Assembly: GCA_013821665.1 (NCBI GenBank)
Contig: JACDGI010000010.1
Location: forward strand, 1 to 33,128
Source of the DNA: Anaerolineae bacterium
GTDB lineage: Bacteria; Chloroflexota; Anaerolineae; Aggregatilineales; Phototrophicaceae
DNA length: 33,128 nt
Direction: 5' to 3'
Part shown: positions 1 through 33,128 of the stretch, piece after piece
Numbering within the stretch: the first letter of the stretch is position 1
Layout of the letters: every line of letters starts with the position of its first letter
The notes under the pieces: model-generated
Databases searched by the model: none
The model's input: the letters and a program-made list of their open reading frames with translations, nothing else
What the model was told of the DNA's origin: nothing
Program-made: the position numbers and the translations under genes

Positions 1-2025
1 CTCCATAAAGGCGACCTGTGTGCCGTCAGCACTTATAGCGATATTGCGGAAATTTCTCCTCGCCTCATGATAATCGAGGAAACGCCTGCTATGGTCTTCG
101 TCCGCAGTTTGATTTTTATCCGAGACGGTTTCCTTCAGAATTGTGTTCACATCCAGCATATCTAATTCACCATCCCACCCGACTAACAACCATTTACTAT
201 CGGGGCTGAAGATTTGGGAATTCGGGCCACAGGTGCCACCGTAGTAGTTTAATGATTCAACGCCTGTTTGCGTGTTCCACATAAAGTGTGCGCCTCCACC
301 ACCATCACCGCACGCACCTTCCAAGCCGGACAGCAGTTTGCCGTCGGGACTTAACAGTAGATCTCTTCCCCGATATGAGGCATCAGCCTGCGAAATCGGA
401 TCTTGAAAATCGTCCGTATGCCAGAGATTTATAGTAGCACGATAATTGCTTCTGTCTGTTGTGCTCAAGTTCGAGCGGGTGACAAAGTACGACGCGTCGG
501 CATTAAAAACAGCATTTTTGAACGTCTCGTCAACTGTTTTCCGCAGCACCTCTTGGCCTGTTCGCAAATCGTAAAGAGCTGCGAAATCTTGCCCCGAAAA
601 AATTGCTAAACGTTGTGTGGGGTTGAAGCCTAACACCGAGCCGAGATAATTTTCAATCACTTTCAAATCCGTTTGCTGATTACTCCGAATATCCAGCACA
701 TGAACCGTTCCACCCTCCCAATAAGCTGCCCGTAGTCCATCAGCGGAGAAATTCGCACGGTTGGGCAAGGTTCCTATCAGTTTTGCTTGCTTAACATTCC
801 AAATCTGGATGTTGTCATCGATGGTGGCGCGTGCAAAATGTCCATCTGCACTAAATATCGGCGCGGAACTCGATGATTCTATAGCGGATGTAAAGAGGGA
901 TAATTTTGCGCCTGTTCGCGCATCCCACACTTCAATCTTTTTCCATTCCACTGAAATCAGTAGTGATCCGTCAGGACTGTAATAGAGCCGCTCGATGGTG
1001 TCAGCCGTCGGTATGACTAAACGCGGCGCATCCGGTATTGAATCAACAGGGACATCCCACAACTCCAACTGCTTCACACCAGTCTTTACAAATGTCTTGC
1101 CATCAGGGCTAAAGGCGAAAGGTGGGCCACCCTCCTCTCCGGAATACCCTAGATATTCGAGCGAGCCGAGTAGATGATCTGTCCACATTTCAATATGTCT
1201 ACCGATGAAAATCATCATCAGTTTGTTATCCGGACTAAAGTAGACGACACCTTCCGCTGATCCCATTGGGCCAATGCGTTCGCCTGTATGCCCGTCCCAT
1301 ATCGCCACTGTATCGGCAGCCCCGCCGTCATAATAGGCTGTAGCGACAATCAATTTACCATCACCGCGAAAGCTCACATCCTTGAGCATATCCAGATTGT
1401 CTAGATCTGTAATATGTTTTCCAGACTCCATATTCCAAAAACTCATTCTGGAAAGTATATAGTCGTCAATTGTATAGGTCATGACGAGTACAGCATATTG
1501 CTCGTCGGGGCTAAAGACAATTTCATTAAAGGAGTCGCTGCTGTTCATATGCAGCGATACGGTTTTACCGGAAGCCTTTTTGACATCAATAATGACTTCG
1601 CCGTTTTTGGTTCGAACTTTCACTTTTGTATTGTTAGTCGAATCCGGTATAGATGAAGCAGGTACAGCAGTCGATTCGACCTGTTCTCCCGTATGCTCAT
1701 CGATATCATGTCCATTTGCAACGATTTGATCATTCTTACCAAAATAAGCATATGAGACATTCGCTAATTTGATAGGCGATTGTTGAGGTTGGGTCAGATC
1801 ATACAGTTGTAGCCCTGCGGATGTATTAACAATCAACCTTTTCCCATCGTGTGACAAACTCAGAGAACCCGGCAGCAAACCGCCCACAGAGGCCAACAGT
1901 TTGATCTGGGCAGCATTTTCAACAGTCATTGGTTGCAAGTCATCAGGCAGTGGATAGCCTTCCTGTGCGGCAACAGGTAAGACGAGTACCAACATGAACC
2001 ATAAGAATAGAGTTACATAACGCAA
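1..2025 (-). CDS. Secreted WD40-repeat-like protein, partial (C-terminus beyond window start)
   Basis: Minus-strand frame open from a TTG at 2025-2023 to position 1 where checked; signal-peptide-like start LRYVTLFLWFMLVLVLPVAAQ; repeated 'SxDGxxL/VAF' WD40 wording, e.g. RNFRNIAISADGTQVAFME at 60-1. Absent from the ORF track, probably because it has no stop in the window. Confidence 0.8.
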   Translation of the reverse strand, partial: MRYVTLFLWFMLVLVLPVAAQEGYPLPDDLQPMTVENAAQIKLLASVGGLLPGSLSLSHDGKRLIVNTSAGLQLYDLTQPQQSPIKLANVSYAYFGKNDQIVANGHDIDEHTGEQVESTAVPASSIPDSTNNTKVKVRTKNGEVIIDVKKASGKTVSLHMNSSDSFNEIVFSPDEQYAVLVMTYTIDDYILSRMSFWNMESGKHITDLDNLDMLKDVSFRGDGKLIVATAYYDGGAADTVAIWDGHTGERIGPMGSAEGVVYFSPDNKLMMIFIGRHIEMWTDHLLGSLEYLGYSGEEGGPPFAFSPDGKTFVKTGVKQLELWDVPVDSIPDAPRLVIPTADTIERLYYSPDGSLLISVEWKKIEVWDARTGAKLSLFTSAIESSSSAPIFSADGHFARATIDDNIQIWNVKQAKLIGTLPNRANFSADGLRAAYWEGGTVHVLDIRSNQQTDLKVIENYLGSVLGFNPTQRLAIFSGQDFAALYDLRTGQEVLRKTVDETFKNAVFNADASYFVTRSNLSTTDRSNYRATINLWHTDDFQDPISQADASYRGRDLLLSPDGKLLSGLEGACGDGGGGAHFMWNTQTGVESLNYYGGTCGPNSQIFSPDSKWLLVGWDGELDMLDVNTILKETVSDKNQTADEDHSRRFLDYHEARRNFRNIAISADGTQVAFME

Positions 2026-2104
2026 GGTGATCCCTCATTTGATTGTGTTAACTCTATTCTATGCTGCCTCGCCGTAATCCTGATAGACGACTACCCGCCG
2101 GAAG

Positions 2105-2923
2105 CTATACCTCTTTTAAGAAATCCAGCACGGCTTTATTGAACTCAGCGGGCTTTTCCATATTCGGCATGTGAGCCGTTTCGCTGATAATCAACTTCTT
2201 AGCATTGGGAACAGCCCCTTGCATCACGTCGGCTGCGCGTACAATTTCAGAATTATCAAGCGCACCAGCGATGATGAACACGGGCACTTTGATGGTATCC
2301 AACTGCTGCACCGCTGGTGGATTTAGCGGATTCAAAGGCTGCGAATCGGCTTTGATGAAAGTAGCATTTTCGACGGGAATCTTGTTCATCTTGGCAGCGT
2401 GTTTACGTACGGCGGCGTTTACCTGATTGGGTTGGCGATACGGCCCATCGATCCATACACGCATTTGCAATTCACTCTCGCCTTCCAGATTACCCTTTTT
2501 AGCGGCTTCCATCATTTGCATGAGTTCATCTGGCGGCTTGCCCTGCATCTGGAAACCGCTAGGAACAGCCGATACTGGAATGAGTGATAAGACACGTTCA
2601 GGATGTTCAAGCGTGTAATCAATGACGATTTCGCCACTCATCGAGCAGCCGATCAGATGGGCTTTCTCAACCTTGAGATGGTCGAGCAGCTTGTGCAGAT
2701 CATCACGGCGAACAATGGGTGCTTCCAATTTGGATGATTTACCAAAGCCACGCATATCGAAGCGGATGACGCGATACTTCTCGGCGAATGGTTCCCATTG
2801 GTTGTCCCACATGCCGCTGTCTACAAAACCCGCATGAGACAAGACCAATGCCTCGCCCTCGCCAGCCACCTCATAATAGATGTGACCATCTTTGAGTTCG
2901 AGCTTGCCGGTTTCCGTTTTCAT
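2105..2923 (-). CDS. Alpha/beta fold hydrolase
   Basis: GCSMSGEIV nucleophile elbow, FDMRGFGKS motif, C-terminal ETAHMPNMEKP histidine. Start set at MKTETGKLEL, which is preceded by AAGGAGAT; the longer ORF start at 2983 overlaps an inverted repeat. Confidence 0.9.
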   Translation of the reverse strand: MKTETGKLELKDGHIYYEVAGEGEALVLSHAGFVDSGMWDNQWEPFAEKYRVIRFDMRGFGKSSKLEAPIVRRDDLHKLLDHLKVEKAHLIGCSMSGEIVIDYTLEHPERVLSLIPVSAVPSGFQMQGKPPDELMQMMEAAKKGNLEGESELQMRVWIDGPYRQPNQVNAAVRKHAAKMNKIPVENATFIKADSQPLNPLNPPAVQQLDTIKVPVFIIAGALDNSEIVRAADVMQGAVPNAKKLIISETAHMPNMEKPAEFNKAVLDFLKEV

Positions 2924-2972
2924 AGGTTTATCTCCTTCGTGTGTCGTTAACCTAATCGCATGATAAACTACT

Positions 2973-2997
2973 TTGGGTGACACCTTATGTCACCCAA
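2973..2997. promoter_or_regulatory. Perfect inverted repeat TTGGGTGACA-N5-TGTCACCCAA, candidate operator
   Basis: 10-bp arms 2973-2982 and 2988-2997 in the divergent region between the hydrolase and the WYL regulator. Confidence 0.7.
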
Positions 2998-3071
2998 GAT
3001 ACGACAATCGGGAAATGTTCACTTTTGCCTCATAGCAAGCGCTCGACATGATGGGGAAATGAGAGGAAATT

Positions 3072-4025
3072 ATGCGTGCAGATCGCTTGTTGGCGCTGGT
3101 CATGCACTTACAAACACGCGGGAAAACCACAACTCAAACATTAGCCGAAGAATTAGGCGTTTCACGCCGGACGATTTTGCGTGATGTTGAGGCGCTGTCG
3201 GTAGCAGGTATTCCCGTTTATACCGATGGTGGGCATGGTGGCGGTGTAGCGTTGGATGAAAATTACCGCGTGACGCTGACCGGACTCAAAGAGGTGGAAA
3301 TCCGCAGCCTGTTTATCTCGAATAACAATCAACTTCTAGCCGATATAGGGTTGGGGGCTGCGGCTGATAGTAGTTTGCTTAAACTCTCGGCAGCGCTGCC
3401 GACTGCTCACCAACCCTCGGTTGAGTTCATCCGCCAGCGCATCCACATTGATCCGATGTGGTGGTGGCACGACTCGCAGCAAGTCCCCTTTTGGGATGAT
3501 CTACAGAAAGCGGTTTACGAGAACATCTGTATCCGTGCCGTATACGAGAGCTATGACGGAACAATCGGCGAACGTATCCTCGAACCGTACAGCTTGGTCG
3601 CGAAATCCAGCTTCTGGTATTTGATCGCCAAACGCGATGGCGAATTCCGCACCTATCGCGTTTCACGCTTCCACAGCATCACTTTATTGGATGAACATTT
3701 CCAGCGTGACCGCGACTTTAATCTGGCGAACCATTGGCAAACACATCTGCAAGAATTCACCGAGGCACTCACCGAATTCGCTTTTATCCTGCGTATCCGC
3801 GAAAGCCGCTTCGACTTTGTTCGGCGGCTGACACCCGGACGCTTCCAAATTAGTGAGCCAGTGGACGAAACGGGCTGGCTCACGATCAATGTTCACATGG
3901 AGTCAATCGAACTGGCAAAGATGCTTGTATTTGGCCTCGGTAAAGATGGTGTCGTAGTTGAGCCGCCAGAACTGCATCGGGCAGTGGTTGAGGCAGCACG
4001 CGAGATTTTAGAACAACATAATTAG
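3072..4025 (+). CDS. HTH/WYL-domain transcriptional regulator (YafY/DeoR-like)
   Basis: N-terminal wHTH 'RADRLLALVMHLQTRGKTTTQTLAEELGVSRRTILRDVEALSVAGIPVYTDGGHGGG'; WYL-like 'EPYSLVAKSSFWYLIAKRDGEFRTYRVSRF'. Confidence 0.95.
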   Translation: MRADRLLALVMHLQTRGKTTTQTLAEELGVSRRTILRDVEALSVAGIPVYTDGGHGGGVALDENYRVTLTGLKEVEIRSLFISNNNQLLADIGLGAAADSSLLKLSAALPTAHQPSVEFIRQRIHIDPMWWWHDSQQVPFWDDLQKAVYENICIRAVYESYDGTIGERILEPYSLVAKSSFWYLIAKRDGEFRTYRVSRFHSITLLDEHFQRDRDFNLANHWQTHLQEFTEALTEFAFILRIRESRFDFVRRLTPGRFQISEPVDETGWLTINVHMESIELAKMLVFGLGKDGVVVEPPELHRAVVEAAREILEQHN

Positions 4026-4897
4026 GCCGCAGCCAAAACGTTAAGCGCGTTGTATTCGGCTTCCGAAAGCTGCAAACTAGCGGCACCAATATTATCTTCC
4101 AGATGGGCGACTGAACTGGTGCCGGGAATGGGCAGCATCACTGGTGAGTGCATTAAGAGCCACGCGATGGCGACCTGTCCGGTACTCACGCCATGCGCTT
4201 GAGCAATGGTGGCGATGACACCATCCGCCTGACCGAGTTTGCCCATTGCCAACGGGAAATAAGGTAAGAAGGGAATGTTCTGAGCCGCGCAAGCCTCGAG
4301 AACAGCCTCAGAATGTCGATCCGAGACGTTATAGAGGTTTTCCACCGAAACAATGGTTGCAATCGACTGGCCTTCGGCTAATTGTTCGACACCTACGCTG
4401 CTCAGGCCGAGATGCCGGATTTTCCCCTCACGTTGGAGATCAGCCATCGCACCAAAAGACTCGGCGAAGGGAACATCGCCAGCATCAAAGTGACGGAAGT
4501 GGACGAGGTCCAGATGATCCAACTTCAGCCGTTGCAGATTGGTTTCGCAGGTGGCGCGAATACGTTCAGGGCGAAAGTCGCTCTGCCAGCTTTTATCCTC
4601 ACCGCGTTTGGCACCGAGCTTACTGACAATGATGAGGTCTTTGGGATAAGGAAAAAGGGTTTCGGCGATGAGGCGGTTGGCGACCGATGGACCATAAGTT
4701 TCAGCGGTATCAATCAGGTTGACACCTAACTCGACTGCACGTTTAAGCACGGCTTTCGCGCCTTCCCGGTCTGCCGGTTCACCCCAGATGCCGGGGCCGG
4801 TCAAACGCATGGCTCCATACCCTAAACGATTGACGGTCAGATCGCCTAATTTGAGTGTGCCAGCGGCTTGGGCTGTCGGTAGTGTGTTCGTGGTCAT
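4022..4897 (-). CDS. Aldo/keto reductase
   Basis: GYGAMRLTGPGIWG, LIDTAETYGPS, IIVSKLG, HLDLVHFRHFD motifs. Start at ATG 4897 after AAGGAG, internal to the longer ORF. Confidence 0.93.
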   Translation of the reverse strand: MTTNTLPTAQAAGTLKLGDLTVNRLGYGAMRLTGPGIWGEPADREGAKAVLKRAVELGVNLIDTAETYGPSVANRLIAETLFPYPKDLIIVSKLGAKRGEDKSWQSDFRPERIRATCETNLQRLKLDHLDLVHFRHFDAGDVPFAESFGAMADLQREGKIRHLGLSSVGVEQLAEGQSIATIVSVENLYNVSDRHSEAVLEACAAQNIPFLPYFPLAMGKLGQADGVIATIAQAHGVSTGQVAIAWLLMHSPVMLPIPGTSSVAHLEDNIGAASLQLSEAEYNALNVLAAA

Positions 4898-5048
4898 TTT
4901 CATACTCCTTGAAATCCGGGTGTGCGAGGGCATAACCTATTTGGATGTGGCTTCCAGTGAAGCGCTGCACTAGAATCGCACCAATGGAATACCCGTACCA
5001 GAGTGTCTCGATACTGGTATTAAGACTACCAGCCTGAGAGGGTTTAAG

Positions 5049-5888
5049 ATGCAAGATAGCGAACGTAGACAAGCCCTAGCCGATTTCTTAAAGACGCGAC
5101 GGTCACGGTTAGCACCGGAAGCGGTCGGATTGCCGCGTGGTGTACGCCGCCGGACTCCCGGTTTACGACGCGAGGAAGTGGCACAACTGGCCCACATCGG
5201 TACGACATGGTACACATGGCTGGAACAAGAACGCGACATCCATGTGTCGGTGGATGTATTGGACAGCCTTGCCTCGGCGTTGATGCTGACACCTGATGAA
5301 CGGCGACATCTGTTCACTTTAGCTGAACAAGCGCTGCCGACTGATAATCCACCGTTTGAGGAAAAAATTAGCCCGATTATCGAACGATTTATAGACAACC
5401 TCGGCGACATTCCTTGTTATGTACTGGGGCGACGCTGGGATCGGATTGCGTGGAATGCAGCGGCCTGTGCCCTGTTTGAAGATTTCAGCTAGTTATCGGT
5501 GCGGGAACGTAACCTGATCTGGCAAGTGATGACCAACACCAATCGCAACCGGTTTGCGGGTGATTGGGACGAATCGGCGCGGCTGATTTTGGCAGAATTC
5601 CGGTCGGATTACGGGCGGCATGTGGGTGATCCGTGGTTCGCAGAACTCATCCGTGATTTGGAGGCGGCTAGTCCACAGTTCCGGCAGTGGTGGACACAAT
5701 ATGATGTACTCGAACCGATGGACCGGCGTAAGGTGATGAATCATCCGGTGATGGGCACATTGGTTTTTGAACATGTGACACTGCTGGTGCCAGAAAACCC
5801 TGACCTGAAGCTCATGATTTACAGCCCGTTACCGGAGTGCGATACACCGAATAAACTGCGTCAGTTGATGGAAACGGTTAAAGAGTAA
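5049..5888 (+). pseudogene. XRE-family HTH regulator with MmyB-like ligand domain, interrupted by an in-frame TAG at 5490-5492
   Basis: ORFs 5049-5492 and 5499-5888 lie in the same frame. Reading through gives 'CALFEDFS*LSVRERNLIWQVMTN', matching the usual MmyB-like 'FxDFSxLxxxERNL' continuity. HTH region is 'GVRRRTPGLRREEVAQLAHIGTTWYTWLEQERDIHVS'. Confidence 0.8.
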
Positions 5889-6060
5889 GGTAAATAGGAC
5901 AACTAAGTAATCACGGGTACATCCTACGAAAAAAAGCCTTGCAAAATCGGTTACGGGAAATTATCTGCGCTTTCGTGGGTTATGGGTTCTGAATGGAACG
6001 AATCACTCGATACTCAGGTATAAATAATTAACCTCTATATATTCGATAAGCTTTCCCTAT

Positions 6061-6089
6061 TTGAAACCTGTCTACAACTGCCTTACAAT
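6061..6089 (+). promoter_or_regulatory. Candidate sigma70-like promoter TTGAAA-N17-TACAAT
   Basis: TTGAAA 6061-6066 and TACAAT 6084-6089, upstream of the CDS at 6125. Confidence 0.5.
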
Positions 6090-6124
6090 GCGATAAACAA
6101 CATTCCGCAAAAGAAAGAACCAAG

Positions 6125-7204
6125 ATGATTCCCAAAACGATTATCGTCCTGAAGGGCGACCAAACCGGGCAAGAACTGCTCGACGAAGCGCTGCGCGTGA
6201 TTGAACCGAGCGTGATTGGATTCCCTCTTACCCTCGAAACCTATGATCTTTCCCTCGAAAATCGCCGTGCGACCAAGAATGATGTGGTGCGGGAAGCGGC
6301 GGCACGGATCAAGGAAACCGGACTGGGCATCAAAGCGGCGACCATTACCACACCGGATAAAGGTGATGTGGGCAGCCCGAACGCGCTTTTACGCGAACTG
6401 GTCGATGGACAGGTGATCCTGCGGACGGGGCGACGTATTCCATCAGTGCGACCAATTGCGGGCGTACATGCGCCGATTGCGGTAGTGCGGATGGCGGTGG
6501 ATGGCGAGTACAGCGAAAAGGCATGGCGCGAGGGTGAAGGCTTGGATGAAGTCGCCTACAGCACACGCCGGTTATCACGGCGGACGTGCCGCGCGGTAGC
6601 CGAGTTCACTTTCCGGTATGCCCAGCGGAATAATGCCAAGGTGTTCGGTGGGCCGAAGTACACGGTTAGTCCGGTTTACGAAGGCATGTTCAAGGAAGAA
6701 TTGGATGCTGCCCATTTGCGTAATCCTGATGTGGAATATGATCCCCAATTGATTGATGCGACCTACGCTCTGCTGCTGGGGACAGAAGGCGAGCCGCTGG
6801 TGATTCCGGCATTGAATCGTGACGGTGATAATTTGAGCGACCTCGTCATGAAGATGTTCGGTACGATTGCGGGTGCTGAGTCGGTGATTTTCAGCTTCGA
6901 CGAGAATTTTGAGGTCAAAGTCGCGCTGACCGAAGCGCCTCATGGAACGGCTCCGAGCCTTCAGGGTAAGAACATTGCAAATCCGATGGCGATGATTCTG
7001 GCGGGAGCGGCGGTACTGCGTTACGTCAAAACTGAGAAGGCCAACCGTGCCAGCCGAGCGATTTACGAGTCGGTGTTGGAGGCGGTGCAGAGCGGCGTGA
7101 AGACCAATGATCTGAGCGGGTCGGCCAGCACCAGCGAATTTACCGACGAGGTGATTAGCCGGGTGAAGTCGAAGTTGGAGATTTGGGATTCGCTGGGTGG
7201 ATAA
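6125..7204 (+). CDS. Isocitrate/isopropylmalate dehydrogenase family protein
   Basis: 'VLKGDQTGQELLDEALRV', 'GPKYTVSPVYEGMFKEELD', 'HGTAPSLQGKNIANPMAMILAGAAVLRY' are typical of IDH/IPMDH beta-decarboxylating dehydrogenases. Confidence 0.88.
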   Translation: MIPKTIIVLKGDQTGQELLDEALRVIEPSVIGFPLTLETYDLSLENRRATKNDVVREAAARIKETGLGIKAATITTPDKGDVGSPNALLRELVDGQVILRTGRRIPSVRPIAGVHAPIAVVRMAVDGEYSEKAWREGEGLDEVAYSTRRLSRRTCRAVAEFTFRYAQRNNAKVFGGPKYTVSPVYEGMFKEELDAAHLRNPDVEYDPQLIDATYALLLGTEGEPLVIPALNRDGDNLSDLVMKMFGTIAGAESVIFSFDENFEVKVALTEAPHGTAPSLQGKNIANPMAMILAGAAVLRYVKTEKANRASRAIYESVLEAVQSGVKTNDLSGSASTSEFTDEVISRVKSKLEIWDSLGG

Positions 7205-7236
7205 GTTAAAAGTGCTGAGCAACAAGTGCTGAGTAA
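7203..7236 (+). repeat. Word-type repeat (AGTTAAAAGTGCTGAG..AAGTGCTGAG) just after a stop codon
   Basis: Two copies of AAGTGCTGAG; related to CTCAGTACTCAGCACT at 12079-12094 read on the opposite strand. Confidence 0.5.
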
Positions 7237-7367
7237 AATGCGAAGGCGGTGGGCGGAAGTTCGCCGCTTTTTGATTCGGAAGATTCACAAATTTCTTCAT
7301 TTTCACAGTGAAATTGTCGGAAATGTCGTCAGTGTCAGGCTGTGGACTTGCCCCGTTTGAGGGGAGA

Positions 7368-7391
7368 GGGCACACAGCCGTGTGCCCCTAC
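7368..7391 (+). repeat. Short stem-loop repeat (copy A): GGGCACAC-agcc-GTGTGCCCCTAC
   Basis: Perfect stem followed by CCCTACAA; same architecture as four other loci in the window. Confidence 0.7.
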
Positions 7392-7419
7392 AATTATGCA
7401 TTTGGTGGCGTGTGCAGCG

Positions 7420-7445
7420 GGATGGTCTGAGACCATCCCCTACGG
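7420..7445 (+). repeat. Short stem-loop repeat (copy B): GGGATGGTC-tga-GACCATCCCCTACGG
   Basis: Perfect 9-bp stem followed by CTACGG. Confidence 0.7.
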
Positions 7446-7600
7446 AGGCGTGGTTAAATCGTGATGGTTGGCCTGTGAAATGGACGCATGGATGATGTAA
7501 GAAAGTGATAAGGTTTAGACAAACTTAAGTCCAAAAATCCGATTCTGATCGTATGGTATAGGAGTAGGCTTGAAGCAGTAAGGTAAAGGGGGCGTAATCA

Positions 7601-7993
7601 ATGAGCGCATGCAGTTATTGGCATGATGATCGGAAGACCATATTGCATCAAGTTTATGAGGGCCGGTGTGTGGCGGCGGATTTTCATACCTGCATCAATG
7701 ATGCGTACCGGATGGTCAACATGGTTAATCATCCGGTTGACATTATCGTAGACATGACCAAAGCGACGTTCATCGGAACCAGTTTCTTATCGGCACAGGG
7801 CAATTCTGAAGCAAAAGTACAGGACAACCAGCGCATGGCAATCCTCGTGGGTGCGCCAGCATTCATCAGAGCATTGGTGAATATTGGTAAAAAGATTGCT
7901 CCCAAAACGACCAAAAATATTCATTTTGCTAAGACGGTTGACGAGGCAATTATTTTGATTGGGAAAACATTCGATGCTTCCGTGCTAGGTTGA
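7601..7993 (+). CDS. Small STAS/SEC14-like hypothetical protein
   Basis: 130 aa; 'PVDIIVDMTKATFIGTSFLSA', 'RMAILVGAPAFIRALVNIGKKI', 'FAKTVDEAIILI' resemble small STAS-fold proteins. Assigned by appearance only. Confidence 0.6.
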   Translation: MSACSYWHDDRKTILHQVYEGRCVAADFHTCINDAYRMVNMVNHPVDIIVDMTKATFIGTSFLSAQGNSEAKVQDNQRMAILVGAPAFIRALVNIGKKIAPKTTKNIHFAKTVDEAIILIGKTFDASVLG

Positions 7994-7996
7994 GAT

Positions 7997-9193
7997 TCAA
8001 GCGGTGGGCGGGCGGCCTATGTAACGGGCGCGGGGGCGAATAATTTCGGACGAGCCATATTGTTCGATGGCATGTCCGAGCCAGCCGATGGTACGACCGA
8101 GTGCAAAGAGAGTCAGGGCTGAACCATCAGGCAGTGACAAGGCATTTTCAAGAGTCGCCAAGGCAAAGTCGATGGTGGGAAAGCCTCCGGTGAGGTTGTG
8201 GACAGCTTGGGCGATGGCTTGCGCTAATAGAACCGCTGGTGACCCGGCGTGGGTTTGCAGCAGCATATTCATCAAGGTTATAGCGCGGGGATCACCATCG
8301 GGGTAGAGGAAGTGTCCAAAGCCGGAGAGATTGTCACCCCGCCGCAGCCGTTCACCAATGGCTTGATTGACGCGCTCGACCTGCCCGACTTCGCGCATGA
8401 AGGCGGAGACACGAGCGGTGTGTCCGCCGTGTTTGAAGCCCTGCAAGGTGGCGAGTCCAGCTTGGACAACCGCATAGGGATTGGCTTCGACGGCGGAGGC
8501 GATACGGGCGGTGAAGGATGAGGCGTTGAGTTCGTGATCGGCGCACAGGATCATGGCGGCGTTCAAGAGATGGGCGGAGTCTGGCGACCATGCAGCGGCG
8601 AGGGTATCAGCAATTGAGGTTTCAACGGTTGGCGAGTGAGTGATAACCGAAGCCATTAGCTTGAGAATACGCGCGCCGGTTCGGGCGACTCCACTGGGAC
8701 TGAGATCATAGGCGGCGAAATCGGTGGTCGAGGCGAGAGTCAGCGCGATTTGGATGGCGGGGATGGCAGATAAATTTATTGATACCATGACAGTGGAATC
8801 TAAGAGTGGAATGGGTTGTGCAAATAAATTGGGTGCGGCGGTGAGATCATCTAACCAGATGAGGGCGGCGACGGATTCCAGTGATTGGGTTTGGGCTAAG
8901 GTGGAGGCATTGTAACCCCGAAAATAGAGTTGATTATCAGCAATCAAGGTAATGGCGGAATCGAGGAGTGGCACACCCCAATGAAGAGCATCCTCGACTA
9001 CTTTGGCAGGATCGCGGCGTTGTTCTTTACGCTCGACGAGTTTATCGACATCTTCGGCCAGATAGCGGCGTTTGCGGCTGGCCTGACTTTCAACCTCCGA
9101 GCGGATTAATCCCCGGCTGACATAGGCATAGAGCGTGGCTTCTTTGACACCGAGACGCTGACAGGCTTCTTGTGCAGAAAGATATTGTGACAC
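7997..9193 (-). CDS. Citrate synthase-family protein with N-terminal MerR/excisionase-like HTH domain
   Basis: N-terminus 'MSQYLSAQEACQRLGVKEATLYAYVSRGLIRSE...RKRRYLAEDVDKLVERK' is HTH-like. C-terminal part has citrate-synthase motifs 'FKHGGHTARV', 'GFGHFLYPDGDPRA', 'PTIDFALA'. Confidence 0.88.
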   Translation of the reverse strand: MSQYLSAQEACQRLGVKEATLYAYVSRGLIRSEVESQASRKRRYLAEDVDKLVERKEQRRDPAKVVEDALHWGVPLLDSAITLIADNQLYFRGYNASTLAQTQSLESVAALIWLDDLTAAPNLFAQPIPLLDSTVMVSINLSAIPAIQIALTLASTTDFAAYDLSPSGVARTGARILKLMASVITHSPTVETSIADTLAAAWSPDSAHLLNAAMILCADHELNASSFTARIASAVEANPYAVVQAGLATLQGFKHGGHTARVSAFMREVGQVERVNQAIGERLRRGDNLSGFGHFLYPDGDPRAITLMNMLLQTHAGSPAVLLAQAIAQAVHNLTGGFPTIDFALATLENALSLPDGSALTLFALGRTIGWLGHAIEQYGSSEIIRPRARYIGRPPTA

Positions 9194-9245
9194 AGATCAG
9201 ATAACCCCTACCCTTAAATTTGTATCAATATTTTTGTGTAAAGAG

Positions 9246-9273
9246 CGGAAGGGTCACAGACCCTTCCCTACGA
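9246..9273 (+). repeat. Short stem-loop repeat (copy C): GAAGGGT-cacag-ACCCTTCCCTACG
   Basis: Perfect stem followed by CCTACGAAAA. Confidence 0.65.
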
Positions 9274-9289
9274 AAATTCGCAAGACAAT

Positions 9290-9311
9290 ATATTGATTTT
9301 TCAATCAATAT
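9290..9311. promoter_or_regulatory. AT-rich inverted repeat ATATTGATT-tttc-AATCAATAT, followed by TTGACA (9311-9316)
   Basis: Perfect 9-bp arms in the divergent region between the HTH-citrate synthase and the HMGL-like gene. Confidence 0.5.
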
Positions 9312-9358
9312 TGACAAGTATATCACAAAAATCTACTCTTAAATCAACATCGAATACT

Positions 9359-9400
9359 AACCGCCAAGAACGCCAAGATGAAGGCAGAGAAAGCAGAGAT
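9359..9400 (+). repeat. CGCAGAG-type intergenic repeat (copy 1)
   Basis: aaccgccaagaacgccaagatgaaggcagagaaagcagaga directly upstream of the HMGL-like CDS. Confidence 0.75.
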
Positions 9401-9404
9401 AATC

Positions 9405-10709
9405 ATGATTCCAGAGCCGCAGTCACCAGAGTACTTTTTGGAGAGTTTTCCGCGAGAGGATTTCCCGCGTTATTTGTGGGCGGAAAAGCCAGCCGATTTA
9501 CCGGCGCAAGCATGGACAACCGAAACGACTCACCGTGACGGTCAACAAGGCGGTTTGCCATTGACGGCTGAGCAAAGCCTGAAAATCTATGACATTTTGT
9601 GCGCGTTTACGGGTAAGAGCGGCGCGATCCGGCAAGCGGAGTTTTTCGTTTATCGACCGTCGGATAAGGCGGCGTTACAAGGGGCATTGGAGCGTTATCA
9701 TGCCGGGGCACCGATTGAGCCGACAACATGGATACGGGCTTCGGCCAAAGATGTCGAATTGATTAAGACGTTGGGCATCCGCGAAACGGGGATGCTGGCT
9801 TCGGCTTCGGATTACCACACCTTCCATAAGTTTAAGCCGGGTGGGCGCAATCAAGCGGCGGACACCTATTTGGAGGCGGTGCAGGTCACGGTCGAGGCGG
9901 GCATCCGTCCGCGTTTGCATCTGGAGGATGCGACACGCGCGCCGATGGATTTTATGCTGCCATTCGTGGAGGCGGTGCAAGCGATCTGTGCGTCCAGCGG
10001 ATTGAAGCCCAAATTCCGTGTGTGCGACACGATGGGTTTGGGACTGCCCTATGAAGATGTGGAACTACCACGCAGTGTGCCGAAGATCATCCGGAAGCTG
10101 CGAGGGATGGGATTGGCGGCGGAAGATTTGGAGTTTCATCCACACAATGACACCGGTTTAGTGGTGGCGAATTGTCTGGCAGCGATCCGGGCGGGCTGCG
10201 CGGTTATTAATGGGACATCGCTGGGCAAAGGCGAACGTTCGGGTAATGCGCCATTGGAACAAGTGCTGCTGCATCTGATTGGAATGGGTTATTTTGGAGA
10301 CGGTCAACCCGACTTCAAAGCGCTGAACGCGTTGGTCGATTTGTACGCGTCAATGGGTGAGGCGATCCCACCGAAGTATCCGTTGTATGGGCGTGATGCG
10401 CACCGGACGCGGGCGGGTGTCCATGCTGATGGATTGAATAAATTCTGGTGGATGTACGCGCCGTTCAATGTACCGGATTTGTTGGGCCGTCCGTTGGAAG
10501 TTTCGTTGACCAAGGATTCGGGCATCGCAGGGTTGATCTTCTTGATCCGGCAGCACCTTGGTGTTGATCTGCCGAAGGATGCGCCAGAACTGCAACCGAT
10601 CCAACAGTGGCTGCTGAACGAGTTTGATAATGGTCGGCAGACAAGCATTGAGTGGGAAGAGATCGAACCGTTGGTGCGGCGTGAGGTCGGGCAGTTGAGC
10701 GCGGGATAG
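9405..10709 (+). CDS. HMGL-like/DRE-TIM acyltransferase-lyase (2-isopropylmalate/homocitrate/Re-citrate synthase-like)
   Basis: 'TTETTHRDGQQGG', 'FRVCDTMGLGLPYEDV', 'FHPHNDTGLVVANCLAAIRAGCAVINGTSLGKGERSGNAPLEQV'. Start at MIPEPQSPEYF chosen because the earlier ATG (9378) is inside the repeat. Confidence 0.87.
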   Translation: MIPEPQSPEYFLESFPREDFPRYLWAEKPADLPAQAWTTETTHRDGQQGGLPLTAEQSLKIYDILCAFTGKSGAIRQAEFFVYRPSDKAALQGALERYHAGAPIEPTTWIRASAKDVELIKTLGIRETGMLASASDYHTFHKFKPGGRNQAADTYLEAVQVTVEAGIRPRLHLEDATRAPMDFMLPFVEAVQAICASSGLKPKFRVCDTMGLGLPYEDVELPRSVPKIIRKLRGMGLAAEDLEFHPHNDTGLVVANCLAAIRAGCAVINGTSLGKGERSGNAPLEQVLLHLIGMGYFGDGQPDFKALNALVDLYASMGEAIPPKYPLYGRDAHRTRAGVHADGLNKFWWMYAPFNVPDLLGRPLEVSLTKDSGIAGLIFLIRQHLGVDLPKDAPELQPIQQWLLNEFDNGRQTSIEWEEIEPLVRREVGQLSAG

Positions 10710-10770
10710 CAATTAGTAACCGCTTAAAATGTGTGGAGGGCACATGAACACATCCCCTCCCTTTATCCCT

Positions 10771-12054
10771 CTTTCAGGGGTAGGTATGGTCAAGATAAAG
10801 GTTGAAATTTCCAAGAAGAGCGCGGCCATTGTTCATAAACAAACTCACAAACGAAGACGGGAACATGGCGAATAAAGGCAGCCAGAATTGCTAGTTGACC
10901 GAGCGTAAAGCAAGAAAGACGACGATAACCTTTTTGGGACGGGCTCCAAGTATCGGGTAAGGGAGTGAATGAACTGGCAGGCAGTTGGGATGCAACAGAG
11001 CCGCCGACACTCAGTGTCCATAAAGTGGCGACGGTCAGAACCAACCAGAGGCGTTCGGCACGAGCAGGATCCTGCATCTTGGTATGATGCCAACCCCAAC
11101 CCCCGCGTTTGAGGTCTTTAAAACCGGCTTCAATCCACGAGCGCATCCCATACCAAGCAATATCGGCGTGTTTGGGTGCTAAATCTGTCACGACCAACCA
11201 AGGATCGTCATAGGTTGGGTCATAATGTGCTAACAAGGTGCAGTCGAGTTGGGAATCTTTGGTTTTAAAACAGGTCACACGCCCCGACCAGTCGGGACGT
11301 TGAGCATGAACCAGGCTGGATAAAAGCCGAAAACAGCGATTGCGTTGCGGGCGAAATTGACCCTGTTGGTTGATGCGTAGAAACGGATGCCACTCCACCT
11401 GTAGACACTTCTGGTATAACCATTTGGCATACAAGCCTCGATCCGCTAAAACCAAGACAAACCAGTCGGCAGGGACAGCCGACGATAAATGGTCGATTAA
11501 GCCTTCCCAATGCGGTCGCCACTCGCCTTTTTGCTCACTTTTCAATACTTTCCAAGCCACCGGAATAGCGCATCCCCGATAGACAACACTAATGCTCAGT
11601 ACCGTGAAGATATTCCGAAAACTGGTGGCATCTAATACCAAGGCCAGACGCTGTTCGCTGCTCGCCCACCACGATAATATCCATTTCAGTAAGTCCCCAA
11701 AACTGTGTTCAACCGCTAAACTGCGGCGTTTTTCCCCTCGTTTATCCCTACCCTCATACGTGAATTCCCGTAAACGCTGGCGCAGTGTATTCGGCGATTG
11801 TTCAAGTAGCATACTCAGCAAGCCGCTAATCTTACTGATCCCACAGCATTGGCTTAACACCGCTCCAAAGCTATACAGAGCCAGTACCTTCGCCTCGGCT
11901 GAGTACAAATGCGGTAACTTCCTTGACACGATCTCCATCCATTCCGATAATTCTTGTTGGTGGTGTCTCATTTTCTCAGGTTTCGATTGGTTTTAGAGAA
12001 CTCTATCTTAACCTGTTTTTTTGCCTCACCACCTCAAATACCTACCCCTGAAAG
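10771..12054 (-). mobile_element. IS4-like insertion sequence
   Basis: 17-bp perfect terminal inverted repeat CTTTCAGGGGTAGGTAT (10771-10787) / ATACCTACCCCTGAAAG (12038-12054) flanking the transposase ORF. Confidence 0.85.
10790..11971 (-). CDS. DDE transposase (IS4-family-like)
   Basis: 'LALVLDATSF' (D), 'VLVLADRGLYAKWL' (D), 'WYGMRSWIEAGFKDLKRGGWGWHHTKMQDPARAERLWL' (Y-R-E signature). Confidence 0.9.
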   Translation of the reverse strand: MRHHQQELSEWMEIVSRKLPHLYSAEAKVLALYSFGAVLSQCCGISKISGLLSMLLEQSPNTLRQRLREFTYEGRDKRGEKRRSLAVEHSFGDLLKWILSWWASSEQRLALVLDATSFRNIFTVLSISVVYRGCAIPVAWKVLKSEQKGEWRPHWEGLIDHLSSAVPADWFVLVLADRGLYAKWLYQKCLQVEWHPFLRINQQGQFRPQRNRCFRLLSSLVHAQRPDWSGRVTCFKTKDSQLDCTLLAHYDPTYDDPWLVVTDLAPKHADIAWYGMRSWIEAGFKDLKRGGWGWHHTKMQDPARAERLWLVLTVATLWTLSVGGSVASQLPASSFTPLPDTWSPSQKGYRRLSCFTLGQLAILAAFIRHVPVFVCEFVYEQWPRSSWKFQPLS

Positions 12055-12076
12055 GGGTTGGGGTGGGGGTTCTTTC

Positions 12077-12096
12077 AACTCAGTACTCAGCACTTC
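12077..12096 (-). repeat. Word-type repeat CAACTCAGTACTCAGCACTT just after a stop codon
   Basis: Reverse complement AAGTGCTGAGTACTGAGTTG shares AAGTGCTGAG with 7203-7236. Confidence 0.5.
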
Positions 12097-13164
12097 TTAC
12101 AAATCCACCCACCGTCGTTCCTGTGACGACAACCGGATCGCATCCATCGCCTGTTGAGTCTTAAACCCATCTGCGAAGGTCGCGCCCCACGTCACACCGC
12201 GTCCCTCACGGATTGCGTTAGTTGTCTCTTGGATCAGCGCCACAAACGAAATGTTCCAAATCCCTTTACCGATCCCCGGCAAGTTCGCGTTGGGATCGCT
12301 CTCGCTCACATCTACAAAGTCTTCACCGGCCTTTGCCAGCCATAACTTCTCTTCGCCCTCGGTGAGTTTGATCGTTCCCTCACTACCGAAAATTTGTACA
12401 TGGTTACCCATGTTGTTCCGCGCCACCGTACTAATAAACACCTGCGCTATCGCACCGCTTTTCATCTCGGCTGTGAAAGTAGTCAAATCGTCAGCGGTCG
12501 CCACGAACGCGGCACCATTATTCTTATCCGTCCGGTCAGGAACCATCGTCACCACCTGCCCACTCACTGCGTTGATGTCACCGAGCCAGAAACGCAGCAA
12601 ATCCAGTTGATGTGAGCCGTTTGCTCCCAAACGACCGCCGCCCATCTCGACCTTTGCCAGCCAGCTATCAGCCGCTTGTGACGCAGGATTGCCCCAACTT
12701 GAACCGATCACCGAAACGTTGGCGTGTCGAATCTGACCGATCACACCATCTTTAATCAACTGGTGGATTTTGCGTCGGTTCGGGTTAAAGCGCAGCTCAT
12801 GTCCGATCATATGAACCCGATTGAGCGCCGTCGCCTTCTCTAACATCAACAGCGACTCGTTACTGTTCATCGCCATCGGCTTCTCGCAAATCACATGTGC
12901 GCCAGCCTCTAATGCTGCCAGCACCATCGGCGCGTGGTAAATCGTCGGTGTCGCAATGCCTACTAGATCGACTTGATGCTTCTCTAGCATCACCTTCCAG
13001 TTGTCGTAGGCGTTCGGGATATTGAATTTGTCCGCAACCGCCTTTGCACTCTCCAACCGCGCGCTGGAAATCGCCACCAACTCCACGTCTGGAATAGTCG
13101 CCAACGCCGGTAAATAAGCCTCTTTGGCGAAACTCGCCCCAATCACTGCTGCTCTAATCGTCAT
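12097..13164 (-). CDS. Gfo/Idh/MocA family oxidoreductase
   Basis: 'AAVIGASFAKEAYLPALATIPDVELVAISS', 'VICEKPMAMN', 'GGGRLGANGSHQLDLLRFWLGD'. Confidence 0.93.
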   Translation of the reverse strand: MTIRAAVIGASFAKEAYLPALATIPDVELVAISSARLESAKAVADKFNIPNAYDNWKVMLEKHQVDLVGIATPTIYHAPMVLAALEAGAHVICEKPMAMNSNESLLMLEKATALNRVHMIGHELRFNPNRRKIHQLIKDGVIGQIRHANVSVIGSSWGNPASQAADSWLAKVEMGGGRLGANGSHQLDLLRFWLGDINAVSGQVVTMVPDRTDKNNGAAFVATADDLTTFTAEMKSGAIAQVFISTVARNNMGNHVQIFGSEGTIKLTEGEEKLWLAKAGEDFVDVSESDPNANLPGIGKGIWNISFVALIQETTNAIREGRGVTWGATFADGFKTQQAMDAIRLSSQERRWVDL

Positions 13165-13211
13165 TTTCTCTTTGCCTTTATCTTGGCGCTCTCTGCGTCT
13201 TGGCGGTTAAA
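13165..13211 (-). repeat. CGCAGAG-type intergenic repeat (copy 2, minus strand)
   Basis: Minus-strand reading gtttaaccgccaagacgcagagagcgccaagataaaggcaaagagaaa ends next to the ATG of the Gfo/Idh/MocA gene. Confidence 0.75.
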
Positions 13212-13224
13212 CTGTATTTCTTCC

Positions 13225-14604
13225 TCACCACAGATCGCGTGCTTTCAACACCTCGCCAACTGCTTCCAAGTTTCGCAGTTCCGCCTCGGAATAATTCCGT
13301 GAGAGCAGTACACCGCTTGCCCCACCATCAAAAGCGGCATTCACACCATCCTTGATTTCGTCGGGTGTGATTTCCTTGCTCTTGCCACCATCACCCACGC
13401 CTACGCCGATCCCCGAATAGACTTTGCGTCCAGTATCGGCCACCAGATTTGCTGTCCATTGCTTGACGTATTCCGGCTTGAAACCCGCCATCGGTGCTTC
13501 ACTGCGTGGCGCGATGAACTCATTCAAATTAAGGATGGTCGCCAGCGCATTATAGGCACCATCCGGAGTCGCATCGGCCAATACGGCTTTCTGCCAGCTC
13601 TCGGCGAAGTTCGCAAACCGTGCCCCTGCGGGTGTGTGATACAAAACCGGCTTGAACCAATCCGCGTACGGCGCATACTCCGTCTGGTCGTACTGCGCCT
13701 TCGCGTATGGATTATAGGTATTAATCACCTGCCACACGCCGAAACCAACTTCTTTTTTCGGGTCAAAAAACTTGATCAGTCCCGAAACTTCGTGGTACAT
13801 ATCCTGATGTGCATCCAACCACATTTTCTCCCACATCAGCACTTCGGGATTCAACAGCAGATGCCGCAGCAGGGTCACAAACACCCCATCACGCGGACGT
13901 TCGCCTTTCCGCACGCCTTGAAGGAAGCGGTCTATTTTCTGGTAGCCTTCGATTGAGCGCTGCACATCCAAGCCGCGCGCCCGTGCCTCAGCTTTGAAAT
14001 ACTCATCAAAGCCGGTCGAACTATCCCCTCTAAAAATATCCATCAACGGACTGTGCCGCTCAATTCCCCATAGCATTCCAGTCAAATCATGGTTGCTAAA
14101 CCAGTCGCTAATTACCGACCGCCACCATGCGCGGTATTGCGGGTTCATCAATGAAGGTCGTGTCGCCAGCTTGCCCCAGTGATCACGATCTAAAAAGTGC
14201 GCGAACCCCGGTTGCCAGATCGAGCGGATGCTGGAAGCCGATGTTTCACAGTAATAGGGATAGACTTGCATCCCGCGTTTCTTCGCCGCTGGAATCACAT
14301 CGCGGAAGGTATCAAATCCTTTATAAAGCGGATCAGGCGCGGCAAACTTCTTATGAAAAGTGCCTTCGTAGAACTCAGGATCAGGTTCAAAGAAAGCCCC
14401 GCCTTGTAAATTATCCTTTTCGGCTACACCGTGGTCAGGGAAGCCATAAGGCGCTCGTCCCGCATTACCATAGCTCCACGACAATGCCGAAATCAGCAGG
14501 GCATTCACACCCGCTTTCTCTTGTAGAATGTCTAATACTTGCTCGACACCCTCATCAATAAAACTGATGGCACCAATTTGGATGCCTACCCATGTCTTGG
14601 TCAT
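13225..14604 (-). CDS. Hypothetical protein, TIM-barrel / glycoside-hydrolase-like
   Basis: 459 aa; barrel-like features 'GVNALLISALSW', 'AAKKRGMQVYPYYCET', 'LTGMLWGIERHSPL', 'GGASGVLLSRNYSEAELRNLEAVGEVL'. Confidence 0.65.
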   Translation of the reverse strand: MTKTWVGIQIGAISFIDEGVEQVLDILQEKAGVNALLISALSWSYGNAGRAPYGFPDHGVAEKDNLQGGAFFEPDPEFYEGTFHKKFAAPDPLYKGFDTFRDVIPAAKKRGMQVYPYYCETSASSIRSIWQPGFAHFLDRDHWGKLATRPSLMNPQYRAWWRSVISDWFSNHDLTGMLWGIERHSPLMDIFRGDSSTGFDEYFKAEARARGLDVQRSIEGYQKIDRFLQGVRKGERPRDGVFVTLLRHLLLNPEVLMWEKMWLDAHQDMYHEVSGLIKFFDPKKEVGFGVWQVINTYNPYAKAQYDQTEYAPYADWFKPVLYHTPAGARFANFAESWQKAVLADATPDGAYNALATILNLNEFIAPRSEAPMAGFKPEYVKQWTANLVADTGRKVYSGIGVGVGDGGKSKEITPDEIKDGVNAAFDGGASGVLLSRNYSEAELRNLEAVGEVLKARDLW

Positions 14605-14674
14605 GTTTCCCTACCACTTTAATGAATTACAACTATGCCCAATGGTTAACCGATGCACATTCTGCTTCTCGTCT

Positions 14675-15616
14675 CTAGCTTCGTCCACGCAGTCTCGGAT
14701 CAAGGAAATCGCGCAGCCAGTCGCCTAGAATATTAATCGCCAACACAGTCAGCATGATCGCCAAACCGGGTAATACGGCCAACCACCATTTCCCAGCCAG
14801 CAGTTGGTCGCGGCTTTCCGCCAGCATTCCACCCCATGTTGGAACGGTCGGCGGCACACCCAATCCCAAAAATGATAGCGATGCTTCCGAGAGAATTACG
14901 CTCGCCACATTAAAGGAAGAAATCACGATTAACGGTGCCAGCACATTCGGGAAAATGCTGCGGAACATAATCCGCGTATGGCTGGCACCCATGCTGCGTG
15001 CTGCCTCAACATATTCTTTCTCACGCTGGCTGATGGTCTGACCACGGGCGATACGGGCATACGTCACCCATTGACCAACGCCCAGTACCAGCACCAGATT
15101 TGGGATACCCGGCCCCAGCACTACCAGTACCATAATCGTCAGCAAAATAAATGGGAACGCCAGTTGAATATCGGCCAGCCGCATAATTACATCGTCCAAC
15201 GCACCACCGTAGTAACCGGCGATAATGCCTAACGTTGTGCCCATCACACCGCCGATACCAACAGCGGTTACGCCCACCATCAGCGAAATTCGTGCGCCGT
15301 AAATCAGACGAGAAAGTACATCGCGACCCAAGCCGTCCGTCCCTAGAAGAAAACTGCTGTTGTCCAATCCAGCCGCTGGAAACGGCGGTAATAGTCTTAG
15401 AATAAGGGTCTGGCGATTGGGATCTTTCGGTGAAATTTGTGGACCAAGTACCGCACAAAAAACCACCGCTGCAAGAATGATAAGTCCCAGAACCGGCCAG
15501 CGGGCTTTGATTAAGCTAATACGTGCCCGTCGCCATACGGAAGATTGCGTTTGAACCGTCAGTACAACCGGAATTACCGGCGAAAGGGTTTTGGCTTGCA
15601 CCGTAGTTTCTCCCAC
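14675..15616 (-). CDS. Peptide/nickel-type ABC transporter permease (DppC-like)
   Basis: 'LLGTDGLGRDVLSRLIYGARISLMVG', 'EYVEAARSMGASHTRIMFRSIFPNVLAPLIV', 'LSEASLSFLGLGVPPTVPTWGGML'. Confidence 0.95.
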   Translation of the reverse strand: MGETTVQAKTLSPVIPVVLTVQTQSSVWRRARISLIKARWPVLGLIILAAVVFCAVLGPQISPKDPNRQTLILRLLPPFPAAGLDNSSFLLGTDGLGRDVLSRLIYGARISLMVGVTAVGIGGVMGTTLGIIAGYYGGALDDVIMRLADIQLAFPFILLTIMVLVVLGPGIPNLVLVLGVGQWVTYARIARGQTISQREKEYVEAARSMGASHTRIMFRSIFPNVLAPLIVISSFNVASVILSEASLSFLGLGVPPTVPTWGGMLAESRDQLLAGKWWLAVLPGLAIMLTVLAINILGDWLRDFLDPRLRGRS

Positions 15617-15621
15617 AGCCC

Positions 15622-16599
15622 TTACCCCAGCCTTATCCGGGGGTCGAGCCGCGCATAAATAACGTCAACGAACAAATTCAAGCCAACAAAGATGAACGAG
15701 AACAAAATCACTGCCGCCTGTACCAGCGGAATATCACGCTGGGTAATCGCGGTAAAGACCAAGCGTCCAACACCCGGCCACGAAAACACCGTCTCAACAA
15801 TGACAACACCGCTTAGCAGGAAACCGAATTCCAAACCGAGCATGGTCACCACTGGAATAAGCGCATTACGAAAAGCATGTTTGAGGATGACAACCCGTTC
15901 GGCTAAACCTTTGGATCGGGCAGTCACCACATAATCCTGCGACAAAACTTCCAACATCGATGAGCGCACCAAACGTGCATTACGCGATAGCGAGAACACG
16001 CCAATGGTTATGCCGGGCAAAATAAGATGCCGTATAGCCTCAGGAATATTCCTGAAGGCGAGTTGTGTATCCCCCTTCAACAGCGGATCAAGCAGCGCCG
16101 TTCGCCCCGAAATGGGCAGCCAGCGTAACGCCAGTCCCACAAACAAAATCAGCATGATGCCTAGCCAAAAACTCGGCATCGACTGCCCAACCATTGCCAA
16201 CATCATGATGCCACCGTCAAGGGCTGTACCACGCCGCATGGCCGAAATAATCCCAATGGGAATCGCCAGCAGCGTCGAAAATAACATGGCAAAGAAAGTG
16301 AGTTCAATGGTAGCGGGCAGGCGTTCAAGTACCAGATCCAGCACGGGCGTTTTTGACCGCAGCGACATACCCATATCACCATGCAGCAAATTACCGATGA
16401 AAATCAGGTATTGTTCGGGCAGCGGTTTATCAAAACCCAACTTCGCTCGTACCTGAGCGATTTCTTCGTTACTGGCCCGTTCGTTCACATAGAGATAGGT
16501 GGGATCACCTGCCAGATGCAGACTAAAAAACGAAAGCATTGTCACACCTAAGATAACGATAATGGATTGCAAGAGGCGGCGTACTAAATACCGGCTCAT
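15622..16599 (-). CDS. Peptide/nickel-type ABC transporter permease (DppB-like)
   Basis: 'MSRYLVRRLLQSIIVILGVTMLSFF', 'QDYVVTARSKGLAERVVILKHAFRNALIPVVTMLG', 'VIVETVFSWPGVGRL'. Confidence 0.95.
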   Translation of the reverse strand: MSRYLVRRLLQSIIVILGVTMLSFFSLHLAGDPTYLYVNERASNEEIAQVRAKLGFDKPLPEQYLIFIGNLLHGDMGMSLRSKTPVLDLVLERLPATIELTFFAMLFSTLLAIPIGIISAMRRGTALDGGIMMLAMVGQSMPSFWLGIMLILFVGLALRWLPISGRTALLDPLLKGDTQLAFRNIPEAIRHLILPGITIGVFSLSRNARLVRSSMLEVLSQDYVVTARSKGLAERVVILKHAFRNALIPVVTMLGLEFGFLLSGVVIVETVFSWPGVGRLVFTAITQRDIPLVQAAVILFSFIFVGLNLFVDVIYARLDPRIRLG

Positions 16600-16639
16600 A
16601 ATGAGAATTTCCTACTTATCTTAACGATAGGACAAGATT

Positions 16640-16666
16640 ATGGGGCGAACACTATGTCCGCCCCAT
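16640..16666 (-). repeat. Intercistronic stem-loop ATGGGGCG-N11-CGCCCCAT between SBP and permease genes
   Basis: Perfect 8-bp arms 16640-16647 and 16659-16666. Confidence 0.65.
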
Positions 16667-16704
16667 TTCAAACAATAAACTATGAAACCTGACCGTTCAG
16701 CGAA

Positions 16705-18294
16705 CTACGACGGTTTAAGGGTAACGTTATTGACGATGATTTGCTCATCGCGGCGTGCTTGCCATTCCACACGGTTGCTGACACCGTAGAAATCCGGTTG
16801 CATGTACAGGAAAATCCACGGCGGATCGTCATGCATCACCTGAAGCATCTGGTTAACGACATCTTTTTCCTTGGCGGGATCACGGATGTCAGCCAAGCTG
16901 TTCCACAACTCGAACCACTTGGGGTTGGCCCAACTGGTGTAGTTGGTGGAAGCATCTGGAGCCGAAATATCGGACATGTCGTAAATCGCGCTCCATGTAT
17001 CGCCACCGGTTCCAAGGAAGAACATCGGCCCCATCTTGTGTGTACGCACCAATGGGACGTATTCCGAACTCCAATCCTTGATTTCCAGATCGACCTTCAC
17101 ACCCACATCGGTCAGGTATTGGGCAATCGCCTGTACTACCGCTGCATCATTCAGGTAGCGACCACGAGGCCCCTGGAAGGTAATCTCGAAGCGTGTGCCG
17201 TCAGCCTTGAGCGGATAACCAGCAGCGTCGAGGAGTTCTCCGGCCTTCTTGGGATCATAAGGATAGGGTTCGATTGCGGGGTCGCCATTCGGATCATTGA
17301 CCATCGTGGCCGCACGTTTGCATTCTGTACCGAGTAATGTCTTGCAAATGGTCGGGACATCAATTGCGTACTGCAATGCGACGCGCACGTCACTCTTCTG
17401 GATCACGTCAGCACCCGGCAGACTAGCCATATCTGCGGCTAAGTTGAAACCGACATACATACGGCGTGTACCTTGAACGGCTTCGACCTTGGCGCTGTCC
17501 GAACTGTTGACGGCATCGACTTGATCTGCTGGTACGTTGGCAGCAATATCGACGTTGCCAGCCAAGAGTTCAGCTACGCGGGTCGAGTTTTCGGGGATAA
17601 CACGCCAGATCAGGCGGTCAAATGTTGGTGTGAACAGCTTAAAGCTTTCATTACGAGCAAGTTCAATGTAGTCATCCTTGACGCGAGTGACGAGTTTGTA
17701 TGGGCCAGAGGCAACTGGAGACTCAGCCGCTTGTTCCAGCGTCATCTTCTCGTATGAGTCTTTGCAATGAATACCAACCTCGGCGATCAAGCCCAGCGCA
17801 ATCGATTGATACTTCTTCATCACGATGGTGACGTTCAGCGGATCAACAACCTTAGCATCCGCATAGCTAATGGCATCCAAGACGAAGCCAGCCGTATTAC
17901 CCGTAAATTTATTATCGGGGTTGGCAGCACGTTGGAAGGTATAAGCCACATCTTCAGCCGTTAGTGCTTCACCATCTTGGCAGGTCAAGCCATCATTCAG
18001 CGTGAAGGTCATTTCTTTACCGTCGTCCGAAAGTTTATAGGACTTGGCAAGATAGGGGACAATCGAACCCTTATCGTCAACCGTATACAGTGAAGCGAAA
18101 ATGTGGTTGTCAATATTGGCTTCTGAACGTGAGTTCGAGTTTGATGGGTCAAACGTTTCAAGATCAACGCTCTGGGCAATTACCAACGTCTTTTCGTCCG
18201 GCGCAGTTTGTGCGTGAACGACCAACGGCAGGGCAGCCAGAAGCAAAACGGGAAACAACATGAGCTTACGAACTTTTAAGAAGTGACCGGGCAT
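16705..18294 (-). CDS. ABC transporter substrate-binding protein, family 5 (peptide/nickel type)
   Basis: N-terminal signal peptide; 'LVIAQSVDLETFDPSNSNSRSEANIDNHIFASLY', 'DGLTCQDGEALTAEDVAYTFQRAANP'. Confidence 0.94.
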   Translation of the reverse strand: MPGHFLKVRKLMLFPVLLLAALPLVVHAQTAPDEKTLVIAQSVDLETFDPSNSNSRSEANIDNHIFASLYTVDDKGSIVPYLAKSYKLSDDGKEMTFTLNDGLTCQDGEALTAEDVAYTFQRAANPDNKFTGNTAGFVLDAISYADAKVVDPLNVTIVMKKYQSIALGLIAEVGIHCKDSYEKMTLEQAAESPVASGPYKLVTRVKDDYIELARNESFKLFTPTFDRLIWRVIPENSTRVAELLAGNVDIAANVPADQVDAVNSSDSAKVEAVQGTRRMYVGFNLAADMASLPGADVIQKSDVRVALQYAIDVPTICKTLLGTECKRAATMVNDPNGDPAIEPYPYDPKKAGELLDAAGYPLKADGTRFEITFQGPRGRYLNDAAVVQAIAQYLTDVGVKVDLEIKDWSSEYVPLVRTHKMGPMFFLGTGGDTWSAIYDMSDISAPDASTNYTSWANPKWFELWNSLADIRDPAKEKDVVNQMLQVMHDDPPWIFLYMQPDFYGVSNRVEWQARRDEQIIVNNVTLKPS

Positions 18295-18383
18295 TGCTCA
18301 AAACTCCTATAAACCTAAACACAATGACTAACGAAATGGTAAATCGATATACATATCCCCAATAAATATCTCCTTCGTCAGAT

Positions 18384-19436
18384 TTAAACAATACGGTCAT
18401 ATTGACCAAATTCAGGTGGCAAAACACTTGCAATGGTTACACTCCGTGCCTCGCGACTCGAAATCGCACAGGCTTCAACCATTGCTAAAGACATCAGGTG
18501 ATCTCTACCGCTGCATTGCAACGGCTCACCATCAATCACACAATTGAGGAATGCTTCTAGTAGTCCACTGGTTTCGGTAATCCAAATCTCATGTGGGGGC
18601 AGCGGAACAGCATTCAATGCAGAGTCACTCGGCTTCGCAAAATAAAGATCACCAAATTGATCTTTCTGGCTAATAATCCCGTTGGTGCAATCGGTGCGCC
18701 ATTCAAAGCGGGGTTCGGCCCAACCGCTTTGCCATGTCCCCTGATAATTGACGATCATGCCGTCATTAAACGTAATTAGTGCGGCAACGTTTGCGTCACT
18801 TTGATACACACTCCATGAAGGATTCCATGTTTTCGCTTGGATCAATACCGGCTCTTGCCCATAGATGTAACGCATCAGGTCAAAATGATGGATGGATTGC
18901 TCCCACAACATCGGTTGATCCATTGTGAGCGGATATTTGTTGAGGTCAGGTCGGTTGCCATCACGATAGCGTTCATACGTAAAACGCCCGAAGCTTGCCT
19001 TACCGACAATGCCATCATTCAACAACCGCATCACTTCTTTAGTGACGGCCAGATAACGAAAGTTCAACCCAACCATCAATGGCACTTTCGCTGCTTCGGC
19101 AATCCCAACAAGTTTTGCGGCTTCCTCCACTGTCAGTGCCAACGGCTTCTCAATCAACATGGGAATATCGCGCTCTGAGGCAGCACGAATTTGACTCTCA
19201 CGTCCGATTGGCGGGTTGGCGAGGATTAAGGCCTGTGCATCAGGTAGGGCTGCGATTGCTTCTTCAGGCGACTTAAATGTTGGTCGTTCACCGTACTGCG
19301 CAGCCATTCGTTCGCAAGCCGCCGGATTAGGGTCAGCATAGGCAATAATCTCGCAGCGTGGTGAACGCGTCAGCACTTCTGCCCAATAACGCCCACGCAC
19401 ACCTAAACCTGCCAATATCACTTTTAAGGGTGTCAC
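18384..19436 (-). CDS. Gfo/Idh/MocA family oxidoreductase
   Basis: 'LKVILAGLGVRGRYWAEVLTRSPRCEIIAYADPNP', 'MLIEKPLALTVEEAAKLV', 'EQSIHHFDLMRYIYG'. Confidence 0.93.
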   Translation of the reverse strand: MTPLKVILAGLGVRGRYWAEVLTRSPRCEIIAYADPNPAACERMAAQYGERPTFKSPEEAIAALPDAQALILANPPIGRESQIRAASERDIPMLIEKPLALTVEEAAKLVGIAEAAKVPLMVGLNFRYLAVTKEVMRLLNDGIVGKASFGRFTYERYRDGNRPDLNKYPLTMDQPMLWEQSIHHFDLMRYIYGQEPVLIQAKTWNPSWSVYQSDANVAALITFNDGMIVNYQGTWQSGWAEPRFEWRTDCTNGIISQKDQFGDLYFAKPSDSALNAVPLPPHEIWITETSGLLEAFLNCVIDGEPLQCSGRDHLMSLAMVEACAISSREARSVTIASVLPPEFGQYDRIV

Positions 19437-20392
19437 GATGTCATAACCTCTTTGTTTTGTCCCTGAAGTGCTTGGCGGATGCCCTCTGCAAACGGTGTCC
19501 AGCTCTGAAAGCCGGTTTCTTCCTGCAAACGCTGGTTACTTAAATAACCTCGCCGCGTCAGCATAGGCATGTTTGGATCACTGCCTTGTTGTATATCCAG
19601 TTCAACATCCGGCATCAACGATTGAATAACCTTCGCAATATCCAACGGCGATAGCACCTGCTGCGAGGCCACGTTATAAAGCGCGTGATGCAGCATAGGT
19701 TGCTTCAACAATGCTGCAACTGCTGCACCAATATCAGGCGCAAACGTCCAATCGCGCGCCGGATCATCCTGATAAACAGTCACTTTGCCCGTTTGTGTCG
19801 CTTGCCGCACCAACCGACCAGCTAAACTGACGCGTGGACGGGTCGAACGCGGCTGTTCGTCCGGCCCATAAATATTACTGAGGCGAAAGGTTGCCACATC
19901 GCGTCCATATTCTCCGCGCAAGGTGGCGACGAGCGATTCCATTGTCTGCTTAGCCACCGCATACAAACCATTTGGCGAAGTCAGATCATTTTCACTAACC
20001 ACACCCGGTTCTGTTGCTGCATAAACGGCGCTTGAACTGATACTCAATACCCGTCGCACTGAATGGGCTTGTGACCATTCGAGAACGGCTAAAAGCGGAT
20101 CAAGATTGGCGCGAAAATTGGCTTCTGGTGTTTGATCGAGTTCTTCTGGTGAGGCAGTAATGGCGGCACCATGAATCACTGCATCCACTTCAACCGACGG
20201 CAAATTCGCGCTGTCGGTCTGGATAAACTGGATGTTGTCACCCCATCGCTTTAGCCAGCTTGCCTGTAAAACCTCGTCAAACTGGCGATCAACCGCGATA
20301 ACGGCCCAACCTTCATTCAACAATGCTTGCGTGATATTGCTGCAAACAAAACCGCCAGCACCTGTTACCATCACACGTGGAGAAGCGTTCAT
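19433..20392 (-). CDS. NAD-dependent epimerase/dehydratase
   Basis: 'VMVTGAGGFVCSNITQALLNEGW', 'VLSISSSAVYA', 'YAVAKQTMES' (YxxxK); overlaps both neighbouring CDS by 4 nt. Confidence 0.93.
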   Translation of the reverse strand: MNASPRVMVTGAGGFVCSNITQALLNEGWAVIAVDRQFDEVLQASWLKRWGDNIQFIQTDSANLPSVEVDAVIHGAAITASPEELDQTPEANFRANLDPLLAVLEWSQAHSVRRVLSISSSAVYAATEPGVVSENDLTSPNGLYAVAKQTMESLVATLRGEYGRDVATFRLSNIYGPDEQPRSTRPRVSLAGRLVRQATQTGKVTVYQDDPARDWTFAPDIGAAVAALLKQPMLHHALYNVASQQVLSPLDIAKVIQSLMPDVELDIQQGSDPNMPMLTRRGYLSNQRLQEETGFQSWTPFAEGIRQALQGQNKEVMTS

Positions 20393-21066
20393 ATGTCGCC
20401 ACCTTCCCCATCATCATGCCAGCCTTCAGCAATTAATTCGCCGGAGGCTGCGACGTGGGCTTCCATAAGCTCAACCGCTTTTTGGACTTCACCGGCTTCA
20501 ATCGCGTCAATAATTGGCACGTGGTTATAGGCAATTTTCTTAAGGTCGCTGTTGCGTCGATTGAGTAATGCCATCACCTGACGCACCCTCATCGACACCA
20601 CATTCCAACTGGTCAGCAGCAAACTGTGTCCACTGAGTTCAATCAAGGTGTCATGGAATTCACGGTCAATCTGGTTAACCTGTTTCAGGTCGCCTGCTTC
20701 CGCCGCTGCTAACATAGCTTCAAAGCATTTCCGTAATCTAATCACGTGCTTTGAATTGTCTTGCCCGATAATCCGTCGAATAGCAAAGGTCTCCAAAACG
20801 CTACGGAGGCTATAGAGTTCTTCAATATCCGTCTTCGTCAGCCGCCGGACAGTCGTGCCATGATAGGGGACTGTTTCGGCTAAACCCTCAGTACTCAGGA
20901 TTTGCAGAGCCTCACGCAGTGGTGCGCGGCTTACACCGAGACTGGCTGCTAAGTCTGTCTCGATGAGCTGCTGGCCGGGTTTAAATTCGCCTGTGATGAT
21001 GGCCTCGCGTAGTGCATCCAGTACGCGGTCACGAAGCGAACGATTTTCAATATGGTTCAAAGTCAT
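20389..21066 (-). CDS. GntR-family regulator, FCD (FadR-like) C-terminal domain
   Basis: 'SLRDRVLDALREAIITGEFKPGQQLIETDLAASLGVSRAPLREALQILSTEGLAE', 'YSLRSVLETFAIRRII', 'REFHDTLIELSGHSLL'. Start at MTLNHIE preferred; the ORF start at 21093 runs into a -35 box. Confidence 0.92.
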   Translation of the reverse strand: MTLNHIENRSLRDRVLDALREAIITGEFKPGQQLIETDLAASLGVSRAPLREALQILSTEGLAETVPYHGTTVRRLTKTDIEELYSLRSVLETFAIRRIIGQDNSKHVIRLRKCFEAMLAAAEAGDLKQVNQIDREFHDTLIELSGHSLLLTSWNVVSMRVRQVMALLNRRNSDLKKIAYNHVPIIDAIEAGEVQKAVELMEAHVAASGELIAEGWHDDGEGGDI

Positions 21067-21086
21067 AATTGGATTTTTCAAATTGC

Positions 21087-21115
21087 TTGACAAGCCATAG
21101 GTGCAAACTTATAAT
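21087..21115 (+). promoter_or_regulatory. Consensus sigma70-like promoter TTGACA-N17-TATAAT
   Basis: TTGACA 21087-21092 and TATAAT 21110-21115, reading toward the DUF4438 genes. Confidence 0.75.
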
Positions 21116-21123
21116 CGCCAGAA

Positions 21124-21149
21124 ATTGTCGACAATCGACAGACGACAAG
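21124..21149. promoter_or_regulatory. Candidate GntR operator: palindrome ATTGTCGACAAT plus three CGACA direct repeats at 7-bp spacing
   Basis: ATTGTCGACAAT 21124-21135; CGACA at 21129, 21136 and 21143. Confidence 0.65.
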
Positions 21150-21159
21150 TAATGACAGG

Positions 21160-21188
21160 ATTATAGAAAGCACATTCGTATGTGTCAA
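21160..21188 (-). promoter_or_regulatory. Consensus sigma70-like promoter (minus) TTGACA-N17-TATAAT
   Basis: TGTCAA at 21183-21188 and ATTATA at 21160-21165 on the plus strand, spacer 17 nt, reading toward the gntR gene. Confidence 0.7.
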
Positions 21189-21201
21189 GGAATCCACAAA
21201 A

Positions 21202-22068
21202 ATGCCTCTTGCAACCAATGAATCACAACTTGTAGAGATTGCTGTTACGGGGAATATCAGCCCACCTACCTTACGTTATCCGGGTTATACGCTGGATGAT
21301 AAAGGTGTGGGGCGGGTGCTGCCGGGGATGGCCGGCGTGGTGTATAACGCACGAGTCGGTGACGCGGCGTTTGGTTGGGCAGGTGACCATGTTGAGCCGG
21401 GTGTTTCGATAGCCAACCCTGACAACGCTGCCGAATTTGCCTTGCACTATTTGACGTGTATGGGCAATAAAGCAGTAGTTACCAGCGGCATGGGTAAAGG
21501 TGCAGAAGGTATCGTCACAGGTGAACACGCGCGTCTGCTCGTGGATTTCTCGCCGGATGTGCATGACCTATTGTGCGTAGGCGATTCGATCCAGATTATT
21601 GCCTGCGGACGCGGTTTAGAGCTCACCGATTATCCTCAAATTACGCTCAAGAAATCCAGTCCACAGCTTATCAACGGTATTCCGTTTGAAGTCATCAGTG
21701 ATACCAAAATTCGCGTGCCGGTAACAACGGTTTTACCACCGAGAATTATGGGGTCAGGTGCCGAACTGAACTCGGAATATGTTGACCAAGATTTGATGTC
21801 GGGCGACCGGGCATTGATGGCCGAGCTAGGCATTGACCAGATGAAATTAGGTGATTTGGTGGTCATACCGGATGCCGACCACCGCTTCGGACGCACTTAT
21901 CGCAAAGGCGCAGTGACGATTGCGCTGTGCATTCATGGCGACTCGGTGATGATCGGGCATGGGCCGGGGATATTGACCTTGATGACCTGCCCCGAATCCT
22001 GTATCGAATGGATTATCGACCCCAAGGCTAACATTGCAAATTACTTCAATATTCGGGAGATGGCATGA
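21202..22068 (+). CDS. DUF4438-family protein (paralog 1)
   Basis: 'GRVLPGMAGVVYNARVGDAAFGWAGDHVEPGVSI', 'GRGLELTDYPQITLKKSSPQL', 'IGHGPGILTLMT' resemble DUF4438 proteins; family assigned from memory. Confidence 0.75.
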   Translation: MPLATNESQLVEIAVTGNISPPTLRYPGYTLDDKGVGRVLPGMAGVVYNARVGDAAFGWAGDHVEPGVSIANPDNAAEFALHYLTCMGNKAVVTSGMGKGAEGIVTGEHARLLVDFSPDVHDLLCVGDSIQIIACGRGLELTDYPQITLKKSSPQLINGIPFEVISDTKIRVPVTTVLPPRIMGSGAELNSEYVDQDLMSGDRALMAELGIDQMKLGDLVVIPDADHRFGRTYRKGAVTIALCIHGDSVMIGHGPGILTLMTCPESCIEWIIDPKANIANYFNIREMA

Positions 22069-22946
22069 ACGTCCGAACCAATTCTGACAAGCTGGTTTCT
22101 GTTTCGGTAATGGGGCTGATTGCTTCGCCCGGTTTCCCCGGCTTACCTGCCGAGCCTTATCGGTTGGATTCCAACGGTAAACCCTTCTTACTGCCGACTT
22201 ACGGTGGCATCGTTTATAACGTGTCAATCGGTGACTCGGCTTTCGGATGGCTGGCTGACACCATTCACCCCGGTGTGAGTATTTCACTGAAGGATGATGT
22301 GGGCAATCGTGGGCTCAATTTGTTCGCCTGTGTTGGCAATGTGGCAATGGTGATGAGTGGCGATGCTAAGGGGATCAAGGGTGTGGTCACGGGAAAGTCG
22401 GGACGTTTTTCGGAACAGGTCATCATCCATTTTGATAAAGAAGCTCGCAAGAAGATGGCGATTGGCGACAAGATCAATATCAAGTCGATTGGTGTAGGTA
22501 TGGAGCTGGCTGACCATCACGACATTAAACTCAAAAGCTGTTCACCGGACATTCTTGAGAACTTAGAAGTCACTACAGGGTCGGATGGTAAGTTGAACGT
22601 GCCGGTGGTGGGTGTGGTTCCACCACATCTGTTGGGTTCGGGTGCAGGGTTGACCAGCGAAGGCGGTTCACTGCACATCCAAACGGCTGACAAAGACGCA
22701 CTAAAAGAAGCCAAACTAGACGACCTTAAATTGGGTGATGTGGTGGCGCTGTTGGATTACGACAGCAGTTGGAACCACGGCTATTTACGGGGTGCCATTG
22801 GTATCGGTGTGATCGGTCAAGGGGACAGCCCACGCGCTGGACATGGCCCCGGCATCACTTTACTGATGACCTCACCGCAGACCGGCATTAACCCGATGGT
22901 CACACCGGGCGTCAACCTCAAGAGTGTATTTAATCTTCAAGATTAA
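22065..22946 (+). CDS. DUF4438-family protein (paralog 2)
   Basis: 'GGIVYNVSIGDSAFGWLADTIHPGVSI', 'IGVGMELADHHDIKLKSCSPDIL', 'AGHGPGITLLMTSPQTGI'. Alignable with paralog 1 along its length; 4-nt ATGA overlap. Confidence 0.75.
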   Translation: MNVRTNSDKLVSVSVMGLIASPGFPGLPAEPYRLDSNGKPFLLPTYGGIVYNVSIGDSAFGWLADTIHPGVSISLKDDVGNRGLNLFACVGNVAMVMSGDAKGIKGVVTGKSGRFSEQVIIHFDKEARKKMAIGDKINIKSIGVGMELADHHDIKLKSCSPDILENLEVTTGSDGKLNVPVVGVVPPHLLGSGAGLTSEGGSLHIQTADKDALKEAKLDDLKLGDVVALLDYDSSWNHGYLRGAIGIGVIGQGDSPRAGHGPGITLLMTSPQTGINPMVTPGVNLKSVFNLQD

Positions 22947-22959
22947 AAATGCAAAGCGG

Positions 22960-22984
22960 GAGCACACATAGGTGCTCCCCTACG
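22960..22984 (+). repeat. Short stem-loop repeat (copy D): GGGAGCAC-acatag-GTGCTCCCCTACGG
   Basis: Perfect stem followed by CTACGGAAA. Confidence 0.7.
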
Positions 22985-23016
22985 GAAATTTATCTGATTG
23001 AAGATAGAGAGAAATC

Positions 23017-23481
23017 ATGGACAAACCATACATCAAGCACATGGCATTTGCGGTCAAAGATGCTAAAGCCGCGCTCAAGACTTATCAAGATTTGTTGAGT
23101 GTGGGGCTAGAAGCGAAGGTCGATGACTTCCCCAAGTCGCGCAACCGCGTGGCGCAATTCTGGGTAGGCGATGTGGAATACCAGTTGTGCCAATCGCTAG
23201 ATGAGGGTGGACGCTTCGACAAGTGGATTAAAGAACGAGGTTATGAAGGACTGCACCACATTTGTTACGCCGTCCCCAATATTGACCAAGCGCTGGCGGA
23301 CGCGCAAGCAAAAGGCGCAACTCTCAAAGAGTGCAGTGCGTGTAAGGTCAAAGGCAGCCACGTTCACCCTGAAGGTTGGGTAGCATTCCTCGACCAAGAA
23401 GCGGGCGGGATTGAACTGGAATTGATGCAGGTTTATACACCTGAAGAACTGCAAGAGTATAAGAAGGTCAAGGGAATTTGA
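23017..23481 (+). CDS. VOC (glyoxalase/bleomycin-resistance) family protein, methylmalonyl-CoA epimerase-like
   Basis: 'IKHMAFAVKDAKAALKTYQDLLSV', 'EGLHHICYAVPNIDQALADAQAKGATL', 'VAFLDQEAGGIELELMQ'. Confidence 0.9.
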   Translation: MDKPYIKHMAFAVKDAKAALKTYQDLLSVGLEAKVDDFPKSRNRVAQFWVGDVEYQLCQSLDEGGRFDKWIKERGYEGLHHICYAVPNIDQALADAQAKGATLKECSACKVKGSHVHPEGWVAFLDQEAGGIELELMQVYTPEELQEYKKVKGI

Positions 23482-23484
23482 GCC

Positions 23485-24552
23485 ATGCCGATTACCTTGG
23501 TTCGCGTTCCGGTTGATGAACTTGAAAAATTTAGCGTTAATGTGTTCCAAGCGTTGGGGGTCTCGGAGGATGAGGCGCGGCGCTGTACACGCGGTTTAAT
23601 CGAGAGCGAACTACACTGCTTGCCGGGGCAAGGACAGGGTGTACGACGATTACCTGTTTACCGCGAGCGTATTACGAATGGGTGGATTATACCCGGTGCG
23701 CCATATGAGATTGTGAAGGAAAGTCCGGCGTTGGCGCTTGTTGATGGTCACAACGGACTGGGTTCGGTGGTGGCGCAGAAGTCAATGGAACTGGCAGTAC
23801 AGAAAGCCAAAATTAGCGGGATAGGGACGGTGATCGTCCGAAACAGCACGCACTTTGGTTCAGCCGCAGTGCCGGGGCGACTGGCGCTTGAACAAGATTG
23901 CATCGGAATTGTGATGACGAACGCAGGGCCGGAAATGGCTCCGTGGGGAGCAGCGAGCGGTGTTGTTGGCACCAATCCGTGGGGGATTCTTGCGCCAACA
24001 GGTGGCGATTTCCCAGTGGTGCTGGACATCGCACTGACGACTGCTGGAAAAGGGATGATGCGCTGGTACGAACGCGAGGGCAAAAAGATGCCGCTCGATT
24101 GGGCGCTGACACCTGACGGTTACGAGACCGATGATCCCAGTGCAGCGATGCAAGGTTTCTTGTTGGGCATTGGGCAGCACAAAGGTTACGGATTGTCGAT
24201 GATGACCGACGTAATTACCGGTGTTCTGGGTGGTGGTGGTTATGGTTTAGCACCCTACTCCAATCCCGCCAAGCAAGATGTTTCGCACCTATTCATAGCG
24301 CTGGATATTGAGTGGTTTATGCCCATGAGCGAGTTCAAGGCGCGGATTGACGACTTTATCAAACAGATTAAATCGGCCAAGAAACGACCGGGATTCGATG
24401 AAATTCTCGTACCGGGTGAGTTGGATTACCGGCGCGAACTGGAGTATCGCAAAGATGGAGCCAAGTTGGATGCGGTGGTTTTTGATGAACTGGCTGTGCT
24501 GGCGAAAGATTTAAACATCGACTTCCCGTTTGAGCGGGAGGTAGTGGCCTGA
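23485..24552 (+). CDS. Ldh family (type-2 malate/lactate/ureidoglycolate dehydrogenase) oxidoreductase
   Basis: 'LALVDGHNGLGSVVAQKSMELAVQKAKISGIGTVIVRNSTHFGSA', 'GTNPWGILAPTGGDFPVVLDIALT', 'GQHKGYGLSMMTDVITGVL'. Confidence 0.92.
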   Translation: MPITLVRVPVDELEKFSVNVFQALGVSEDEARRCTRGLIESELHCLPGQGQGVRRLPVYRERITNGWIIPGAPYEIVKESPALALVDGHNGLGSVVAQKSMELAVQKAKISGIGTVIVRNSTHFGSAAVPGRLALEQDCIGIVMTNAGPEMAPWGAASGVVGTNPWGILAPTGGDFPVVLDIALTTAGKGMMRWYEREGKKMPLDWALTPDGYETDDPSAAMQGFLLGIGQHKGYGLSMMTDVITGVLGGGGYGLAPYSNPAKQDVSHLFIALDIEWFMPMSEFKARIDDFIKQIKSAKKRPGFDEILVPGELDYRRELEYRKDGAKLDAVVFDELAVLAKDLNIDFPFEREVVA

Positions 24553-25274
24553 TGTCCATTTCCCAAACTTTGACACGGCCTTTAGCGGCGCGAATTGCTG
24601 CGCTGCCGGAAGTGGTCGAACACACGCATAATCCGCCTATTCCTGAAGGCGTGATTGAGGCGGCTATCCAAGCACTGAAAGACGGCAAGACACATTATAC
24701 CGACCGTCCCGGCATTCTTGGCCTGCGCAAGTGGGTGACGGACATGCTTCAGAAGCAATATGCCGTGACGCTGAAACCGGATGCCGTCACCATTACTTGC
24801 GGGGCGACGGAAGCACGGTTCGTCGTTATCAAACGGCTGGTGAAGGCTGAAGGTACGATTTTATGCGTCGGTGACAGCCAAGCAATTGAAGGCGCAGCAC
24901 AATTGGTGGGCGCGAAAATCGTCTCTGAGATGACTGATGTTTCGGCTATCAAGCTGGTTTATGCTACGCCTGAAGATCCTGTTGAAACGCTGCGACCGAT
25001 TTTGGAGCAAGCCAAAGTACATGGCTGGTGGGTGATGTGGGATGTTAATCAGCAGCCCTCTCTCTCAAACAGTACATTCCATCCAGCACAGGATGAGGCA
25101 CTGGCGGCGAAGGTGATTAGCATCGGCAGCTTCTCGGACGTGATGCCGGGGTGGCGCGTGGGTTGGATGGCGGGTTCGGAGATGGCCGATAAGCTGCGTG
25201 CGTATAAGCAGAGCATGACGATTTGCAGCACCAGCATCTCGCAGTGGGCGGGGATGGGGTTGGTGGAAGAATGA
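24552..25274 (+). CDS. Truncated aminotransferase-like protein lacking the PLP-binding lysine
   Basis: 'VIEAAIQALKDGKTHYTDRPGILGLRKWV', 'PGWRVGWMAGSE' match fold-type I aminotransferases, but 'SIGSFSDVMPGWRVGW' replaces the usual 'xxSFSKxxxMxGWRxGy' and the protein stops at ISQWAGMGLVEE. Confidence 0.85.
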   Translation: MSISQTLTRPLAARIAALPEVVEHTHNPPIPEGVIEAAIQALKDGKTHYTDRPGILGLRKWVTDMLQKQYAVTLKPDAVTITCGATEARFVVIKRLVKAEGTILCVGDSQAIEGAAQLVGAKIVSEMTDVSAIKLVYATPEDPVETLRPILEQAKVHGWWVMWDVNQQPSLSNSTFHPAQDEALAAKVISIGSFSDVMPGWRVGWMAGSEMADKLRAYKQSMTICSTSISQWAGMGLVEE

Positions 25275-25280
25275 GAAGAT

Positions 25281-25358
25281 TTAATCGCAGAGACGCAGAG
25301 AAGAACAGCACAGGCGAATTGAACCGCCAAGTCGCCAAGAGCGCCAAGATTAAGGCAG
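25281..25358 (+). repeat. CGCAGAG-type intergenic repeat (copy 3, double)
   Basis: ttaatcgcagagacgcagagaagaac...ttgaaccgccaagtcgccaagagcgccaagattaaggcagg upstream of the aminotransferase. Confidence 0.8.
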
Positions 25359-25371
25359 GAGGTTGGGGAAA

Positions 25372-26559
25372 ATGAATAACCTCAACCCGAATATTCCAGA
25401 GGCAGTACGGGCGGTGGCGTCGGATGGAACGCAGCTTCGGTATGCGTTGATGGAGCTTTCTGCGCAGTACAAGGACGCGATTGCGCTGGGTCGTGGCGAT
25501 CCTGATTTGGCGACACCCGAACACATTTTGGCGGCTGTCGAAGAGTCGATTATCCAGCAAAAAACAGGGCTGACACCGGTAGCAGGGATGCCTGAAATAC
25601 GAGAGGCGATTGCCAAGAAGTTCCAGCGCGAGAACGGGCTGTCGGTTTCGGCTGAGAACGTGATGGTGACGACGGGCGGGCAAGAAGCGCTTTACCTGTT
25701 GATGCAAACCCTGCTTGACCCCGGTGATGAGGTGCTGGTACCTGATCCGCGTTACACGTCTTACGACGAGGCGATTGAGAGCGCGGGCGGAAAAATGGTG
25801 ATGGTTCCAACTGACCAAGTTGATGCTTTCAACCTGCGACCGGAAGCGGTGGAGGCGGCGATTACGCCCAAAACCAAGGCGCTGTTGATCATCACACCGA
25901 GCAATCCGACCGGCGGAATTGTGACCGAGGAACGGCTGCGAGAAATCGCGGCGATTGCTATTAAGCACAATCTGATCGTGATTTCGGACGAGATTTACGA
26001 GAAGTTTGTCTACGATGACTGGAAGCACTTTAGCATCGGGTCGCTGCCGGGGATGGAAGACCGCACGATCACACTGAATGGGTTTTCCAAGACGTACGCA
26101 ATGACTGGATTTCGAATCGGATTTGTGGCCGCGCCCAAGAACTTCATCGACGCGATGACCAAGGTGAAGGCCATTACGAGTGGGCCGGTGGCGACGATTT
26201 CCCAATGGGCTGGGATAGCGGCTTTGACGGGATCGCAAGCACCGATTGAAGAGTTTCGACAGATTTACAGCGAGCGACGGCGTTTTATGATGGACGGCCT
26301 GAGCGCGATGGGTTTGACTTACAGCGATCCACGCGGGGCCTTCTTCCTGTGGACGGATTGTTCGTCGATTGGTGTGCATTCGACCGAGCTTTCTTACTTA
26401 CTGCTGAAAGAAGCGCAGGTGTTGATTTTCCCCGGTACAGGCTTCGGTGAGAATTGGGGCGGATACCTGCGAATCAGCCTTTTGCAGACGACTGATTTGC
26501 TGCGAGAAGCGCTTGACCGGATGAAGCCGGTGGTGGAAAAGTATCGGGCACTTCGCTAG
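25372..26559 (+). CDS. Pyridoxal phosphate-dependent aminotransferase, class I/II
   Basis: 'SNPTGGIVTEERL', 'VISDEIYEKFVYDD', 'LNGFSKTYAMTGFRIGF' (PLP lysine), 'WGGYLRISLLQTTDLLREALDRM'. ATG 25372 after AGGAGG. Confidence 0.96.
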   Translation: MNNLNPNIPEAVRAVASDGTQLRYALMELSAQYKDAIALGRGDPDLATPEHILAAVEESIIQQKTGLTPVAGMPEIREAIAKKFQRENGLSVSAENVMVTTGGQEALYLLMQTLLDPGDEVLVPDPRYTSYDEAIESAGGKMVMVPTDQVDAFNLRPEAVEAAITPKTKALLIITPSNPTGGIVTEERLREIAAIAIKHNLIVISDEIYEKFVYDDWKHFSIGSLPGMEDRTITLNGFSKTYAMTGFRIGFVAAPKNFIDAMTKVKAITSGPVATISQWAGIAALTGSQAPIEEFRQIYSERRRFMMDGLSAMGLTYSDPRGAFFLWTDCSSIGVHSTELSYLLLKEAQVLIFPGTGFGENWGGYLRISLLQTTDLLREALDRMKPVVEKYRALR

Positions 26560-26562
26560 CTA

Positions 26563-26625
26563 GAAGTTAAAAGAGACAAGTTACAAGTTGAAATACAGTC
26601 ATCAGCTATCAGTCTCCAGCTTTAA
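26563..26625 (+). repeat. Word-type repeat (AAGTTAAAAGAGACAAGTTACAAGTT..CAGTCATCAGCTATCAGTC)
   Basis: Runs of AAGTTA/ACAAGTT and TCATCAGCTATCAG immediately after the aminotransferase stop. Confidence 0.5.
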
Positions 26626-26681
26626 GCGATCATGCAAGTGAGGGTGGCAGAAATGACACAAATTGCACAATTTGCACATTT

Positions 26682-26802
26682 ATCCGCCGAAATGGCAGGC
26701 GGATGTGAGAGAGCAATCCGCTGAATTGACATTTTTGAACGGCGGCTGGCTCGCCTAAATCCGCCAGTGCAGCGAATGGCTCCCGTGTGTCCGCCGCTGC
26801 AC
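26682..26802. other. GC-rich intergenic segment with several stem-loops
   Basis: ATCCGCC-N9-GGCGGAT (26682-26704), GGCGG-N15-CCGCC (26741-26765), GTGCAGCG-N20-CGCTGCAC (26767-26802). Confidence 0.4.
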
Positions 26803-26901
26803 ATTTGGGGTGACGGTTCGGAGGATGGTAGGGAGTGATCTGCCGAGATGAGAGTCACAAGTTGCAAGAAGCAAGTTACAAGACAAGAAAAGCAAATGCA
26901 A

Positions 26902-26996
26902 TTTAACCACAGAGACACAAAGAACACCCAGATCAATGCGGAGAGTGTTAACCGCAGAGTCACAGAGAACGCGGAGATTAAGACAGAGAAAAGTAG
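26902..26996 (+). repeat. CGCAGAG-type intergenic repeat (copy 4, double)
   Basis: tttaaccacagagacacaaagaacacccagatcaatgcggagagtgttaaccgcagagtcacagagaacgcggagattaagacagagaaa upstream of the M20 peptidase. Confidence 0.8.
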
Positions 26997-27090
26997 AGAT
27001 CGCATCATTCATAGAGAAATTATAGCACAGAAGTTCTTATTTGATGGTTCGAGTTTACAAACCTTTTAGGCACAGAAAAGACATACGCTG

Positions 27091-28380
27091 ATGATTGATG
27101 CGGTGGTGTTGTTGCAGGAATTGGTGAAAATTCCATCACCGAATTTGCCGGGGGATACACGAGCGATTGCGGCTTATATTGCCGAGGTGATGCGCGAGGC
27201 GGGGTGCATGGTGAAGATGCTTGCACCGGAGCAAAAACCAGAGGCGCAAAGTGTGGTGGCGACATTTGGTCAAGGTGCGCCGGTGATTATGCTGCACGCA
27301 CATATTGATACGGTGCCGATTGCGGTGAATGAGGCACAGCGCTGGAGTGTCGATCCGTATGCAGCGGTGATTCAAGAAGGGAAACTTTACGGCAAAGGCA
27401 GTGTGGATGATAAAGCGCCGTTGGCCGCGATGATGGCGGTGATTTTGGAGAAAGCGCATCCTCTCCCCCTAACCCCCTCTCCGCTGCGCAGCGAGAGGGA
27501 ACCAGAAAATGCAAAACCTCTTTCTCAACACGGAAACGAGGGGGAACAAATAGAGGGGACGTTAGTGCTGGTGGCGGCGGCGGAAGAGGAAACAGGTGGA
27601 GTGTTAGGTACCAAATGGCTGGCAGAAAATGGGCATCTGCCAATGTGTGATTTTATTGTGGTGGGCGAGCAAACGCATAACCATGTAGCGACAGCGCATA
27701 AGGGTGTGATGCGTGCGACGGTTCGCGCTACTGGACGGTCGGTTCATGCGACCAACCCTGACCGGGGTGTGAATGCGATCACAGCGATGGCGAAGGCAGT
27801 TCTGGCGCTGGATGCTTACCACAAGGAACTGGCAACGCGACCGCATCCGATTGTGGGCGTTCCGACTTGCAATGTGGGCGTGATTCAAGGTGGGAGTACA
27901 GCGAACGCGGTGCCGGATAGCTGCGTGGTTTATCTCGACCGTCGAATGGTTCCCGGTGAAAATCCAGCGGTGGTGCAGGATGAAATGCGAGCGGTAATCG
28001 ATGGAGTCGATGCAGGTGAGGCAACGCTCAGCATTGGCGAGTTCCAAACCTCAAACTGGTTTGAATCGACGGCAGTATCAGCGTTGGCGCAGACATTTTT
28101 GGGATGTGTGGAGGGGGAGTTCAGAAAAACCCTCGCCCCCCAGCCCCCTCTCCCTCATGGCGAGGGGGAGTCAGAAAATCCTTATTATCCGGGGCCGATT
28201 GGGTATTTGCCGGGAAGTGATGCCAAACATCTGACAGGCGTGACGCGCGGTGAGATGATCATCTTCGGGCCGGGGAGCTATGAGGTGGCTCACGCGTTTG
28301 ACGAATATGTGGATGTGAAAGAGTTTGCAAGTACAGTGAATATCCTACGGGCATTTGTGGAACATACAATACGGGATTAA
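27091..28380 (+). CDS. M20 family metallopeptidase (ArgE/DapE-like)
   Basis: 'VIMLHAHIDTVPIAVN', 'LYGKGSVDDKAPLAAMMAVIL', 'LVAAAEEETGGVLGTKWL', 'TCNVGVIQGGSTANAVPDSCVVYLDRR', 'YLPGSDAKHL'. Contains two palindromic insertions. Confidence 0.93.
   Translation: MIDAVVLLQELVKIPSPNLPGDTRAIAAYIAEVMREAGCMVKMLAPEQKPEAQSVVATFGQGAPVIMLHAHIDTVPIAVNEAQRWSVDPYAAVIQEGKLYGKGSVDDKAPLAAMMAVILEKAHPLPLTPSPLRSEREPENAKPLSQHGNEGEQIEGTLVLVAAAEEETGGVLGTKWLAENGHLPMCDFIVVGEQTHNHVATAHKGVMRATVRATGRSVHATNPDRGVNAITAMAKAVLALDAYHKELATRPHPIVGVPTCNVGVIQGGSTANAVPDSCVVYLDRRMVPGENPAVVQDEMRAVIDGVDAGEATLSIGEFQTSNWFESTAVSALAQTFLGCVEGEFRKTLAPQPPLPHGEGESENPYYPGPIGYLPGSDAKHLTGVTRGEMIIFGPGSYEVAHAFDEYVDVKEFASTVNILRAFVEHTIRD
27454..27557 (+). 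repeat. GC-rich palindromic element inserted in frame in the M20 peptidase gene
   Basis: Core hairpin CCCTCT-c-CGCTGC/GCAGCG-AGAGGG (27475-27499); encodes HPLPLTPSPLRSEREPENAKPLSQHGNEGEQIE. Confidence 0.75.
28111..28179 (+). repeat. Second palindromic element inserted in frame in the M20 peptidase gene
   Basis: Hairpin CCCTCGCC (28130-28137) / GGCGAGGG (28159-28166), flanked by near-identical GAGGGGGAG(T)TCAGAAAA. Confidence 0.75.
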
Positions 28381-28455
28381 TCGCCAAGACGCAGAGAGAT
28401 ACACGAGTTTAACCGCAGAGGCGCAGAGAACGCCGAGAGTAAACAGAGCAGAGAA
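28381..28455 (+). repeat. CGCAGAG-type intergenic repeat (copy 5, double)
   Basis: tcgccaagacgcagagagatacacgagtttaaccgcagaggcgcagagaacgccgagagtaaacagagcagagaaa upstream of the amidohydrolase. Confidence 0.8.
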
Positions 28456-28481
28456 ATCAATATAACCATTGGAAAACTAAC

Positions 28482-29882
28482 GTGGAATTTGAAACCCTGA
28501 TTATCAACGGCGACGTGGTGACCGAAACAAGAATCGAACAACTCGACATCGGTATTCGTGGAGGGCAGATTGCAGCCCTGCTGGCTCGTGGAACAGCGGT
28601 GACAGCCAACGAAGTGATCGATGCAGAGGGGGAGCTGGTCATTCCGGGCGCGATTGACATCCACTTCCACTGCCGTGCGCCAGCGTATCCACAGCGCGGG
28701 GATTTCGCGACGGAAACCCGCGCGGCTGCGGCTGGCGGCGTGACAACCATTTTCGAGATGCCAATTTCCAAACCGTGCTGCGCGACCGGTGATATTTTCC
28801 GAGCACGAAAGGCACTGGGCGAGGCGGATTCGTATGTGAACTTCGCGTTGTATGGCGCACCGGGTTTGCTGGATCGCAAAGAAATCGCGGATATGGCGAA
28901 CGAAGGCGCAATTGGTTTCAAGATCTTTATGACCGGCGCACCGGCAGGACGCAACGATGAATTCGAGGGCTTGTGTTTGCCGCAGGTGCCGGAACTTTAT
29001 CAAGCGATGAAGCTGGTGGCGGAGACCGGATTGGTATGCGTGGTTCATGCCGAGAATGACCAACTTTTGGAGTGGCATACGGCGCAAATGATGGCCGCTA
29101 AACGTAATGATGTGGCGGCACACGGCGAATCCCGTCCACCGCATGTAGAGGCGCTGGCGGTGGCGACATTGTTAACGCTGAACCAAACGGCAGGGATGCA
29201 ACTGCATATCGCGCACATGACATCCAAAGAGACGTTGGATGTATTCCGGCAGTTCAAGCAAGCTGGCGCAAAAGCCACAGCGGAGACCTGCCCCCAATAT
29301 TTATTTTTCACCGAGGCAGATATGGAGCGCGTAGGGCCGTATGCCAAGATTAATCCACCGCTGCGGAAGCAAGAAGATGTCGAGGCGTTGTGGGGTGGCA
29401 TTGAAGATGGCATGTTAATGGTGGTGACGACTGATCACTCGCCGTTTACAGTCGAGGAAAAGGAACGGGCGAGGACGGACATCTGGCGAACGCCGCCGGG
29501 TGCACCGGGTGTCGAGGAATTGGTACTGGGAATGATGGATGCAGCGCTTAAAGGACGGCTGACGATTCCACAAGCAGTGGCATTGGTTAGTACCAACGGC
29601 GCGAAACGCTTCGGGATTTATCCGCAAAAAGGTGCGATTGCAGTAGGGACAGACGCGGATATTGTGATTTATGATCCGCAGCAGACGACGACGATTCAGC
29701 CGGACATGCTGTTCAGTAAGGCGAAGGATTGTGACAAGCTGTACGCGGGAATGACCTTCCAAGGCAAGGTCATGCGGACGATTGTGAACGGGACAACCGT
29801 GTTCGTGGATGGCGAAGTGGTGGGCAAACGTGGCGGGGGAAAATTCGTCCGACCCAATGCGAACCTCGTGCAGGAACTTTAA
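28482..29882 (+). CDS. Allantoinase/dihydroorotase/dihydropyrimidinase-like amidohydrolase
   Basis: 'VIPGAIDIHFHCRAPAYPQRGDFATETRAAAAGGVTTIFEMP', 'GAIGFKIFMT' (carbamylated-Lys position), 'CVVHAEN', 'LHIAHMTS', 'VVTTDHSPF'. GTG start. Confidence 0.93.
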   Translation: MEFETLIINGDVVTETRIEQLDIGIRGGQIAALLARGTAVTANEVIDAEGELVIPGAIDIHFHCRAPAYPQRGDFATETRAAAAGGVTTIFEMPISKPCCATGDIFRARKALGEADSYVNFALYGAPGLLDRKEIADMANEGAIGFKIFMTGAPAGRNDEFEGLCLPQVPELYQAMKLVAETGLVCVVHAENDQLLEWHTAQMMAAKRNDVAAHGESRPPHVEALAVATLLTLNQTAGMQLHIAHMTSKETLDVFRQFKQAGAKATAETCPQYLFFTEADMERVGPYAKINPPLRKQEDVEALWGGIEDGMLMVVTTDHSPFTVEEKERARTDIWRTPPGAPGVEELVLGMMDAALKGRLTIPQAVALVSTNGAKRFGIYPQKGAIAVGTDADIVIYDPQQTTTIQPDMLFSKAKDCDKLYAGMTFQGKVMRTIVNGTTVFVDGEVVGKRGGGKFVRPNANLVQEL

Positions 29883-29894
29883 GGCAAATACGGA

Positions 29895-29966
29895 TTAACC
29901 ACAGAGACACAGAGTAAAGCAGAGAAGAATTAACCTCAGAGATGCAGAGAGTTAAGAGAAAAGCAA
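29895..29966 (+). repeat. CGCAGAG-type intergenic repeat (copy 6, double)
   Basis: attaaccacagagacacagagtaaagcagagaagaattaacctcagagatgcagagagttaagagaaaag upstream of the M14 peptidase. Confidence 0.75.
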
Positions 29967-29970
29967 AGCG

Positions 29971-31719
29971 ATGAGCTACAACATTGAATTCGGGGAATAT
30001 TTTCTGTTTGATGAGCTGACGAGTCATTTGAAGGCGCTGGCGAATAGTTATCCGGCACTGGCAACGTTGGAGTCGTTGGGAAAAAGTTGGCGCGAGCGTG
30101 ACATCTGGTGCCTGACGATCACCAACAGCGCGACCGGTGAACATACGACTAAACCGGCCTTTTATATCGATGCACATATCCACGCGGAAGAAGTGACTAC
30201 ATCGCATACGGCGCTGTATACGATCTGGTATCTGCTGACGAATTATGGAAGCGATGCGCAAGTCACTTGGCTGCTGGATAACACCACGTTTTATATCATC
30301 CCACGACTGAATCCGGACGGCGCAGAAATCAGTTTGACGACGGCCCATCATTGGTGTGGGAACGGGCGCTATCTACCGGGCGAGGAACAGACGCACGGTT
30401 TGTGCCAGCAGGACATCAACGGTGATGGATTGATTGTGCAAATGCGCATCAAAGATGACGCGGGCGAGTGGAAAATTTCCAAGGATGACCCGCGCTTGAT
30501 GATCCAACGGCAAGCGGGCGAAATCGGTGATGGGCCTTATTACCGCTTGTATCGCGAGGGGTTGATCAAGGGCGATTGGGACGGCGTGACGATTGATATT
30601 GAACGTCCGCGCGACGGCAACCTGAACCGCAATTTTCCCGCCGGATGGTGGTCGGAGCAGCGTCAATATGGCGCGGGTGATTTACCACTTTCAGAGCCAG
30701 AAGCGCTGGCTTGCGCACAATTTATTTTAAGTCACCCGAATATCGCGGGGATGCAGTGCTATCACACGCATGGCGGTTTACATCTACGACCATCGTTGAT
30801 CGCACCGGATGCGACGTTACCAAGAAGTGATCTGGCACTCATCAAACGGATCGGAGCGATGGGTACGGCTATCACCGGTTATCCAACCATTTCGGTGTAT
30901 GAGGAATTTACCAGTGATCCCGACAATCCACGGACGGGGTCGTTGATGCAGTGGTCATATGACGAGATGGGCATCATCACCTTCTCGACGGAGTTGTGGA
31001 ACCCTGAGTTGGCGGCGGGTTTGCAAGATCCGGCGAAGTATCAAATCCGAGCGCGTTCGACCGAGGATGAAGTTAAGCTGCTCAAATATAACGATGAGCA
31101 TCTGGGCGGCAAAGGCTTTGTAAATTGGGAGCCATTTGAGCATCCGCAGTTGGGTTCAATTGAGATTGGCGGATGGACGCATATGTATACCTTCCGCAAT
31201 CCGCCGCCAGCATCCATGGCGACAACTGAGAAGGCACGAAATTTCCTTCGGGATACGATCCACAATAACTGCTTATTCACGCTCAAACATGCGGCTTGTA
31301 CACCTTTGGTACAAATCGAGTCAGTGAAGGCCGAATCACTGGGTGCGAATTTATATAAGGTAACGACGGTGGTGGCGAATGTGGGTTTCCTGCCGACGAA
31401 TATGACGGCACGGGCATTGAAGCATGGGACGGCGGGAAGTGTGAAAGCAGAATTACAGTTATCCCCTCCTCCCAGCCCCCTCTCTGCGAAGCGGGGAGGG
31501 GGAGAAGTCCAATTGATTATGAACGCACAAAGTCAAGATCTAGGGCATTTAGCGGGGCGTGATGAACGGGTGGCGACGTGGTCACCGTGGATGACAGATT
31601 GGCATCATCCAAAAGGCAAAGCCGAGTGGTTGGTGCGCGGTGATGCGGGCAGTACGATCACGATTACGGCAGGCGCTCAACGGGCGGGATGGAAACAAGC
31701 ATCGGTGACGTTGGAATAG
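29971..31719 (+). CDS. M14 family zinc carboxypeptidase
   Basis: 'YIDAHIHAEEVTT' (HxxE), 'IIPRLNPDGAE', 'GMQCYHTHGG' (His ligand), 'TFSTELWNPE' (catalytic Glu). Confidence 0.92.
   Translation: MSYNIEFGEYFLFDELTSHLKALANSYPALATLESLGKSWRERDIWCLTITNSATGEHTTKPAFYIDAHIHAEEVTTSHTALYTIWYLLTNYGSDAQVTWLLDNTTFYIIPRLNPDGAEISLTTAHHWCGNGRYLPGEEQTHGLCQQDINGDGLIVQMRIKDDAGEWKISKDDPRLMIQRQAGEIGDGPYYRLYREGLIKGDWDGVTIDIERPRDGNLNRNFPAGWWSEQRQYGAGDLPLSEPEALACAQFILSHPNIAGMQCYHTHGGLHLRPSLIAPDATLPRSDLALIKRIGAMGTAITGYPTISVYEEFTSDPDNPRTGSLMQWSYDEMGIITFSTELWNPELAAGLQDPAKYQIRARSTEDEVKLLKYNDEHLGGKGFVNWEPFEHPQLGSIEIGGWTHMYTFRNPPPASMATTEKARNFLRDTIHNNCLFTLKHAACTPLVQIESVKAESLGANLYKVTTVVANVGFLPTNMTARALKHGTAGSVKAELQLSPPPSPLSAKRGGGEVQLIMNAQSQDLGHLAGRDERVATWSPWMTDWHHPKGKAEWLVRGDAGSTITITAGAQRAGWKQASVTLE
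31463..31504 (+). repeat. GC-rich palindromic element inserted in frame in the M14 peptidase gene
   Basis: CCCCTCCTCCCAGCCCCCTCTCTGCGAAGCGGGGAGGGGGAG, encoding LSPPPSPLSAKRGGGE. Confidence 0.7.
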
Positions 31720-31724
31720 GGAGT

Positions 31725-31763
31725 TTGAACCGCCGAGTCGCAGAGAACGCCAAATTCAAGGCA
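31725..31763 (+). repeat. CGCAGAG-type intergenic repeat (copy 7)
   Basis: ttgaaccgccgagtcgcagagaacgccaaattcaaggc after the M14 stop. Confidence 0.75.
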
Positions 31764-31783
31764 TAGCAGCAGGATTTTAAGTA

Positions 31784-31811
31784 AGCGGACGGGATGTATC
31801 CCGTCCCTACA
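31784..31811 (+). repeat. Short stem-loop repeat (copy E): GGACGGGAT-gt-ATCCCGTCCCTACAA
   Basis: Perfect stem followed by CTACAA. Confidence 0.65.
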
Positions 31812-31837
31812 AACGCCATATTTTATGGGTAGAAATA

Positions 31838-32980
31838 ATGCAATTACTCAATGAAGCGTTTTACAGGCGGAAGATCGGGTAGATTCAGGCGCGGATGGAT
31901 GCCGAGCAGTTAGATGGAATGCTGCTGCTGGATGTGCCGAACGTGATTTATGCTTGCGGGTTTTTCCATACGCCATCAGAGCGACCACTGGGGTTATACA
32001 TCCCAAAGAGTGGTGAAGTGGTGTTGTTCGTGCCACTGCTGGAGCAGGAAAACGCGGGCGCAACATGGATTAAAGATATCCGCACTTATTTCGAGTATCC
32101 GGGTGAGGTGCATCCAATTAAATGGATGGTTGAAGAAATTGGTGTTCGAAAGCTAGGAGTGGACACCATCAATGCCCAAGTCCTATACAATATCGGCGGC
32201 GGTGTTCTTCCTTCATCATTGGTCGAGCAGATGCGATGGATCAAAGAACCGGAAGAAATCGCTTTTGTCGAAAAGGCGGCGACTTATGCCGATTATTGCC
32301 TCGAATACATTCTCGAAAACGCGGGCGCGATTATCCGCGATGGCGGAACCGAACTCGATATTTTGAAAGCGTGTATTGGTGCAACATCTGCCAAGATGAA
32401 GGCCGAAGTCGGCGAAATTTTCAAGCTCGGCAGCAGTTCAGTCGTGGGAACTGTCCACAGCGGGCCACGGGCTGCGCTACCACATGGATCACCGATTGAA
32501 CGTAAGCCACAAATTGGTGAACCGATGATCGCAGGGATTGGGGCATCGGTCGGCGGATACCATGCCGAGAGTGGCGCGACATTTGTAATCGGGGAACCGA
32601 AAAACGATGTCATGCGCTGTTTGGAAGCGGCGATGGAGTGTGATCTGGCAGGAATTAAGGCGCTGCGAGTTGGGAATACCTGTACGCAGGTGAATGATGC
32701 GGCGCTGAATGTGCTACGCGAGTATGGATTGGGCGACGCGATCCGTCACCGGATTGGTCACGGGATGGGATTACAAGGACACGAAGGGCCGTGGCTGGCA
32801 CCGGGGGACAATACACCGTTGGTGGCTAACATGGTGTTTTCCAACGAGCCGGGGATTTACCGACCGGGGATTGATGGCTATCGACTCATCGATAGCATGA
32901 TTGTGACCGAGGGCGAGGCTCAAATACCAAGCCGATTCCTCGCAAATCATCCGCCGGAAAAGCGAATTATTGCAGTGTAA
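31838..32980 (+). CDS. M24 family (Xaa-Pro aminopeptidase-like) peptidase; in-frame TAG at 31880-31882 near the N-terminus
   Basis: ORF 31895-32980 has 'RHRIGHGMGLQGHEGPWLAPGDNTPLVANMVFSNEPGIY'. The same frame upstream reads MQLLNEAFYRRKIG*IQARM, the expected N-terminal helix of M24/creatinase proteins. Confidence 0.85.
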
Positions 32981-32992
32981 ATAGCAATACAA

Positions 32993-33030
32993 TTTAACCA
33001 CAGAAACGCAGAGAAAATCAGAGAGAAAAC
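32993..33030 (+). repeat. CGCAGAG-type intergenic repeat (copy 8)
   Basis: tttaaccacagaaacgcagagaaaatcagagagaaaac upstream of the last CDS. Confidence 0.75.
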
Positions 33031-33045
33031 ACGAGGAGAATTATC

Positions 33046-33128
33046 ATGCCTGAACCGGCTGCATGGCGCTACCAAAAAATTATCCGTCCGTTGTTTGACC
33101 TGCCTTCAACGCATCGCATCCTTAAAGG
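33046..33128 (+). CDS. Partial CDS of unknown product (runs off window end)
   Basis: ATG at 33046 after GAGGAGA; MPEPAAWRYQKIIRPLFDLPSTHRILK, open to the window end. Confidence 0.6.
   Translation, partial: MPEPAAWRYQKIIRPLFDLPSTHRILK

Follow-up and report, generated by a model that had tools for sequence, protein, structure and literature searches.

Two adjacent DUF4438 genes of an Anaerolineae bacterium encode proteins of unequal character: protein A retains a set of histidine and acidic residues that is invariant in single-copy members of the family, whereas protein B has lost the core of this set, yet is under purifying selection as strong as that on A. The genes open a conserved operon within the window, the whole 33,128-nucleotide stretch of DNA that was analysed (contig JACDGI010000010.1). 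Judging from sequence comparisons, A is probably the catalytic subunit and B the non-catalytic partner of one heteromeric enzyme. DUF4438 structures have been solved since 2008 and the family is distributed across bacteria and archaea, yet a function is absent from the literature searched; the residue set and the operon described below make the function of this orphan family directly testable.

The window encodes two overlapping DUF4438 proteins

The gene for DUF4438-A, the putative catalytic subunit (288 amino acids), occupies positions 21202-22068 of the forward strand, and that for DUF4438-B, the putative non-catalytic partner (293 amino acids), occupies positions 22065-22946 of the same strand. 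Both open reading frames lie where a first-pass annotation of the sequence had placed them, including their four-nucleotide ATGA overlap, and the motifs it had quoted as shared are present in both proteins. Its assignment of the proteins to DUF4438, made without database searches, is borne out by a Pfam profile search, in which each protein matches the N-terminal domain PF14505 (E-values of 7e-46 for A and 8e-50 for B) and the C-terminal domain PF20999 (1e-43 for A and 5e-38 for B); the scores of 130-169 bits lie far above the curated cut-offs of 25 and 27. Sequence identity is 38% between A and B and ~42% between either of them and TM1086 from Thermotoga maritima, a protein with two solved structures (PDB 3DCL and 3N99) for which the literature searched yields crystallisation notes only. 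The annotation had named no established function for the family, and none was found in the open literature that we searched. A whole-assembly search returned A and B as the only DUF4438 copies in the window's genome, whose assembly is fragmented (8.1 Mb, 1025 contigs).

Confident AlphaFold2 models of A and B were obtained, with pLDDT values of 91.8 and 92.5, respectively. A fold search performed with the A model alone matched it over its full length to 3dcl (TM-score 0.91, E-value 8e-36, Z 39 over 278 residues). Besides TM1086, the relatives returned by this search cover only the small N-terminal barrel, which resembles that of F1-ATPase subunits, and include no enzyme relative; the absence of further relatives of the A model is no proof of a unique fold.

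A and B are co-inherited in one Chloroflexota lineage

DUF4438 was found in 53 of the 98 genomes of the window's family, and all 53 carry exactly two adjacent copies, ~870-890 nucleotides apart, with no instance of a solo A or a solo B, although counts across related genomes such as these are not independent. A survey of 400 genomes of the phylum located tandem pairs in two further families and single copies in seven others. Elsewhere the gene is single: a broad contig scan recovered one DUF4438 copy per locus except in the window, whole-genome searches of the genomes in that scan recovered one copy in 34 of 34, and the order of a Lutispora yielded one copy in each of nine positive genomes. 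The same holds for 66 of the 67 positive genomes of the Thermotogota, the phylum of one scanned locus (L055); the 67th contains two partial hits on different contigs, which most simply represent one split gene. One copy per genome is the state found in Thermotogota, Clostridia and Bathyarchaeota. The co-occurrence of the paralogs proposed in the first-pass annotation is therefore upheld within this Chloroflexota lineage but not beyond it, where the single-copy state marks pairing as a lineage-specific elaboration rather than a property of the DUF4438 family.

Maximum-likelihood analysis groups all B sequences in one clade (support 98/95, present in 99% of bootstrap trees), all A sequences in another (support 88/73, 87% of bootstrap trees), and the single copies in a third (support 94/93). 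The simplest reading of the tree is one old duplication that gave rise to A and B as sister clades and whose products have been kept together since.

B has lost residues that are invariant in single-copy relatives

To compare the paralogs, a residue set was defined, in A numbering, by invariance in 86 bacterial and archaeal relatives that have a single copy; it includes, among others, H63, E65, H109, D195, D197, H245 and H253. All seven residues are kept in 19 of 19 own-family A proteins, the window's included. Over the three lineages that carry pairs, H63, E65, H109, D197, H245 and H253 are present in 28 of 28 A proteins and D195 in 21 of 28, its place being taken by asparagine in one family (f60). 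The B proteins of these lineages differ sharply, with H63, D195 and D197 each present in 0 of 28 and E65 in 1 of 28. None of H63, E65, H109, D195, D197 and H245 is kept in own-family B; in the window's B these positions hold T, H, S, S, H and Q, respectively, and only the equivalent of H253 persists, at a position occupied by tyrosine in 13 own-family B proteins and by histidine in five, the window among the latter. The loss is graded, as B proteins of family f60 mostly retain H109 (7/7), H245 (5/7) and H253 (6/7).

Structural positions (glycine, proline and hydrophobic) are held to a similar degree, at 38 of 47 in A and 36 of 47 in B, and a simple contingency table shows a significant contrast between charged and structural positions in the two proteins (Fisher p 4e-4). 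Single copies read HGGxEH at H109 and the loop that follows it; A has lost this GG loop by deletion, and in B the loop is lengthened. The dN/dS ratio of B to its closest relatives is ~0.03, like that of A; synonymous sites are near saturation, and these ratios are informative for the closest pairs only. Together with the lack of stop codons within the matched DUF4438 domain in 53 genomes, this ratio argues that B is not decaying. The comparison suggests that A and B are non-equivalent, as a catalytic and a non-catalytic subunit would be, rather than two similar enzymes, and the asymmetric pair acts as a natural mutant that singles out a small residue set as the likely active site.

The pair lies in a conserved operon

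The operon has the order A-B-VOC-Ldh_2-ATs-ATL, in which most genes overlap or are separated by a few bases. The third gene (23017-23481, forward strand) encodes a VOC/glyoxalase-superfamily protein (PF13669); its assignment as a methylmalonyl-CoA epimerase was rejected, as it scores 61.1 bits against TIGR03081, below the equivalog cut-off of 114.95. The fourth (23485-24552, forward strand) encodes an Ldh_2-family NAD(P)-dependent dehydrogenase of 2-oxo/2-hydroxy acids (PF02615, E-value 4e-104), whose nearest solved relatives are the malate dehydrogenase 1v9n and the sulfolactate dehydrogenase 2x06; at 243.6 bits against NF040650 (equivalog cut-off 500) it was not accepted as an L-sulfolactate dehydrogenase. 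Between B and the VOC gene, positions 22958-22979 hold an inverted repeat whose stem is 8 bp long (GGGAGCAC...GTGCTCCC) and which may serve as a hairpin for processing or stabilisation.

Using a simple ORF picker to call genes in relatives, together with tblastn, we found the core operon in nearly all own-family loci inspected, the exceptions being one locus (L146) that has neither VOC nor Ldh_2 at this place and a few contigs that stop too early. Other neighbours are linked less regularly: an M20 ArgE/DapE-type deacylase (27091-28380, forward strand) in 14 of 40 loci, and a hydantoinase/allantoinase-type amidohydrolase (28482-29882, forward strand) in 16 of 40. An oligopeptide/dipeptide-type ABC importer (14675-18294, reverse strand; PF00496 and PF00528), composed of an SBP_5 protein (16705-18294) and permeases at 15622-16599 and 14675-15616, is linked in most own-family loci and lies downstream of ATL in genus g17. 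Genomes of this genus (e.g. G493, G498 and G513) contain the VOC gene twice, with one copy in the operon and one unlinked. A 459-residue protein encoded at 13225-14604 on the reverse strand is unmatched in Pfam and NCBIfam and has no convincing counterpart in the PDB; it is 69-96% identical in 14 own-family loci, where its gene is flanked by the importer and a Gfo/Idh/MocA gene. A DDE transposase gene (PF01609; 10790-11971, reverse strand) lies at the edge of the conserved cluster. The two other families with pairs carry a module of the order Ldh_2-ATs-ATL-2-hydroxyacid dehydrogenase-A-B, with VOC and hydantoinase-type amidohydrolase genes nearby and, in one family, AstE/AspA-type genes. Locus L129, labelled as a Chloroflexi bacterium, and locus L156, from the window's phylum, have an identical gene order around DUF4438, which makes a Chloroflexota origin of the window probable.

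The neighbourhood listed in the first-pass annotation, with VOC, Ldh_2 and aminotransferase genes, is accordingly conserved inside the clade, where neither membership of another known family nor solo paralogs outside a conserved neighbourhood were encountered; it does not extend to the single-copy relatives. These share no conserved neighbourhood, and the genes next to them do not converge on one pathway. Such neighbours include an S9 peptidase, an Opp transporter, an M55 D-aminopeptidase, PxpABC with D-glutamate cyclase, threonine dehydrogenase/KBL, lysine aminotransferase, a ribosomal protein and NadE, and M24 or C26 peptidases adjoin some copies; several of these were named by eye from sequence and others were checked with Pfam. 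At L128 (10001-14802), DUF4438 lies just upstream of a run of 5-oxoprolinase PxpA, D-glutamate cyclase, PxpB and PxpC genes. The gene sits within or beside oligopeptide/dipeptide ABC transporter operons at L105, L134, L115 and L120, and an M55 D-aminopeptidase gene is near it at L105 and L102. In the Fermentithermobacillaceae and near relatives (L058, L078, L098, L099, L108, L121 and L071), an S9-type peptidase gene is followed by DUF4438 on the same strand. A link to lactate racemase through a LarC-like nickel-insertion gene near the single copy at L157 was dismissed, as the gap exceeds 500 nucleotides and no other case was seen. Peptide and amino-acid catabolism is a recurring theme of these contexts, which are too mixed to name a substrate.

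Within the paired lineages, Ldh_2, the 2-hydroxyacid dehydrogenase and the aminotransferase travel with the pair and point to 2-oxo/2-hydroxy acids. The substrates are likely to be 2-oxo or 2-hydroxy acids that originate from amino acids or peptides taken up by the cell, a weaker inference than that of the heteromer.

A degenerate aminotransferase accompanies an intact one

The first-pass annotation had listed aminotransferases, in the plural, as operon context. One of them stands: ATL (25363-26559, forward strand; 398 amino acids) is an intact fold-type I aminotransferase (PF00155, E-value 4e-74) that keeps the PLP lysine motif GFSKTYAMTG and the full-length fold, with 1gd9 and 1dju as its nearest solved relatives. 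It scores 341.5 bits against NF041364, below the equivalog cut-off of 415, and was not accepted as the guanitoxin cyclodehydratase GntC. The other, ATs (24552-25274, forward strand; 240 amino acids), is a degenerate paralog when aligned with ATL and orthologs: it reads GSFSD--VMPG at the site of the PLP-binding lysine, and its chain stops short of the C-terminal domain. In the two other families, orthologs of full length (L163 and L166) have histidine and alanine in place of this lysine. Sequence alignment thus identifies ATs as a pseudo-aminotransferase, the degenerate paralog of ATL.

ATs is found in 47 of the 53 family genomes with a DUF4438 pair as compared to 1 of 45 without one (Fisher p 4e-20, a value that ignores shared ancestry); it was undetected in six own-family pair genomes, and in a few of the 48 genomes that contain it, it is on another contig. 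With dN/dS ratios of ~0.16-0.29 versus 0.07-0.12 for ATL, ATs is the faster-evolving protein, yet it has been retained. The operon would thus hold two pairs of active and degenerate paralogs with unrelated folds, an arrangement that bears on the origins of pseudoenzymes.

A divergent GntR/FCD regulator and a predicted operator

Upstream of A is a sigma-70-type promoter, TTGACA-17-TATAAT (21087-21115, forward strand), which matches the consensus at 12 of 12 positions and is also present in several relatives. A second predicted promoter with 12 of 12 matches (21160-21188, reverse strand) faces the opposite way and would serve a divergent gene (20389-21093, reverse strand) for a GntR/FCD-family regulator (PF00392 and PF07729), found in 24 of 40 fetched loci; its annotated TTG start is the maximum extent of the ORF, and the true start is possibly further in. 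The palindrome ATTGTCGACAAT (21124-21135) closely follows the -10 box of the A promoter, and most own-family loci inspected carry its core TGTCGACA, or a close form of it, between the GntR gene and A. The palindrome is probably the operator of the GntR/FCD protein, and the layout of operator and promoter fits repression by this protein with a pathway metabolite as the inducer. A conserved, seemingly inducible operon of this composition narrows the chemistry of DUF4438 to 2-oxo/2-hydroxy-acid and amino-acid metabolism.

Discussion

We favour a model in which the A/B heteromer was derived by duplication from a homo-oligomeric enzyme of the TM1086 type. A would bear the catalytic, and perhaps metal-binding, constellation H63/E65/H109/D195/D197/H245/H253, and B, with the core of this constellation lost, its scaffold kept and its loop extended at the site of A's deletion, would act as a structural or regulatory partner. 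The ATGA overlap on one mRNA fits production of A and B in a 1:1 ratio, expression would be controlled by the divergent GntR/FCD regulator at the palindromic operator on the promoter, and the enzyme may serve an inducible catabolic pathway together with Ldh_2, the VOC protein and an aminotransferase that is in turn accompanied by a degenerate partner, ATs. Against the model weigh the graded nature of the residue loss in B, seen in family f60, the six own-family genomes that have the pair but no detected ATs, and the lack of a shared neighbourhood among single-copy relatives by which a substrate could be confirmed.

The main rival to this model, which we consider unlikely, is that A and B are separate homo-oligomeric enzymes that catalyse successive steps or act on related substrates, the active site of B having been re-tooled. 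Its appeal lies in the strong purifying selection on B and in the histidines fixed at the E65 and D197 sites of own-family B (19 of 19 at each). However, the replacements at these two sites vary by B lineage (H/H; Q with Q or C; Q with E, C or A), such that no single new site is kept, and strict adjacency, ATGA coupling and the lack of solo A or B genes in 53 genomes are better explained by a complex. It is also conceivable, though improbable in our judgement, that A and B form a complex that binds, senses or carries a pathway metabolite and is not an enzyme. Activity of a DUF4438 protein is undemonstrated in the literature searched, and the resemblance of the N-terminal barrel to F1-ATPase subunits, with no enzyme among the fold relatives, agrees with such a role; but seven His/Asp/Glu residues that stay invariant from bacteria to archaea typically mark a catalytic or metal site, and the remaining genes of the operon encode enzymes. 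DUF4438 is old and widespread, tandem duplicates are common, and A and B are only 38% identical, which could be taken to indicate a routine tandem duplication whose copies are partly redundant and have formed no particular partnership. We regard this explanation as very improbable, given that no solo copy occurs in the 53 genomes, that one ancient duplication has been kept as a pair, and that the loop change is reciprocal and the loss of invariant residues one-sided.

Building on the heteromeric model, we tentatively advance a more far-reaching proposal, of which we are doubtful: two heteromers, DUF4438 A/B and ATL/ATs, each an active protein with its degenerate paralog, would together run one catabolic operon, and A/B would be a new type of metal-dependent enzyme whose substrate, a 2-oxo or 2-hydroxy acid of amino-acid origin, is bound in a composite site, in which the extended loop of B fills the place of the loop deleted in A.

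Several known systems bear comparison with this operon. With their M24, DoeB-like, amidohydrolase and aminotransferase families, the neighbouring genes resemble the operons for catabolism of ectoine (DoeA/DoeB) and of hydantoin or allantoin, but the window's genes miss all NCBIfam equivalog cut-offs: the ectoine assignments were rejected at 54.5 and 108.5 bits for DoeA and DoeB (cut-offs 613 and 402.7), and the hydantoin assignment was likewise rejected on curated cut-offs. TM1086 (3DCL and 3N99; PF14505 and PF20999) has the same two-domain fold as A, and A keeps all of the conserved His/Asp/Glu residues; TM1086, which has no assigned function, is a single-copy protein, whereas the window has two coupled copies, one of them without the core residues. 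Serine palmitoyltransferase offers an analogy in the way it works. Its LCB2 subunit keeps the active-site residues, and its paralog LCB1, in which the PLP lysine is lost, is still needed. DUF4438 is an unrelated family whose A-B complex we infer, and ATs has additionally lost its C-terminal domain; the likeness lies in the combination of an active with a degenerate paralog and, for ATs, in the loss of the same PLP lysine as in LCB1.

Follow-up and report, generated by a model that had tools for sequence, protein, structure and literature searches.

Why does one short repeat recur between the genes of this DNA, and does it serve the genes that follow it? In the window, by which we mean the whole 33,128-nt stretch analyzed here, an initial annotation had listed eight such sites, described them as positioned before start codons, and offered two readings: a 5′-UTR or translation-initiation element, or a selfish repeat of intergenic gaps. 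We recovered all eight sites (Table 1), and a two-octad scan returned nine clusters in the window, where second-order Markov shuffles averaged 1.3 and never exceeded 6.

Table 1. Octad elements of the window, with the corresponding places in relatives.
Element	Position	Strand	Context in the window	Same place in relatives
Single	9358..9400	+	ahead of HMGL-like gene, divergent gap	
Single	13165..13210	-	5′ end 14 nt past stop of gene 13225-14604(-)	orthologous copy in G003, 42/43 identical
First of pair	25281..25304	+	6 nt past stop of gene 24552-25274	4-nt ATGA overlap at this junction
Second of pair, CGCCAAG subtype	25320..25360	+		
First of pair	26903..26944	+		
Second of pair	26948..26991	+		
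First of pair	28377..28408	+	overlaps TAA stop of gene 27091-28380	junction -4 to 16 nt; related repeats fill 63 nt in G003 and 340 nt in G015
Second of pair	28409..28455	+		
With A-rich leader	29883..29925	+	starts right behind stop	orthologous copy in G003, 40/42 identical
Second element	29926..29970	+		not in G003; array in G015
Single	31726..31769	+	6 nt past stop of gene 29971-31719	
With leader	32982..33030	+	right behind stop of gene 31895-32980	co-oriented array of ~7 elements in G015

The repeat, which we call the octad element, runs from an A-rich leader through TTAACC into about three units of the octamer CRCMRAGN and measures 45-56 nt overall, with the layout (AATRCRAT)-TTAACC-RCMRAG-N-CRCMRAG-NN-CRCMRAG-ATYAANGCRGAGAR and a start at TTAACC/ACCRC. 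The internal rhythm of 7-9 nt described earlier was borne out as a period of 8 nt (autocorrelation 0.376, peak at lag 8), and the composition is 41% A, 25% G, 20% C and 14% T. Two main octad subtypes occur, CGCAGAG/CACAGAG and CGCCAAG. An identical octad core within one element was found in 76/147 cases in this genome against 33 expected, and in 133 of 203 elements of the relative G015 against 36 expected; such sharing of a subtype beyond expectation is a sign of unit duplication or homogenization. No Rfam RNA family reached its gathering score within the window.

Across the window's genome (G000, a fragmented bin of 8.1 Mb in 1025 contigs, 88% complete and 6.5% contaminated), a search for the 20-nt core TTAACCRCMRAGNCRCMRAG with at most two mismatches yielded 150 + 145 matches, compared to 1 + 3 for the reversed pattern as a control. 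The 17 genomes of the genus hold between 0 and 694 copies each, and an exact 18-nt match was present in 42 of 301 genomes sampled evenly from the window's phylum, with many copies in few of them.

Gene order around the window copies is shared with up to nine genomes of the same genus. At the junctions following 25274, 28380, 29882, 31719 and 13146, relatives free of the repeat mostly have ATGA/GTGA overlaps or gaps of 2-19 nt, and a few have longer gaps of other sequence, among them G010 at 13146 and G012, G007 and G010 at 31719. The same junctions span 78-175 nt in the window; those at 25274, 28380, 29882 and 13146 are essentially all repeat, and the one at 31719 comprises one repeat plus other sequence. 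Given the short junctions of repeat-free relatives, the window gaps are largely inserted repeat. At three of the five junctions G003 has one or two elements, and G015 holds arrays of at least three in gaps of 240 and 340 nt. The window copies are thus derived insertions, with fast turnover between G000, G003 and G015, and together with the spread in copy number this supports the earlier proposal of a selfish repeat in intergenic gaps. A small repeat has in this way rebuilt operon junctions from 4-nt overlaps to gaps of ~100 nt, and of 340 nt in one relative, with the enlarged junctions made largely of one unit family and the downstream gene apparently kept.

We determined gene positions in ~0.69 Mb of G000 (contigs selected for carrying copies), in regions of G015 and at 30 loci of G009, using a small home-made hexamer-based gene caller. 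Tandem gaps hold 48 sense and 24 antisense of the 121 clusters in the fetched 0.69 Mb of G000; divergent gaps hold 18 and convergent gaps 15, with 9 more inside called genes and 7 at the ends of contigs. Co-orientation with the following gene, which holds for every copy in the window, therefore does not extend to the genome, where the tandem-antisense and convergent clusters break it; it is a local feature of an operon-rich window.

The 5′ end of the element lies at tight distances from the stop codon of the co-oriented upstream gene, with a peak at 5-15 nt, whereas the distance to the next co-oriented start codon is broad, with a median of ~200 nt. Pooling G000, G015 and G009, which are related and so not fully independent, we counted 68 sense and 17 antisense copies within 30 nt of a stop (p = 2e-8), and in sense tandem gaps copies near the stop and far from the start outnumbered the reverse by 32 to 1. 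For 39 of 105 elements the 5′ end fell within 25 nt of a sense stop, compared to 15.3 expected from 5000 random placements of elements in the same gaps (maximum 26). Other repeat families of the same genome, examined as controls, showed no stop anchoring. The tight stop distances, broad start distances and placement trials together fix the anchor of the octad element at the stop codon that ends the upstream gene, not at the start codon. Anchoring at start codons was rejected on the breadth of the start distances, and the claim that copies are positioned before start codons fails genome-wide, as about a fifth of the pooled clusters (49/234) sit in convergent gaps. Near start codons the orientation bias was not significant (23 sense, 14 antisense).

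Stop anchoring is not a strict rule of orientation. Many sense copies sit far from a stop, and a sense-only rule is rejected by 38 antisense clusters in tandem gaps, pooled over the three genomes. In convergent gaps the 5′ end is near a stop in 16 cases and the 3′ end in 7, and one such gap in G009 (L398) holds two copies, each 6-7 nt behind the stop of its own gene. Since the bias also appears in convergent gaps, protection of a downstream start cannot explain it there. The initial annotation had counted random strand orientation, or frequent location behind convergent genes, against its own proposal; convergent sites are indeed frequent, and orientation is non-random. Sense placement behind stops may reflect tolerance, polar insertion or function, and stop anchoring provides a concrete test between the three.

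Neighboring copies are almost always direct in three genomes of the genus (direct to inverted, 44:4, 159:1 and 21:2), and in G252, of the same class, none were direct and 21 were inverted. There, and in G038 and G051 of the same order, the word is the arm of a ~60-86 nt inverted repeat, and in other families and phyla it forms the arms of inverted repeats of 50-110 nt; several inverted repeats of other taxa are near-perfect hairpins. Terminal inverted repeats are present in G252, G038, G051, Pelosinus and Burkholderiaceae and absent from G000, G015 and G009. G350, of the same phylum, has a tandem GCACAGAG octamer. The inverted-repeat form of G252 fills gaps behind stops in either orientation, as expected from the available space alone, and a sample of Nostocales revealed no positional bias.

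The word is found in at least 120 stretches of named genomes, some of them metagenome bins that are possibly misbinned, from Cyanobacteria (mostly Nostocales), Chloroflexota, Acidobacteriota, Planctomycetota, Verrucomicrobiota and Pelosinus; further carriers among the matches listed are beta-proteobacteria, Bacteroidota, Cloacimonadota, Myxococcota and one archaeal bin. Pelosinus fermentans JBW45 carries it on a complete chromosome, and the Nostocales carriers include many cultured strains. Plasmids gave three short matches, two cyanobacterial and one from Sphingopyxis, and phage records gave none.

In the genomes sampled, we could connect the repeat with no transposase and no other factor. 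Y1 genes are present in 26 of 26 genomes, and among the 23 loci inspected, a part of all Y1 loci, an exact copy lay within the 1.5-kb flanks at two (L347 and L348), on one side only; a RAYT/Y1 link is therefore not supported. Direct repeats of 2-9 nt, which would mark target-site duplication, were not enriched at the flanks of 74 inverted-repeat copies. A few inverted pairs of copies, picked out by their spacing, lie 150-3500 nt apart.

We incline to the view that the octad element is a miniature dispersed repeat, spread by insertion and array recombination and found most often behind stops in the sense direction. A single element would be inserted at a new site by some factor, and the resulting arrays would then grow, shrink and swap subtypes by recombination or slippage between shared words, which would keep their orientation. 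Copies would persist behind stops, in sense, through tolerance and occasional use, since their sense RNA, A/G-rich and lacking a stable fold, could pass for a ribosome-binding region.

Conservation gives some reason for caution. The two orthologous copies common to G003 are identical at 82 of 85 positions, compared to ~79% in the surrounding DNA; two copies are too few to decide, and the excess may reflect selection or conversion, but it would fit a selected function or conversion better than neutral decay. Together with the anchoring of 5′ ends to sense stops, convergent gaps included, this identity argues for an RNA element behind the stop that selection keeps for termination, ribosome recycling, Rho access or mRNA decay from the 3′ end. 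We hold such a function to be unlikely: the element is absent from most genes and from most relatives of the same genus, a large share of sense copies is far from the stop and the tandem-antisense clusters number 38, and a conserved RNA structure was rejected for the single-arm form, which folds no better than its shuffles (z-scores -1.1 to 0.7).

A broader scheme, which we judge unlikely, would treat the octamer elements of all these phyla as one class, inserted in sense behind stops through some mechanism able to detect the ends of genes, and afterwards adaptable as spacers and ribosome-binding regions in operons. Polar insertion taken by itself, in which the process recognizes the ends of translated genes or is RNA-templated and so yields sense placement behind stops without selection, would account for the tight 5′ anchoring that other repeats of the genome lack, for the opposed pair in the convergent gap of G009 and for ancestral junctions in which we saw no common target sequence besides the stop. 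We nevertheless regard it as decidedly improbable, as no such machinery was found in the genomes sampled and the inverted-repeat form of G252 lies behind stops in either orientation, as available space predicts.

The earlier remark that several downstream genes lack a strong Shine-Dalgarno (SD) agrees with our counts: of 18 genes preceded by a sense copy at no more than 80 nt, 3 have an SD-like motif, compared to 223 of 483 others (p = 0.015), although these counts depend on the home-made caller, which rewards SD motifs. Where the repeat fills a tight operon junction, it inevitably supplies the sequence ahead of the next start, and at several junctions every base upstream of the start is repeat. 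A missing SD is expected if the insert parted the gene from its old one, so the low count fits a displaced SD and is not in itself proof of a role in initiation. With relatives initiating the same genes without the repeat, start distances broad, convergent gaps frequent and no significant orientation bias at starts, an A/G-rich, non-SD ribosome-binding region serving the downstream gene is very doubtful as a general explanation.

Among known systems, REP/REPIN elements resemble the octad element, which also lies between genes and close behind stop codons: both are small and intergenic, number hundreds of copies and often sit a few nt behind stops, and the octad word forms inverted pairs in some taxa. 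The octad element differs in lacking the GTAG/CGTC tag, in being non-palindromic in this genus and in its strict polarity, and among the IS200/RAYT-type genes sampled none had the octad word at its ends. The forms in G252, G038, Pelosinus and elsewhere, inverted repeats of 50-110 nt with hairpin potential, are MITE-like, but no target-site duplication was seen, no partner transposon came to light at the loci sampled, and only single arms occur in this genus. Small dispersed repeats (SDR) of Nostoc were reportedly described by Elhai et al. in 2008 (cited in PMC4390886). They differ from the octad element in that SDR5 inserts inside HIP1 sites (PMC4390886). Direct repeats of the heptamer TAACTGA occur in Beggiatoaceae, Cyanobacteria and Bacteroidetes, and those of Beggiatoaceae are anchored to start codons, the largest class ending 1 nt upstream (MacGregor 2015, PMC4679880). 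These share with the octad element short directly repeated units, intergenic location, strong orientation to genes, a patchy distribution across phyla and few SD sequences nearby, but they have a 7-nt unit of another word and are start-anchored, whereas the octad is 8 nt and stop-anchored.

The literal repeat words, searched on both strands in 5.39 million open papers, gave one chance match, in an unrelated fish eDNA paper. We found no description of the octad repeat in this open literature, and priority is not certain. A mobilizing factor, if found, would explain a widespread component of environmental genomes that appears undescribed in the open literature searched.

Further features were seen in the window and in G015. 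In G015, five octad elements lie head-to-tail at L177:8095-8505 (G015:C1:20094-20504), recurring every 98 nt with other sequence included in the period. Another dispersed repeat (GGCGGATG..GGGAG) fills intergenic DNA at 26660-26840 of the window and occurs at 48 places in the fetched contigs, often between convergent genes and not stop-anchored. Within 31838-31894 of the window, the gene for an M24 peptidase has its apparent start at 31838, as in relatives, and at codon 15 it has TAG where relatives have CAG, either a nonsense mutation or a sequencing error. The M20 and M14 peptidase genes contain, at 27459-27550, 28127-28180 and 31464-31510, a C-rich/G-rich hairpin (CCCTCNCCCC...GGGAGAGGGG) that has many copies in the genus. 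Its copy at 28127 interrupts the alignment with the G003 orthologue, which gives the hairpin the look of an in-frame palindromic insertion.

Follow-up and report, generated by a model that had tools for sequence, protein, structure and literature searches.

The extra stretch carried in frame by the M20 peptidase gene studied here is a copy of one short repeat, which has proliferated in this Chloroflexota genus, resides in frame in other genes, is matched by empty sites in orthologs and is found elsewhere as paired, inverted ends of DUF559 genes. On its sequence, this repeat belongs to the intrastrand-triplex (TM/PIT) repeats, the kind known in E. coli as TM_ECO or PIT. The best reading of these data, and in our judgement a probable one, is that such copies are solitary, non-autonomous ends of a mobile cassette encoding a DUF559 nuclease, tolerated in surface loops. 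The pairing of DUF559 with the motifs is seen directly, and mobilisation by DUF559 is what we infer. Throughout, the window is the whole stretch of DNA analysed (33,128 nucleotides), and the source genome is the genome to which it belongs.

Insertion 1 in the M20 peptidase gene

The features of the window are as follows (position, strand, description and, for some, basis).

27091-28380, +, intact M20 peptidase gene (ArgE/DapE-like) with two repeat insertions (PF01546 and PF07687, TIGR01910; ortholog alignment)
27454-27557, +, insertion 1 block, missing in 13 of 16 orthologs (alignment and tree)
27460-27469, +, head of triplex motif copy 1, CCTCTCCCCC, an exact mirror of the 5' arm (sequence)
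27470-27472, +, TAA spacer of copy 1 (the G-rich strand reads TTA, like type A of TM_ECO; sequence)
27473-27499, +, hairpin of copy 1, with 5' arm CCCCCTCTCC at 27473-27482
27483-27492, +, loop of the copy 1 hairpin, GCTGCGCAGC, self-complementary
27493-27499, +, 3' arm of the copy 1 hairpin, GAGAGGG
27500-27509, +, A-rich tail of copy 1, AACCAGAAAA, common to other copies
27538-27551, +, remnant of the 3' end of an older copy, GAGGGGGAACAAAT, a word also in L002 and L012
28127-28172, +, copy 2 of the triplex motif, in frame within this M20 gene, absent from 16 of 16 orthologs
31459-31506, +, copy 3 of the triplex motif, in frame within an M14 carboxypeptidase gene (29971-31719)
12041-12072, -, intergenic, matches the repeat model weakly (14.5 bits)

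An earlier note had described an in-frame insertion at 27454-27557 with frame and flanking motifs preserved, and both points are borne out: the M20 frame is open from 27091 to 28380, and the M20 motifs are undamaged on either side. The insertion interrupts the protein after the helix that closes with ...AVILEK and ahead of the strand GTLVLVAAAEEE, in the helix-strand loop that precedes the catalytic EEET strand; in PDB relatives such as 7uoi the same two elements are connected by a short loop. The extra stretch is about 30 residues long (the note counted about 32, and the string that it quoted holds 31). Because the distance from DDK to AEEE is 62 residues here versus 36 in empty orthologs, the net gain is 26 residues. 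We take the insert to be tolerated in a surface loop of the enzyme.

Alignment with 16 M20 orthologs from the genus and family shows a clean insertion, with no segment conserved among close orthologs: 13 are empty, and the other three (G003, G015 and G012) are occupied at the identical codon by repeat copies that differ from this one. In the M20 tree, G010, G011 and G014/G007 separate G012 from the clade of the source genome (G000), G003 and G015 with node support of 99-100%, and because of this position of G012 the site must have been occupied at least twice, or converted. The site is also layered, with an intact copy adjoining the 3' remnant of an older copy; in G015 the repeat copy is broken by a second, 36-bp palindrome.

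The repeat proper occupies 27460-27509 only, about 50 bp. In the remainder of the block, 27510-27557, which the earlier note had included in its palindrome, a second copy has left its decayed 3' end (GAGGGGGAACAAAT, 27538-27551) among other sequence. The core hairpin that the note placed at 27475-27499 is genuine, with a DNA fold of -8.7 kcal/mol (z -3.4) that is stronger than chance; it is part not of a plain palindrome but of an intrastrand-triplex arrangement of mirror head, spacer and hairpin. A finder for this head-spacer-hairpin order makes two matches in the window and none in 100 dinucleotide shuffles. When hairpin arms and mirror block are required to be consecutive, with a stem of at least 8 nt and at most one mismatch per block, copies 1 and 2 are recovered, again with none in 100 shuffles. 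Copy 2 lies within short-loop limits, the loop of copy 1 is 11 nt long and itself paired, and copy 3 fails the mirror test and retains the hairpin only.

The locus of copy 2 is 57 nt longer than the empty site of G003, copy 3 is missing from all M14 orthologs, and relative to close empty sites the net gains for insertions 1, 2 and 3 are 26, 19 and 12 codons. All window copies are solitary, inside the M20 and M14 genes, with no DUF559 gene between inverted motifs there. The window also holds intergenic sequence of AACCACAGAGACACAAAGAACAC / AACCGCAGAGGCGCAGAGAACGC type (26906-26980 and 28385-28450), which resembles another dispersed repeat family, and a DDE transposase gene (PF01609; 10790-11971, minus strand) that is a separate insertion sequence.

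Abundance of the repeat and residence in genes

The source-genome consensus reads AGAAA-TCCTCaCCCCC-TAA-CCCCCTCTCC-loop-GGcGAGGGGG-AAccAAAA, in which the head mirrors the 5' arm; the usual T of the head would stand opposite an A-T pair on the G-rich strand, a placement that should be permitted in a purine-motif triplex. The block is not unique: it has 28 BLAST matches, and with up to 150 candidates scored a covariance model finds at least 140 copies in the source genome, mostly intergenic, and between 3 and at least 140 in each of the 17 genus genomes. This model holds little structure (4 pairs) and was trained mainly on source-genome copies, its E-values are rough, and the genomes compared are mostly MAGs. 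Density is about 16-22 per Mb in a 322-kb sample of the source genome and zero after shuffling; the architecture finder makes 7 matches in 322 kb of source-genome sequence outside the window, likewise with none after shuffling. The runs in the head and in both arms are correlated in length at 0.4-0.65, with relatedness uncontrolled. The flanks converge on AGAAA at one end and on AAxxAAAA at the other, and a test for target-site duplication found shared flank words slightly in excess in the source genome and none in the genus set, no consistent signal.

A second palindrome of 34-36 bp (ACATCAGCAACGTTCGCAGGCTCACTCTGCTGATAG and variants, with compensatory arm changes) has 18 copies in the source genome and occurs in three other species; at L021, L031 and L342-L371, all 28 of the 28 copies read lie at one spot in the 5' arm of triplex motifs whose own loops differ. 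At L009, L012 and L013 the intergenic copies belong to a larger element, perhaps a composite MITE, bounded by inverted sequences of the type CAGGAGACGACACTTTTT ... AAAAATGTCGTCCTCTG. At L307, a phosphotransferase (APH) gene contains tandem triplex-motif peptides (SPASEGG...PNPSPIATGEGS...PHPPTPSPLHGRGG), apparently through repeated insertion or local expansion.

Residence in coding frames is recurrent. About 50 source-genome copies include 6 in frame, 3 of them in the window; among genus relatives the figure is at least 10 of 55 (argC, a glycosyltransferase at two sites, a methyltransferase, PNP, TIR-NACHT/TIR proteins, YfhO and MmeI); and some 20 of the 123 copies from other phyla lie inside long frames (lipB, purL, metG, asparagine synthase, ligA, pepP, gltB and pyrF). 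These fractions are approximate because frames were called by a simple hexamer score or by frame length. Family models bridge the insertion in LipB, PurL, MetG, LigA, Xaa-Pro aminopeptidase and GltB, and intragenic REPs and Rickettsia palindromic elements (RPEs) are prior precedents (PMC3733652, PMC2229807). The earlier note's idea of a proliferating short repeat tolerated in coding sequence thus stands, on some 140 genome copies, empty ortholog sites and other genes with in-frame copies. Its suggestion of mobility is supported by presence and absence at orthologous sites; the mover would be the DUF559 nuclease.

The exact 23-mer CCTCACCCCCTAACCCCCTCTCC occurs in at least 120 stretches from many phyla, among them Chloroflexota, Cyanobacteria, Bacteroidota, Planctomycetota, Armatimonadota, Gemmatimonadota, Myxococcota and Peribacteria. 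Among the matches listed, nearly all are trailed, after a variable loop, by the complementary arm, so it is the whole structure, and not merely a word, that is common to these phyla. The motif is present in isolates too, Oscillatoria PCC 10802 and E. coli K-12 among them. Carriage by phages or plasmids was considered and rejected: matches number 0 in 50,697 phage records, 6 in 72,556 plasmids and 7 viral-contig stretches.

Association with DUF559 genes

At pyrF (L266) and MmeI (L274) a DUF559 domain lies between triplex motifs in a single open frame, and because of these two loci we tested the adjacency of DUF559 and motif directly. Within the genus, a motif lies within 300 bp of 24 of 25 full DUF559 genes, against 0.35 of 25 expected from motif density; 18 genes have motifs on both sides, inverted in 15. 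Some of these flanking motifs are weak (12-25 bits), and the strongest reach at least 50 bits. The flanking repeats are usually inverted ends with heads outward. The source genome contains one complete cassette of this kind (L386; G000:C4, about 4735-5289), a repeat-DUF559-repeat unit of about 0.55 kb with outer ends AGAAACCTC / GAGGTTTCT and the loop AATGCTTT, the second commonest among source-genome copies. Its parts, in coordinates of L386, are:

1343-1389, +, triplex motif
1417-1830, DUF559 ORF of 138 codons
1852-1897, -, triplex motif

The association extends beyond the genus. In other phyla a motif is found within 300 bp of about 23 of 30 DUF559 loci, and the DUF559 gene ycjD of E. coli K-12, a strain with 23 motifs, has a TM_ECO copy 168 bp away and a second motif hairpin over its last codons. 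Across 121 genomes of the order, all 62 with DUF559 carry motifs (median 40.5), and the 59 without have a median of 4 and 18 zeros (p 3e-8 for counts; Mann-Whitney 9e-6 after genome size; Fisher 5e-7 for presence and absence), in tests inflated by the relatedness of the genomes. Motifs are nevertheless present in 41 of the DUF559-negative genomes and also, within the genus, in G008 and G002, so copies can persist or spread where DUF559 is not detected. DUF559 with its motifs also interrupts host domains in frame, in pyrF, in FGE-sulfatase domains (three genomes) and in MmeI methylase domains of other genomes. Three species (L389, L391, L402) share the profile position at which the FGE-sulfatase domain is broken, and in two of them an nSTAND1 domain adjoins.

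YcjD belongs to the PD-(D/E)XK superfamily, with Vsr as a relative (PMC1189080). The association of DUF559 with the motif is new here, and in the titles and abstracts of the literature, subscription papers apart, no link of DUF559, YcjD or PF04480 to repeats is apparent. The E. coli ycjD locus (L410, 11030-11800) is polymorphic: 3333 of 5426 genomes match it over 80% or more of the region. It was rejected as a clean empty site, since a strain lacking ycjD (L441) has an RND efflux operon there, next to fabI.

We propose the following account. Insertion 1 is a solitary short repeat able to fold as an intrastrand triplex (the architecture is shown, the folding predicted), of a kind that proliferates in this genus and some of whose copies have landed inside genes. 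The DUF559 PD-(D/E)XK nuclease would recognise the folded repeat and cut, and repair would then copy the motif, or the entire cassette, into new sites. Solitary repeats would be non-autonomous derivatives, as REPs are to RAYTs with an unrelated enzyme, and copies that keep the frame in surface loops would outlast purifying selection. Movement itself is unseen in the genome comparisons, no consistent target-site duplication marks the copies, and the association could instead reflect DUF559 acting on the motif during repair.

This last thought belongs to an explanation with no moving enzyme, which we consider unlikely though deserving of weight: replication slippage, template switching or gene conversion at triplex or hairpin stalls would spread the repeat, and DUF559 would be a repair nuclease on such structures. 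The missing target duplication, the layered and replaced copies at the first M20 site, and the behaviour of TM_ECO loci, unstable in E. coli and not accompanied by mobile elements (Holder 2015, PMC4666352), all suit it; however, it leaves unexplained both the paired, inverted motif ends of DUF559 genes and the in-frame DUF559 cassettes in unrelated host domains.

Mobilisation of a REP-like repeat by RAYT (Y1 tyrosine) transposases is distinctly improbable. Of the 17 genus genomes, 15 have RAYT-like genes, and across the order the motif median is 31 in genomes with RAYT versus 3 in those without; but about 20 RAYT loci yield a single weak motif and no adjacent ones, the repeat ends lack the GTAG/CGTC tag, 8 RAYT-positive genomes are motif-free, and 9 RAYT-negative genomes have at least 25 motifs. 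The correlation itself is weaker (Fisher 0.02; p just 0.03 after genome size), and DUF559 presence predicts motif abundance over the 121 genomes better than RAYT presence does. On the absent adjacency and the weaker correlation, we reject this route.

It is very improbable that selection maintains the inserted peptide for a function in the M20 enzyme: the insert is in frame at one loop in four species, but it varies among them in sequence and length, the 13 empty orthologs do without it, and the same insert peptides appear in unrelated proteins. An artefact of a contaminated or misassembled metagenome bin is barely credible for this draft (1025 contigs, 6.5% contamination), given other copies at the first M20 site in three other species with frames intact and motifs in the two isolates named above.

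Comparison with known repeats

The earlier note likened the insertion to the Rickettsia palindromic elements, and as an analogy this is apt: both are in-frame, tolerated insertions across many unrelated genes. As an identity it fails on size, taxon and sequence alike, since RPEs are Rickettsia-specific and 105-146 bp long (PMC2229807), whereas the present repeat, from an Aggregatilineales genus, is about 50 bp, G/C-rich, of the triplex family and found across phyla. Homing endonuclease and intein insertions share with our cassettes an in-frame nuclease region within host genes and recognisable ends; here, however, no splicing domain is seen, the ends are triplex motifs, and most copies are solitary ends without a nuclease. 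REP, REPIN and BIME repeats with their RAYTs come close in organisation, as short hairpin repeats at high copy, solitary or paired, that flank a dedicated protein gene. They differ in the GTAG/CGTC tag and nearby RAYT, both absent here, and in the partner, which is a Vsr-like PD-(D/E)XK protein (DUF559) rather than an HUH enzyme.

TM_ECO (earlier PIT) is an intrastrand triplex motif with many copies in Proteobacteria (Holder et al. 2015, PMC4666352). Its triplex is stable in vitro, no stable triplex was seen in vivo, and it is tied to local instability in E. coli (PMC4666352). Both repeats consist of a C-rich block, a hairpin and a mirror block, with TTA as the spacer when the G-rich strand is read; both reach high copy number per genome, vary in the loop and form inverted pairs. 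Only in its G-run lengths does the TM_ECO type A word, GAGAGGGTTAGGGTGAGG, depart from the present repeat. Within the open literature, any of six such triplex sequence words turn up in just PMC4666352 and two further papers. The stem here is CCCCCTCTCC and that of TM_ECO CCCTCNCCC; the strict consensus CCCTCNCCC N3-6 GGGNGAGGG N3 GGGNGAGGG does not describe the window copies, which have the CCCCCTCTCC stem or a longer spacer, and two source-genome copies (L017, L143) are nearer to it. The present repeat is also in Chloroflexota, in frame in genes and DUF559-linked, whereas the E. coli K-12 copies are intergenic without exception (PMC4666352).

TM/PIT repeats have so far been described without a function, mover or partner protein (PMC4666352), and the name DUF559, borne by a widespread family, still means unknown function. 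We lean towards the view that bacterial intrastrand-triplex repeats, TM_ECO included, are termini and non-autonomous relatives of a pan-bacterial DUF559/YcjD mobile element, REP-RAYT-like with an unrelated enzyme, that also inserts in frame in conserved genes. If the tie between DUF559 and motif is true, it would explain the recurrent proline-rich peptides (PHPLTPSPLRREGE, PPLYAVERGLGGEV) that appear within conserved proteins in many phyla and can lead annotation and structure prediction astray, and it makes both repeat and protein family testable in E. coli K-12, where motifs and ycjD occur together.

Follow-up and report, generated by a model that had tools for sequence, protein, structure and literature searches.

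The M14 zinc carboxypeptidase gene of an Anaerolineae contig was found to carry, in frame, a 47-bp palindromic repeat (31461-31507) that is very probably one copy of a genus-wide family of selfish, REP-like palindromes that proteins tolerate where the reading frame stays open. This reading draws on the many copies of the repeat, on relatives whose sites are empty, on conserved genes that hold the repeat in frame, on the random use of frames, on placement in predicted loops and on purifying selection. The window that we analyzed (33,128 nucleotides) spans all of contig C718, which belongs to a fragmented bin of 8.1 Mb in 1025 contigs; at 88% completeness and 6.5% contamination, the bin may include foreign contigs.

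Three copies of one palindromic repeat in the window

An M20 and an M14 peptidase gene of the window hold three copies of the repeat, with the following features (offset, codon start relative to the repeat; R2, covariance model described below).

27091-28380, + strand: M20 peptidase gene, 429 aa (PF01546/PF07687)
27458-27504, + strand: repeat copy 1, in frame in M20, offset 2 (R2 E = 2.3e-10); most relatives lack it
27514-27551, + strand: probably what is left of another, decayed repeat, AAACCTCTTTCTCAACACGGAAACGAGGGGGAACAAAT, which completes M20 insert 1 (from reading the sequence; lies in the extra aligned segment)
28129-28173, + strand: repeat copy 2, in frame in M20, offset 0, net +19 aa (R2 E = 1.1e-11); absent from 16/16 aligned relatives
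29971-31719, + strand: M14 zinc carboxypeptidase gene, 582 aa (PF00246, E = 1e-44; predicted fold matching carboxypeptidase T by Foldseek, E = 3e-16)
31459-31506, + strand: extra segment of M14, 48 nt long where relatives have 12 nt, a net gain of 12 aa (protein and DNA alignment)
31461-31507, + strand: repeat copy 3, 47 bp, in frame in M14, offset 1, head ATCCCCTCCTCCCAG followed by a hairpin; relatives lack it
31476-31502, + strand: hairpin of copy 3, arms 31476-31487 and 31491-31502, 3-nt loop, -24.1 kcal/mol

Since our first covariance model, R1, had included window copies, R2 was built without any of them. R2 scored copy 3 at 29.3 bits (E = 1.3e-5, 33 kb searched) and also matched both M20 inserts, which bears out the first-pass annotation in placing all three in one repeat family. 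An Rfam search of the window gave no match. The palindromic in-frame insertion that had been noticed in M14 is real, given this score, the relatives without it and the ~130 copies in the genome; its sequence is as described, and its unit is slightly longer, running from 31461 to 31507 rather than from 31463 to 31504. It encodes the peptide LSPPPSPLSAKRGGGE (residues 497-512, codon 497 beginning at 31459). Among the window copies, copy 3 has diverged furthest. Its stem-loop is the reverse complement of that of its nearest kin (loci L002, L003 and L005) and its head is not inverted, an apparent loop inversion relative to these loci. Fold computation gave best-folding arms longer than CCCCTCC/GGAGGGG alone. 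The fold had a z of only -1.39 relative to shuffled sequences, so hairpin stability alone is not the evidence; the case against chance is family membership, not fold energy.

Relatives have empty sites and the host genes are under purifying selection

The M14 orthologues of 15 informative relatives, at 67-87% identity, all lacked the insert. The net gain in the window is 36 nt, and the insert replaces 12 nt instead of being a clean addition; on these alignments, 31461-31507 is a true insertion. The first M20 insert consists of 27458-27504 and the apparent decayed second repeat. Three further genomes (G003, G015 and G012) have different repeats in the same loop, the remaining 13 relatives have none there, and the shared-site inserts of the window's own genome (G000), G003 and G015 differ in sequence and length. 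An M20 tree computed with the inserts left out requires one change in the G000/G003/G015 clade and a second in G012, as forced by its starred branches. The natural reading of this tree would be that the loop gained repeats at least twice independently.

Relative to close relatives, dN/dS was 0.05-0.07 for M14 and 0.06-0.09 for M20, with high dS in both, indicating past purifying selection on both genes. Columns assigned to metal and catalytic residues, on the basis of what is generally known of the M14 and M20 families, were invariant in the alignments, and the M14 gene with its repeat is apparently intact.

AlphaFold models of M14 and M20 (pTM 0.84 and 0.86) placed the three inserts between regular elements at low confidence. 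M14 residues 497-513 lie between predicted strands 491-496 and 514-517 with pLDDT of about 49, and the low-confidence segments of M20 are residues 123-156 and 348-368. These models support the view, put forward at first pass together with a call for structural modelling, that the three Pro-rich inserts would form disordered loops.

Other repeats in the window

The spacers of the window contain other repeats. A second, different palindrome, GGACGGGATGTATCCCGTCCCTAC, occupies 31785-31812 in the M14-M24 spacer; with the complement of GTAG at its end, it resembles a REP of the GTAG type. An interspersed repeat in about ten copies fills most spacers of the window's right half:

25281-25360, 26898-26988, 28377-28449, 29887-29970, 31721-31766, 32986-33024 and 13173-13213: repeat TTAACC[AG]CAGAG[AT]C[AG]CAGAGAA...

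A DDE_Tnp_1 transposase gene (10790-11971) is bounded by 20-bp inverted ends, CCTCTTTCAGGGGTAGGTAT, and forms an insertion sequence at 10768-12057. At locus L004, a copy of the palindromic repeat is followed by an end sequence similar to these ends.

The repeat family across genomes

Alignment of window and genome copies defined a unit of 42-48 bp in which a C-rich head that is unpaired, A[AT]CCTC[AT]CCCCCTA[AG], precedes a hairpin, CCCCCTCTCC-loop-GGAGAGGGGG. With R1 at E < 1e-3, we found ~130 full-length copies in the window's own genome, and 51 of the 61 related genomes, the own one included, gave family matches. Exact 23-mers of head and stem were also found in named genomes of Chloroflexota, Cyanobacteria, Hymenobacter and other groups. 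In named genomes an exact pattern matched 93 copies, 12 of them within long ORFs unvetted for coding, which hints that the family is more widespread; one of the 12 comes after LGSATPSLETW in a Nostoc ORF. The pattern shuts one frame by its own stop and so says little on frame usage. In Hymenobacter (L246, L248, L249, L251, L273, L301 and L308), the heads often occur as inverted pairs ~85-150 bp apart and facing outward; these pairs are REPIN-like, and some lie within long ORFs.

Genic copies use all three sense frames

For G000, G003 and G015 we retrieved the sequence flanking the copies, located the repeats with R1 (n = 248) and predicted genes from codon usage, with 20 genes of the window as the training set. 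Further in-frame copies, for which the first-pass annotation had proposed a scan, proved numerous: 41 of the 248 lie in frame inside genes (8/107 in G000, 17/66 in G003 and 16/75 in G015), about 17% of the total; among solo copies in the three related genomes, 26% are genic. A strict test was passed by 28 genic copies. Pfam identified most host ORFs, including a class-III aminotransferase, PNP_UDP_1, VitK2_biosynth, Glycos_transf_1, UPF0261, Phage_portal, FtsK_SpoIIIE, HSDR_N and methyltransferases. The insert of the class-III aminotransferase separates two blocks that align with the PDB homologue 1vef. An FtsK/EccC-like ATPase gene (L453, G015:C18, 1441-3969) carries about five in-frame repeats, three of them in tandem. 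In-frame repeats were also seen in phage terminase and portal genes in two pairs of loci, L006 (G000:C774) with L495 (G015:C5) and L442 with L471, at similar places in both species of each pair, so the family enters phage-type genes too.

The three window inserts had been thought to share orientation and frame, and a conserved frame had been taken to mean selection for an open, Pro-rich linker, with random frame usage named beforehand as the refutation. The shared orientation holds. The frame is not shared, as codons start at offset 2 (27458), 0 (28129) and 1 (31461), and usage was random among the strict sense-orientation copies of the three genomes (8/9/8; chi-square p = 0.98). A conserved frame was therefore rejected. 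All three sense frames of CCT/CCC...GGAGGGG give Pro/Leu/Ser and then Arg/Gly/Glu, with a mean Pro content of 21-26% in every sense frame. The similar wording of the window peptides thus arises because the composition of the repeat yields like peptides in all sense frames.

Orientation, for which a test of bias had also been suggested, was biased: the C-rich strand was the coding strand (sense) in 33 genic copies and the opposite held in 8 (n = 41). Stop content alone predicts 61.6% sense, from which the observed 33:8 departs (p = 0.015), as does the 25:3 of the strict set from its stop-only expectation (p = 0.0016). Copies between two co-directional genes lean likewise (73:42, p = 0.005). When stops were combined with this intergenic strand bias, 73.6% sense was expected and the full set no longer deviated (p = 0.38). 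Fewer stops and the intergenic strand bias can account for the sense bias; with the latter as control, peptide selection is not needed as its cause, and a small extra sense preference may remain.

Probable selfish spread with tolerance, and the alternatives

We consider it very probable that the repeat would behave as selfish DNA whose copies spread to many sites, that gene-breaking copies would be lost, and that those staying open in a surface loop would be retained as Pro-rich linkers of nearly neutral effect. In each sense frame, 71-89% of copies have no stop on the C-rich strand, which suits the repeat to genic residence. Linker-specific selection is not needed beyond an open frame and tolerance.

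Mobilization of the palindromes as non-autonomous elements by a RAYT/IS200-type HUH transposase, as for GTAG REPs, is a refinement compatible with selfish spread, and we regard it as doubtful. The hairpin with its unpaired head is REP-like, as is placement downstream of genes (intergenic copies favor convergent over divergent spacers, 44:16); Y1_Tnp genes are present in the genus and correlate weakly with repeat copy number (rho 0.30-0.45). However, a search within about 1.5 kb of 34 Y1_Tnp loci found one nearby repeat (E = 1e-5) and one marginal match, and co-occurrence over the 61 genomes was poor: G032, G034, G073 and G078 hold 29-75 repeats without a Y1_Tnp match, and several Y1_Tnp-bearing genomes have no repeats. 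Genome size correlates better with copy number (0.64), and the unpaired end lacks a GTAG or CGTC tag.

The repeat may itself have adapted to genes, evolution having shaped its C-rich strand so that each of the three frames is open and hydrophilic, which we judge unlikely. If this were true, a landing in the sense orientation in a loop would be tolerated in any frame, and the family would be a selfish element with coding DNA as habitat for a quarter of its solo copies, continually remodelling protein loops across a genus.

Somewhat less likely again is that the palindrome spreads only as the center of larger MITEs bounded by terminal inverted repeats, with genic copies as leftovers. Flanks are indeed shared by 66 of the 107 own-genome copies, nearly all of these intergenic and most lying in two larger units with inverted ends; these form two main families, with ends such as GGTnnGACTnCATTAAGTGG...CCnCnTTTAGTGTnGnGCTACC and GACGACAnTTTT...AAAAGTGTCGTC. 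Part of the copy number thus comes from those units and not from movement of the lone palindrome. Inverted ends surround many of the 66, but solo genic copies are without those flanks; genic residence is concentrated among solo copies (37/145 vs 4/103 for non-solo copies, p = 3e-6), and the copies of G003 and G015 are mostly solo.

Least probable, and in our judgment very improbable, is that the inserts were selected because conserved frame and orientation yield a useful Pro-rich linker: the 33:8 sense bias, the higher Pro content and somewhat greater hydrophilicity of sense over antisense peptides and the M20 loop with inserts in four species speak for it, but the frames are spread over all three in the strict set and in the window, stops and intergenic strand bias absorb the orientation bias, and the inserts at the shared M20 site vary in sequence and length.

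Comparison with known palindromic repeats

Natural pairs of filled and empty sites are now available for measuring the effects of loop insertions on enzymes. There is also a warning for annotation, in that Pro-rich 'linkers' like LTPSPSPSGRGE in such proteins are repeat DNA.

Rickettsia palindromic elements (RPEs) of 105-146 bp lie between genes and in frame within conserved protein genes, and in one tested case the RPE-bearing host protein was still active (PMC2229807, citing Ogata 2000 and Abergel 2006). Compared by description, our family resembles them as a palindromic repeat found both between genes and in frame in conserved genes. It differs in its length of 42-48 bp, its C-rich head, its unrelated lineage and the about 12-26 aa that it adds. 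It is a palindrome in ~130 copies that folds into hairpins, and its in-frame insertions in conserved genes are absent from relatives; we would therefore set it, by description, beside the RPEs as a new family of protein-coding palindromic repeats.

REPs of the GTAG and CGTC super-families (Di Nocera 2013; PMC3733652) are 20-40 bp hairpins with one unpaired end, lie mostly between convergent or co-directional genes and in several species occur in part wholly inside ORFs; GTAG REPs are reported in Chloroflexi too, and two of the Rickettsia elements, RPE-4 and RPE-6, count among the short REPs with a CGTC tag (PMC3733652). The present repeat shares the hairpin with one unpaired end, the preference for convergent spacers and the presence of some copies in ORFs. 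Unlike them, it has A[AT]CCTC[AT]CCCCCTA[AG] at its unpaired end, where the GTAG/CGTC tetranucleotide was sought and is absent, shows no RAYT linkage at the loci searched and is about 17% genic in the three genomes. It is not a GTAG or CGTC REP. NEMIS, ERIC and YPAL MITEs are non-coding repeats fused in frame to genes (PMC2229807); our family is like them in such fusions and in that its hairpin also occurs inside larger units with inverted ends, and differs in that its genic copies are shorter and without those ends. Earlier descriptions of in-frame palindromic insertions come mostly from Rickettsia and from REPs within ORFs of some other species. What is new here is a family outside the known tags and RAYT linkage, ~17% of it genic in three related genomes, that has recurrently entered one enzyme loop.
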